Positions 1 to 45,118 of a stretch of DNA of 45,118 nt are shown here, piece by piece (within the stretch, counting starts at the first letter, position 1; every line of letters starts with the position of its first letter). The translations under genes were made by a program, and so were the position numbers. The notes beneath the pieces are model-generated. The model made no database searches, was not told the DNA's origin, and saw only the letters and a list, made by a program, of their open reading frames with translations. Source of the stretch: Desulfobacteraceae bacterium (GTDB lineage Bacteria; Desulfobacterota; Syntrophobacteria; Syntrophobacterales; Syntrophobacteraceae); contig JAJFUA010000318.1 of assembly GCA_021372635.1 (NCBI GenBank), positions 1-45,118 on the forward strand, read 5' to 3'.

Positions 1-585
1 GTCGATGTTGCAGCCCACCAGGTTGAGCAGTTCGCGGCCGATCATGGTGATTTCGGCGGTGTCGATGCCGTACGGGCAGAAGACGGAGCAGCGGCGGCAT
101 TCGGTGCACTGGAAGAAGTACATGAACCACTCTTTGACGACATCCTTGGTCAGTTCCCGGGCGCCGGCGATTCTGCCCAGGAGTTTCCCGGCCAGGGTGA
201 AATCCTTGCGGTAGATGGACCTGAGGAGTTCGGCCCTGAGGACGGGCATGTTCTTGGGGTCGCCGGTGCCGAGGTAGAAGTGGCACTTATCGGCACACGC
301 GCCGCAGCGGACGCAGACGTCCATAAAAATCTTCAGCGAGCGGAACTTGTCCAGGCGCTCGCGAATTCCTTCCAGGAGAATTTCCTTCCAGTTGTCGGGA
401 AGCTTCCAGTCCTCATCCGGAGGGGACCATTCACGGGGGTTGGCAAGGCCGAGAACGTTGGCGTTCTTCGCCTTTCCGGAGTAGCACCAGTTGCCCGGCC
501 GGAAGACTACAGGGGTATCCATCCACCCCGTCGCCGGGAGCTTATGATCTATGACGAGTTCGTTTGGTTTGGGGACCTTAGCCAT
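1..585 (-). CDS. dsrK: DsrK, 5' part of the sulfite-reduction complex iron-sulfur subunit (cut by window start)
   Basis: This is the cytoplasmic, HdrD-like catalytic subunit of DsrMKJOP, which passes electrons between the membrane quinone pool and the DsrC/sulfite reduction system. The 195 visible residues carry two ferredoxin-type 4Fe-4S motifs: C91-C94-C97-C101 (CVRCGACADKC) and C160-C163-C166-C170 (CTECRRCSVFC). The C-terminal CCG domains that would hold the catalytic cubane lie outside the window. The start is an ATG five bases after the dsrM stop, with an AAGGAG ribosome site inside the last codons of dsrM, so the two genes are translationally close-coupled. The alternative, a generic heterodisulfide reductase D-like protein, is less likely because DsrM precedes it. 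Confidence 0.93.
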   Translation of the reverse strand, partial: MAKVPKPNELVIDHKLPATGWMDTPVVFRPGNWCYSGKAKNANVLGLANPREWSPPDEDWKLPDNWKEILLEGIRERLDKFRSLKIFMDVCVRCGACADKCHFYLGTGDPKNMPVLRAELLRSIYRKDFTLAGKLLGRIAGARELTKDVVKEWFMYFFQCTECRRCSVFCPYGIDTAEITMIGRELLNLVGCNID

Positions 586-590
586 ATCGA

Positions 591-1586
591 TTAGTTCTCC
601 TTTTCCACGGGCAGGCCGGCTTCAATCATCTTGTCGCGGAAATGATCCTCGTACTCGGCGTACGTGTGGACTTTCACCGGGTAGTTCCAGGGATTGACGT
701 GTCTCACCATGCGGCTGTCGTTGGGGAGGTTCCTCGTGGGGCTGAGGAACACGCCGCCCAGATGCATCAGTTTGCTGAAGGGAAAATAGGCGAACAGCAC
801 GCTGATGAGGAAGAGATGGATGAAAAAGAGGACTCCGATCCCCTCCGGAACGGCCGGATGCAGGGTAACCAGTCCGATGGCCAGTTCTTTGACCTTGAGG
901 ATGTCCACCTTGGTGAAGTAGCGCATGAGGATGCCCGAAAGGCCGAGGGCGAGCAGCACGAAGAGCGGGAAGTAGTCCGCGGGAAGGGAGATGTAGCGCA
1001 CCTGTGGGATGACGACCCGGCGGATGAACAGGTAGGTGACTGCGACGATGAAGAGCAGGTCGGTGATGTAGATGCCGGGAAGGCCGACCTGGAGGAACCC
1101 GTCGAGTCTTTCCAGCCCGTGCACGAATCCGGGAACGGGTTCGGTGAAGAATCTCAGGTGCCGGATGAAAATCACCAGGAAGGAGTAATGAAAGGCGAGA
1201 GCCGCCAGCCAGAGCCATTTTTCCCACTGGTAGACGAGTTTCGGCCCTTCCTTGAATTCGAACCTGGTATTCCGGAAAAGGGAGCGGAAGCAGAGCACCT
1301 CGAGGGCCATCCTTCCGATCACGCCTGCGGTGGTGGAGGGGTTATCGATTTTGTTCTGCTTGATCCAGGGGAGAGAATACTGCTGTCCCGCCGTGGTGGG
1401 AATGCGGAAAGGGACGGGCGAGCGCGCCCAACCCAGAATCCGGTAAACGAATCCTCCCAAAAACAGTAAGATGGCCGCGTACGGGATAACGACTCCGAAG
1501 AGAAAGCTCATCCCCGCCACCTTCACTCCCAGAAAAACCGCTGCGATCAACGCAACGACGGTGAGTAAGGAAAACTTGATGCCCAT
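591..1586 (-). CDS. dsrM: DsrM, membrane cytochrome b-type subunit of DsrMKJOP
   Basis: DsrM is an integral-membrane, NarI-like haem b protein that oxidises or reduces menaquinone and pairs with DsrK. The 331-residue product has the expected length and about six hydrophobic segments: residues 5-50 hold two, followed by segments around 125-145, 170-190, 205-225 and 250-270. Stretches I recognise from DsrM of sulfate reducers include PVPFRIPTT, SLPWIKQN, RHLRFFTEPVP and GGVFLSPTRN; histidines in the membrane segments are candidate haem ligands. A GAGGGA ribosome site precedes the ATG. It lies 31 bp downstream of the RsbRD-N gene and directly upstream of dsrK, so the three genes form one transcription unit. 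Confidence 0.95.
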   Translation of the reverse strand: MGIKFSLLTVVALIAAVFLGVKVAGMSFLFGVVIPYAAILLFLGGFVYRILGWARSPVPFRIPTTAGQQYSLPWIKQNKIDNPSTTAGVIGRMALEVLCFRSLFRNTRFEFKEGPKLVYQWEKWLWLAALAFHYSFLVIFIRHLRFFTEPVPGFVHGLERLDGFLQVGLPGIYITDLLFIVAVTYLFIRRVVIPQVRYISLPADYFPLFVLLALGLSGILMRYFTKVDILKVKELAIGLVTLHPAVPEGIGVLFFIHLFLISVLFAYFPFSKLMHLGGVFLSPTRNLPNDSRMVRHVNPWNYPVKVHTYAEYEDHFRDKMIEAGLPVEKEN

Positions 1587-1617
1587 CTACGTTCCCTCGT
1601 TTTGAAAGTTTGAGTGA

Positions 1618-2166
1618 TTAAGAGTCGCCCCGTTCGGGTTTCGGTTCCTTGTCGTCGGACAGTTCCGCCAGGAGGTTTGCCCGCTGCAAGAGCCTATAGG
1701 TCCTGTTCTTGACCTCGTTCACCCGGACTTCATAAAGCTTTTCGCGACACTGCATATAAATGTCAAAGGCGAGTAGCGCCAATTCGTCCACTTTACGGGA
1801 GAATTCGAGCAGGTCTTCGACGGAGAACCGTTCTTCGAGCGATTTGTCCTGCAGTCGATCCGCTACGACTTCCTTCAGTTGAAAGACGAAGGATACTGCC
1901 TGAGAGGGGGTGAAATCCTGGATAGCCCTGATCCTGATGATTCTATCGAGAGAAGAATGGATGCCGTCTCGAGGCGCACCGCCAAGGAACTGCTCGAAAA
2001 GCTCGGCGAGCCCGTGGAAAATCGTGTGCCCCACGGGGTTGGCGAACTGGTTCGACTCCTTTTTGAGCAGCCTTGCCGTTTCAGGAGGATAAGTGCCCGC
2101 TACGAGGTCGAACCACTTGGTGACGAGCACGCGCTTTTCAGACAGTAGAAATTGCTCAAGTTCCAT
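1618..2166 (-). CDS. RsbRD N-terminal domain protein leading the dsrMK operon
   Basis: The 182-residue protein looks like the RsbRD-N (RsbT co-antagonist N-terminal) domain alone: an all-helical, soluble sequence starting MELEQFLLSEKR with a central KWFDLVAGTYPPET stretch. In RsbR proteins this domain senses signals and is followed by a STAS domain, which is absent here; the last 20 residues are charged. Its role next to dsrM is unknown; regulation or assembly of the Dsr complex is an inference from position only. I chose the ATG at 2166 because an AAAAGGA site precedes it. The frame stays open upstream to 2277, but that extension would begin almost at the inferred transcription start and lacks a ribosome site. 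Confidence 0.8.
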   Translation of the reverse strand: MELEQFLLSEKRVLVTKWFDLVAGTYPPETARLLKKESNQFANPVGHTIFHGLAELFEQFLGGAPRDGIHSSLDRIIRIRAIQDFTPSQAVSFVFQLKEVVADRLQDKSLEERFSVEDLLEFSRKVDELALLAFDIYMQCREKLYEVRVNEVKNRTYRLLQRANLLAELSDDKEPKPERGDS

Positions 2167-2285
2167 ATCCAGGGTTGTCCTTTTCGTTTTATGGCGGAGG
2201 CACGCGGTGCCTTCGTCGGTCCGCGGCACGAAGAAGCGATCCGATCCCCCCTCTCCTGTGAACTGAGGGCATGCCACTGGCGCCC

Positions 2286-2314
2286 TATCTAACGTGATCG
2301 AAGAAAAACGTCAA
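2286..2314 (-). promoter_or_regulatory. Sigma-70 type promoter of the RsbRD-N/dsrMK operon
   Basis: On the minus strand a TTGACG -35 box (2314-2309) is followed by a 17-bp spacer and a TAGATA -10 box (2291-2286). Transcription would start near 2279, leaving a leader of about 113 nt before the ATG at 2166. The boxes match consensus at 5/6 and 4/6 positions with ideal spacing. Nothing else between here and the gene looks better. Confidence 0.65.
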
Positions 2315-2504
2315 TAATTGCGAAAAAAGAAGAAATTCAGCAATCGACTCACCCACACGCTACAGCTCAATTACTCACGGCAAGATTATGGCTTCGCGGA
2401 CTGTAAGCCGCTCAAAACAGGGGGTCAAAACAGCGGATTTCCTACCTGGTGAGAAAGAAGAGTTCCAGGGTTACCCATCACGAGCAAGAACGATAGCAGG
2501 ATAT

Positions 2505-2533
2505 AAAAAAAGGCCATTTATGCAAAATGGTCC
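2505..2533 (-). terminator. Rho-independent terminator on the minus strand
   Basis: Read on the minus strand, GGACCATTT, a short loop and AAATGGCC form an eight-pair stem with one bulged A, followed immediately by seven T residues. No protein gene ends just upstream of it on this strand, which is why it is notable: the nearest upstream signal is the promoter at 2562-2590. Confidence 0.5.
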
Positions 2534-2555
2534 ATCGCCCCCAAAGGTCGTGCCG
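2505..2555 (-). ncRNA. Candidate very small RNA (about 50 nt)
   Basis: A transcript from the promoter at 2562-2590 would start near 2555 and stop at the terminator ending at 2505. No open reading frame with a ribosome site fits inside it. The call rests only on a promoter and a terminator facing the same way at this spacing; either could be chance. Readthrough would run into the leader of the RsbRD-N/dsrMK operon, so an alternative is an attenuated distal promoter for that operon. Confidence 0.3.
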
Positions 2556-2561
2556 CTCGTA

Positions 2562-2590
2562 TATATAGCAGTACTCATAGTCATAATCAA
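2562..2590 (-). promoter_or_regulatory. Sigma-70 type promoter ahead of the small-RNA candidate
   Basis: On the minus strand TTGATT (2590-2585), a 17-bp spacer and TATATA (2567-2562) form a plausible promoter in an otherwise AT-rich island of this GC-rich window. It points toward the terminator at 2505-2533, only about 30 bp away. Confidence 0.45.
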
Positions 2591-3018
2591 TCAATTTTTC
2601 AGCTTTTTTCCGACTGCTCTCCGCCGGGGGCGCGGTCATGCGGCGGAGCGAATTCGGCTGTGATGGAGAAGACTTGCGGAAGCCCGCAAGCTTCGAGACG
2701 GCGCAAAACAAGCCCGAAAGGCCTATTCTATGTAATATTATTCACGAATTGGTGCGGATGCGGAGGTGCAAAATATCTTCCGGTCCGCATGTGCTGTCGC
2801 AAGGTTGCATCTCGCCCCCGCCCCGCACCGGGAAAGCAACCGCCGGTCGGGTTGTTTTCAACCGCCCCGGGCGCTGCTACAATTGATCCGGCAGGGCCGG
2901 CGATCCTGTCGCACCGGCTTCCAACCGGCGGGACGGGAGGCGATCCCTTCCGAACAGGTGCGTTCCGAGTGGACGGCGTAATAGATGCGGGGTTCCATAC
3001 AATTCTGGAGGCGGAAAA
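2591..3018. other. Non-coding stretch before the VOC gene
   Basis: No open frame here has a believable ribosome site or protein composition; the available frames are rich in Pro, Arg and Cys, as expected from random GC-rich DNA. A few short GC-rich inverted repeats occur around 2890-2950. I see no clear promoter for the plus-strand gene that starts at 3019. Confidence 0.5.
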
Positions 3019-3675
3019 ATGATCAGGTATGGAGGCGTTCATCATCTTGCCATGGCGACCCGGGATATGGACGGGACAATCCGCTTCTGGCGGGATCTGC
3101 TGGGCATGCGGCTTGTCGTGGGAATGGGCAGGCCGGGGGGCAGGCATTATTTTTTTCAGTCGTCGGAAGACCAGACGTTCATTGCGTTCTTCGAATGGCC
3201 TGCCGTGCAGCCGATCGAGGAGAAGGATCACGGGTACCCGGTCTCAGGCCCCTTCGTCTTCGACCACGTATCCCTGCGGGTGGACAGCCCGGAGGGGCTG
3301 TGGGAGTTGAAGGACCGCCTGGAAGCGGCGGGATTCTGGGTTTCCGAAGTGATCGACCACGGCTTCATCCATTCCGTATATTCCTTCGATCCCAACGGCA
3401 TCGCGATAGAATTCAGCCATTGCGTGGAAGGGGTGGATGTCCTGGCGCATCCCGTCATGATCGACACCGCCCCTTCTGAAGTGACCCTGGAAGGCCCCGG
3501 GGCCAGGAAAGAGGCATGGCCGGCCGCGCGTCGGACTCCTCCCGCGGATCGTCGGGTGTATCCGGGGGAAGGGCGGGAACTTGTCCAGGGAGGTAAGAAG
3601 AACTGGTTTTCGGAATCCGCCCGGGAGCCTTCCGTTCCCGGGGACCGACCGCTCCCGCCGCCTGCGAAGCGATAG
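3019..3675 (+). CDS. VOC (glyoxalase/bleomycin resistance/dioxygenase) superfamily protein
   Basis: Residues 5-150 form one VOC unit with two beta-alpha-beta-beta-beta halves: GVHHLAMATRDMD opens the first and FVFDHVSLRVDSPE the second, closing with GIAIEFSHC. The histidines of VHHLAM and FDHVSL and the glutamate of IEFSH occupy the usual metal-ligand positions, so a metal-dependent lyase, isomerase or dioxygenase is possible; the substrate cannot be told. A GGAGG site precedes the ATG. Residues from about 163 to 218 are a Pro/Arg/Glu-rich tail with no resemblance to the fold, so the true family protein is about 160 residues plus an oddly long disordered end. It stands alone, with no operon partner. 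Confidence 0.8.
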   Translation: MIRYGGVHHLAMATRDMDGTIRFWRDLLGMRLVVGMGRPGGRHYFFQSSEDQTFIAFFEWPAVQPIEEKDHGYPVSGPFVFDHVSLRVDSPEGLWELKDRLEAAGFWVSEVIDHGFIHSVYSFDPNGIAIEFSHCVEGVDVLAHPVMIDTAPSEVTLEGPGARKEAWPAARRTPPADRRVYPGEGRELVQGGKKNWFSESAREPSVPGDRPLPPPAKR

Positions 3676-3699
3676 AGCGAGGTCGTGACGCTTCGCTCT
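3664..3699 (+). repeat. Overlapping inverted repeats after the VOC gene
   Basis: GCGAAGCG (3664-3671) can pair with CGCTTCGC (3689-3696), or AGAGCGA (3674-3680) with TCGCTCT (3693-3699). The two stems share their right arms and so exclude each other. There is no T tract, so this is at best a weak terminator. Confidence 0.4.
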
Positions 3700-3726
3700 T
3701 GTGAAGTGTGACGGACCTGATAGAAT
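3699..3726 (+). promoter_or_regulatory. Possible promoter for the potassium-channel gene
   Basis: TTGTGA, a 16-bp spacer and TAGAAT give a reasonable sigma-70 match, with start of transcription near 3733 and a leader of about 120 nt. The -35 box overlaps the right arm of the hairpin that follows the VOC gene. Confidence 0.4.
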
Positions 3727-3853
3727 GTGCCCTCACAACAAGGATGCTGCTTTTCCAGACACATACGACGCAACAAAACGGGAAGTCATGGTACTTGGGG
3801 CCGGGCGGTTGAAGGCTGTCACATACGATCGATAACCTGCGAGACTTTCTCCT

Positions 3854-4924
3854 ATGGCGGATTCTTCCCTGTCACGAGTTCTCATCGCTCAAATGGGGCT
3901 GGCCAAAGAACTGCTGGAACGATTGATCATGCCCCTGCTGCTGGTCGTAAGCACCTTCGTGTTCGGTACGGCGGGGTTCGCGCTCATCGGCAACGGAAAA
4001 TGGACCCTGTTCGACTGTGCCTATATGACCAGCATCACCTTGACGACGGTCGGTTATGGAGAGGTGCTGGACCAGATGGGGCAGGATGCCCGCACCTTTG
4101 CCATGGTGGTGATGTGGGTGGGCATGGGGGTCACCCTGTACGCGGTTTCCACGATCACGGCTTTCGTCGTGGAGCAGGATCTCAGGCGAATCTTGAAGGA
4201 GCGGAGGATGGAGAGGCAAATTGCCGCGCTGCGGGGGCACATCATCGTTTGCGGCGTGGGAAAGACCGGCTACAACGTGGTGACGGAACTGTACACGACC
4301 AGGCACCCGTGCGTGCTGATCGATGAAAACAAGGAGCGGCTCCTTCGTGCCCAGCAGAGCTTTAAAGACCTTTTCTTCCTGTGCGGCGATGCGACTGAGG
4401 AGGAGATACTCAAGAGGGCGGGGATCGAAAATGCGGACGGAATCATCGCCGCCCTGAACGACGACGGCCACAATCTCCTGATCACCGTACAGGCCCGCTA
4501 CGTGAATCCGAACATCAAGATCGTCGCCCGGTGCGACCAGGGGAATCTTGCAGACAAATTTTACAGGGCAGGGGCCAACTACATCGTCAACCCCGCGCTG
4601 ATCGGTGGGATGCGCATGGCCAGCGAGATGATCCGGCCGAACGTCGTCTCGTTTCTCGACCGGATGCTGCGCGGACACGACAAATCGGTGAGGGTCGAGG
4701 AGATCACGATTTCGGAGCGGTCGCACTGGGCGGGGCGTTCCCTGAGCGAGATCGGCTTCCACAAGCATACGGGCCTGTGGGTCATTGCACTAAAGAGACG
4801 GGAGGACGAGGAATTCACCTACAACCCCGCTCCGGGTGAACGACTGGAGGCCGGAACCGTGATCATCACCATAGGGAACCCCGCGCAGATCTCCAGGGTC
4901 AAGCAGCATTGCTCGCCTTCGTGA
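3854..4924 (+). CDS. Two-TM potassium channel with RCK (TrkA-N/TrkA-C) gating domain
   Basis: This inner-membrane, ligand-gated K+ channel subunit is of the MthK/Kch type. TM1 spans about residues 24-46, a pore helix leads to the selectivity filter TVGYGE (T65-G69), and TM2 covers about 80-106. A linker leads to the RCK Rossmann domain, whose nucleotide-binding loop is GVGKTG near residue 136, followed by IDENKERLL and the acidic GDATEEE. A TrkA-C domain closes the 356-residue protein (residues 275-350). Four pores and an octameric RCK ring are expected for the family. The ribosome site before the ATG is weak. It is a single-gene unit converging on the ATPase gene to its right. Confidence 0.92.
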   Translation: MADSSLSRVLIAQMGLAKELLERLIMPLLLVVSTFVFGTAGFALIGNGKWTLFDCAYMTSITLTTVGYGEVLDQMGQDARTFAMVVMWVGMGVTLYAVSTITAFVVEQDLRRILKERRMERQIAALRGHIIVCGVGKTGYNVVTELYTTRHPCVLIDENKERLLRAQQSFKDLFFLCGDATEEEILKRAGIENADGIIAALNDDGHNLLITVQARYVNPNIKIVARCDQGNLADKFYRAGANYIVNPALIGGMRMASEMIRPNVVSFLDRMLRGHDKSVRVEEITISERSHWAGRSLSEIGFHKHTGLWVIALKRREDEEFTYNPAPGERLEAGTVIITIGNPAQISRVKQHCSPS

Positions 4925-4942
4925 GGAGGCGTGTGTGGAAGC

Positions 4943-5025
4943 GGTGAAAGGAGTGCCTTTCGCCTGGAGAACCGGCCGGTGGTCTCCAGGTGCGGCGGAT
5001 GGGCCAGTGTCCGGTCAAAGACCGG
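4943..5025. terminator. Cluster of three hairpins between converging genes
   Basis: Three stems lie in about 80 bp: GGTGAAAGG/CCTTTCGCC (4943-4964, one wobble pair), CCTGGAGA/TCTCCAGG with a nested ACCGG/CCGGT (4963-4990), and CCGGTC/GACCGG (5011-5025), which overlaps the stop codon of the minus-strand gene. None has a T tract. The position between two converging genes suggests bidirectional transcript ends or RNA protection. Confidence 0.45.
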
Positions 5026-5758
5026 CGACGCGGGCCGCCACCTGGAGTATGGCCTGAGCCGCCTTGCTCTGCGGGGCCTCCAGGACGAACGGGGACTGCT
5101 CGCGCACCGCTCTGGTCACGGCCTTGTCCTGTGGAATCGCACCCAGGAACGTCGTATCGAGGTTCAGAAACTGTTTTGCGACCCGCGAGAGGGTCTCGTA
5201 CGTCTGGCGCCCTTCCTGTTCGCTGGCGACCTGGTTTATCAGAAGATAGAAGCTGTCGAGGCCGTAATCCCTCGAAAGCACTTTGATCAAGGCGTAGGCG
5301 TCGGTAAGGGACGTGGGGTCGGGGGTTACCACGACGATGTTGCGGGCCGCGAAGCTGTTGAACCAGAGAACGGACGAACCGATGCCGGCGGCGGTGTCGA
5401 GAAGCACGTAATCGAAATGTGCCGAGATGGAACCCAGGATGTCTCCCAACTGCTGCTGGTCGTCGGGGCCGAGCGCGACCATTTCCGGAACTCCCGAACT
5501 GGCGGGCAGGATTCCGAGATTCGGTTCGACGTAGACGACCGCCTCCATGGGATCCCCTCCGCGCTCCAGCACGTCCCGGATGGTCTGCTTGACGTTGAGC
5601 GCCAGCAACACGTCGATATTGGCCAACCCGAGGTCGCCGTCGACGATCAGCACGCGGTGCCCCTGCCGGCTCAACGCAAAAGCCATATTTACCGTGAGGC
5701 TGGTTTTGCCCACCCCTCCCTTGCCGCTGGTTACACATAACATCACGGGCGGTTTCAT
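5015..5758 (-). CDS. FlhG/MinD-like ParA-family ATPase
   Basis: The 247-residue protein has a deviant Walker A motif SGKGGVGKT at residues 11-19, VDGDLGLANIDVLL for Walker A', and LLDTAAGIGS for Walker B, all typical of FlhG (YlxH) and MinD. It resembles the flhG of the flagellar cluster at the right end of this window (shared PTSLTDAYALIKVL), so the window holds two paralogues. Unlike usual FlhG it begins almost at the P-loop and lacks the short N-terminal helix that stimulates FlhF. I see no obvious C-terminal membrane helix of the MinD kind. It follows a diguanylate cyclase by 51 bp and probably shares its transcript. A role in polar placement is possible but unproven. Confidence 0.85.
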   Translation of the reverse strand: MKPPVMLCVTSGKGGVGKTSLTVNMAFALSRQGHRVLIVDGDLGLANIDVLLALNVKQTIRDVLERGGDPMEAVVYVEPNLGILPASSGVPEMVALGPDDQQQLGDILGSISAHFDYVLLDTAAGIGSSVLWFNSFAARNIVVVTPDPTSLTDAYALIKVLSRDYGLDSFYLLINQVASEQEGRQTYETLSRVAKQFLNLDTTFLGAIPQDKAVTRAVREQSPFVLEAPQSKAAQAILQVAARVAGL

Positions 5759-5809
5759 TTTCTCGACTGCTCCAGACTTGATTGGGTATGCCGCAACAAC
5801 ATGCGGACG

Positions 5810-6496
5810 TCAGGCTTTCGGCCACCGGGTGACGAAGAGCGATGCGCGTTCTTCGACGGTGACCTCCGTGGGGGGGCTGACCGTCGTCTCGCTCATGGGG
5901 TAAAAGACCCGGTTTCGTCCCCGCCGTTTGGCCTCCAGCAGACACTCATCCGCCTTTTTCAAAAAGTCGTCCAGGCTGAACCTGTCCCTGGCCCTGAAGA
6001 CGTCGACGCCGAAGCTGGCGGTGAAACGGATTTCCTTCCCTTCCCATTCAACGACCGAGGCGGCCAGAAGATACCTGAGGCGTTCGGCGGTTCGAATGGA
6101 CTGCGCAAGAGAGGTTCCGGGCAGGATGATGGTGAACTCTTCCCCGCCATACCTGCAAGGAACGTCCATGAGGCGGACGTTGTCCTTCCAGATGTTGCTG
6201 GCCCGCAGCAATACTTCGTTCCCGGCCTGATGACCGTACGTGTCGTTGATCCTCTTGAAATGGTCGAGATCGATCATGATCAGGCCCGTGGGAAGGCCCG
6301 TGCGGCGGGTGCGTTCCATCTCGCGTTCCAGAGCCTTGCGCAGAAACCGGATGTTGTAGAGTTGTGTGAGCGGATCGACCTGCAACAGGTTCGACAAACG
6401 CCCGCACTCCTCCTTCAGATGCGTCAATTCAGCCATAACGGGGCATTTTTCATGCCCGGACGGGCAGACAACGGTCGTAGGGTCCAATCGGTCCAA
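5810..6496 (-). CDS. Diguanylate cyclase (GGDEF domain) with N-terminal Cys/His motif
   Basis: It makes cyclic di-GMP from two GTP. Of 228 residues, about 40-205 are the GGDEF domain: DPLTQLYNIRF, the metal-binding IDLDHFKRIND and the active-site loop GGEEF (117-121). RLMD, five residues before GGEEF, is the inhibitory RxxD site, so product inhibition is expected. The N-terminus has no sensor domain but carries CPSGHEKCP (residues 11-19), which looks like a small metal-binding or redox motif. I chose the TTG at 6496 because GAGGGG lies seven bases upstream; a TTG at 6511 has no ribosome site and an ATG at 6436 would cut off the Cys/His motif. The protein appears soluble. Confidence 0.88.
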   Translation of the reverse strand: MDRLDPTTVVCPSGHEKCPVMAELTHLKEECGRLSNLLQVDPLTQLYNIRFLRKALEREMERTRRTGLPTGLIMIDLDHFKRINDTYGHQAGNEVLLRASNIWKDNVRLMDVPCRYGGEEFTIILPGTSLAQSIRTAERLRYLLAASVVEWEGKEIRFTASFGVDVFRARDRFSLDDFLKKADECLLEAKRRGRNRVFYPMSETTVSPPTEVTVEERASLFVTRWPKA

Positions 6497-6556
6497 AACA
6501 ACGCCCCTCAAGGAAGGTTATGTCAAAAACATCACGGAATTTCAGCCAACGTTCAG

Positions 6557-6585
6557 TTAATACCCGACCGGAAGAGAGAATTCAA
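6557..6585 (-). promoter_or_regulatory. Promoter of the diguanylate cyclase gene
   Basis: On the minus strand TTGAAT (6585-6580), a 17-bp spacer and TATTAA (6562-6557) lie in the gap after the glycosyltransferase genes. Transcription would begin near 6549, about 50 nt before the TTG start, so the cyclase and the ATPase can be expressed apart from the glycan genes. Confidence 0.5.
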
Positions 6586-6625
6586 GCGGCTTCAAGCGCT
6601 GTCCGGATGCGATCGTGGAAGAGCG

Positions 6626-7819
6626 TCACCGGTTGTGCCGGTGCGGGAGTTGCGGGGGCGGCATTTTTTCGGGTGAGACGCGGGGCACGCCGAGAATGGG
6701 GGCCCCGTCCGCAACGATTTCTTCCAGTATCCGGATGAAATGGGAATAGTTGACGGTGGCGTTGCGTTCACTCCGTACGAACCCTGCCGCGCCGGCCCCG
6801 AACCGGGAGCGCAATGCGCCGTCGGCAAGGAGTCTTTCGACGGCGGATGCCATGGCGTCGCCGCCGTCACGGGGCACGAGGAGGCCGGTTTCCCCGGAGA
6901 GCACGACCTGGGGGACGCCGCAGGCATCCAGCGCGACGACCGGGAGGCCGCAGGACTGGGCTTCCAGGAAGACCATCCCGAGAGATTCCCCGATGCCCGG
7001 GAAGACGAAAAGGTCTCCCGCGGAATAGTAGTGAGCCATCAGGCGGCGTGGAACTCTTCCGGCAAATACGGCGCGGCCTGGAAGCAGCGCCTCGGCCAGG
7101 GCGCGGACGGACGCGTCCATCGGCCCGTCGCCGACGACCAGGAGCCGGAAAGGAAGCTGCCTCCGGTGGAGTATGGCCAGGGCATGGAAAAGGTATTCGA
7201 GGCTTTCAAACTTGACGCCCGCCCGGAAGCGGGCCGCGGTGACGATCAAAAGTTCGCCGGGAGAGATCCCAAGCCGCATGCGGACGGCTTTTCCGGCATC
7301 TTCGTCCTTTTGAAACTCTCCGGGGTCGATTCCCGGACGGATGCAGGCGATCCGGTCGGGCGGGAGGACCCTGAGCAGAGCTTCGACGTCGTTGGTCGTG
7401 TTGACGAAAACCTGGCGGCACGAGGAAAGTGCGAACCGGTTCAGGTAATAGCCCGGCCTGGTGGCGGGGTCCCTTCTGTACCGTGTTCCATAGCTGGCTT
7501 CGAATATGGCGTACGGTATGGAGAACAGCCTGCAGATCACCGGTCCCAGGACGTCCGGCGCCTTGTAATAGGAATGGTAGGTGAGCCAGAGGTGCGGCCG
7601 GAACGCGCGCGTGTTCCGGAAGGCGCGGAGAAGGGCCGCGAAAGCCCCGGCCCGGCCGTGGGGCGATTTCCAGAACCAGCGGGAACGGAATGCCGCGATT
7701 TCTTCGCAGACGTGACCCCGGGCGACGAGAGAGGCGCGCAGGTCCCCGGCGATGGTCAGGTCGCCGGAAGGATTCGGGTGGGAAAGGGGCTTATTGGGGC
7801 AGTACAGGGCCACTTTCAT
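6626..7819 (-). CDS. GT4-family glycosyltransferase
   Basis: A 397-residue retaining, nucleotide-sugar-dependent glycosyltransferase of the GT-B fold. The N-terminal half begins MKVALYCPNKPLSHPNPSGD. The C-terminal half has the sugar-nucleotide site: LLVVGDGPMD, then FPGIGESLGMVFLEAQSCGL with the family's E-x7-E pattern, then PVVALDACGVPQVV. Its ATG overlaps the TGA of the preceding glycosyltransferase (ATGA), so the two are translationally coupled. The frame stays open far upstream in the shadow of that gene, but only the ATG at 7819 gives a start with family sequence. Donor and acceptor cannot be read from sequence; the operon context suggests assembly of one exopolysaccharide or glycolipid. 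Confidence 0.88.
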   Translation of the reverse strand: MKVALYCPNKPLSHPNPSGDLTIAGDLRASLVARGHVCEEIAAFRSRWFWKSPHGRAGAFAALLRAFRNTRAFRPHLWLTYHSYYKAPDVLGPVICRLFSIPYAIFEASYGTRYRRDPATRPGYYLNRFALSSCRQVFVNTTNDVEALLRVLPPDRIACIRPGIDPGEFQKDEDAGKAVRMRLGISPGELLIVTAARFRAGVKFESLEYLFHALAILHRRQLPFRLLVVGDGPMDASVRALAEALLPGRAVFAGRVPRRLMAHYYSAGDLFVFPGIGESLGMVFLEAQSCGLPVVALDACGVPQVVLSGETGLLVPRDGGDAMASAVERLLADGALRSRFGAGAAGFVRSERNATVNYSHFIRILEEIVADGAPILGVPRVSPEKMPPPQLPHRHNR

Positions 7820-9066
7820 GGCGAAGCCAGGACTTGATGGAAGAGTGCATGCAGGCGGCCGACGCATTTGCGGTTGTCGAAATCCCTTTCGACCTTTTCC
7901 CTTGCACGGGCCGCAAGTTCTCTGGATCGTTCCCCGCAGGTCAGCACCTCCCGGATGGCTCGCGCCAGTCCCGGGGGATCTTCGGGGCCGACGAGTCTTC
8001 CGGTGGTCCCGTCTTCCACCAGTTCGGGAATGGCGGAGACATTGGTGGAAACCACGGGAAGGCCCGTCGCCATGGCTTCGACCAGTACGTTGGGGATGCC
8101 ATCGCGGTCTCCGTTCGGGGCGATCTTGCAGGCCAGGGCGAAGCAGTGGGATGTGCGGTACAGGGGGATGACGTCGCGATGGGGAAGGGTTCCGAGCAGG
8201 GCGACCTTCCGGCCGAGGTCCAGCTGGCGTATGAGTGAACGGATCTGCGGCTCTGATTCTCCCGTGCCGACATGGGTGAAATGGAAATCGAGACCGGCCC
8301 GGTCCAGGATATGGAGCGCCCGCAGCAGGTCGTCGAATCCCTTCTTCGGGACCATGCGCCCGACGGAGAGAATCCGGAACGGGGGCGCCGGATCGGAGGG
8401 GGCGGAGAATGTAAAGGACCCGAGATCGATTCCATGGTAGACGGTGTGTATCGGAGTGTGGCAGCCGTTGTTGCCAGCAATGTCGTGCAGGTAGCGTGCG
8501 TTGTGCTTCGTGCAGGTGACCACGAACCGTGCTTTGTGGATTTTTCTGGCCAACTGTTCCGGTTCGGAGGTGTAGATATCCTTCGCGTGAGCGGTAAAGC
8601 TGAAGGGAATCCCCGTGAGTTCCGAGGCGAAGAAGGCCACGGATGCCGGGGTGTGGCAGAAGTGTGCGTGGATGTGCCTGACCCCGGATCCGCAAAGCCT
8701 GGTGCGGGCCAGGCATCCGGCCTGGAGGAAATGCCGCAGGGTGGCCGGTTTGCGTCTTTCGAAGGCCCTTTTGACGGCTGCGCCGAGGTAATGGATGTAA
8801 TGCCTCCCGAGAGTCTGCAGGAGCGAGAGATTTGTCCCGGCGAGAGTGCGAAGGTTGGGAAGCACGTATTCGGGAAGGTAGGTCACCGGTGCGGCGATAT
8901 GCTTTACGTGTTCGTGGGCAAAGTTCTCCCGGGGGCGACGCAGGGAGTAGATCTCGATCGGGATGCCCAGGGATTCGAGCAGGAGCAGTTCTGTGCTGAT
9001 GAAACTTTCCGAAATGCGGGGGTAGCCTTTCAGCAGCATTCCCAGGCGCGCACCGTTTTGCGTCAT
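7816..9066 (-). CDS. GT4-family glycosyltransferase (WcaL/AmsK-like)
   Basis: The 416-residue GT-B enzyme starts with GYPRISESFISTELLLLE, typical of colanic-acid-type transferases that act on cell-surface polysaccharides. HIHAHFCHTPASVA and FTAHAKDIY mark the acceptor half; SVGRMVPKKGFDDLL and DGIPNVLVEAMATGLPVV mark the donor-binding half. Its start overlaps the stop of the COG4671-type gene and its own stop overlaps the next gene, both as ATGA. It is the middle gene of a tight three-gene operon. Confidence 0.9.
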   Translation of the reverse strand: MTQNGARLGMLLKGYPRISESFISTELLLLESLGIPIEIYSLRRPRENFAHEHVKHIAAPVTYLPEYVLPNLRTLAGTNLSLLQTLGRHYIHYLGAAVKRAFERRKPATLRHFLQAGCLARTRLCGSGVRHIHAHFCHTPASVAFFASELTGIPFSFTAHAKDIYTSEPEQLARKIHKARFVVTCTKHNARYLHDIAGNNGCHTPIHTVYHGIDLGSFTFSAPSDPAPPFRILSVGRMVPKKGFDDLLRALHILDRAGLDFHFTHVGTGESEPQIRSLIRQLDLGRKVALLGTLPHRDVIPLYRTSHCFALACKIAPNGDRDGIPNVLVEAMATGLPVVSTNVSAIPELVEDGTTGRLVGPEDPPGLARAIREVLTCGERSRELAARAREKVERDFDNRKCVGRLHALFHQVLASP

Positions 9067-10274
9067 GAACGGTTTCCTTTGCGGTTTTGCAGGATCCGTT
9101 CCCGGATAACGTCGAAGGCCATGAAAGGGAAGGTCGCCATTTTTTCCCGGTAGGAGACGCCGTTGTCGAGGAGCTTCAGGATTTTCCCCCGCAAGATCTG
9201 GAGATCGGGGCGGCGAGGATCGATATAGTCGCAGAAGCCGTTGGAACTCAGGACGGCGGCCCGGATCAGCTGTTCTTCGCGCGGAACCGTCCTGGGTATG
9301 ATCAGGAACGGCTTCTTCTGACTCGCAATTTCACAGATGGTGTTGTAACCGCCCATGCTGACGACCACCTGGGCCGCGCCGATCAGGCTCTCCATGCCCC
9401 GGTGAAAACGAAGCGTGGTGTAACGGCGCTCATTGCAGAGCGCAACGAGTTCCTGGTAGTTTTTTTCGGAAATGAAGGGCCCCGTTACGATCACCACCCG
9501 GGTGCGGCCGGGTATGCCTCCCCTGGAGGGAGCGAATGCCTCGAGAAAGTATCGCAGCATCGGGTGCCCGTCGCCGCCTCCGCCCGGGGTCACGAGGATA
9601 AGCTTCTCATCGTCTTCGATCCCGAAATTTGCCCGGGTGCTTCCGATCTGTTCCGGGGACGGGACCTTTCTGGGGATGTAGCCGGTGAAATGCATTTTCG
9701 AGGCGATGTCCGGGGGGATGCGGTATTCCCGGATCGGATCGTAAAGTTCCCTGGATCCATAAATCCATATTTCGTCGTAAAGTTCGTCCATGGCTTCGTA
9801 GATGCCCTTCGAACGCCATTCATCGACGGTGGATGCCGCACTGTCCATGATGTCGCGAAGGCCGAGGATCGAAGTGCAGGAAGAGAGGTGGTCCTTGAGC
9901 CAGCACAGCGTTTCCATGGCTTCACGCTTGAGCCCGAGCGGGGCCTTGTCCACGATGAAAAAGTCGGGCTTGAAAGTCATGGCGGTGGCGAGGATGACGT
10001 TTTTCCTGATACTGAGCACTTCGGACGGTTCGAGCTTTATGGACAGGGGGAGATACCGTTCGTTGGTGACCTTGATCATGCCGGGGATGCGCACGAAGTC
10101 GATGCCCGTGGGGATCTTGAAGCGCCCGACCAGCGGGGATCCGGACAGGATGAGGATGTTGGCCGGACTGTGCCTCAGGCTCCGGGCGATGGCGAGGCAC
10201 CTGCGGATGTGGCCCAGGCCGAACGTGTCGTGTGAATAGATCAGTATTTTTAACGGATGCGCTGGCATATCCAA
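9063..10274 (-). CDS. MurG-like predicted glycosyltransferase (COG4671 type)
   Basis: The 403-residue soluble protein begins with a GT28-like nucleotide-fold segment, including YSHDTFGLGHIRRC with GLGH at about residues 19-22. It ends with a donor-site motif MGGYNTICEIASQKKPFLI resembling the UDP-GlcNAc site of MurG. VTPGGGGDGHPML in the centre is typical of the COG4671 group, whose substrates are mostly unknown. It heads the glycan operon. A TTG at 10274 or the ATG two codons later could be the start; neither has a strong ribosome site, though AGAGAA lies just upstream. Confidence 0.85.
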   Translation of the reverse strand: MDMPAHPLKILIYSHDTFGLGHIRRCLAIARSLRHSPANILILSGSPLVGRFKIPTGIDFVRIPGMIKVTNERYLPLSIKLEPSEVLSIRKNVILATAMTFKPDFFIVDKAPLGLKREAMETLCWLKDHLSSCTSILGLRDIMDSAASTVDEWRSKGIYEAMDELYDEIWIYGSRELYDPIREYRIPPDIASKMHFTGYIPRKVPSPEQIGSTRANFGIEDDEKLILVTPGGGGDGHPMLRYFLEAFAPSRGGIPGRTRVVIVTGPFISEKNYQELVALCNERRYTTLRFHRGMESLIGAAQVVVSMGGYNTICEIASQKKPFLIIPRTVPREEQLIRAAVLSSNGFCDYIDPRRPDLQILRGKILKLLDNGVSYREKMATFPFMAFDVIRERILQNRKGNRS

Positions 10275-10468
10275 GCTGTTCTCTTTCGCTATTCCGGTTT
10301 CTGGAACGGAAATATCGCGCGCGTGGCAACGCGCCTCGGACGAAACTTCTGTTGGATATGAACATCTGTGCGCCGGATGGTTTTCCGTCTGTCAGGAACG
10401 CTCCCGGTGCCGCGGCGGTCCGGCCACCATATAAACAAGTGTTCAGGCATGTCCTCTTGTTTGGTGTC

Positions 10469-10497
10469 ATGTTAGGTACTGGTTTATCCCTTGGCAA
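10469..10497 (-). promoter_or_regulatory. Promoter candidate of the glycosyltransferase operon
   Basis: On the minus strand TTGCCA (10497-10492), a 17-bp spacer and TAACAT (10474-10469) would start a transcript near 10462 with a leader of about 190 nt. Confidence 0.4.
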
Positions 10498-10750
10498 TAG
10501 CTTCTCACCGGAGAACGAAGTATTTGATTCATTCATTGCGGCCGAGGGATAAATGTGGTAGGCGAGACAAGTGCACTCGGGGACGGCTGCGCACGACGGT
10601 TGCGGAAGGCTCCCGGGCTGGAATCGGTTCGGGAATGAAGCCCTTCACTCGCCTGAATGGACGAGAGAGGGATCGTTCCGGATCTTTATGCACATGGCTG
10701 CCCGTGAGAGAAAGAAATGGGACGGCCGTTGGTTCGGGGACGATTTCTTC

Positions 10751-10779
10751 TTGATCCGTTTCGAGCCATTTGTTAATGT
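10751..10779 (+). promoter_or_regulatory. Promoter candidate of the amino-acid ABC operon
   Basis: TTGATC, a 17-bp spacer and TAATGT would start a transcript near 10787, leaving a leader of about 130 nt before the binding-protein gene. Confidence 0.4.
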
Positions 10780-10915
10780 TCTCCGGCACATTTGCGGAAA
10801 TTCGTCGGAAAATCCTTGGAGTTTACAGGGTGAGGGCATGCCGGGTATGTGGACGGTCGGCCCGGGATGCTGCGGAAACGTTCTACTGGTATGTACTTAC
10901 GAAAGGGGGCGGAAA

Positions 10916-11680
10916 ATGAAGAAAAGTGTGCTGTGTTGTCTCGTTCTGTTGCTTTCCGTTTTGCTTGGAATGGGTGCAGCTTCCAAGTCGATGGCGCAGG
11001 AAAAGGTGTATATCAACGGTATCGATGCCAATTTTCCTCCTTTTGCCTTTGTGGACAAAGAGGGGAAGCCGGATGGGTTTGACGTTGCCATCGTGGATCT
11101 GATCGCGAAGGAAAAGGGATTCAAGGTCAAGCACCAGCCCATGGACTGGGATACCATCATCCCGAGCCTCAACGCGAAGAAGATCGATTTTGTCGCTTCC
11201 GGCATGAGCATTACCGATGCGCGCAAGAAAGAGGTCAATTTCACCGATCCGTACTGGACGGTTGCCCAGGTGCTGATTGCCAAAAAGGATTCGAACCTGA
11301 CTCCGGAGGCCGCGATGAGTGAAGGCCGCAAGGTCGGCGTACAGCGCGGAACCTCGGAAGCCAAGTGGATCGAAGAGAACCTGATCAAGAAGGCGGGCAA
11401 GAAGTTCGAAGTGGTATATTACGATTCCGCTCCGTTGGCCGTTGAGGATGTTTTGAACGGCCGCATTGTGGCTGCGGCGATGGACGACGCCCCCGCAAAG
11501 GACGCGGCGGACAAGAAGGCCGTGAAGATCCTGGGCACTTTCGGCATGCCGGAAGAAACCTTCGGCTACGCGGTTCGCAAGGCGGATACGGACCTGCTGA
11601 AGATGCTCAACGAAGGTCTGAAATCCCTCGAGAAAAGTCCGAAATGGGAAGAGCTGAAGGCCAAATACGGTCTGAAATAG
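10916..11680 (+). CDS. Periplasmic amino-acid-binding protein (SBP family 3)
   Basis: This is the substrate-binding subunit of a polar amino-acid ABC importer. A signal peptide (about residues 1-27) ends in SKSMAQ and is followed by a mature domain of about 227 residues. PPFAFVDKEGKPDGFDVAIV opens lobe 1. SITDARKKEVNFTDPY supplies the arginine that usually binds the ligand alpha-carboxylate, and AAMDDAPAKD the aspartate that usually binds the alpha-amino group, so an alpha-amino acid ligand is supported. GGGGGCGGA precedes the ATG. A strong terminator after the gene should limit readthrough into the permease genes, which keeps the binding protein in excess. Confidence 0.92.
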   Translation: MKKSVLCCLVLLLSVLLGMGAASKSMAQEKVYINGIDANFPPFAFVDKEGKPDGFDVAIVDLIAKEKGFKVKHQPMDWDTIIPSLNAKKIDFVASGMSITDARKKEVNFTDPYWTVAQVLIAKKDSNLTPEAAMSEGRKVGVQRGTSEAKWIEENLIKKAGKKFEVVYYDSAPLAVEDVLNGRIVAAAMDDAPAKDAADKKAVKILGTFGMPEETFGYAVRKADTDLLKMLNEGLKSLEKSPKWEELKAKYGLK

Positions 11681-11710
11681 CCGCCTCATTTTTTGACATG
11701 ATGAAGTATT

Positions 11711-11751
11711 CCGGAAGGTTCAGGATGTGTTCTGTTCCTTCCGGTTTTTTT
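11711..11751 (+). terminator. Intra-operon rho-independent terminator after the binding-protein gene
   Basis: CCGGAAGG (11711-11718) and CCTTCCGG (11737-11744) form an 8-bp GC-rich stem followed by seven T residues. It lies between the binding-protein gene and the first permease gene. Partial readthrough is the usual way such operons set component ratios. Confidence 0.85.
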
Positions 11752-11808
11752 GCCCTTCGATGGATCGGATGAAATCGGACGGCATGTGGAAGGAAGTCTG
11801 GGCCGCAT

Positions 11809-12489
11809 ATGACGGATGGCCTGCTCGCCGTATTGAACGCGTTCCCTTACATGCTGGAGGGATCGCTGGTTACTCTGGTGGTTGTCGCCGGAGCAATGTT
11901 CTTCGGTCTTCTGTTGGGTGTTCCGCTTGCCGTCGGGCAGGTCTACGGAGGCATCTTCCTGAGATCGATCATCAAGACCTACGTCTGGTTTTTCCGGGGA
12001 GTCCCATTGCTGGTGCTGTTGTTCCTGTTTTACTTCGGCCTGTGCTCCCTTCTCGAGATCAACCTGTCCGCATTCGCCGTCGCCATCATCGTGCTGGGGC
12101 TGATCAGCGCCGCCTACCAGTCGCAGATTTTCCGGGGCGCCATCGCCTCCCTTCCGGCGGGACAGTTCAAGGCGGCGAGAGCGCTCGGCCTGAGCGACCG
12201 GAAGGCCGTCATGCTGATCATCCTGCCCCAGGCGCTGCGGTTGTCGATTCCGGCGTGGTCGAACGAATATTCCATCGTGTTGAAGGATTCCGCGGTGACC
12301 TATGCGCTGGGGGTCGCCGAGATCATGGCCAGGACGCATTTCGTGGCCAGTCGCACGTATCAGCATCTTCCCCTGTACATCACAGCGGGTGTCATTTACC
12401 TCGTTTTGACATATATCGGGCTGCGAGGGCTCCGCGCGTTGGAATCGAAGGTCCGGATCCGCGGGTATTCTCGTGAAGGAGGATTGTAG
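11809..12489 (+). CDS. Amino-acid ABC transporter permease (HisMQ/GlnP type)
   Basis: A 226-residue inner-membrane protein with about five hydrophobic segments. The EAA loop that docks on the ATPase reads KAARALGLSDRKAVMLIILP, with the conserved G and the trailing I-LP. The N-terminal FFRGVPLLVLLFLFYFG is typical of the HisMQ subfamily. AAGGAAG lies upstream of the ATG. It is followed five bases later by the ATPase gene, and a second permease with the same motifs lies beyond, so the channel is probably a heterodimer. Confidence 0.92.
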   Translation: MTDGLLAVLNAFPYMLEGSLVTLVVVAGAMFFGLLLGVPLAVGQVYGGIFLRSIIKTYVWFFRGVPLLVLLFLFYFGLCSLLEINLSAFAVAIIVLGLISAAYQSQIFRGAIASLPAGQFKAARALGLSDRKAVMLIILPQALRLSIPAWSNEYSIVLKDSAVTYALGVAEIMARTHFVASRTYQHLPLYITAGVIYLVLTYIGLRGLRALESKVRIRGYSREGGL

Positions 12490-12494
12490 CAGGC

Positions 12495-13253
12495 ATGGAA
12501 ACGGAGCCCATTCTCAGGGTTGACGGCATCAGAAAGTCTTTCGGCAGCAAGGAGATCCTGAAGGGGGTCTCTCTGTCGATCTGCAAGGGAGAACTCAAGG
12601 TCCTCATCGGTCCTTCCGGCGGAGGAAAGAGCACGTTCCTGCAGTGCATCAACTTCCTTACGATACCCGACAGCGGAGAAATCTGGCTGGAAGGCGCGAA
12701 GATCAACCATGCACGCAAGCGGGAGCTGTACGAGTATCGGCAGCAGGTCGGCATGATATTCCAGGATTTCAACCTGTTCGATCATCTTACCGCGGTCCAG
12801 AATGTGCAAGTGGGCTTGATCCATGTAAAAGGGATGCACCGGAAGGATGCGAAGGAACGTGCGATGGCCGAGCTGCAGCGGGTCGGGCTGAATGATTTTG
12901 CCGGTCAGTATCCCGCACAGCTTTCGGGAGGGCAGAAGCAGAGGGTTTCGATTGCGAGAGCGCTTGCGATGGACCCGAAAGTGATGCTGCTCGACGAGCC
13001 GACTTCCGCGCTGGACCCCGAGTTGATCGGTGAAGTGCTGGCCGTGATCAAGGACCTTGTCGCAAACGGCATGACCATGATCATGGCGACGCACCAGATC
13101 GGGTTTTCGAGCGCGTTTGCCGATGAGATCATTTTCATGGAGCACGGGCAGGTGGTGGAGAGAGGGGTTCCCGCAAAGATACTCTCCGATGCCGAGTGTG
13201 CCAGGACACGTGAGTTCTGTGCCAAAATCACGGAACTCTATGGAGACGCATAG
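12495..13253 (+). CDS. Amino-acid ABC transporter ATPase (GlnQ/HisP type)
   Basis: The 252-residue nucleotide-binding subunit has Walker A GPSGGGKST (about residue 37), the Q-loop MIFQDFNLFDHLT, signature LSGGQKQR, Walker B VMLLDEPTSALD and the switch histidine in MATHQ. All catalytic residues are present. GGAGG lies within the end of the upstream permease gene. It is the only ATPase in the operon and presumably serves both permeases. Confidence 0.94.
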   Translation: METEPILRVDGIRKSFGSKEILKGVSLSICKGELKVLIGPSGGGKSTFLQCINFLTIPDSGEIWLEGAKINHARKRELYEYRQQVGMIFQDFNLFDHLTAVQNVQVGLIHVKGMHRKDAKERAMAELQRVGLNDFAGQYPAQLSGGQKQRVSIARALAMDPKVMLLDEPTSALDPELIGEVLAVIKDLVANGMTMIMATHQIGFSSAFADEIIFMEHGQVVERGVPAKILSDAECARTREFCAKITELYGDA

Positions 13254-13261
13254 TAAGCGGT

Positions 13262-13936
13262 ATGGAAGAGTTGCAGTTCATCCAGAATGAGGTCCTTCCC
13301 AGCCTGTTCAAGGGATTTGGTGTCAGTTTCCGGCTGATTGTCCCTTCCGCGATCCTGGGGCTTTGCATCGGGGTGCTCATCGGCTCGGTGAGGGTCTATG
13401 GAAACAGGGTGCTCAGGCCCCTTGCCGAGCTGTACGTCACGCTCTTCAGGGGCGTCCCCCTCGTGGTCCAGTTGTTCATCTGGTATTTCGGCCTGCCCCA
13501 CATCGGGATCTATCTCACGCCTTTTGTCGCTTCCGTTGCGGGCTTTTCCCTTTGCAGCGGGGCGTACCATTCGGAGTATATCCGGGGGGCGCTGCTTTCG
13601 ATCCGGAGCGGTCAGTTGATGGCCGCCCAGGCACTGGGTTTTTCCAAGGCGCAGACGATGGTCCGCATCATCCTGCCGCAGGCGCTTCGCCTTGCCCTGC
13701 CGGGGTGCGGCAACGAGATCATCTATCTGATCAAGTATTCTTCCCTGGCTTACATGGTGACCTGTATAGAAATGACGGGTGAGGCGAAAATCCTCGCATC
13801 CATGACGTTCAAGTATACGGAAGTCTTTCTCACAGTCGGCGCGGTGTACCTGGCGGTGGTTTCCGTCGCTAGCTGGCTGCTGGGCATGCTGGAAAACAGG
13901 CTGAGACTTCCCGGGTTCGAAACCCACAAGGCATAG
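13262..13936 (+). CDS. Second amino-acid ABC transporter permease
   Basis: The 224-residue protein has about five membrane segments and LFRGVPLVVQLFIWYFGLP. Its EAA loop reads AAQALGFSKAQTMVRIILP. It is a paralogue of the permease two genes upstream, as expected for a heterodimeric importer. The ATG lies eight bases after the ATPase stop, with GGAGA upstream. The next gene starts five bases after its stop, which ties the oxidase to the importer. Confidence 0.92.
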   Translation: MEELQFIQNEVLPSLFKGFGVSFRLIVPSAILGLCIGVLIGSVRVYGNRVLRPLAELYVTLFRGVPLVVQLFIWYFGLPHIGIYLTPFVASVAGFSLCSGAYHSEYIRGALLSIRSGQLMAAQALGFSKAQTMVRIILPQALRLALPGCGNEIIYLIKYSSLAYMVTCIEMTGEAKILASMTFKYTEVFLTVGAVYLAVVSVASWLLGMLENRLRLPGFETHKA

Positions 13937-13940
13937 AACA

Positions 13941-15347
13941 TTGAGTGACACAATCCCCTCTTACCGGGCAATCGATCCGGAAATCGTCGAACGCATCCGG
14001 GCGGCAGTAGGGCCGGAAGCATGCATCATCGACCGGGAAAAGCTGGAAGTGTTTGGGAAAGACGCAACGGAATATTTCCGCGTCCCGGAACTCGTCGTGG
14101 AGGCGACGACCGTGCAGCAGGTGCAGGAATTGTTCCGGCTTGCCAGCAGCCTGAAATTCCCGGTCACCCCGCGAGGGCATGGAACGGGGCTTGCCGGCGG
14201 AGCGGTCCCGCTTGCCGGCGGCGTTGTCCTCTCCTTGCAAAAGATGAACCGGATCATTTCCATCGACCGGGAGAACCTGATCGCCGTGGTCGAGCCCGGG
14301 GTCGTCAACCTCGATCTGAAAAAGGCGGCCGCGGAAAAGGGCCTCTTCTACCCTCCGGATCCTGCGAGCCTGGACACCTGTTCCATCGGCGGCAATGCGG
14401 CGACCAATGCGGGGGGACCCTCGTGCGTCAAATACGGAACCACCCGCGATTACGTACTGGGGCTGGAGGCGGTGCTGCCTTCGGGAGAACTCATACAGGC
14501 CGGCGTGCAGACCCGGAAGGGGGTCGTCGGCTACGATCTCGCTCATCTCCTGGTCGGTTCCGAGGGCACGCTCGCGGTAATCACAAAACTGATTCTCAGG
14601 CTCATTCCCATGCCCCGGACGGTGACAACCCTGGTTGCCCTGTTTCCCGGCCTGCACTCTGCCATGGAGGCGGTAACATCCGTCCTGGTTCACGGCCATG
14701 TCCCCAGCGCGCTGGAATTCCTCGACCGGCATTGCCTCGACCTCGTTGGAGATCTTCTGCCGTTCGAAGGAGTCCAGGACGCCGGCGCGTTTCTGCTGAT
14801 CGAGGCGGACGGCGCACCAGAGGTGATTTCCGGAGAGATAGAGAGGATCGGGGAAATCTGCCTGGAATGCGGCGCGGTGGACGCCCTTCTCGCACCGGAT
14901 TCCTACAAGCGGACGCAGATGTGGGAGGTGCGCAAGCAGGTGTCTTTGAGGATCGAGCATAACTCGCCTGTCTACGTGCCGGAAGATGTGGTGGTGCCGA
15001 TCGCAAAGATTGCGGATTTTGTCGATGGTCTGCCCGAATTGGAGAAGCTTTACGGGATCACGATTTATTCTTTCGGGCATGCCGGGGATGGGAACATTCA
15101 CCTGAATATCACCGCGGAAAGCCGTGAAATCCTCGAACGGGTGGAGGACGGCATTCGCGCTGCACTGGAACGGGTGTTGGCTCTTGGCGGAACGATTTCG
15201 GGAGAACATGGCATCGGCGTGGCGAAGATGCGCTTTCTGCCGCTGGAACTTTCCCCGGAGAGCATCCGCATTCAGAGGGCCATCAAACGGCTTTTCGACC
15301 CGCAGATGATCCTCAATCCCGGTAAAATATTCAAGGAAAGCTGTTAA
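13941..15347 (+). CDS. glcD: FAD-linked oxidase, GlcD (glycolate/D-lactate dehydrogenase) type
   Basis: The 468-residue protein has the PCMH-type FAD-binding domain in the N-terminal half: TPRGHGTGLAGGAVP around residue 74 and SIGGNAATNAGGPSCVKYG around 150. It ends with the FAD-oxidase C-terminal domain containing GHAGDGNIHLNI, SGEHGIGVAKM and the terminal DPQMILNPGKIF. The family oxidises alpha-hydroxy acids to alpha-keto acids. The start is a TTG five bases after the permease stop. No GlcE or GlcF partner is present, so its electron acceptor is unknown. Next to an amino-acid importer and an aminotransferase it could handle the 2-hydroxy acid of the imported compound; that is inference. Confidence 0.88.
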   Translation: MSDTIPSYRAIDPEIVERIRAAVGPEACIIDREKLEVFGKDATEYFRVPELVVEATTVQQVQELFRLASSLKFPVTPRGHGTGLAGGAVPLAGGVVLSLQKMNRIISIDRENLIAVVEPGVVNLDLKKAAAEKGLFYPPDPASLDTCSIGGNAATNAGGPSCVKYGTTRDYVLGLEAVLPSGELIQAGVQTRKGVVGYDLAHLLVGSEGTLAVITKLILRLIPMPRTVTTLVALFPGLHSAMEAVTSVLVHGHVPSALEFLDRHCLDLVGDLLPFEGVQDAGAFLLIEADGAPEVISGEIERIGEICLECGAVDALLAPDSYKRTQMWEVRKQVSLRIEHNSPVYVPEDVVVPIAKIADFVDGLPELEKLYGITIYSFGHAGDGNIHLNITAESREILERVEDGIRAALERVLALGGTISGEHGIGVAKMRFLPLELSPESIRIQRAIKRLFDPQMILNPGKIFKESC

Positions 15348-15360
15348 AGGAGAGCATTGC

Positions 15361-16581
15361 ATGTCCCTTCAACGCTCAGCGTTGGTGGCGTCGGGTAAGG
15401 TTTACCGCACGCACGGTATCAGCAAGAGAGTGAGCCAGATCAATATATCGGCCATCAAGGAAATGCCTCTTCTGGCAAGCAAGGTCGAAGGATGCGTTTC
15501 GCTCGGACAGGGGATCCCTTCCTTTCCAACGCCGCCTCACATCCTCGATGCGGTATGCGAGAAAATGAAAAACCGCCAGGACAGCGGGAAATACACCCTC
15601 GGCCCCGGAATGCCGGAACTGAGGGAGGCCATTGCCCGGTATCTCAACGGGAAGTTTTCCATCGGAGCGGATCCGGACCGTGAAATATGCGTCACGGTGG
15701 GTGCCATGGAGGCTCTCTCCGCCGCTGTGCTCACGCTGGTCGACCGGGGCGACGAGGTGATCCTTCCCTCTCCGAACTATGCTTCTCATATCGAGCAGGT
15801 GCTGCTTGCCGAGGGAGTTCCCGTTTTCGTGCCGCTTTCCGAGGACGGTTGGCAACTGGACGTGGAAGGAATCCGCAGGGCCATTACTCCCAGGACGAAA
15901 GCCATCATTATTTGCAGTCCCCACAATCCCACCGGGGCGCTTTTCTCCGAGGCCGATCTCCGCGCGGTGGCGGACCTGGCGATCCAGCACGATCTTGTGG
16001 TGATTTCCGATGAAACCTATGATTTTCTGGTCTATGACGGGCTGAAGCATTTCAGCTTCATGTCCTTGCCCGAATTGAAAGACCGTCTCGTTGCGACGTT
16101 CAGCTTCTCGAAAAAATACGCGATGACAGGCTGGAGGGTCGGCTACGTCTACGCGTCGGAAGGCATTCTCGATCATCTGATGAAGATTCATGATGCCATG
16201 GCGATCTGTGCGCCTACCGTTTCCCAGTATGCGGCGCTGGCCGCCCTGGAAGGACCGCAGGACTGCGTTGCGGAGATCAGAACGGCCCTGAGCCGCCGAT
16301 GCGACCTCATCTGCGAACGCCTGCGCGGCATGGCGGAACATTTCGAGTTCGTCAAGCCTCGCGGCGCGTATTATCTCATGGCTCGCTATCGAAAGGAGGG
16401 AGTGGACTCCATGTCGTTCGCCCTGAGGTTGCTCTATGAGGCGCGCGTCATAACGGTTCCCGGTTCCGCTTTCGGCCCCACCGGCGAAGGGCATGTGCGG
16501 ATGTCTTTCGGGGGTGCCGACGCCGCGATAGAAGAGGCCTGCGACCGGATCGAAAAGTGGCTTGCGGGTGCCCGCTTCTGA
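15361..16581 (+). CDS. PLP-dependent class I/II aminotransferase
   Basis: The 406-residue fold-type I enzyme has SLGQGIPSFPTP, the cofactor-site PHNPTGALFS, VISDETYDFLVYDG, and the Schiff-base lysine K251 in SFSKKYAMTGWRVGY. An arginine near the end (GEGHVRMSFG) should bind the substrate carboxylate. AAGGAGAG precedes the ATG. The first 20 or so residues before ISKRVSQINIS are an extension compared with typical members. As the last gene of the uptake operon it probably interconverts the imported amino acid and its 2-oxo acid; whether it prefers aspartate, aromatic or branched substrates cannot be told. Confidence 0.9.
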   Translation: MSLQRSALVASGKVYRTHGISKRVSQINISAIKEMPLLASKVEGCVSLGQGIPSFPTPPHILDAVCEKMKNRQDSGKYTLGPGMPELREAIARYLNGKFSIGADPDREICVTVGAMEALSAAVLTLVDRGDEVILPSPNYASHIEQVLLAEGVPVFVPLSEDGWQLDVEGIRRAITPRTKAIIICSPHNPTGALFSEADLRAVADLAIQHDLVVISDETYDFLVYDGLKHFSFMSLPELKDRLVATFSFSKKYAMTGWRVGYVYASEGILDHLMKIHDAMAICAPTVSQYAALAALEGPQDCVAEIRTALSRRCDLICERLRGMAEHFEFVKPRGAYYLMARYRKEGVDSMSFALRLLYEARVITVPGSAFGPTGEGHVRMSFGGADAAIEEACDRIEKWLAGARF

Positions 16582-16608
16582 CGAACATGCTGTCTTCTCC
16601 ACCCTTCG

Positions 16609-16668
16609 CCCGCACAGATGCGGGTTCCGATCCTCATTGACGGATGCCGACGGCGCAACCGCCGCGGC
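16609..16668 (+). terminator. Two hairpins at the end of the uptake operon
   Basis: CCCGCA/TGCGGG (16609-16624) and GCCG(A)CGGCG/CGCCGCGGC (16646-16668, one bulged A) lie in the 197-bp gap between the aminotransferase and prmA. Neither is followed by a T tract, so termination would be weak or Rho-assisted. Confidence 0.35.
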
Positions 16669-16778
16669 ACGGGAATCGGGCCCGCATCGGAACAATTCCC
16701 TCCCGGAGCGTCCGGGCGGGGATTCAACCCCGTGTTGCCTTCATTCATCCATTCACTTTCCAGCAGGTCAAGAGAACA

Positions 16779-17645
16779 ATGGACAACAAGTGGATATGTG
16801 TAGAACTGGATACCGGCCGTGAATTCGCGGAGGAGCTTGCCGCCGAGGCCGCGGAAGCTTTCGGTGTAAGTGTCGAACAGATGGAAGAGGGGATTCGCTT
16901 CTATATTAAGGATGATCTCCCTGCGGAAGATCTGGACGGAGCGATCGGCAGATTCCTGGAGGATTTTAAAAAATTCAGGGGTTCGGATGCTTCTTTCCCG
17001 TACCGGTATTATTCTTCTGAGGTGGATGACTGGGTAGAGCGCTGGAAGGTCAACTTCAAGCCCCTCAGGGTAGGAAGGCATTTCATCGTTACCCCGACCT
17101 GGGAGAAGATCGAGCCGGAAGTCGGGGATCGGGTGATATGGATGGACCCGGGCCGCGCTTTCGGCACCGGCCATCATGAAACCACCCGCCTGTGCCTGGA
17201 ATGGCTGGAACGCTGGCCGGAAATCGCGGATGCAGACGCTTCCCGCTCCTTGCTGGATGTGGGAACGGGATCGGGCATACTTGCCATGGCAGCGGCACTT
17301 TTGGGGTGCCGGCGGGTGCTCGGTGTCGACAACGATCCGGAAGCCATAGAAGTCGCGGTGGAAAACCTGGAGTTGAACGGCCTTTCTGCGCGCGTTCAAC
17401 TGATGACCGGGACGGTTTCCGACGTGGACGAAAAGTTCGACGTCGTCATTGCCAATATCCAGGCATTGCCGCTGATCGCCATGGCGGACGACCTGATCGG
17501 CCACCTGAAGCGTCCTGGCCGCCTGGTTTTGAGCGGAATACTCGTCGAGCAGAAGGAAAGCATTCTGGCCGCCTTTGAAGCGAAAGGCCTGAGAGCAGCG
17601 AGTACCATCACCGCGGGAGAATGGTGCCTGATCGAGTTCGTCTGA
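16779..17645 (+). CDS. prmA: Ribosomal protein L11 methyltransferase
   Basis: PrmA trimethylates ribosomal protein L11 using S-adenosylmethionine. The 288-residue product has an N-terminal substrate-recognition part, a linker with VDDWVERWKVNFKPLRVG, and a class I methyltransferase domain. The hallmark DPGRAFGTGHHETT is present, followed by SAM motif I LLDVGTGSGILAMAA and the acidic GVDNDPEAI. The catalytic-loop sequence is VIANIQALPL, where many members have ANILA. I chose the ATG at 16779; the frame is open 45 codons further upstream, but that part is low-complexity Arg/Pro sequence overlapping the hairpins. Confidence 0.9.
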   Translation: MDNKWICVELDTGREFAEELAAEAAEAFGVSVEQMEEGIRFYIKDDLPAEDLDGAIGRFLEDFKKFRGSDASFPYRYYSSEVDDWVERWKVNFKPLRVGRHFIVTPTWEKIEPEVGDRVIWMDPGRAFGTGHHETTRLCLEWLERWPEIADADASRSLLDVGTGSGILAMAAALLGCRRVLGVDNDPEAIEVAVENLELNGLSARVQLMTGTVSDVDEKFDVVIANIQALPLIAMADDLIGHLKRPGRLVLSGILVEQKESILAAFEAKGLRAASTITAGEWCLIEFV

Positions 17646-17661
17646 GTGAGCGGGTGGGCAT

Positions 17662-17696
17662 CATGCCTCTCCGGTTTGGAGAAAGGATGAGGCATG
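17662..17696 (+). promoter_or_regulatory. Hairpin covering the ribosome site and start codon of icd
   Basis: CATGCC (17662-17667) pairs with GGCATG (17691-17696), and TCTCC (17668-17672) with GGAGA (17678-17682), leaving AAGGATGA bulged. The right arm contains the icd ATG, and the inner stem contains part of its Shine-Dalgarno region. This could lower or regulate translation of icd. Confidence 0.4.
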
Positions 17697-18932
17697 CTCT
17701 ATTCGGAAGGAACCGGAACCTGGATCGGCATGAGAGACGATTCGAAGCTCAAGGTGCCCGACGACCCGAATATCGGGTTCATAGAAGGAGACGGCGTCGG
17801 GCCGGACGTCATGGCTGCGACCAGGCTGGTTTTGGATGCTGCGGTGGCCGCTGCATACTCGGGAAGGCGCAGGATTCACTGGTACGAACTCTACGCGGGA
17901 GAAAAGGCGTTCGAGAGAACGGGCGAGCACATGCCCCGGGGAACCTTCGAGATGATCCGAAAGCTCCGGGTTGCATTGAAAGGGCCTCTGAGCACGCCTG
18001 TCGGCGGAGGGTTTCGTAGTCTGAACGTGACGCTCCGGCAGGTGCTCAACCTGTACGCGTGCATCCGGCCGATAAAGTATATCCCCGGAGTGCCCGCTCC
18101 GGTGAAGCATCCCGAGAAGGTGGACATGGTGATCTTCAGGGAAAACACCGAGGATGTTTACTCGGGAATCGAATGGCCGGCGGGTTCGAAAGAGGCGGAA
18201 AAACTGGTCCGCTTTCTAAAGGCGGAGTTCCAGGTCGAACTGCAGGAGAACACGGGGATCGGAGTCAAGCCGATCAGCCGAAACGGGACACAGAGACTGG
18301 TGCGCCGCGCCATCCAGTATGCCCTCGACAGGGGGCTCCCTTCCGTGACGCTCGTACACAAGGGCAACATCATGAAGTACACCGAAGGCGCCTTCAGGCA
18401 GTGGGGGTATGAAGTCGCCGAATTGGAATTCCACGACCGGATCGTGACGGAAGCCGAAGTGGAAACGAAATACGGCGGGCTTCCCCCGGAGGAAAGGGTG
18501 CTGATCAACGACCGTATCGCGGACTCCATGTTTCAGCAGGCATTGCTGCGCCCGGAGGAGTATCACGTGCTGGCGACCCCCAACCTGAACGGCGACTACC
18601 TTTCGGATGCCCTGGCCGCTCAGATCGGCGGCCTGGGAATGGCCCCCGGTGCGGATATCGGGGACGAATGCGCTCTTTTCGAAGCCACTCACGGAACCGC
18701 ACCCAAATACGCGGGACTCGACAAGGTGAATCCCGGTTCGCTGATCCTCTCAGGGGTGATGATGCTGGAGCACCTGGGATGGAAGGAAGCTGCGAGGATG
18801 GTCGAGGATTCCATGGTGCGGGCGATTTCCGAAAAAATCGTGACGTACGACCTGGCGAGGCAGATGGAAGGCGCCGAAGAGGTCAGATGTTCCGGGTTTG
18901 CTCAGGCCATGGTCGACCGCATGAGCGCCTGA
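17694..18932 (+). CDS. icd: NADP-type isocitrate dehydrogenase
   Basis: The 412-residue enzyme oxidatively decarboxylates isocitrate to 2-oxoglutarate. [11 protein letters not shown] opens the fold. The phosphorylatable-serine loop is [13 protein letters not shown], where RSLN carries the substrate serine. The metal-binding aspartates fall in [12 protein letters not shown]. Cofactor residues match the E. coli NADP enzyme: HGTAPKYAG keeps the Lys-Tyr pair, DKVNPGS the valine, and VTYDLARQM the Tyr and Arg that bind the 2'-phosphate. GGAGAAAGG precedes the ATG but may be held in a hairpin. It lies 48 bp after prmA, and cotranscription is possible. Confidence 0.95.
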
Positions 18933-18965
18933 CGGACATTCAAGCGAACAACCGCAGAGGGTGCG

Positions 18966-19748
18966 ATGCGAATCGACCGGCAGGGCGGAGCCGGAATCCC
19001 GGCAGGGTGGAGCGGCAGGATCAGGCGTTTCGGGGAAGCCGTCCTGGACCTTCTTCTGCCCCGGTCATGCGCCGGATGCCAGGGCGTATGGCTTTCGACC
19101 GCGGAGGGCCTGTGGTGCGAAAACTGCCTTCGCGAACTCCCGTGGATTTCTTCCCCGATCTGCCCCACTTGCGGAACCCCGTACCCGTCCAGCCCAGCTG
19201 CTCCCGATCACCTTTGCGGTGAATGCGCTCTTTCCGGCACGCCGTTCGATACGGCGCGATCGGCGGTCGAACACGAAGGCGTTGTGAGGGACCGCATCCA
19301 TCAGCTCAAGTTCGGAGGGCGGCTGCACTGGGTACCCGCCCTCGTTGCGCTTCTCGATCGAACGTTCCACAGTGAGTGCCCCGGACCGGTCGACATGATC
19401 GTTCCGGTGCCGTTGCATGTCCGCAGGCTTAAGGAGCGGGGCTTCAACCAAAGCGCCCTCCTGGCGGGCAGGCTGGCGCGGCGTCTGGGATTTCCGGCGC
19501 GTTTCGACGTCCTGGAGAGAGTCCGCTGGACGGACCCTCAGACACGGCTGAACAGGGAGGAACGGCGGGAAAATGTGAAAGGCTCCTTCCGTGTGAACGC
19601 CCAAGATACCGTGAAGGGAAAGAGAATCCTCCTCGTCGACGACGTTTTTACCACCGGCACGACGCTCATGGAATGTTCGAGGGCGCTGAAAAATGGCGGT
19701 GCCGGAGAAGTGCATGCCCTGACCGTGACCAGGGCTGTGCGCAGGTAA
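18966..19748 (+). CDS. comF: ComF-family phosphoribosyltransferase-like protein
   Basis: The 260-residue protein has an N-terminal four-cysteine zinc finger (CAGC ... CENC), a second pair CPTC ... CGEC, and a C-terminal type I phosphoribosyltransferase domain. The PRPP loop ILLVDDVFTTGTTL lies near residue 220. VPVPLHVRRLKERGFNQS and LNREERRENVKGSF are hallmark ComF stretches. In naturally competent bacteria ComF is a cytoplasmic factor for DNA uptake; elsewhere its role is unclear. No other competence genes are in the window. The ATG is 33 bp after icd. The residues before WSGRIRRFGE are a variable lead, so a later start is possible. Confidence 0.9.
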   Translation: MRIDRQGGAGIPAGWSGRIRRFGEAVLDLLLPRSCAGCQGVWLSTAEGLWCENCLRELPWISSPICPTCGTPYPSSPAAPDHLCGECALSGTPFDTARSAVEHEGVVRDRIHQLKFGGRLHWVPALVALLDRTFHSECPGPVDMIVPVPLHVRRLKERGFNQSALLAGRLARRLGFPARFDVLERVRWTDPQTRLNREERRENVKGSFRVNAQDTVKGKRILLVDDVFTTGTTLMECSRALKNGGAGEVHALTVTRAVRR

Positions 19749-19770
19749 GGGAGGAGAGCAGCCTCCTCCC
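19749..19770. terminator. Hairpin between the converging comF and cysQ genes
   Basis: GGGAGGAG and CTCCTCCC form a perfect 8-bp stem with a six-base loop, one base after the comF stop and 17 bp from the cysQ stop. It has no T tract on either strand but is well placed as a shared transcript end. Confidence 0.5.
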
Positions 19771-19787
19771 CGGCCGGCGGATGATGG

Positions 19788-20588
19788 CTACCAGGACGCC
19801 GCCCTGTCCATAATGCCCATGCTCTTCAGCCAGTCGACGCTCGACGCGACGAGGAAGGGGCCGTTGATCAGGCTCGGCTTGTTGTATGCAAAGGGGCCTC
19901 CCTGCAAGTTGACCATTACGCCCCCCGCCGCTGTCACAATTGCCTGCCCGGCGGCCGTATCCCATTCCGACGTGGGGCCGAGTCGGGGATAGAACTGCGC
20001 ATCTCCCGAGGCGATGGAGCAGAATTTCAGAGAGCTTCCGCGGGGCACGGGTTCGTATCCGGGCAGCACATGGAGGAATGCTTCGAGGTTTGGCGAAGGA
20101 TGGGACCGGCTGAGCACCACACGGAGCGGTTCGCCGGGGCCGGGATTGCAGATGTGCAACTGCCTGCGGCCATCCGGCGTGATTTGCCAGCATCCCCGGG
20201 TGATGTCGCCGAAATAGAGCAGGTTCGCCACGGGCAGATAGATGAGCCCCAGGACGGGCATGTTCTGTTCGATCAAAGCGATGTTGACGGTAAATTCACC
20301 GTTTCGCTTGATGAATTCTTTTGTGCCGTCCAGCGGATCGATCAGCCAGAATCGTGCCCAGCGCTTTCGGGAGTCGTAAGGGATTTCCTTTCCTTCTTCC
20401 GACAGGACGGGGATATCCGGAAAACGGGACTGCAGGCCGTCCACAATGATACGGTGCGACTTTTTGTCGGCAAGCGTGAGAGGGGTGTGATCCTCCTTGC
20501 TTTCCACGTCGAATTCGGTGGCATACACTTCGAGGATGGCTTCACCCGCAGCACGTGACAGATCTTCCAGGTACTGATTATCGATCAC
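19788..20588 (-). CDS. cysQ: 3'(2'),5'-bisphosphate nucleotidase CysQ
   Basis: This inositol-monophosphatase-superfamily enzyme hydrolyses the 3'-phosphate of PAP, a by-product of sulfur and lipid transfer reactions. The 266-residue protein keeps the metal sites: ADKKSH after THR/LEU-rich TPLTLAD, the glutamate of LSEEGKE, IDPLDGTKEF, and the C-terminal EWDTAAGQA. I chose the GTG at 20588, which has GGAG eight bases upstream and gives an N-terminus aligned with E. coli CysQ. A GTG at 20612 would add eight residues but has no ribosome site. It lies 75 bp after the unknown gene and may share its transcript. Confidence 0.9.
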   Translation of the reverse strand: MIDNQYLEDLSRAAGEAILEVYATEFDVESKEDHTPLTLADKKSHRIIVDGLQSRFPDIPVLSEEGKEIPYDSRKRWARFWLIDPLDGTKEFIKRNGEFTVNIALIEQNMPVLGLIYLPVANLLYFGDITRGCWQITPDGRRQLHICNPGPGEPLRVVLSRSHPSPNLEAFLHVLPGYEPVPRGSSLKFCSIASGDAQFYPRLGPTSEWDTAAGQAIVTAAGGVMVNLQGGPFAYNKPSLINGPFLVASSVDWLKSMGIMDRAASW

Positions 20589-20663
20589 CTTGGTCTCCAG
20601 GGCGGAATTCACCCGGGGAAACGAAATACCGGGTGAACGGAAAGAGGTGGAAAAAAGCGGACA

Positions 20664-21767
20664 TCAGTGATTTTCCTTGCCAAAAATCCCGAGTGGCTCG
20701 ATGAGTTCGGCGATGATCAACCGTGTGGTACGGTCGTGTTCGCGACCGCGGCCGGCTTCGTGGAGTTCGACGAGGGCGTGCGCATTTCGGCAGGCCCTGG
20801 CGAAGCCGAAGTCCCTGGCCGCCGAGAGTCCCGACCAGTCCCCGTTGTCCCTGAAACGGTTGAAGGCGTCTATCGCCTCGGGGAAAAGCACCCGGGTAAA
20901 CGGGCGCATCCATGCCATATAGAACCCGAGAGTCGATCGGATGCGATTCCGGATGATGTGGCTGAACAAGCCCTCGTCATGCGTGTCGGCGATAAGATCC
21001 TTGATCACCCGGGCATATATCTCCACGGGAGTGTTGGAATAGCTCGATACGATTTCGGGCCATGTATCCCCTGTGAAAGCGGTACTGCGCGCCTCGCCTA
21101 TTTCGTGGTGAATCCATACGTCGAGTTCGCTGCGGGAGATTTCGCGGAGTCTTGCATCGAATTGCCGCGGGGCGCGCCTTAAAGGTTCGGCCTCCAGGCC
21201 GTATTGTGACAGGGCGAAAACGAGGGCATTCCTCGCCGACGGGCGCATCTCCATAATCTGGTCCCAGAGGAAAAAGAGCATGGGGGAACGCCTGGCGAAG
21301 ACCTGACCGCCCTGCCTCATGGCGGGCGCCGCAAAAATGTCTCTCGCCAGTTCGTGTTCGACGATATCGACCGTCAATTCCTGGACTTTCAGGGTATCGG
21401 CCAGTAAAGCCAGGAAAAAGGTCGGTTTCATGCCGACACCGTAGCCCGCGCCATACCTCAGTCCCGACGGCCGAAGCAGGCCATTGACGGCGTCGGAATC
21501 GAACGGGTCGAACTGTCGGCCGCCGAGATCCAGAGGTTGAAACTCCAGGCTGGCGAGGGTTTCCCACAATGCCTCCTTCGATTCGACCCACTCGAGGAGA
21601 ACTTCCGGCGGCGGTTCCTGCCAGGGGGGAATGGAATTTTCCCATTTGTAAAGATCCCGAAGGCGCAGCAGAAGACCGCAAAGGGAGTAGACGCCAGCGT
21701 GCCGGGCGTCGGAAATGTTGCAGTTCATCTGAACCTGGGTTTTCAGGCTGGAAATATCGATGTTCAA
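20664..21767 (-). CDS. Conserved-looking protein of unknown function (367 residues)
   Basis: I do not recognise a named family. The product is soluble, acidic-to-neutral and mostly helical, with no signal peptide or membrane span. Distinct stretches are AGYGVGMKPTFFLALLAD (about residue 105), VEHELARDIFAAPAMRQGG (about 140) and ELDVWIHHEIGEARSTAF (about 230), which has His and Glu residues spaced like a metal site (HHEIGEA). RNRIRSTLGFYMAWMRPF follows near 295. The HHE...E pattern might mark a metalloenzyme or ferritin-like helix pair, but this is speculation. I chose the TTG at 21767 because GGAG lies six bases upstream and the likely promoter fits it; a TTG at 21824 would start upstream of the inferred transcript. 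It precedes cysQ. Confidence 0.75.
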   Translation of the reverse strand: MNIDISSLKTQVQMNCNISDARHAGVYSLCGLLLRLRDLYKWENSIPPWQEPPPEVLLEWVESKEALWETLASLEFQPLDLGGRQFDPFDSDAVNGLLRPSGLRYGAGYGVGMKPTFFLALLADTLKVQELTVDIVEHELARDIFAAPAMRQGGQVFARRSPMLFFLWDQIMEMRPSARNALVFALSQYGLEAEPLRRAPRQFDARLREISRSELDVWIHHEIGEARSTAFTGDTWPEIVSSYSNTPVEIYARVIKDLIADTHDEGLFSHIIRNRIRSTLGFYMAWMRPFTRVLFPEAIDAFNRFRDNGDWSGLSAARDFGFARACRNAHALVELHEAGRGREHDRTTRLIIAELIEPLGIFGKENH

Positions 21768-21812
21768 TGCCTGCTCCGGGGATTGAGACGGTAAATTCCA
21801 CAAGTATACATA

Positions 21813-21840
21813 ACTGTATGCCAAGGGAAGGTAAAGTCAA
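21813..21840 (-). promoter_or_regulatory. Promoter candidate of the unknown gene and cysQ
   Basis: On the minus strand TTGACT (21840-21835), a 16-bp spacer and TACAGT (21818-21813) would begin transcription near 21806, about 40 nt before the TTG start at 21767. Confidence 0.4.
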
Positions 21841-21973
21841 GGCAGTATCCGGAAAGGGAAGCCAGATGCGGACTTGGAAACCGACGGCCGGTCCGGCTGA
21901 AGAAGACCGGCGATTCCCTCGATGATGCAGGCGAACGCGGCGTCTACAAAACAGCGGATGCCGAAGAGCGTGA

Positions 21974-22003
21974 TTGACTCGGCGAACACAATATGGTTAT
22001 AGT
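21974..22003 (+). promoter_or_regulatory. Promoter of the PPIase gene
   Basis: TTGACT, an 18-bp spacer and TATAGT match sigma-70 consensus well. Transcription would start near 22010 with a leader of about 120 nt that contains a T-rich stretch but no convincing terminator. Confidence 0.6.
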
Positions 22004-22131
22004 CCGGCCAAGCGGCTTTCGGTGTAGGTGTTTTTTATTGGTATAAACCGTTGCTGGTGGAAGAAGGATACCCATGAGGGACGTAGGTGCGCCTTTGTGG
22101 GTTGTTTTTTTCGCTGAAAAGGAGCTTTCGC

Positions 22132-23190
22132 GTGAGGACTAAAGGTTTGTGTGGATGTATGGCAGTAATGTGTTTCTGCTTGTTCGCGATGATGCACGTT
22201 CTGCCTGCGAACGCTGCGGAAAAGGCTGCCAAAGAGAAAAAAGCGGCGAAGGATGCAGCCGGAGACAAAACGGCCGGTGCGGGCGAAAAGAAGTCTGCGG
22301 ACGGCAAGGTAGCCCTGGTCAACGGTACTACGATAAAGAAGTCCGCACTGGACGCCGAGGTTCACCGGTACGAAAAGAGCATGGTCATGTCCGGTCAGAA
22401 GGTGGACCCTGCCAAGAATTCGGAAGTAAAGAAGAAAATCCTGGATGAGTTGATCGATCGCGAGGTTTTGAGCCAGGAAGCCCATCGGTTGGGGATTAAG
22501 ATCGAAGATGCCGATGTGAACAATCAAATCGATGCGCTGAAGAAAAAGTTCCCCAGCGAGCAGGAGTTCAAAGGCGCACTCGGCAGGATGAACATCACGG
22601 AAGTCGATCTCAAGTCGCAATACCGGGAGGCGATGGCTGTCCGGAAGATGATCGACCAGGAAGTGGGGAGCAAAATCAGCATAAACCCCGAACAGACGAA
22701 GAAATTTTACGATGAAAACCCCGACTATTTTAAGGTTCCCGAAATGGTGAGAGCCAGCCACATACTGGTGAAGGTGGATGCCAAGGCGGAAGAGGCGGAC
22801 AAGACGAAGGCGCGTGAAAAGATCGCCGAGCTTCAGAAAAGGGTTCAGAAAGGCGAAGATTTTGCGGCCATCGCGAAGGAGGCATCCGACTGTCCGAGCA
22901 AAGAAAAAGGCGGCGATCTGGATTTCTTCCAGAAGGGGCAGATGGTCGGTCCCTTCGAAGACGCTGCATTTGCCCTTAAAGTCGGGGCAGTGAGCGACAT
23001 AGTCGAGACGCAGTTCGGCTACCACCTCATCAAGGTCACCGAAAAGAAGGAACCGGGGATGATGGCCTACGACGAGATCAAAGAAAAGATTGCCGCCCAT
23101 CTGAAACAGGAGCAGCTTGGCCAGGAAATCGGAAAATACGTGGAGCAGCTGCGATCGAAGGCGAAAATCGAGATATTCGGTGTATCGTAG
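22132..23190 (+). CDS. Periplasmic parvulin-type peptidyl-prolyl isomerase (SurA/PrsA/PpiD-like)
   Basis: This 352-residue chaperone probably assists folding of outer-membrane or secreted proteins. A signal peptide (about 1-29, ending ANA) is followed by a Lys/Ala-rich linker of about 30 residues. Then comes a SurA-like N-terminal chaperone helix bundle (about 60-190, including KILDELIDREVLSQEA) and one rotamase domain (about 200-310). The latter has MVRASHILVKVD, GGDLDFFQKGQMVGPFEDA and FGYHLIKVTEK. One parvulin domain, not two as in E. coli SurA. I chose the GTG at 22132 because AAGGAG lies six bases upstream; the frame is open from 22087, but that would place basic residues before the signal. 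Confidence 0.9.
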   Translation: MRTKGLCGCMAVMCFCLFAMMHVLPANAAEKAAKEKKAAKDAAGDKTAGAGEKKSADGKVALVNGTTIKKSALDAEVHRYEKSMVMSGQKVDPAKNSEVKKKILDELIDREVLSQEAHRLGIKIEDADVNNQIDALKKKFPSEQEFKGALGRMNITEVDLKSQYREAMAVRKMIDQEVGSKISINPEQTKKFYDENPDYFKVPEMVRASHILVKVDAKAEEADKTKAREKIAELQKRVQKGEDFAAIAKEASDCPSKEKGGDLDFFQKGQMVGPFEDAAFALKVGAVSDIVETQFGYHLIKVTEKKEPGMMAYDEIKEKIAAHLKQEQLGQEIGKYVEQLRSKAKIEIFGVS

Positions 23191-23292
23191 ATAAAACATC
23201 CGCAAATTTTTGCCTGAAATTGTCGATCGCGGGGAATCGTTGATTTCTTTCCATGACACGGGCCCCCGGATTTGATAATGTGCCGTTTATGC

Positions 23293-23314
23293 AGGGGCGG
23301 GAAATCCCGCCCCT
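23293..23314. repeat. Perfect GC-rich inverted repeat
   Basis: AGGGGCGGGA and TCCCGCCCCT flank a two-base centre, giving a very stable stem about 100 bp after the PPIase gene and 80 bp before the DUF4301 gene. No T tract follows on either strand. It may end the upstream transcript, bind a protein or be a dispersed palindrome. Confidence 0.6.
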
Positions 23315-23391
23315 GACTGGGAGCGCGTGCCTTCGTGCGGCCCATTCCCGGGATGCGGAACCGGTGGTTAACAGCCGAATGGTGTTGTCGT

Positions 23392-24960
23392 ATGGAGAAG
23401 CTAGTTTTCAGCGAGACGGATTGCAGGCAGATGGAAGCCCTGGGGATCACCAAGGCCCAGGTGGCTGCACAGGTCGCCGTTTTCAGAAAATCATCCTTCC
23501 ATGTCCGCCTTGTCAGGCCGTGCACCGTCGGAGACGGGGTGCAGGTTGTCGGCCGCTCGAAAACGGACGACTTTCTGCGTCTCCATGATGCCGCACTCGG
23601 GCAGGGGCGTTTCGTCAAGTTCGTGCCCGCGTCCGGTGCTGCCAGCCGCATGTTTCAGTCCCTGCTCCAGATCTATTACGTACCTCAGTTCCTCGAAGCG
23701 GATGAACTCCAGCGGAGAGCAAGCCGGGGAGTTTCCGTTGCGTGCGAATTCCTCCGTTTTCTGGAAGCCATCGACAGGTTTCCATTCTGGGACGACCTCC
23801 GGGTGGTGATGGCCCGCGACGGTCTCGACCTGGAAGCCATGATTGCCGGGTGCCGCTATCGGACCATTCTGGAGTATCTTCTGACCAGCCGCGGTCTGAA
23901 CTATGGTTCCCTGCCAAAGGGGCTCCTGAAATTCCACCGGTATCCGAACGAGTGCCGCACGGCTTTCGAAGAACACCTGGTGGAGGCCACCCAGTACGCA
24001 GGCAGCAGGGGAAATTCCTGCCAGATTCATTTCACGGTTTCTCCGGAACACGTAAGCGGCTTCAGACGGCTTTTCGAGCGTGTGCGATGCTCCCTGGAAG
24101 AAAGGTTCGGCACCTCGTTCGACATCTGCTTTTCGTTTCAGAAGCCCTGCACGGATACGATTGCAGTGGACATGGAAAACCAGCCGTTCCGGGACCTGGG
24201 GGGCAACCTGCATTTCAGGCCGGGTGGTCACGGTGCGCTCCTTGAAAATCTCAACGATCTGCGGGCGGACCTGGTGTACATCAAAAATGTGGACAACCTG
24301 ACCACGGACCGCCACAAGGAAGAAGTGGCGTTCTGGAAGAGGGTGCTCGGCGGTTGCCTGGCGAGCGTCCAGGAAACGGTCCACGATTATCTCCGGAAAC
24401 TGCATGCCGGCCAGATGGTGGAAGCTGCGGCGTATCGATATGCGAAAGAAACGCTCCTGATGGATTTTTCTCCCGATTTCGACCGGTGGCCTTCCGAGAG
24501 GCAGCGCTCCCTGCTGGTGGAAAAGTTGAATCGTCCCATTCGGGTATGCGGAGTGGTCAGAAATTCCGGAGAACCCGGGGGAGCACCCTTCTGGGTGGAG
24601 GACAAAACCGGGGCGGTCACCGTTCAAATCGTGGAGAAAGCTCAGGTGGATTTCAGCTCACCGGAACAGGAAAACATCTGGATGTCCTCCACGCACTTCA
24701 ATCCTGTGGATATTGTCTGCGGCGTCAGGGATTTCCAGGGAAAGCCGTTCGACCTCCGGCGTTATGTCGACGGGGATGCCGTCTTCATATCAAAAAAGTC
24801 GAAGGACGGAAAAGAACTGAAGGCCCTGGAACTGCCGGGCCTGTGGAACGGCGCCATGGCCGACTGGATTACCGTCATCGTGGAAGTGCCCAAAAGGACC
24901 TTCAATCCTGTCAAGACCGTATACGACCTCCTGCGGCCGGAACATCAGCCCGAACCGTAG
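23392..24960 (+). CDS. DUF4301-family protein, possible nucleotidyltransferase
   Basis: The 522-residue soluble protein resembles the DUF4301 family, which I know mainly from Bacteroidetes and has no assigned function. Three motifs recall the UDP-sugar pyrophosphorylase (UGPase) fold in the right order: KFVPASGAASRMFQSLL (about residue 75) at the glycine-rich substrate loop, FRPGGHGALLENL (about 278) like the PPGHGD loop, and YIKNVDNLTTD (about 300) like the metal-binding NxDNL. FHRYPNECRTAFEEHLVEA lies between them. The C-terminal third (about 380-520) looks like a separate beta-rich domain. The ATG at 23392 has a weak ribosome site; a GTG at 23335 is possible but would add unlikely sequence. 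Stands alone after the PPIase gene. Confidence 0.75.
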   Translation: MEKLVFSETDCRQMEALGITKAQVAAQVAVFRKSSFHVRLVRPCTVGDGVQVVGRSKTDDFLRLHDAALGQGRFVKFVPASGAASRMFQSLLQIYYVPQFLEADELQRRASRGVSVACEFLRFLEAIDRFPFWDDLRVVMARDGLDLEAMIAGCRYRTILEYLLTSRGLNYGSLPKGLLKFHRYPNECRTAFEEHLVEATQYAGSRGNSCQIHFTVSPEHVSGFRRLFERVRCSLEERFGTSFDICFSFQKPCTDTIAVDMENQPFRDLGGNLHFRPGGHGALLENLNDLRADLVYIKNVDNLTTDRHKEEVAFWKRVLGGCLASVQETVHDYLRKLHAGQMVEAAAYRYAKETLLMDFSPDFDRWPSERQRSLLVEKLNRPIRVCGVVRNSGEPGGAPFWVEDKTGAVTVQIVEKAQVDFSSPEQENIWMSSTHFNPVDIVCGVRDFQGKPFDLRRYVDGDAVFISKKSKDGKELKALELPGLWNGAMADWITVIVEVPKRTFNPVKTVYDLLRPEHQPEP

Positions 24961-25134
24961 AAGTCTCTCTTCCCGCCCTCGCCGGACGTTCCGATCCGGT
25001 GCGATTTCATTCGTTTGTTTTTCCCACATGGATATTGCATCCCGGTGAACGAGAAGGGATGAAGCGTCCGGACGCCATGGCGCTTTGAAATCATGCCAAG
25101 TCTTCCCGCACGTTGGTTTTCCGCCTTCGCTCAC

Positions 25135-25164
25135 TTGACGAAATGTGGACAGAAAGGCCATGAT
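25135..25164 (+). promoter_or_regulatory. Weak promoter candidate of the ABC exporter genes
   Basis: TTGACG, an 18-bp spacer and CATGAT (4/6) lie in the 297-bp gap before the first exporter gene. The rest of the gap holds no frame or RNA I can support. Confidence 0.25.
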
Positions 25165-25257
25165 TATTGGCCCTGTACGAGATGCACGGACCTCGGGCGG
25201 CTTGGCCCGGGATGAGACGATGTTTGAAAAAAACTGAAATGGAATCTTCCGGTGCGA

Positions 25258-27054
25258 ATGCATTCTCCAGCGAATAGCGATTCCGGCGTCACCCGGACTG
25301 AGACGGGGGGCTCATGGGGATCGATTGTTTTGTTGAAGCCCTGCTTCAAGCGCTATGCCCCGAGGGTTGTCTTCGGTTTTCTCATGCTGATGGCCGTTGA
25401 TTTCATCCAGTTGGTCGTCCCGCGAATCATCAAGAACGCCGTCGACGATCTCCAGCACGGCACCGCGACTTTCGAGGGACTTGTGCGCTACGGCGTCTAT
25501 ATCGTCCTCCTGGCCCTGGGGATTGCCGTCATGCGCCTGTTGTGGCGCAACCTGCTGCTGGGTTTTTCCCGCCTAGTGGAGATGCATCTCAGGAACCGGA
25601 TGTTCGCTCACATCCTTACCCTGGACAGGTCGTTCTACCAGCGGGTGACCGCAGGTGAAATCATGGCCTTGGCCACAAACGATCTTTCCTCCGTGCAACT
25701 GGCGTGCGGCATGGGGCTTGTGGCCTTTGTGGACGCCGTGTTCATGGGCTTTGCCGCTATCGCCTTCATGGCCTATATCAATCCCATGCTGACGACGGTG
25801 GCAATCCTGCCGATGCCGATTCTTGCCCTGTTGACACGCCTGCTGGCCTCAAGAGTTCACACTCGTTTCAAGAAGGTCCAGGAGCAGTTCTCGTCAATCA
25901 CGGAATTCGCACGATCCGCTTTTACTTCAATTCGTCTGCTCAAGGCCTATAACCAGGAAGAAGTCCAGACGGATCGCTTCAATGCCATGGGAGAGACCTA
26001 CGTCAGGAACAATCTGAAGCTGGCGTACATATACGGGACTCTTTTTCCCATATCCGGCCTGATCGGGAACGTCAGCATGCTCCTGATCCTGTATTTCGGC
26101 GGCAAGATGACCATAAGCGGAATCATAACCGCAGGAGACTTCGTGGCCTTCATCAGCTATCTGTTCCTCATGACGTGGCCGATGATGGCCATGGGATGGG
26201 TGGCGGATCTCTTCCAGAGGGGGGTGACGTCCCTGGGAAGGATAAATGCGCTGCTGGAGGAAAAGCCTGCGCTCTGGGATCCCCCCGCCCTGCCGGAAGC
26301 AGCGGCCGCTTCGACTTTGAAAGGAAACATCCTTCTGAGAAACCTGTCGTTCACCTATCCCGGACAGCGGGGAGCGACGCTGCGGAACATCCATCTCGAC
26401 ATCCGGGCCGGACAGTTCATCGGGGTCGTGGGGAGGACCGGGGCCGGCAAATCGACCCTGTGCCATTTGATCGGAAGGTTGTTCCCTGTGGACGATGGGG
26501 TTCTCTTTTTCGAGGGAACGGATGCGAACGAACTTCCCCTTTCGGCGGTCAGGGAGGCCATTGCCTACATACCGCAGGACGTCGTGCTTTTCTCCGATAC
26601 GATCGCCTTCAATATTTCCCTGGGAAAACCGGAGGCAAGCCGCGAGGATATCGAAAAGGTGGCGAAGGCGGCGGCCATTCACGACGAGATTTCGGCCATG
26701 CCGGACGGTTACGAGACCAGGATCGGCGAGAGGGGAGTGAAACTCTCGGGAGGGCAGCGTCAGCGGATCGCCATAGCACGGGCGCTCTTGCTCGACCGGC
26801 CGATTCTCATGATCGACGACGCACTGTCCGCGGTGGACATGGAAACGGAACACACCATCATCCGCTCCATCGCCGGGTACCTGAAGGACAGGACGTGCAT
26901 CGCCGTATCTCACAGGGTTGCTCCTCTGGCGGACGCCCGGGAGATCCTGGTGCTGGAAGGCGGACGGATCGTTGCAAGAGGCAACCATGAGGAACTGCTC
27001 CGGCGAAGCAGGTTTTATGCAACGATTTTCAGGCAGCAGACGGACCCGAAGTAG
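25258..27054 (+). CDS. ABC exporter half-transporter with a degenerate ATP site (subunit A)
   Basis: The 598-residue protein fuses a type I exporter membrane domain (six helices within about residues 20-305) to an ATPase domain. Walker A is GRTGAGKST, the Q-loop IAYIPQDVVLFSD, signature LSGGQRQR and the switch histidine is in VSHRV. Walker B reads ILMIDDALSAVD: the catalytic glutamate is an aspartate. This marks the non-hydrolysing site of heterodimeric exporters such as TM287/288 and MdlAB. The partner gene follows by 111 bp. The substrate could be a lipid, drug or peptide. The ATG at 25258 or a GTG two codons earlier may be the start; neither has a strong ribosome site. Confidence 0.9.
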   Translation: MHSPANSDSGVTRTETGGSWGSIVLLKPCFKRYAPRVVFGFLMLMAVDFIQLVVPRIIKNAVDDLQHGTATFEGLVRYGVYIVLLALGIAVMRLLWRNLLLGFSRLVEMHLRNRMFAHILTLDRSFYQRVTAGEIMALATNDLSSVQLACGMGLVAFVDAVFMGFAAIAFMAYINPMLTTVAILPMPILALLTRLLASRVHTRFKKVQEQFSSITEFARSAFTSIRLLKAYNQEEVQTDRFNAMGETYVRNNLKLAYIYGTLFPISGLIGNVSMLLILYFGGKMTISGIITAGDFVAFISYLFLMTWPMMAMGWVADLFQRGVTSLGRINALLEEKPALWDPPALPEAAAASTLKGNILLRNLSFTYPGQRGATLRNIHLDIRAGQFIGVVGRTGAGKSTLCHLIGRLFPVDDGVLFFEGTDANELPLSAVREAIAYIPQDVVLFSDTIAFNISLGKPEASREDIEKVAKAAAIHDEISAMPDGYETRIGERGVKLSGGQRQRIAIARALLLDRPILMIDDALSAVDMETEHTIIRSIAGYLKDRTCIAVSHRVAPLADAREILVLEGGRIVARGNHEELLRRSRFYATIFRQQTDPK

Positions 27055-27165
27055 GCAGATGCGAAAAACGGTTTAAAAGGAAGGGCTGCGGGGGAAACCC
27101 GGCCGGCACTTCCGGCGATGCTCCCGCGCAGGCGGGAAAACGGCTGTGGTGGCAGTGAGCGAAAG

Positions 27166-28992
27166 ATGAATCACGAAGAGAAATACACCGACGACGACTA
27201 TTCGGTTCGAATGAGCGACCTGCGACTCTGGAGGAAGCTGCTCGGGTTCATCGCTCCCCAGTGGCGCTGGGTTTGCCTGGCGGTGTTCCTCTCGCTCGTC
27301 ATCACGTGCACGAGTCTGGTTCTTCCCCGCCTGGTTCAAGTCGGGCTGGATCACTACATCCTTGCCGGGCATATGGATACGGAAGCAAAAATGCGGGGGA
27401 TCGGCGAATTGTCGTTCGTGTTCCTGCTCCTGGTTTCGGTCGGTTTTGTCGCGAACTTCCTCCAGGTGCTTGTCCTGGAGTGGACGGGGCAAAGGACGAT
27501 GCATGCCCTGCGCCAGCGGCTTTTCTCACACGTGATGAACCTGAACCTCTCGTTTTTCCACTCGATCCCGGTCGGCAAACTGGTTACGCGGCTCACGAAC
27601 GATGTCCAGAACCTCTACGAGATGTTTACCTCGGTGATCATAACCCTGTTCAACGATGGGGTGCGCCTTGTCGGCATTCTGGCCATCCTGTTCTGGATGA
27701 ACTGGAGGCTCGCGCTCATCCTGAGCGCGACCTTCCCGATAATGCTGGTGATCACTCTGTGGTTCGGACGCTTGAGCCGCAACGCCTTCCGACGCATCAG
27801 GGCGCACCTTGCTGAGATTAACGCGTTCATCCAGGAGTCCGTTTCCGGAATAACGGTGATACAGCTGTTTCTCCGGGAGGCGGACCTGGGGCGGCGGTTC
27901 GGACGGCTCAATGACAGGTATCGCGATGCGGCCTTCTACCAGATCCACGTGTTCGGCATTTTCGTTCCCCTGATCGAAGTGATGAATTCGATCGCGATGG
28001 CGCTCATCGTCTGGTACGGCGGCGGGGAGATTCTCCGTCAGCACATGACCATAGGCGTTCTCGCGGCCTTTATCTCCTACATGAGATTGTTTTTCCAGCC
28101 ATTGCGAGAGCTTTCCCAGAAATACACCATCGTGCAGTCTGCGATGACATCGGCGGAGAGAATCTTCGATCTGCTGGAAGTGCGGGACAGCCTGCCCGTA
28201 CCGGAAAAGTCGATGATTCCCCGGAACGCGCCGGGGTCCATAGAATTTTCCGGTGTCCGCTTCGAGTACGAACCGGGACGCCCCGCAATCCGGAACGTCT
28301 CCTTTTTCGTGAACGCCGGTGAAACGCTGGCGATTGTGGGGGCGACGGGTTCTGGGAAGACGACGATCGTCAACCTGCTGGAGAGGTTTTACGATCCGCT
28401 CGACGGTTGCATACGAGTGGGAGGGGAGGACCTGAGGGAACTCGATCTGCATTGGCTCAGGGAACAGATCGGTCTGGTCATGCAGGATGTTTTTATTGTG
28501 CCCGGGAGCATACGGGAAAATATCGCGCTGGACCGCCCGATTTCGGAAGAAAGGCTCGAGAGGATTGTCTCCCTCTCGCAGTTGTCCGGTTTCGTGAAGA
28601 ACCTTCCGGATGGACCGAATACGCGCATAGGCGAGGGTGGGATGAATCTCTCGGCCGGGCAGAAACAGTTGCTCGCCTTCGCGAGAGTCCTTGCCCGGGA
28701 CCCCGGTATCCTGATCCTGGATGAAGCCACGGCGAACGTGGACACGGAAACGGAGATGCTCATCGAGCGGGCCATCCAGGCGGCGATGGCCCATCGGACA
28801 AGCATCGTCATCGCTCACAGGCTTTCGACGATCAGGCGGGCGGATCGCATTCTGGTCATGGACGGCGGGAGGATCGTCGAACAGGGGACCCATGAGGAAC
28901 TCATGCAGGCGGGAGGTCTGTATCAGCATTTGCAGACCCTGCAAAACGGGTTCAGCCATGTCGGCGAAACCGTGGAGGCAGAGGCCGGATAA
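27166..28992 (+). CDS. ABC exporter half-transporter with the consensus catalytic residues (subunit B)
   Basis: The 608-residue partner has six membrane helices (within about 20-330) and an ATPase domain with Walker A GATGSGKTT, Walker B ILILDEATANVD with its glutamate intact, and switch histidine in IAHRLS. Its signature is NLSAGQKQLL, where the usual second position Gly is Ala. Because a subunit's signature completes the site on the other chain, the altered LSAGQ and subunit A's altered Walker B fall in the same composite site, which fits a heterodimer with one dead and one live site. The ATG at 27166 fits the family; the 16 upstream open codons look non-coding. Confidence 0.92.
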   Translation: MNHEEKYTDDDYSVRMSDLRLWRKLLGFIAPQWRWVCLAVFLSLVITCTSLVLPRLVQVGLDHYILAGHMDTEAKMRGIGELSFVFLLLVSVGFVANFLQVLVLEWTGQRTMHALRQRLFSHVMNLNLSFFHSIPVGKLVTRLTNDVQNLYEMFTSVIITLFNDGVRLVGILAILFWMNWRLALILSATFPIMLVITLWFGRLSRNAFRRIRAHLAEINAFIQESVSGITVIQLFLREADLGRRFGRLNDRYRDAAFYQIHVFGIFVPLIEVMNSIAMALIVWYGGGEILRQHMTIGVLAAFISYMRLFFQPLRELSQKYTIVQSAMTSAERIFDLLEVRDSLPVPEKSMIPRNAPGSIEFSGVRFEYEPGRPAIRNVSFFVNAGETLAIVGATGSGKTTIVNLLERFYDPLDGCIRVGGEDLRELDLHWLREQIGLVMQDVFIVPGSIRENIALDRPISEERLERIVSLSQLSGFVKNLPDGPNTRIGEGGMNLSAGQKQLLAFARVLARDPGILILDEATANVDTETEMLIERAIQAAMAHRTSIVIAHRLSTIRRADRILVMDGGRIVEQGTHEELMQAGGLYQHLQTLQNGFSHVGETVEAEAG

Positions 28993-29049
28993 AAGGTCAT
29001 GGGCGAATGAGGGAATACCTTGCCGGTGCGCCTCGCGATGGATATGCCC

Positions 29050-29066
29050 GTCGGCGTTATGCCGAC
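29050..29066. terminator. Hairpin between the converging exporter and DUF554 genes
   Basis: GTCGGC and GCCGAC form a 6-bp stem with a five-base loop in the 92-bp gap between stop codons. There is no T tract, so this is a weak call based mostly on position. Confidence 0.35.
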
Positions 29067-29084
29067 CTGGAAGAAGGCGGGATA

Positions 29085-29774
29085 TCAGGGAAGAAAGCGC
29101 AGGAGTGCGACGATAAGCGGAGCCAGCGCGAGCGCGGGCAGGAAGCTGGCCAGCCTCATGTCCTTTACGTTCAGAAGCTTCAGGCCCAGTCCCACGATGA
29201 TGAGCCCCCCCGTTGCGGTCATTTCCGCGATCATGGGGTCGGTGAGCGCCTTGGAAAGCATAGTGGCGAAAAGGGTGATAAAGCCCTGGTAAAGCAAGAT
29301 GCTGACTGCCGAGCAGGCGACACCCCATCCCAGGGTGGCTGAAAAGGCGATGGCGGCGAAGCCGTCGAGCGCAGCCTTGACGGCCAGGATGCGGTAGTCT
29401 CCCGTGAGGCCGTCCTGTATGGATCCCAGAATGGCCATGGGGCCGATGCAGAAAATCAGGCTTGCCGTGACGAACCCTTCTCCGAAAGTGCTCTGCCGAC
29501 CTCTTGAAAGCACATTCTGAAGAATGCTGCCGAGTTTTTCAATGGCGTCGTGGATGCGAAGGACTTCACCGGTCAGCCCTCCCAGCAGCACGGCTGCCAG
29601 TACGATGAGGATGTTTTTCGTCCCGAGGGCCATTTGCAGGCCGATCAGGACGATCAGCAATCCGAGTCCGTTCAGTACCGTATCGCGGATTCTTTCAGAT
29701 AGCCTGGCCCCCATGAACACCCCGAGAGTACTCCCGAAGATTATGGCGCCGGCATTGATGGAAGTGCCTATCAT
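29085..29774 (-). CDS. DUF554-family membrane protein
   Basis: The 229-residue protein has about seven hydrophobic segments and matches the DUF554 (YdfK/YqgA) family: GTSINAGAIIFGSTLGVFMG at the start, FGEGFVTASLIFCIGPMAI in the middle and TATGGLIIVGLGLKLL near the end. The Gly-rich repeated pattern suggests a small transporter or channel, but the family has no firmly known function. Its ATG overlaps the stop of the protease gene as ATGA, so it is translated by coupling to it. Confidence 0.88.
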   Translation of the reverse strand: MIGTSINAGAIIFGSTLGVFMGARLSERIRDTVLNGLGLLIVLIGLQMALGTKNILIVLAAVLLGGLTGEVLRIHDAIEKLGSILQNVLSRGRQSTFGEGFVTASLIFCIGPMAILGSIQDGLTGDYRILAVKAALDGFAAIAFSATLGWGVACSAVSILLYQGFITLFATMLSKALTDPMIAEMTATGGLIIVGLGLKLLNVKDMRLASFLPALALAPLIVALLRFLP

Positions 29775-31078
29775 GGCTTGAGAGTTCGGTCCTTTCCGGT
29801 CTTCTCCTGCTGTGCCGTGATATCGCGCTCGGTTTCTTCCAGAAGCGTGATCCTCCGGACCAGGGGCGGGTGGGAATAGTGAAACCACACGTATAGAGGG
29901 TGGGGGGCGAGGTTGGAGAGATTGTCCTTCGCCATGCGCTTTAAGGCGGTGATGAGCGGCACGGCGGTCTGGAGAAATCCGGTGGCGAAGGCGTCGGCCT
30001 GGCGTTCGAAGTGCCGGGAGACGGCCATGTAGAAGGGCTGCAGAAAAAAACCGGCCTTTTGCCAAAAAATTCCCACAATGAAGAGCCCGGCATAGGGGAG
30101 CATGGACTGAAAACCGAAAGCCGCATAGAGGGCGGGCCAGTTCATCAGGTGATAGGTCAGATAGAAGCCGGTGAACATGAAGATTTCGAAGATCGCGATT
30201 TGCTTGATGATGTGCCTTCTCTGGTAGTGCCCCGCCTCGTGGGCCAGGACCGCGAGAATCTCCTCCCTTGGATGGGATTCGATCAGCGTATCGAAGAGCA
30301 CGATCTGCTTGGTCCGCCCGAATCCGGTAAAGTAGGCGTTCGTGTGGCTGCTCCTCTTGCCGGCATCCATCTGCAGTATGTTTTTCACCCTGATCCCGTT
30401 TTGATCCATCAGGGTCCGGATAGTTTCCGCCAGTTCCAGGTCCTGGAGCGGTTCGAACTTGTTGAACAAGGGGGCGATCAGGACGGGGTAGAGCAGCGCG
30501 AGAAGGATCTGTACGGTCGAAACGGCCAGGAATCCCCAGAACCACCACATCGCGGGGGCTATATGCATCAGCCAAAGGATAAGGATGAGCAGGAACGAAA
30601 AAATGACGATGGAAATGATGCCGGATTTTATCTGGTCGAGGATCCACATCCTGGGTGAAGATCTATGGAATCCGTATTTCTTCTCGATCACGAAAGATCT
30701 GCAGAAAGAGAAGGGTAGAGCGACGACATAGAGAATTGCGGCGGGCAGAAGAAAAAACAGGGGCCCGGCAATCGCGAAGGGAAGCTGCCAGCGCGAAAAG
30801 TCGTTTTCCAGGGAGGTGATGAATCCGGAAAGGATCAGCACAAGGAGAACCGCCTCGGTAAAAAACGTCTCGGCCATTTCCAGGCGGGTTTTCGACCTGG
30901 TGTAGGTATTCATGTCGGACAGCCTGGCCGCGTCTATAAACCCTTCAAAAAATTCAGGAATCCTGTTGCCGTATCTCTGCAAGTGCTTGAGGTTGATGCC
31001 CTCCAGCCAGGTGGAGAACAGGACCTGGAACACGTATACAACAATGAAAATCACGAACGGGAAATTCGCCTCGAACAT
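29771..31078 (-). CDS. M48-family integral membrane metalloprotease (Ste24-like)
   Basis: The 435-residue protein resembles Ste24/CAAX protease 1 more than HtpX. An N-terminal M48 extension with several membrane helices (about 8-30, 70-95, 105-130, 150-180) and SFVIEKKYGFHRSSP precedes the catalytic domain. The zinc motif HEAGH is at 280-284, and the third ligand is in the later RHFERQADAFA stretch. In yeast Ste24 trims CAAX and misfolded membrane proteins; bacterial members probably act in envelope quality control. I chose the ATG at 31078; the frame is open to 31156, but the added part is not family-like. Coupled to the DUF554 gene by ATGA. Confidence 0.9.
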   Translation of the reverse strand: MFEANFPFVIFIVVYVFQVLFSTWLEGINLKHLQRYGNRIPEFFEGFIDAARLSDMNTYTRSKTRLEMAETFFTEAVLLVLILSGFITSLENDFSRWQLPFAIAGPLFFLLPAAILYVVALPFSFCRSFVIEKKYGFHRSSPRMWILDQIKSGIISIVIFSFLLILILWLMHIAPAMWWFWGFLAVSTVQILLALLYPVLIAPLFNKFEPLQDLELAETIRTLMDQNGIRVKNILQMDAGKRSSHTNAYFTGFGRTKQIVLFDTLIESHPREEILAVLAHEAGHYQRRHIIKQIAIFEIFMFTGFYLTYHLMNWPALYAAFGFQSMLPYAGLFIVGIFWQKAGFFLQPFYMAVSRHFERQADAFATGFLQTAVPLITALKRMAKDNLSNLAPHPLYVWFHYSHPPLVRRITLLEETERDITAQQEKTGKDRTLKP

Positions 31079-31371
31079 AACATACTCGCAGTTGCAGTGG
31101 AAAACAGTTGCCGCGGAAGGGGTTCCCGGACGGCGGCAATGTTCGGACATGGGCACACGGAAAGATAAACCACTGTGTCCCGGATGAAAAGAGAAAAGGG
31201 GTAAGGTTCTTTAAAGAATTACTCCGGAAAAAGAATGACTGGCATAATTGCCGGGTCCCGGGTTGTCATCGGCTGGTTGAGTTCTTATCATGTTGCCTAC
31301 CGTGATCATCATCCATTACCGTTTGTAAAACAGACAGGTGGGTTGCCTTTACCTGGAGAGGAGAGGAAAAC

Positions 31372-31560
31372 ATGGCGATTTGGAAATGCAATAATTGCGG
31401 CAACACGACGGAGCTTCTTTCCCCACCGGAAATATGTCCTTCCTGCAAGAAGAAATGCGAATTCGTGGACGTTACCTGCTACATTCCCGAGTGTGGCGGA
31501 CCGGAATCTCATAACATCAACCCGGAAGTCTACGAGGAATCCTACAAGCAGGACAAATAA
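31372..31560 (+). CDS. Small rubredoxin-like zinc-ribbon protein (62 residues)
   Basis: The start MAIWKCNNCGNTTELL and EICPSCKKK give two CxxC knuckles (C6/C9 and C23/C26), the arrangement of rubredoxin-like and zinc-ribbon domains that bind one Fe or Zn. Residues 30-50 contain two more cysteines (DVTCYIPECGG), then SHNINPEVYEES. A strong GGAGAGGAGAGG ribosome site precedes the ATG and a good terminator follows 53 bp after the stop, so it is a one-gene unit. Such proteins in strict anaerobes are often linked to oxidative stress or electron transfer, but nothing nearby names a partner. Confidence 0.85.
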   Translation: MAIWKCNNCGNTTELLSPPEICPSCKKKCEFVDVTCYIPECGGPESHNINPEVYEESYKQDK

Positions 31561-31612
31561 GGCCCGGTTTGCAGCAGGGGCTCTCTCAGTCTCGATACTC
31601 AGGCTCGATATG

Positions 31613-31643
31613 ACGGCAGGACCGGACCGCTCCTGCCGTTTTT
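31613..31643 (+). terminator. Rho-independent terminator after the rubredoxin-like gene
   Basis: ACGGCAGGA and TCCTGCCGT form a 9-bp stem with a nine-base loop, ending in five T residues. The remaining bases up to 31900 carry no supported gene; several short GC-rich inverted repeats occur around 31740-31800. Confidence 0.85.
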
Positions 31644-31900
31644 CATCTCGTGTTCCCGGACTGCGGATGCCATGCCGCGACCGGCCCCTTACCATGTCCT
31701 CCGGTTTCCATCATTCCAAGCGGGGAAGGTGTTTTCCGGCCGGGTGGCAAAAGGAAATAGCCGGCAGGAACTTCCTGGCAGCGGAGCGGCTGCCGGTCGG
31801 CCTGAAACGCCCCAACCCCGGCCTTATTCTATGTTTTCACACCTGGAGCGGATCGGATCGTTTTTTTGCGATGTCGTTTGGATGAAGGAAAGGAGCGGCT

Positions 31901-32323
31901 ATGAAGGATAAACGCACGTTGCACCTGCGGGTCCAGGAACTTTGCGACTGCTTTGCCGATGCCGATCCCCTGAGGGAGATGGCCGCCGTTTCGAAGGAGG
32001 AGGACAAGGAGGAAGGTGCGGTCAAATGGCTGGCGCTGGCCGTTTTGCACGGGATCGACCGCGCGGCGAAAAAGATCACCATAACGCGTGACAAAGACGG
32101 CGGGATATCCGTAACGGCGAAGTACAGAAAATGGGAATTGCCCTCACCCGGCGGGGACGTCGGCAAACGAATCTTCGACGTCGTCCAGGAGATAACGCAT
32201 ATCGAAAAGAGGAAGGGAAAGACCCCGTTGGCGATAGGAATCCGGGACAGCAGCATTGAAATCACGGTAGAGCTGGAGACGGACGGGGAAACCGGGAGCG
32301 TTACGCTGGAGTTTCCCGAATAG
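31901..32323 (+). CDS. Hypothetical protein (140 residues)
   Basis: Not a family I recognise. The AAGGAG site before the ATG and the amino-acid make-up support a real gene. The first half is helical and acidic (LRVQELCDCFADADPLREM, then a KEEDKEEG stretch, then AVKWLALAVLHGIDRAAKK). The second half alternates as beta strands (KITITRDKDGGISVTAKY, SIEITVELETD, GSVTLEFPE). No signal peptide or membrane span. It converges with the flagellar operon, whose last gene ends 90 bp away; the gap contains no clear terminator. Confidence 0.7.
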   Translation: MKDKRTLHLRVQELCDCFADADPLREMAAVSKEEDKEEGAVKWLALAVLHGIDRAAKKITITRDKDGGISVTAKYRKWELPSPGGDVGKRIFDVVQEITHIEKRKGKTPLAIGIRDSSIEITVELETDGETGSVTLEFPE

Positions 32324-32413
32324 CGTTCGTCTTCCGGGTTTTGACGCCCTGGTGCCCGCGCCCCTCGGCGATGCTCATCTGTCTTCCGATCAAGGTGGAT
32401 GTTTGCCGCCGGA

Positions 32414-33316
32414 TCACAGGTATTGCGTCAGGTTCAGGTTGGAAAGCATGCCCGTCACCTGCAGCGCCGCCTGGAGGGCGGTTTGTTTTGTCTGCAATTG
32501 TGTGATGGCGTTGGCCAGGTCCGTGTCCTGTATGTTGGAAAGGGTATCCTTCCTGTTTGTGGTGATGGTCAACAGGGCACTCTGTTTATCCTCGATGCGG
32601 GAGAGCAGGAGCCCGGACTTGCTCTGGCATTTGCTGACGTTTTTGGCGGCGAGATCGAGATCGTCCTGGAGGGATGCAAGCGCCGTGGTGTCTCCGCTGC
32701 TCATGGCCTGCTTCAGCGCGTAAAGATCTTCCAGGAGGTTACTGGTCCCGCCGCTCGAATTCGTATGGTCGAAAACTTCGGGGCCCGTGAGGTTGATCGT
32801 TTCGTTGTTGTTAGTCCCCGTGCCTGTACGGACGACCAGCGCCTTCGAATCGCCGGCATAGATGGCGTTGCCGCTCGCGTCCATTGAATACGGCTTGGCG
32901 TCGGCCAGTCCGCTGAAGATGTAACGGTCTCCGTGCTGTGTGTTTGCCAGGGACAGAGCATCCTCGAGCAGACCGTCCACTGTCGCCACAAGGGATGCCC
33001 GCGCCTCGTCGCAGTCCGGCCCCTGGGCTTTGATCGCTGCGTTTTTCGCCTGCGCGATCACATCATAGAGTTGGTTCAGAGCGCCGTCCGTCGTATTGCC
33101 CCAGCTCGTCACGAAGTCAAGGTTGTCGCTGATGGCATCGTATTCCCGCAGCCCCTGCTTGATGTTCATGGCTTGTGCCCATGCGGAGGGATCGTCCGAG
33201 GGCTTCGCCAGAGTGGTGCCCGATGAAATGGCCGAGCCGAGGCGGCTGATTTCCGTTGAATTGTTATTCAGATCCTGCAACGTCTGCTGCTGGGACATGG
33301 CCAGTGTGATACGCAT
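32414..33316 (-). CDS. flgL: Flagellar hook-associated protein 3
   Basis: FlgL is the second hook-filament junction protein, exported through the flagellar type III system. The 300-residue product begins MRITLAMSQQQTLQDLNNNS, the flagellin-like N-terminal helix, and ends with a helical segment (LQTKQTALQAALQVTGML) that forms the conserved coiled-coil core with it. The middle (KPYSMDASGNAIYAGD) is the variable domain. GGAGG precedes the ATG. It is the last gene of the operon; no csrA or fliW follows, although these often do. Confidence 0.93.
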   Translation of the reverse strand: MRITLAMSQQQTLQDLNNNSTEISRLGSAISSGTTLAKPSDDPSAWAQAMNIKQGLREYDAISDNLDFVTSWGNTTDGALNQLYDVIAQAKNAAIKAQGPDCDEARASLVATVDGLLEDALSLANTQHGDRYIFSGLADAKPYSMDASGNAIYAGDSKALVVRTGTGTNNNETINLTGPEVFDHTNSSGGTSNLLEDLYALKQAMSSGDTTALASLQDDLDLAAKNVSKCQSKSGLLLSRIEDKQSALLTITTNRKDTLSNIQDTDLANAITQLQTKQTALQAALQVTGMLSNLNLTQYL

Positions 33317-33333
33317 AGCTGACTTGCCTCCGC

Positions 33334-34683
33334 TTATGCCATGCTGATGACCGTATCGAGCATGTCTTTGACATTGGAGATAATCTTTGCGGCCGCCTGG
33401 TAAATCTGCTGGTCCTTGAGCAATTCCACCATTTCCTCGTCCAGGGAGACTCCGGAAACCGACTGCTGTTTCTGCTGGAGGGAGGTGTTCAGCGTTTTGT
33501 AGTAGGACTGCTGGGTCGAGGCGTTGTCTCCGTCATTGCCGATCTTCTCCTGGATGTTGCTGAGAAAACCGCTGAACTTGGAACTCGATCCGTCGAGGAA
33601 CGTGACCTTGCTGTCCTGGAGATTGGATATGGCCAGAGCCCTGCTGCTTTCCTCGGGAGCGGTCATGGTCGAAAGAAAATCCGAAACCATGGAAATATCG
33701 CTCGCGTTGGTGCCGCTGAAGACGCTGCTGCCGCTGCTTTGTGTGTGAAGGGCGTTTACCTCTTTGATCAGCGTGGCGGCAAAATCGTTGAGTTCGCCAA
33801 GGTAGCTTGAGATGTCGTCGATCGAGGCCAGAAGCCCTCCGAGAGACCCTCCGGAAATGCTGTTGTCGGCGGGGGCGACGGATGATCCGTCCGCCTGCGT
33901 ATAGCCGACCAGATTCGTCGTGCTGCTGTATTGAAGGCTGCCGGCCTTGTCGGCGTCCACCAGGGTGATGGTGGAGGCCCCGTCCTTCATGGAGACGGTC
34001 AGGGAGCCATCGGTTTCTTCCGTGTAGCTGAACGGGATCAGCTTGGAAAGGTCCTGCACGGCCTGATAGCGTGAGTCCCTGAGATCGTTGGCGGTGACGC
34101 CCTGGGATTCGTTTCTCGAAATCGCCAGGTTATACTTTACAATTTGAGAGAGAAGAGAGTTGATCTCGGTTACGTTGTCCGAAACCTCCGCCGGGATGCT
34201 GTCCGTAGCCAGTTCGTTCAAGTCGTTGTACGTGTTTTTGATCTTGTTCGCCAGCGATTGCGTGGAGTCGTAGACTTCCGTCTGTGACGAAGAAGAGGTG
34301 GTATCCTGCTGAAGAGTGTCCCAGGAATCCCAGAAGGCGCCGAGGGCATCGGAAATCCCGTTGGCGCCGTTGTCGGAACAGACGGACTGGACCGTATCGA
34401 TATGGTCGGAGATCGTCTGATAGTACGACTCACTCGACATGCTCTGCATGAGCTGTTTTTCGATGTACTGGTCTCTTGTCTGGATGATCTGGTCTACCCG
34501 CGCCCCCATTCCCACCCACCCGCCGTGAATGAGGGTGGCCGGATTGGTGACGGTCACGGCCTTCTGACGGGCATAGGACGTGTTGCTCGCATTCTCGATG
34601 TTGTGCGTGGAGGTCTGGATCTGCACCTGTGTGTTGAGCAGGGTGCTCTTTGCCGTTTCGAGCGTAAATGACAGACCGACCAT
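33334..34683 (-). CDS. flgK: Flagellar hook-associated protein 1
   Basis: FlgK forms the first junction ring on the hook. The N-terminal rod-type motif HNIENASNTSYARQKA and the C-terminal GVSLDEEMVELLKDQQIYQ, followed by the terminal helix, are intact. At 449 residues it is about 100 shorter than the Salmonella protein, missing much of the exposed middle domain but keeping both D0 helices. GGAGG lies seven bases before the ATG, which follows two bases after the flgN stop. Confidence 0.93.
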   Translation of the reverse strand: MVGLSFTLETAKSTLLNTQVQIQTSTHNIENASNTSYARQKAVTVTNPATLIHGGWVGMGARVDQIIQTRDQYIEKQLMQSMSSESYYQTISDHIDTVQSVCSDNGANGISDALGAFWDSWDTLQQDTTSSSSQTEVYDSTQSLANKIKNTYNDLNELATDSIPAEVSDNVTEINSLLSQIVKYNLAISRNESQGVTANDLRDSRYQAVQDLSKLIPFSYTEETDGSLTVSMKDGASTITLVDADKAGSLQYSSTTNLVGYTQADGSSVAPADNSISGGSLGGLLASIDDISSYLGELNDFAATLIKEVNALHTQSSGSSVFSGTNASDISMVSDFLSTMTAPEESSRALAISNLQDSKVTFLDGSSSKFSGFLSNIQEKIGNDGDNASTQQSYYKTLNTSLQQKQQSVSGVSLDEEMVELLKDQQIYQAAAKIISNVKDMLDTVISMA

Positions 34684-34685
34684 GA

Positions 34686-35159
34686 TCAGACCTCCGTCCT
34701 GAAGGTGCGTCCCTTGGAGAATGCGCGCTTCACCGCTGCGTTGCCCTGGCCGGGACCATAGGAAGAACGGAAGAACAGGGAGAGCATGTCCTGCCAGAAT
34801 CCCAGGGTATTCTGGATGAAAACCTCATTTGCCCGATTCTGCTCCTGTATGTTTCGGAGCAGGTTTCTCAGTTGCGTTCGGGGGCTGGAAGGGTCCAGGG
34901 AAGCTTTTTCCAGGCCGGCCTTCCGGAGCGTTTCGAGCCTGTCCTGAAGTTCATTCACGAGAATCTGCTTGCCGGGGAGAAGATGCAGCAGATCCTCTCC
35001 GGAGAAACTCCTGAGCGCAGCGGTTTCCTGCGTGAGTATTTCTGACAGGTTCCCTGCCGTTTCGATGCACTCGCTGAACAGGACGGGCATATTTCCCGCG
35101 AGACCTGTGGAATTGCACGCCCGGGGATCATGGGGCGCGCCTAGATTCAGGGTTTCCAT
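34686..35159 (-). CDS. flgN: FlgN-family export chaperone
   Basis: FlgN is the cytoplasmic chaperone for FlgK and FlgL, whose genes follow directly. The 157-residue product is almost wholly helical: LSEILTQETAALRSFSGEDL, KQILVNELQDRLETLRKAG and NRANEVFIQNTLGFWQDML are amphipathic segments of the family. The first 20 residues are variable. The ATG lies four bases after the flgJ stop, with GAGAGAGG upstream. Identity rests on helix pattern and position; sequence conservation in this family is low. Confidence 0.8.
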   Translation of the reverse strand: METLNLGAPHDPRACNSTGLAGNMPVLFSECIETAGNLSEILTQETAALRSFSGEDLLHLLPGKQILVNELQDRLETLRKAGLEKASLDPSSPRTQLRNLLRNIQEQNRANEVFIQNTLGFWQDMLSLFFRSSYGPGQGNAAVKRAFSKGRTFRTEV

Positions 35160-35163
35160 GGTT

Positions 35164-35511
35164 TCAAGCCTCTCTCTCGGGCTGATTTGCAGTTTGCCGT
35201 GCGTCGGTGGCGGGCGAGCAAACCTGCTGCTCTTCCCGGACGAGCGGTTCCAACTGTTTGTAGATGGCTTTCGCGAGTCCGAGTCCCCGGCCGCGGCTGA
35301 ACTCCTTGCAGACGGCCTGATCCATCATTCCTTCGTACATGCCGAGAGCCCGGTCGGGTTCCTCTGCGCGCATGACACCCTCCCGCATCGATTTGACGAT
35401 AAAGGATGTCATAAATGATTCGAATTCCTGGCAGCAGTCCTTGAGCCTTTTTTTCTGAAGGCTGGGCTCCGGAAAAGACTGCTGCGTGGATGCCGGTTCG
35501 ATTGGCTTCAT
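35164..35511 (-). CDS. flgJ: FlgJ-type rod-binding protein (short form)
   Basis: The 115-residue protein matches only the N-terminal rod-binding (rod cap) domain of FlgJ: CQEFESFMTSFIVKSMREGV followed by GMYEGMMDQAVCKEFSRGRGLGLAKAIYKQL. The C-terminal muramidase domain of the E. coli protein is absent, as in many deltaproteobacteria, so a separate lytic enzyme must open the peptidoglycan; none is in the window. GGAGAG precedes the ATG. It lies 79 bp after the second MotB-like gene. Confidence 0.88.
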   Translation of the reverse strand: MKPIEPASTQQSFPEPSLQKKRLKDCCQEFESFMTSFIVKSMREGVMRAEEPDRALGMYEGMMDQAVCKEFSRGRGLGLAKAIYKQLEPLVREEQQVCSPATDARQTANQPEREA

Positions 35512-35590
35512 GTCTTATCTCTCCTCATGGGAAATCCGAATCGTTTGGGATGCAAATTGGATGCCCAAAAGCGGCGGAAGACCGGATCTC

Positions 35591-36346
35591 TCAAACCGGT
35601 GGTTCGAATATGATCTCGACGCGTCGGTTAATGGCCCGGTTGACCGTCGTCCGATTGTCCAACAGCGGGTGCGAACTGCCGTAAGCGCCCGCTGCCAGCC
35701 GGTCTGGAGCGACCTGGCAGTTTTTGAGGAAAAATTGCAGGACGGCGAGTGAGCGTGCGAGGGCCAGATTTTCGTTGGTGGCGAACTTTTCGTTGTGTAC
35801 CGAGAGGGCATCCGTATGGCCGTCGACATAGGCATGATATTCCGTACTGCGGATAAAATTTCCCAGCGCCTCGAGAACGGGAAGGGCCTCCGCATGGAGG
35901 TCGGCTCCACCGCTGTCGAAAAGAATGCTGTCGCCGAAGACGACGGAAAATCCGTTGCTGTTTTTGTCTCTTTTGATCCAGATTGCGGTTCCGGAGAACT
36001 GGCCCTTTTCGGAAGACGGATCCCCGAGTTCCGACTCCGGGAGATTGTCCAGATCACGGACCGATGTCGCGCCGGCCTTTTGGAGACCATGAAGGACTTC
36101 CTGGACGGCGGCTTCCGGGGTTAAGCAGGTCTGTTGAGCGTCGTGGCGCGCAAGACTGCTGACGGTGCTGTCGAAATTCCGGAAGGTCGTTTTCAATGCC
36201 TTCTTGCTCATCGACGACATGGAAAGGAACAGCACGAAACAGGTCAGCAGGAGCGTGCAAAGATCCGAGAAGGTGATCATCCACGCCGTGGACCTTTGCG
36301 GTGCGTCCTGGCTATCAATGGTTATCCTGTGCCTCCGCCGCCTCAT
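35591..36346 (-). CDS. MotB-like protein with OmpA domain (second of a tandem pair)
   Basis: The 251-residue protein has a basic, MotB-like N-terminus and one membrane helix (about 21-45, AWMITFSDLCTLLLTCFVLF). D28 sits where the ion-binding aspartate of MotB (D32) lies. Residues 125-250 are an OmpA-like peptidoglycan-binding domain: ILFDSGGADLHAEAL, VDGHTDALS, NRRVEIIFE. The start overlaps the end of the upstream paralogue by 32 bp, with AGAGG four bases before the ATG. No motA is adjacent. It could be a stator subunit or a structural anchor near the P-ring. Confidence 0.85.
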   Translation of the reverse strand: MRRRRHRITIDSQDAPQRSTAWMITFSDLCTLLLTCFVLFLSMSSMSKKALKTTFRNFDSTVSSLARHDAQQTCLTPEAAVQEVLHGLQKAGATSVRDLDNLPESELGDPSSEKGQFSGTAIWIKRDKNSNGFSVVFGDSILFDSGGADLHAEALPVLEALGNFIRSTEYHAYVDGHTDALSVHNEKFATNENLALARSLAVLQFFLKNCQVAPDRLAAGAYGSSHPLLDNRTTVNRAINRRVEIIFEPPV

Positions 36347-37178
36347 AGAACCTCTTCACCCACGGCTGCAGATCCTCGTCCTTTTCCTCATGCGGGGAAT
36401 AGAGCCTGAAAAAGAAATCTTTGTAATTGTAGAACGGGTTGGACTGCCGGTTCTGCGGGACCAGTCCGGAGGGAACGGCATGGTTCGACCCCAGGAGTAT
36501 CTCCACTCGCTGGTTCTTCTCGCTCAGGCCGGGAAAACCGCGGCTGTCCACCAGGGGATGGAGATAGCTGAAGCCGTGGGCGCTCATTCGCTCTGCCCTG
36601 ATTCCTTTTTGAAGAAAGAACGCGTAGACCGCCTGGGCCCTGCGGACGGAAAGCTCCCAGGACCGCATGGACCAGTTGGGATGATCCATCCCTTCATGGA
36701 TATCCGTGTGCCCGCGTATTTCGATTCCATCTTCGGTACGGCTGAAATAAGCGGACAGTTCGGCGAGATATTTTTGAACGTCGCCGCTGATTTCAGTGGT
36801 GCCGGGACGGAAAAGGACCTTTTGATCGATGCGGATCATGGTTTTGTTTTTTCCGACGAGCACCTGGTCCGCGTTGAGATTATTCTCCACGCTGAGGGAT
36901 TTCAGAGCGGGATAGTCTTTTTCTCCGGGGGCGACGCCCTGGGAACCGCCCCGGTCTTCCTGGGCCATGCCGGACGGGGAACGCGTCTTTGGGGCTGATT
37001 CGCCGAAAGACCCGTCGAGCGCCCCCAGGGCCTTCTTCTGGCGATTCGAATCCACCGTGGACATGCTGACGAGCAAAACGAAGAAGGTTAACAGCAGGGT
37101 GCAGAGGTCGGTGTACGTGACGATCCACCGCTGTGTCGTCGACGGCAGGGAGGAAGGTCTGGGCCTCTTTCCGATCAT
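36315..37178 (-). CDS. MotB-like protein with OmpA domain (first of a tandem pair)
   Basis: The 287-residue protein has one N-terminal membrane helix (RWIVTYTDLCTLLLTFFVLL, about 17-40) with D24 at the MotB ion-binding position. A Gly/Ser/Pro-rich linker of about 60 residues, like the MotB plug region, leads to an OmpA-like domain (about 130-235: KVLFRPGTTEIS, IRGHTDIHEG, NQRVEILLG) and a 50-residue tail not seen in its partner. AGGACC precedes the ATG, 11 bp after the flgI stop. Shared TDLCTLLLT and SDLCTLLLT stretches show the pair arose by duplication. Confidence 0.87.
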   Translation of the reverse strand: MIGKRPRPSSLPSTTQRWIVTYTDLCTLLLTFFVLLVSMSTVDSNRQKKALGALDGSFGESAPKTRSPSGMAQEDRGGSQGVAPGEKDYPALKSLSVENNLNADQVLVGKNKTMIRIDQKVLFRPGTTEISGDVQKYLAELSAYFSRTEDGIEIRGHTDIHEGMDHPNWSMRSWELSVRRAQAVYAFFLQKGIRAERMSAHGFSYLHPLVDSRGFPGLSEKNQRVEILLGSNHAVPSGLVPQNRQSNPFYNYKDFFFRLYSPHEEKDEDLQPWVKRFYEAAEAQDNH

Positions 37179-37189
37179 TGCAGGTCCTG

Positions 37190-38308
37190 CTACATCATTT
37201 CCAGTTCGGCCTGGAGCGCCCCCGCGGCACGAATCGCCTGCAGGATGTTGACCAGGTCTCTTGGAGTGGCGCCGATCGCGTTCAGCCCCTGAATGACCTC
37301 TCCAATGGTTACGCCTCCTCCGATGACCGCCAGAGAAGCCTTCCCCTCCTGCACCTGGACACTGGTCTGGGGGACTACGGTGGTCTTTCCCTGACTCAGC
37401 GGCAGAGGCTGGGACACGGCCGGCTTTTCGGTGATCTGAACGGTCAGATTCCCGTGTGCGATGGCGACGGGGGATATGCGCACGCTTTCACCCATGACGA
37501 TCGTTCCGGTCTTTTCGTTGATGACGACCTTTGCGACCATCTCCGGCTGAACCTCCAGGTTTTCGATGCGCGTGAGCATGGCAACCGAATCCTGCTTGTA
37601 GGACGGGGGGACTTCTATGCGGATCGTCGTCCCGTCGACGGCCTGGGCGACTTGCCCGCCGAGCGCCTGGTTGACCGCCGCCGCAGTCTTGTTTGCAGTG
37701 GTGAAGTCGGGGGTTTTCAAAACCAGGTCGAGGCGATGCAGGGAATCGTAGGAGACGGATACTTCCTTTTCCACCAGGGCGCCCTCGGAGATGGTTCCGA
37801 CGGTGGGATGATTTTTCTGCACGCTGCTGCCGCTCGCTCCAGAAATGGCGAATCCACCCGTGGCGACGGGTCCCTGGGCAATCGCGTACGTCTTCCCGTC
37901 GGGCCCCTGGAGCTGGGTCATCAGGAGTGTTCCTCCCGCCAGGCTTTTTGCGTCTCCGATGGAAGACGCTTCGACATCGATCCGCGTACCCACCCGGGCG
38001 AAAGGAGGAAGCTTTGCGGTTACCATGACCGCGGCGACATTCTTGATCTTGACCTGGCCCGGATCGACGTGAATGCCCATGTTGTCGAGAAGGTTGCCCA
38101 GAGTGTTCACGGTAAACAGGGTATTGGTATTGTCTCCCGTACCGTTGAGCCCCACGACCAGGCCGTAGCCGATCAGCATGTTCGGCCGGGTGCCGAGAAA
38201 ATAGGCGATATCCTTGATTCGCGTGGCATAAGCCTCCGATCCCGCAAAGAGGATCAAGGCGGATAACAGTACGCTCAGCAACAGAGCGGGCCTGCGGTTT
38301 ACGTGCAT
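37190..38308 (-). CDS. flgI: Flagellar P-ring protein
   Basis: FlgI forms the periplasmic ring around the rod. A signal peptide (about 1-29, ending SEAYA) is followed by RIKDIAYFLGTRPNMLIGYG, the family opening, then LVVGLNGTGDNTN, NVAAVMVTAKLPPFARVGT and the C-terminal GVTIGEVIQGLNAIGATPRD. The 372-residue length is normal. I chose the ATG at 38308, with GAGGGG upstream; the frame extends to 38578 but that part lacks family sequence. It lies 71 bp after flgH. Confidence 0.95.
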   Translation of the reverse strand: MHVNRRPALLLSVLLSALILFAGSEAYATRIKDIAYFLGTRPNMLIGYGLVVGLNGTGDNTNTLFTVNTLGNLLDNMGIHVDPGQVKIKNVAAVMVTAKLPPFARVGTRIDVEASSIGDAKSLAGGTLLMTQLQGPDGKTYAIAQGPVATGGFAISGASGSSVQKNHPTVGTISEGALVEKEVSVSYDSLHRLDLVLKTPDFTTANKTAAAVNQALGGQVAQAVDGTTIRIEVPPSYKQDSVAMLTRIENLEVQPEMVAKVVINEKTGTIVMGESVRISPVAIAHGNLTVQITEKPAVSQPLPLSQGKTTVVPQTSVQVQEGKASLAVIGGGVTIGEVIQGLNAIGATPRDLVNILQAIRAAGALQAELEMM

Positions 38309-38379
38309 ATTCCCCTCGCTTCGATTCTCTAAAACTCTTCCCGTTCGGTCATGTCTCCGTGCCGAAGATCCGGGCATTG

Positions 38380-39144
38380 TCAGAAGGGATTGATCGCATC
38401 GATCAACTGGTTGAGCCATCCCGGTTTCTGATACTGGGTGACCGGTCCCTTTCCCACCATGAATATTTTCGCTTCGGCGATATTCTGCGAGAGGACCGAA
38501 TTGTTCCGGTTGATATCCGTCGGGCGGACGATCCCCTCGAGGACGATCTGCTCCATATCGTTGTTGACCTTGGTCCATCGGGAACCGCGGATCACCAGGT
38601 TTCCGTTGGGCATGACATCGACCACAGTCGCCGTCATGTAGGCAGTCATGGTATCGGCCTTGGATGTTGACGCGTCTCCCTTGAATCCGCTGGCGAATTC
38701 GCCGCTGTACGGTCCGAATACTGCCGCGCCCTTGGGATTGGCAACTCCCGCCGCGCCCGCTCCGGCCCCGGCAAAAGAGAAGTTGCCGGAAAGGGACTTG
38801 GTTTTGTTGGTGGTTGTAGTGGCGGCGGATGATGCCTTTGCCGATTCACTGACCGTAATGGTCACCACGTCGCCCACTTTTCTGGCACGGAGGTCCTGGA
38901 AGAGCGACCCGTTGGACGACTGCCCCCAGAGGGATCCGGTCGGGGCCGACGTGACGGGCGGGGGGCCTGCCTGCGGCAGAGGCGTGAGAGGGATCGGCGC
39001 GGTGGCCTTCATGCTCTCGGCGACTTTCGGCTGCTCGGTGGCGGTAGTGACGCAGGCTGTCAGCAACAGCCCGGCGGCGGCGCACGATAGAACGGTGCGG
39101 CTCCACTTGCAGAACCCGTGTTGGGTGGAATGTGCCTGTGACAT
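38380..39144 (-). CDS. flgH: Flagellar L-ring lipoprotein
   Basis: FlgH forms the outer-membrane ring. The lipobox LLTAC at about residues 27-31 marks acylation of the Cys. A Pro-rich linker (about 45-70) comes before GSLWGQSSNGSLFQDLRA, the family opening, then GDVVTITVSESAKASSAA, NGNLVIRGSR and GIVRPTDINRNNSVLSQNIA. At 254 residues it is slightly longer than the E. coli protein, owing to the linker. GGGAG precedes the ATG. Confidence 0.95.
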   Translation of the reverse strand: MSQAHSTQHGFCKWSRTVLSCAAAGLLLTACVTTATEQPKVAESMKATAPIPLTPLPQAGPPPVTSAPTGSLWGQSSNGSLFQDLRARKVGDVVTITVSESAKASSAATTTTNKTKSLSGNFSFAGAGAGAAGVANPKGAAVFGPYSGEFASGFKGDASTSKADTMTAYMTATVVDVMPNGNLVIRGSRWTKVNNDMEQIVLEGIVRPTDINRNNSVLSQNIAEAKIFMVGKGPVTQYQKPGWLNQLIDAINPF

Positions 39145-39173
39145 GTGAAACTCCCGGCGGTGTTACAGCGCCT

Positions 39174-40199
39174 CTAGCGGACAGCCTGTACGGTCTGGCT
39201 GTCGACGACCCTGCAATGAATGGTCCGGTCCGAGGAAACGTTGCTGACACGGACCGTATCCCCCATGCTTCCTTCTTCCCGTACCTGACCTTTAGCGGTC
39301 AGTTGCAATCCAGGCGTGTTGTAGATGATTGTGACGGCGTCGCCGCGCTTCAGGAGAAGCGGCTTATCGAGATTTTTCAGTTCGAACGCCTGATGGATTC
39401 CGACATTGCGAAGAAGGCGCTTGTTGACGACCTGGTCCGGTTGTGTGGCGTAGCGCTCCGTGCTCTCGGAAACGTTGATCCTCTGGTATTCGAGATCCGC
39501 CGCAGTGATGAGATCGTTCTGCTTCAGGGCCCGGGAGGCATGGATGACGTTCTGGAATACGTCCACTTTCCCGCTGACTCCGAGGCTGCGGACCTTTTCC
39601 GCGTTCACGAAAAAGTTTACCGTTACGTTCACGTTTCCCACAAAGCGGCCGCGCTGGCTCGGGACGACCTCGTAGGTCATCGGCCCTTCAGGGAGTATCG
39701 GCAACCCGGTGAAGCTGACCTTCTGGATCACGATGTCCTGGGGGTTCCATGGAGAATTGTCCCTGATGTACTTTTGAAAGATCGATTCGATCTGCTCCTG
39801 GGAGATCTGAACGGCCTGCCTTGCCACGACGATCTTATCGGGCATGGTGATGCGGACCTGGGTGGGATTGGCCCCCTGGGATTCGATGAACCGTTCGAGA
39901 TAGACTTTCATCGTGGCGGGTTCGACGAATTTTTCCGAACTGACGGCGGGTGCTTCGCCTATGTCCTGCTTCGCCATGACCTTCCGCCAATCTTCCGGGA
40001 TTGTGGAACTGTCGCAAAGATCGAGAAGAAAAACCTGCTTGCGCGATACCGATATCTTTCCGAGCACGCGAATTTCCGAAATGGCGCTCATGGCCGCGCA
40101 TTCCGTCCCGTGAAAGCCGTCGTTCCACGAAATCTCCCCCCCGAGAACCAGGAGGCAGCATGCCAGGATAACGGTTGTCCGCAATGTCAAATAGCGCAT
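39174..40199 (-). CDS. flgA: FlgA, P-ring assembly chaperone
   Basis: FlgA is a periplasmic chaperone that helps FlgI polymerise. A signal peptide (about 1-21) is followed by a 170-residue N-terminal part, then a SAF domain: DVFQNVIHASRALKQNDLIT, DQVVNKRLLRNVG, and GDAVTIIYNTPGLQLTAKGQ at the C-terminus. At 341 residues it is about 120 longer than E. coli FlgA, all at the N-terminus, as in other deltaproteobacteria. AGGGAAG precedes the ATG, 20 bp after flgG. Confidence 0.9.
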   Translation of the reverse strand: MRYLTLRTTVILACCLLVLGGEISWNDGFHGTECAAMSAISEIRVLGKISVSRKQVFLLDLCDSSTIPEDWRKVMAKQDIGEAPAVSSEKFVEPATMKVYLERFIESQGANPTQVRITMPDKIVVARQAVQISQEQIESIFQKYIRDNSPWNPQDIVIQKVSFTGLPILPEGPMTYEVVPSQRGRFVGNVNVTVNFFVNAEKVRSLGVSGKVDVFQNVIHASRALKQNDLITAADLEYQRINVSESTERYATQPDQVVNKRLLRNVGIHQAFELKNLDKPLLLKRGDAVTIIYNTPGLQLTAKGQVREEGSMGDTVRVSNVSSDRTIHCRVVDSQTVQAVR

Positions 40200-40219
40200 G
40201 GCACTTCCCTGTACCGTGG

Positions 40220-40999
40220 TTATTTTACGTTGTTGGCCATTTGCAGCATTTCGTCGGAGGACTTGATGATCTTGGAGTTGGCTTCATAAGCCCGCTGCGT
40301 CAGAATCATGTTGACCATCTCCTCGACAACGCTGATGTTCGAGCTTTCCAGGCTTCCCTGCAGGAGGGTGCCCAAGCTTTCGGTCCCCGGCTGCGCTTCC
40401 GTCACGTCTCCGGAGGCATCGCTCGGAACGTAGTAGTTGTGCCCGGCACTGACGAGGCCGCTTGGGTTCGGAAAATCATAGAGCCGTATATTGCTGGTGC
40501 CGAGAACCGTTCCGTTGGCATCGACGGCCGAGAGGGTCCCGGCCGCATCGACGTTGATGGTCACGGTCTTCTTGGGAATGCTGATTTCGGGCTGGAGGCG
40601 GTTTCCGGCGGCATCGACGACGAATCCTTCCGAATCCTGCTTGAAGGAACCCGCGCGTGTATAAACCTCCGTCGAGCCTCGAAGGACTTTGAAGAACCCT
40701 CTGCCCTCGATGGCCAGGTCCAGCTGGTTGTTGGTCTGGGTGAAATTGCCCTGCTCGAAAATCTTCTCGACGGATACCGTCTTGGCCCCCATTCCGATCT
40801 GGATGCCCGTCGGGATGCGGGTATTGTTCCCCGTCTCGGCCCCCGGCGTGGTGATTGTCTGGTAGATCAGATCCTCGAAATTCCCGCGGCTGCGCTTGAA
40901 GGCGGTGGTGTTCGCGTTGGCGAGGTTGTGGGCGATAACGTCCAGGTTGGTCTGTTGCGCCGTCATGCCGGTTGCCGCGGTTGCCAGGCTGCGTATCAT
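40220..40999 (-). CDS. flgG: Flagellar distal rod protein
   Basis: FlgG builds the distal rod through the P- and L-rings. The 259-residue protein opens MIRSLATAATGMTAQQTNLD, has the rod motif IAHNLANANTTAFKRSR, LDLAIEGRGFFKVL and the C-terminal NISVVEEMVNMILTQRAYE. I chose the ATG at 40999 because GGGAGAGA lies just upstream; the frame continues to 41221 with non-family sequence. It lies 56 bp after flgF, its paralogue. Confidence 0.95.
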   Translation of the reverse strand: MIRSLATAATGMTAQQTNLDVIAHNLANANTTAFKRSRGNFEDLIYQTITTPGAETGNNTRIPTGIQIGMGAKTVSVEKIFEQGNFTQTNNQLDLAIEGRGFFKVLRGSTEVYTRAGSFKQDSEGFVVDAAGNRLQPEISIPKKTVTINVDAAGTLSAVDANGTVLGTSNIRLYDFPNPSGLVSAGHNYYVPSDASGDVTEAQPGTESLGTLLQGSLESSNISVVEEMVNMILTQRAYEANSKIIKSSDEMLQMANNVK

Positions 41000-41055
41000 G
41001 ATTCTCTCCCTTTTTCGTCGAACTGTGCGACGCTGCCGCACGATACCGGGTATGT

Positions 41056-41736
41056 TTACAGGCTCCCGAGTTTGTTGATGACTTGAGAATCGAGTTCCTG
41101 TGCCGAGATCTGGAGCACCTTCTGGTAGGCCTCGAAAACGCGCATTGTGTCGACCATCCGCGCCATTTCCTCGACGAGACTGAAATTGGCCGATTCCAGG
41201 GAGCTTTGCTGGACGGTGCAATTCTTGGCCGGAGAGGGCGCGTCTTCTTCGTTCTTTGGCTTCACGTAGCTTCCATGCACCTTGTTCAAGACGGTCCCCT
41301 GCGGAAATGCCACGAGATCCAGGGTGGCCACCGATTGCTCCCCGTCAAATACCTGACCATCCTGTTCGATCCGCACGTTTCTGTCGTTGGCTTTAATGAC
41401 GCCCGCCTTTCCCAGAACCGGATAACCGTCCTGGTTGACGAGCTTGTTCTCTTTGTCGAGTTTCAGGTTGCCGGCGCGGGAATAGAGTATGCCGTCCGGT
41501 GTCTGGACTTTGAGAAAACCCTCTCCGACGAGAGCAATATCGAGGGGTTGCCCGGTGTTTTGAATGGAACCCTGATTCCAGATGGTTCGCGTGGTCTGAT
41601 CGATGAAATCGGCGAAATGGACCTCATCCTTCTTGTAACCGGGCGTGTTCACGTTCGCGATGTTGTTGGCAATGACATCCAGGCGCTTTTGCTGCTCAAT
41701 GGAACCAAGCGCGGCCGCACGGTCTGCGATCTTCAT
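41056..41736 (-). CDS. flgF: Flagellar proximal rod protein FlgF
   Basis: The 226-residue rod protein begins MKIADRAAALGSIEQQKRLD, with IANNIANVNTPGYKKDE as rod motif and LDIALVGEGFLKVQTPDG, then ends with FSLVEEMARMVDTMRVFEAY. It is shorter than flgG, consistent with FlgF. AAGGAGAG lies six bases before the ATG at 41736. A strong sigma-54 promoter lies directly upstream, making this the first gene of the rod/ring/junction operon. Confidence 0.92.
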   Translation of the reverse strand: MKIADRAAALGSIEQQKRLDVIANNIANVNTPGYKKDEVHFADFIDQTTRTIWNQGSIQNTGQPLDIALVGEGFLKVQTPDGILYSRAGNLKLDKENKLVNQDGYPVLGKAGVIKANDRNVRIEQDGQVFDGEQSVATLDLVAFPQGTVLNKVHGSYVKPKNEEDAPSPAKNCTVQQSSLESANFSLVEEMARMVDTMRVFEAYQKVLQISAQELDSQVINKLGSL

Positions 41737-41763
41737 GGCGCTCTCCTTTTCGAAAGGTTGTGG

Positions 41764-41780
41764 TTGCAATGAAAGTGCCA
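41764..41780 (-). promoter_or_regulatory. Sigma-54 (RpoN) promoter of the flgF operon
   Basis: On the minus strand TGGCAC, a five-base spacer and TTGCAA put GG at -24 and GC at -12 with exact ten-base separation, matching the RpoN consensus. Transcription would start near 41755, about 19 nt before the flgF ATG. An enhancer-binding activator of the FlrC/FleQ type would be required; none is in the window and I could not identify its sites upstream. Confidence 0.85.
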
Positions 41781-41952
41781 GATTCATTCCGTGGGCTATG
41801 ATCTGTAAGCTATTGCACTTACATGGTTATTTTAGGTCGTGGGGCGACGGTGGTCCGGAAGGGCAGGGAAGGAAGGCAAAATTTGCCGTGCGCTGCGTGT
41901 CGTTTTTGACGGCCGCCGGGGTTGGAGGGAGCTGGCATGGCGGGAAAACGAA

Positions 41953-42058
41953 CGGTCTGCGGACCGCCTCGGACTTGTTCCTGCAGCTGTGGTTTCCTCT
42001 CGGGCGTGAGGAGGTATGTCTGCACGCAGAAGGCGGCCTTACGGGGGCGTGCCCCCGT
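41953..42058 (-). terminator. Hairpins between the DUF2802 gene and the flgF promoter
   Basis: ACGGGGGC/GCCCCCGT (42041-42058) lies 13 bp after the DUF2802 stop, and CGGTC/GACCG (41953-41966) lies further on and is followed on the minus strand by TTCGTTTT. Together they probably end the upstream flhG-fliA transcript. The rest of the 334-bp gap between the genes contains the sigma-54 promoter but no gene I can support. Confidence 0.45.
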
Positions 42059-42070
42059 GCGCCGGCTGTG

Positions 42071-42571
42071 CTAGCGGTTGGAAGAGAGCCTCTGGAGATT
42101 CAGTATCAACTCCACCTCGCCTACGGGTTTTTGAAGCCGTTTGGCAATCGCTTCGGCGCTGAGGCCTTTCTGGGCCAGGGACATCACTTTCCGGTGGTCG
42201 GACGAAGCAGGGGCGGAAGTCTGACTGATCTGCCCCGGCAGGGCCGGGGAGCGAGGCTCCCGGGAAAGCGACTCCAACTGGCTGCACAGTTTCTGGGCAT
42301 CCTTCACCCGCTGGTCAAGCCTGGCGAGGAGTTGCTGGATAAGGACCTGCCTCTCCTTCAGGTTTGCATCGAAGTCCTTCGCGATCGCCGCAGTCTCGTC
42401 TATGATCTTTTGCAGCGAGTTGGACAGATCTTCCACGCCGGGGACGGTTCTTTGACGCCTGTTGAAATGGATCGTGCCGATAACGACGACGATCAACACC
42501 AGATCCAGGACAACCTGAAAATAGCTGACCAGGTCGGATTGGGCGGCAAACCACGTTTCAATGATTTCCAT
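42071..42571 (-). CDS. DUF2802-type flagellar cluster protein
   Basis: The 166-residue protein has one N-terminal membrane helix (about 14-33, YFQVVLDLVLIVVVIGTIHF), a coiled-coil middle (LQKIIDETAAIAKDFDANL, RQVLIQQLLARLDQRVKDA) and a C-terminal helix-turn-helix-like segment (MSLAQKGLSAEAIAKRL, KPVGEVELILNL). This layout matches DUF2802 proteins found beside flagellar genes; their function is not known to me. The ATG at 42571 lacks a strong ribosome site but lies 16 bp after the FliL-like gene, so coupling is likely. It is the last gene before the internal hairpins. Confidence 0.75.
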   Translation of the reverse strand: MEIIETWFAAQSDLVSYFQVVLDLVLIVVVIGTIHFNRRQRTVPGVEDLSNSLQKIIDETAAIAKDFDANLKERQVLIQQLLARLDQRVKDAQKLCSQLESLSREPRSPALPGQISQTSAPASSDHRKVMSLAQKGLSAEAIAKRLQKPVGEVELILNLQRLSSNR

Positions 42572-42587
42572 GGGGCAACTCGCGTCT

Positions 42588-43370
42588 CTAGAGTCTTTCA
42601 ATCCGGCTGACGCGCATTTGGTCGGCACGGAAACCCGGCAGTGCCGAATGAAGATGAGCCGTCAGGTCCCTCTGCACAATTTTCTGCCAGTCCTTGAGCG
42701 TGTTTCTGGGAGGATGCTGGGCTTCAAGGAAGCGATAGACCGTATCCCGGAAGAGAGTACTGTCGTTCTGGTAGCTTCGGTATTTTTCCTCGCTGTGGAA
42801 ATCGAGTTCCAGGCTGAGGAAAACGATTTTTTTCCCATCCTGGGCATTGGCCACGATGAAAAACTCGGCCTTTTCCTGGAAATGCGGCACGACGATCTGC
42901 TTGCGAATTTGCGAGACAATCTGTCTGGGAGCGGGTGTGGAGTCCTGAACCAGCATTCTTACGGCGAATGCGCAAACCACTGCGACCAGCAGCAGGGAAG
43001 AGACGCCCAGCAGGAGCATCTTCTTCAGTGCGACTTTCCGCACATGCGCGGAGGAGGGGACTGCGACCGGGGCTGGTTCCGGCGGAGATTCGGGTTCCGG
43101 TTGTTCCTCCATGACCGGGTCGAAGGCGTCCAGAGAGAATCCATGGGACGAATTCTCCTCCTGCGAATCCGAGGTTTCCGAAAAGTCGAAGAGATCGGGC
43201 CCGTGACTTTCGCCTTCCTCATCGGGCATCATCAGGCTCATGTCGGAGCGATCCGAAGCCACATCGAAATCGGCCGCGAGCTGACTTTCGAGTTGCTTTT
43301 CGAAATCGTCAGGTTCTTCGGGCGGCGTCATATCGTTGTCGATGATTTTTCTTCGGATTTCGCGTGACAT
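42588..43370 (-). CDS. FliL-like flagellar membrane protein with long acidic N-terminus
   Basis: The 260-residue protein has a long cytoplasmic part (1-110) rich in Asp, Glu and Pro, one membrane helix (about 118-140, MLLLGVSSLLLVAVVCAFAV) and a periplasmic domain. The latter has a strand VFLSLELDFHSE followed by helices (LFRDTVYRFLEAQ, WQKIVQRDLTAHLHSALPG) and ends RVSRIERL, the pattern of the FliL stomatin-like domain. FliL binds stators. The call is moderate because the domain is divergent and the acidic tail is unusually long. AGGAA lies nine bases before the ATG. It lies between fliA and the DUF2802 gene. Confidence 0.6.
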   Translation of the reverse strand: MSREIRRKIIDNDMTPPEEPDDFEKQLESQLAADFDVASDRSDMSLMMPDEEGESHGPDLFDFSETSDSQEENSSHGFSLDAFDPVMEEQPEPESPPEPAPVAVPSSAHVRKVALKKMLLLGVSSLLLVAVVCAFAVRMLVQDSTPAPRQIVSQIRKQIVVPHFQEKAEFFIVANAQDGKKIVFLSLELDFHSEEKYRSYQNDSTLFRDTVYRFLEAQHPPRNTLKDWQKIVQRDLTAHLHSALPGFRADQMRVSRIERL

Positions 43371-43466
43371 TTGAAAGGGTTCCTTGCGATTCGGAATCTC
43401 GGTTGAAAACGGCCGCCGTTTTTCCCCCGTTCCCCGGAATCGAGACGGGCAGGGGACGGGAGCGGG

Positions 43467-44291
43467 CTACTGCGCGCTCCTCATCCTGTACCCCATTTCC
43501 GGAGTGTCCAGGTATGAGGGCAGATCCTCCCTGGTCAGCTTCTTGGCAAGCCGGGTACGAAGCTTGAGAACCGCTTTCGTATGTATCTGCGAGATGCGTG
43601 ATTCCGTGTATCCGAGTGCCGCCCCGATTTCTTTCATGGTGAGTTCGTCGTAATAGTAGAGGGAAAGGACCAGTTGTTCCTTTTCCGAGAGCCCCCCTAT
43701 GGCTTCTGCCAGGTACTTCTGGATCTCGTGTCGATAGGTTTGCTGGAAAAGCTCATCCGTATCGGTAGCGAGGAAACTGAATTCTTTGTTTTCGCAGGTC
43801 GTTTCATGGATACTTTCGGGGAGAAGGGAAATTCCCTTCGTTTCGTCCAGCATCCGGTGGTATTCTTCGATATCGACCTGGAGTTCGCCGGCGATCTCTT
43901 CGTCCGAAGGATAGCGTCCCAATCTCTGTTCCAGGGTTGCGCAGGTCTTTTCGAGTACGTTGCACTTTTGCCTGAGCGAACGGGGGATCCAGTCCATCGA
44001 GCGAATCTCGTCGAGCATGGCCCCCCTGACCCTGATCTTTGCATAGCATTCAAAGGGAATTCCCTGCTCGGTATCGTATTTGTCGACGGCATCGATCAAG
44101 CCGATGATACCGGCACTGAACAAATCGTCCACGGAGACATGGTCGGGCAGCCGCGCCAGCAGCCTGATTGCCATGAATTTGACCATCTCGCTGTAACGAA
44201 GGATGATTTGTTCCTTTTCCTCCGGTCTGATCCCGTAATCCGCGGCATTGACCAGATAAGGATTTCTGTTTGGAGAACTCCTCGGCTGCAT
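43467..44291 (-). CDS. fliA: Flagellar sigma factor (sigma-28)
   Basis: FliA directs RNA polymerase to late flagellar promoters. Region 2 includes MVKFMAIRLLARLP, DLFSAGIIGLIDAVDKYD and the -10 reading RVRGAMLDEIRSMDWIPRSL. Region 3 follows (LEQRLGRYPSDEEIAGEL). Region 4 ends the protein with GLSEKEQLVLSLYYYDELTM and the helix-turn-helix EIGAALGYTESRISQIHTKA. The 274-residue product is slightly longer than the E. coli protein. GAGAGAGAAT precedes the ATG. It follows flhG by 25 bp. No FliA-type promoter was evident in the window. Confidence 0.95.
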   Translation of the reverse strand: MQPRSSPNRNPYLVNAADYGIRPEEKEQIILRYSEMVKFMAIRLLARLPDHVSVDDLFSAGIIGLIDAVDKYDTEQGIPFECYAKIRVRGAMLDEIRSMDWIPRSLRQKCNVLEKTCATLEQRLGRYPSDEEIAGELQVDIEEYHRMLDETKGISLLPESIHETTCENKEFSFLATDTDELFQQTYRHEIQKYLAEAIGGLSEKEQLVLSLYYYDELTMKEIGAALGYTESRISQIHTKAVLKLRTRLAKKLTREDLPSYLDTPEMGYRMRSAQ

Positions 44292-44316
44292 ATTCTCTCT
44301 CTGTGAGTTGGATCGA

Positions 44317-45118
44317 TTAGGTGTTCAGCAATCGCTTCCAGAAAAACTGTATCGTGCCCTGGTTCATATATGGTTCTATCTTTTGGACCGCTTTGGCGAC
44401 CCGCATGATGGCCGATGATGCCGGGGACTCCGGAAAAAGCTCGAGAAGCGGGCGCTGCTGTATGACGGCCCTGGGAACATTGGGGTCGTACGGAATGCTT
44501 CCGAGGTAATCCAGAGAGAGTCCGTCGAGGAAATGATCGGCGACTTTGCTGATCTTTGCGAACAGGGCCTTGCCGGCTTTTTCGTCCTTGACCTGATTGG
44601 TGAGTATCCTGAAGTAACGTTCCCCATGGCGCGTGTAGAGCACCTTGATGAGGGCGTAGGCATCGGTCAGGGAGGTGGGTTCGGGCGTGATCACGATGAT
44701 CTTTTCCTGGGCGGCCATATTGAAATAGAGAACCATATCGGAAATGCCGGCGCTCGTATCGATGAGCAGTATGTCGATATCGGTCTCCAGTTCGTCGAGC
44801 ATCTCGAGGAAGATCAGCTTCTGTTCATGGGTGAGGCGCGTGAGTTCCTGCACGCCGGAACTGGCCGGCATGATGCGGATATTCCGCGGACCGCGCACGA
44901 GAACCTCATCCAACCGCCTGGAGCCGTTCAAAATATGGCTGACGTTGTATTTGGGGGCCAACCCAAGGAGTACGTCGATATTGGCCAGGCCGAGGTCCGC
45001 GTCCATGATGAGAACGCGCTGGCCGAGCGTCTCCAGGGCCATGGCCAGGTTCACTACGATGTTGCTTTTCCCGACCCCGCCTTTGCCGCTGCTGATCGCC
45101 ATGGCGCGGATCGGCTTC
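44317..45118 (-). CDS. flhG: FlhG, flagellar number regulator ATPase (5' end outside window)
   Basis: This ParA/MinD-type ATPase limits flagellar number together with FlhF, whose gene usually precedes it. SGKGGVGKSN is the deviant P-loop, MDADLGLANIDVLLGLAP the Walker A' region and LLIDTSAGISDMVLY the Walker B. The frame continues upstream through KPIRA to the window edge, so the ATG at 45102 is probably internal, as true FlhG proteins have about 20 more residues with an FlhF-activating helix. It is followed by fliA. It is the paralogue of the ATPase near 5.0-5.8 kb. Confidence 0.92.
   Translation of the reverse strand, partial: KPIRAMAISSGKGGVGKSNIVVNLAMALETLGQRVLIMDADLGLANIDVLLGLAPKYNVSHILNGSRRLDEVLVRGPRNIRIMPASSGVQELTRLTHEQKLIFLEMLDELETDIDILLIDTSAGISDMVLYFNMAAQEKIIVITPEPTSLTDAYALIKVLYTRHGERYFRILTNQVKDEKAGKALFAKISKVADHFLDGLSLDYLGSIPYDPNVPRAVIQQRPLLELFPESPASSAIMRVAKAVQKIEPYMNQGTIQFFWKRLLNT

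Follow-up and report, generated by a model that had tools for sequence, protein, structure and literature searches.

Two MotB-type proteins encoded in tandem within a flagellar gene cluster of a member of the Desulfobacterota probably share a single MotA, in a two-B stator whose axle would likely be heterodimeric. The window, as we call the whole stretch of DNA analysed, comprises 45,118 nt of contig JAJFUA010000318.1 from the genome assembly (GCA_021372635.1; 4.26 Mb in 454 contigs) of a Desulfobacteraceae bacterium (Desulfobacterota; Syntrophobacteria; Syntrophobacterales; Syntrophobacteraceae). Its minus strand carries, in order, flhG (cut), fliA, a 260-aa protein, a DUF6115 protein, flgF, flgG, flgA, flgH, flgI, motB1, motB2, flgJ, flgN, flgK and flgL, with the following principal features:

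44317–45118, minus strand: flhG, truncated by the contig end, its last 20 bp overlapping contig C1
43467–44291, minus strand: fliA sigma factor; order conserved in relatives
41056–41787, minus strand: flgF; order conserved in relatives
40220–41005, minus strand: flgG; relatives 65–72% identical
39174–40199, minus strand: flgA; order conserved in relatives
38380–39144, minus strand: flgH, assigned from sequence; order conserved in relatives
37190–38308, minus strand: flgI, P-ring protein, directly upstream of MotB1 (PF02119, E = 1.5e-139); conserved neighbour
36315–37178, minus strand: MotB1, 287 aa; helix with D24, MotB1-specific post-helix segment, OmpA domain and conserved C-terminal tail
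35591–36346, minus strand: MotB2, 251 aa; helix with D28, MotB2-specific linker and OmpA domain, without the tail
35164–35511, minus strand: flgJ, directly downstream of MotB2 (PF10135, E = 1.9e-9); conserved neighbour
34686–35159, minus strand: flgN (PF05130, just over the cut-off)

The initial annotation of this DNA had described the two MotB-like reading frames correctly, including their coordinates, helix aspartates and OmpA domains, and its placement of the tandem between flgI and flgJ is confirmed by Pfam matches and by the conserved neighbours. Twelve base pairs separate the flgI stop from the MotB1 start, the MotB1 and MotB2 frames overlap by 32 bp, and about 80 bp lie between the MotB2 stop and the flgJ start; scans for promoters and terminators returned signal at background level only. 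Three neighbouring features can be recorded here. The window FlgJ consists of the rod-binding domain alone, the muramidase domain being absent; the 260-aa protein whose gene is flanked by fliA and the DUF6115 gene (42588–43370, minus strand) has no Pfam match and occupies a position conserved in many relatives; and a 140-aa reading frame facing flgL (31901–32323, plus strand), also without a Pfam match, has a counterpart of 58% identity downstream of flgL in genome G006.

Both tandem proteins exceed the curated cut-offs for the MotB plug (PF13677; E = 1.4e-14 for MotB1 and 1.4e-11 for MotB2) and for the OmpA domain (PF00691; E = 4.1e-10 and 7.9e-12, respectively), and both carry the ion-binding aspartate of a stator B subunit: D24 of MotB1 corresponds to the MotB aspartate and is invariant among 17 orthologues, and D28 of MotB2 corresponds to it and is retained in 16 of 17. 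The shared stretch TDLCTLLLT/SDLCTLLLT to which attention had been drawn is present, but DLCTLLLT is a general pattern of MotB helices in the class. AlphaFold single-chain models, which hold no information on the dimer, gave pLDDT values of 72 and 79, and the MotB1 model matches the periplasmic domains of MotB, MotS and PomB.

Comparison of orthologues establishes, at the level of sequence, that MotB1 and MotB2 form two distinct orthologous groups, each marked by its own conserved segments. MotB1 orthologues have in common a post-helix segment with the consensus ALxSLVGAFGFLPGGRS, and MotB2 orthologues possess a conserved linker of their own. The C-terminal tail initially noted on the first protein only is borne out, with MotB1 extending about 55 residues beyond the OmpA domain and retaining a conserved NYKDFFFRLY core (FYNYKDFFFRLY, residues 249–260), for which the consensus among MotB1 orthologues is FNYKNFFFRLF and within which Y252, F255 and F257 do not vary among 17. 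A single pattern for this tail motif matched 22 of 22 Asp-bearing MotB1 proteins, 22 of 52 Asp-less ones and none of the 74 MotB2, and several further Asp-less MotB1 have near forms of it, such as YKGYxF. All 69 MotB1 fell into one clade in a full-length tree built by a quick method (SH-aLRT 99); a tree of the periplasmic part did not resolve MotB1 as one clade, so that it neither confirms nor rejects monophyly.

The description of the pair as lacking MotA holds for its immediate surroundings, but one motA stands at the head of this gene block and a complete motAB pair lies elsewhere in the genome. The host genome encodes three MotB and two flagellar MotA proteins; a third MotA_ExbB match, on contig C75, has no MotA_N match. 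One MotA belongs to a conventional motAB pair on contig C433, whose MotB scores 219 bits against the NCBIfam model. The other (C1:1554–2318, 254 aa) stands in the order flgD (minus strand), motA, fliL, fliM, fliN, a fliO-like reading frame, fliP, fliQ, fliR, flhB, flhA, flhF and the start of flhG. The terminal 20 bp of the window (45099–45118) recur exactly at the end of C1 and continue flhG in frame, and the two contigs appear to be adjacent in the genome. This overlap, together with relatives that have the same order on one contig, places the MotA stop about 16,990 bp upstream of where MotB1 starts, on the same strand. Among solved structures, this MotA matches a C. sporogenes-type MotA (222 bits) and PomA (186 bits); it resembles solved MotA and PomA chains alike, which does not distinguish H+ from Na+.

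Both MotB1 and MotB2 very probably belong with the C1 MotA. Among 60 relatives, 20 have the tandem as their only two MotB and a single MotA, with no other stator genes, and both MotBs are therefore probably B subunits of that MotA. The earlier proposal that the paralogues work with a distant MotA is accordingly likely to be right, the MotA now being located. This distribution comes from a genome search (a single-protein scan of contigs had returned one close relative only), and its counts include related genomes, such that the events are not independent. The MotA orthologue is 60–74% identical across most relatives, where it heads the fliL–fliM operon, and was found in 65 of 297 genomes of the phylum at E below 1e-75.

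The examined members of the window's family and order keep the tandem in the flgI/flgJ interval, and their fliL operon begins with motA. Other families of the class (G041, G043, G045 and G048), together with genomes across the phylum, have the order motA–motB1–motB2–fliL–fliM, and motA–motB1–motB2–fliL is contiguous at nearly all sampled MotA orthologue loci outside the window order; five sampled loci (G133, G206, G280, G318 and G355) have a single MotB. Two genomes, G265 (L238:4651–6183) and G305 (L239:5449–6981), carry motB1–motB2 together at a non-flagellar site, next to genes resembling those for Der GTPase and CTP synthase (names from sequence reading), with motA directly before fliL. With the window order, this makes two lineages in which the B genes are apart from motA yet still together. 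Relocation of the motB1–motB2 unit from the motA/fliL interval to the flgI/flgJ interval best explains the arrangement in the window order.

Across the phylum, the helix aspartate is distributed unevenly between the two proteins. In 74 pairs, the residues at this position (MotB1, MotB2) were S,D in 33, A,D in 14, G,D in 3, T,D in 2, D,D in 21 and D,T in 1; that is, Asp is absent from MotB1 in 52 pairs, from MotB2 in one and from both in none. The Asp-less MotB1 proteins span 19 families and still exceed the MotB_plug cut-off, and their mean identity to one another is 0.45 in the helix versus 0.28 in the periplasmic part. An acidic residue occurs somewhere in the helix window in four of 55 Asp-less MotB1 rows, in none of them at the Asp position. 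The sole Asp-less MotB2, from the single-contig genome G037 (L058:5600–6340), has Thr instead, with the codons GCGACC where a Ser–Asp pair is expected, and its MotB1 retains Asp. Because MotB2 has lost its Asp just once, the lack of double losses is weak evidence; what carries weight is that an Asp-less MotB1 has long been retained beside one MotA. The divided roles suggested initially for the two proteins find support in their separate orthologous groups, in the tail motif missing from MotB2 and in an Asp loss that in most relatives affects MotB1 only.

The trees do not distinguish several losses of Asp from its regain in the class of the window. Within one genus, MotB1 has Asp in G149 (L113) and Ala in G124 (L122), and the MotB1 helix of G149 resembles its MotB2 helix. 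An old gene conversion from MotB2 is a possible origin of this helix; a recent one is excluded, DNA identity being only 38 of 51 bases.

MotB-type subunits form a dimeric, peptidoglycan-anchored axle within a MotA pentamer, giving 5:2 motors (PMC9389320). In the arrangement we favour, MotA would make the usual pentamer and MotB1 and MotB2 would together form the axle, most likely as a heterodimer (MotA5:B1:B2), with both B subunits attached to the cell wall; through its tail, MotB1 may contact a partner that MotB2 does not, be it FliL, the P-ring or MotB2 itself. We infer the presence of B1 and B2 in one MotA pentamer from their co-occurrence and the Asp pattern: where an Asp-less B1 with a MotB-like helix is retained beside one MotA, a heterodimer with B2 is the simplest explanation. 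Ion binding would be possible at both subunits in the window organism, whose genome adds a conventional motAB stator to this one. Over most of the phylum the ion site of MotB1 is missing, which would leave MotB2 as the sole conducting subunit.

More tentatively, the stator may be asymmetric in a wide range of bacteria of this phylum, with an obligate MotB1:MotB2 axle bearing one Asp rather than two and the window order as a two-site version whose B pair lies at the P-ring genes; we regard this extension as possible but hold it with less than even confidence. In models of 5:2 motors the two B chains are nominally identical, and ten ions per turn follow from that symmetry. An asymmetric stator would pass about five ions, not ten, per turn of the MotA ring, and a lineage that naturally lacks the ion site on one B chain would offer a direct test of the ten-ion symmetry, with the two-site window order as a natural control.

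To our knowledge, MotAB, PomAB and MotPS stators pair each A gene with a single B gene and have a homodimeric axle; they resemble the tandem in their MotB helix–plug and OmpA domain. Myxococcus AglRQS is like the tandem in combining one MotA homologue with two MotB-like proteins and unlike it in being a gliding motor, in its TolR-like periplasmic domains and in having Asp described in both B proteins. Several stators in one bacterium, as in the window organism, are also seen with Pseudomonas MotCD, in which each set nevertheless has one A and one B (motC–motD), and with the multiple MotAB sets of Bdellovibrio, likewise of one A with one B each (PMC11323537). Whether the two AglRQS B proteins heterodimerize is described as not known (PMC9389320).

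A precedent exists for one motA with two motB: a motA–motB1–motB2 operon has been published for Aquifex aeolicus, which like the window has one MotA gene and two MotB genes with very different periplasmic parts (PMC4525482). The Aquifex helices differ by one residue (Gly/Ser), meaning that both chains share helix residues, and their identity of 97%, as given in the paper (PMC4525482), compares with 62% over the helix window for the window pair. Whereas the Aquifex genes are contiguous, the window genome has no such contiguous set, its B pair being displaced about 17 kb from motA; and no Asp-less member has been described for Aquifex (PMC4525482), whereas such members are common among the MotB1 of this phylum. 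Chimeras with the MotB1 helix or the MotB2 helix, each combined separately with MotA, gave weak motility in E. coli (PMC4525482), which indicates that the D,D system of Aquifex can do without heterodimers.

The separate function of those chimeras favours an alternative in which MotA pairs with a MotB1 dimer or a MotB2 dimer in interchangeable units tuned for load, ion or anchoring. This would suit the window order, where both chains bear Asp and mixed or separate dimers could conduct, and the differing linkers and the tail confined to MotB1 are also in keeping with it. A homodimer of Asp-less MotB1, however, is not expected to conduct, its ion site being missing, yet such proteins make up the majority of MotB1 sampled and are kept in 19 families, which leaves separate homodimers unlikely.

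Less probable again is that MotB1 acts outside the ion-conducting axle, bound to peptidoglycan near the P-ring in a scaffolding or regulatory role, with MotB2 as the sole B subunit. Most MotB1 proteins do lack the Asp, the conserved tail is unique to MotB1, and in the window the pair adjoins flgI and flgH. Set against this, the MotB1 helix and plug are MotB-like and over the Pfam cut-off, MotB1 of the window order has the Asp, in G037 it is MotB2 that has lost it, and the usual position of the gene is directly after motA rather than at flgI. A periplasmic collar, an early candidate for the pair, does not stand as first choice: the MotB-like helix is kept, and motA–motB1–motB2–fliL is the commonest order in the phylum. 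Unlike MotX/MotY-type T-ring or collar proteins, which are periplasmic and without a MotB helix, both tandem proteins have helix and plug.

That the tandem serves the MotA of the conventional pair, or consists of non-flagellar OmpA proteins, is very improbable and largely refuted by gene order and co-occurrence: a complete motAB pair is indeed present in the genome, but 20 relatives without one keep the tandem and the other MotA, and the flagellar gene order is conserved. The initial annotation had held that a motAB pair elsewhere, together with a phylogeny placing both proteins in a non-flagellar OmpA family, would speak against its reading; the pair exists, but by phylogeny as well as by gene order both proteins belong with flagellar operons.

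Under the favoured reading, two B subunits sharing one MotA, the genes for a stator need not adjoin: an A gene can stand apart from a B–B pair, an arrangement that annotation reads as 'MotB without MotA'. The displaced pair and the Asp-less MotB1 are apparently unreported; our search of the open-access literature found no report of either, or of the phylum-wide spread and the MotB1 tail, which is not proof of absence. Two divergent MotA/MotB-like pairs were also seen off the flagellar cluster, at L049:5638–7521 (G018) and L240:1413–3053 (G305), with odd N-terminal or helix regions.
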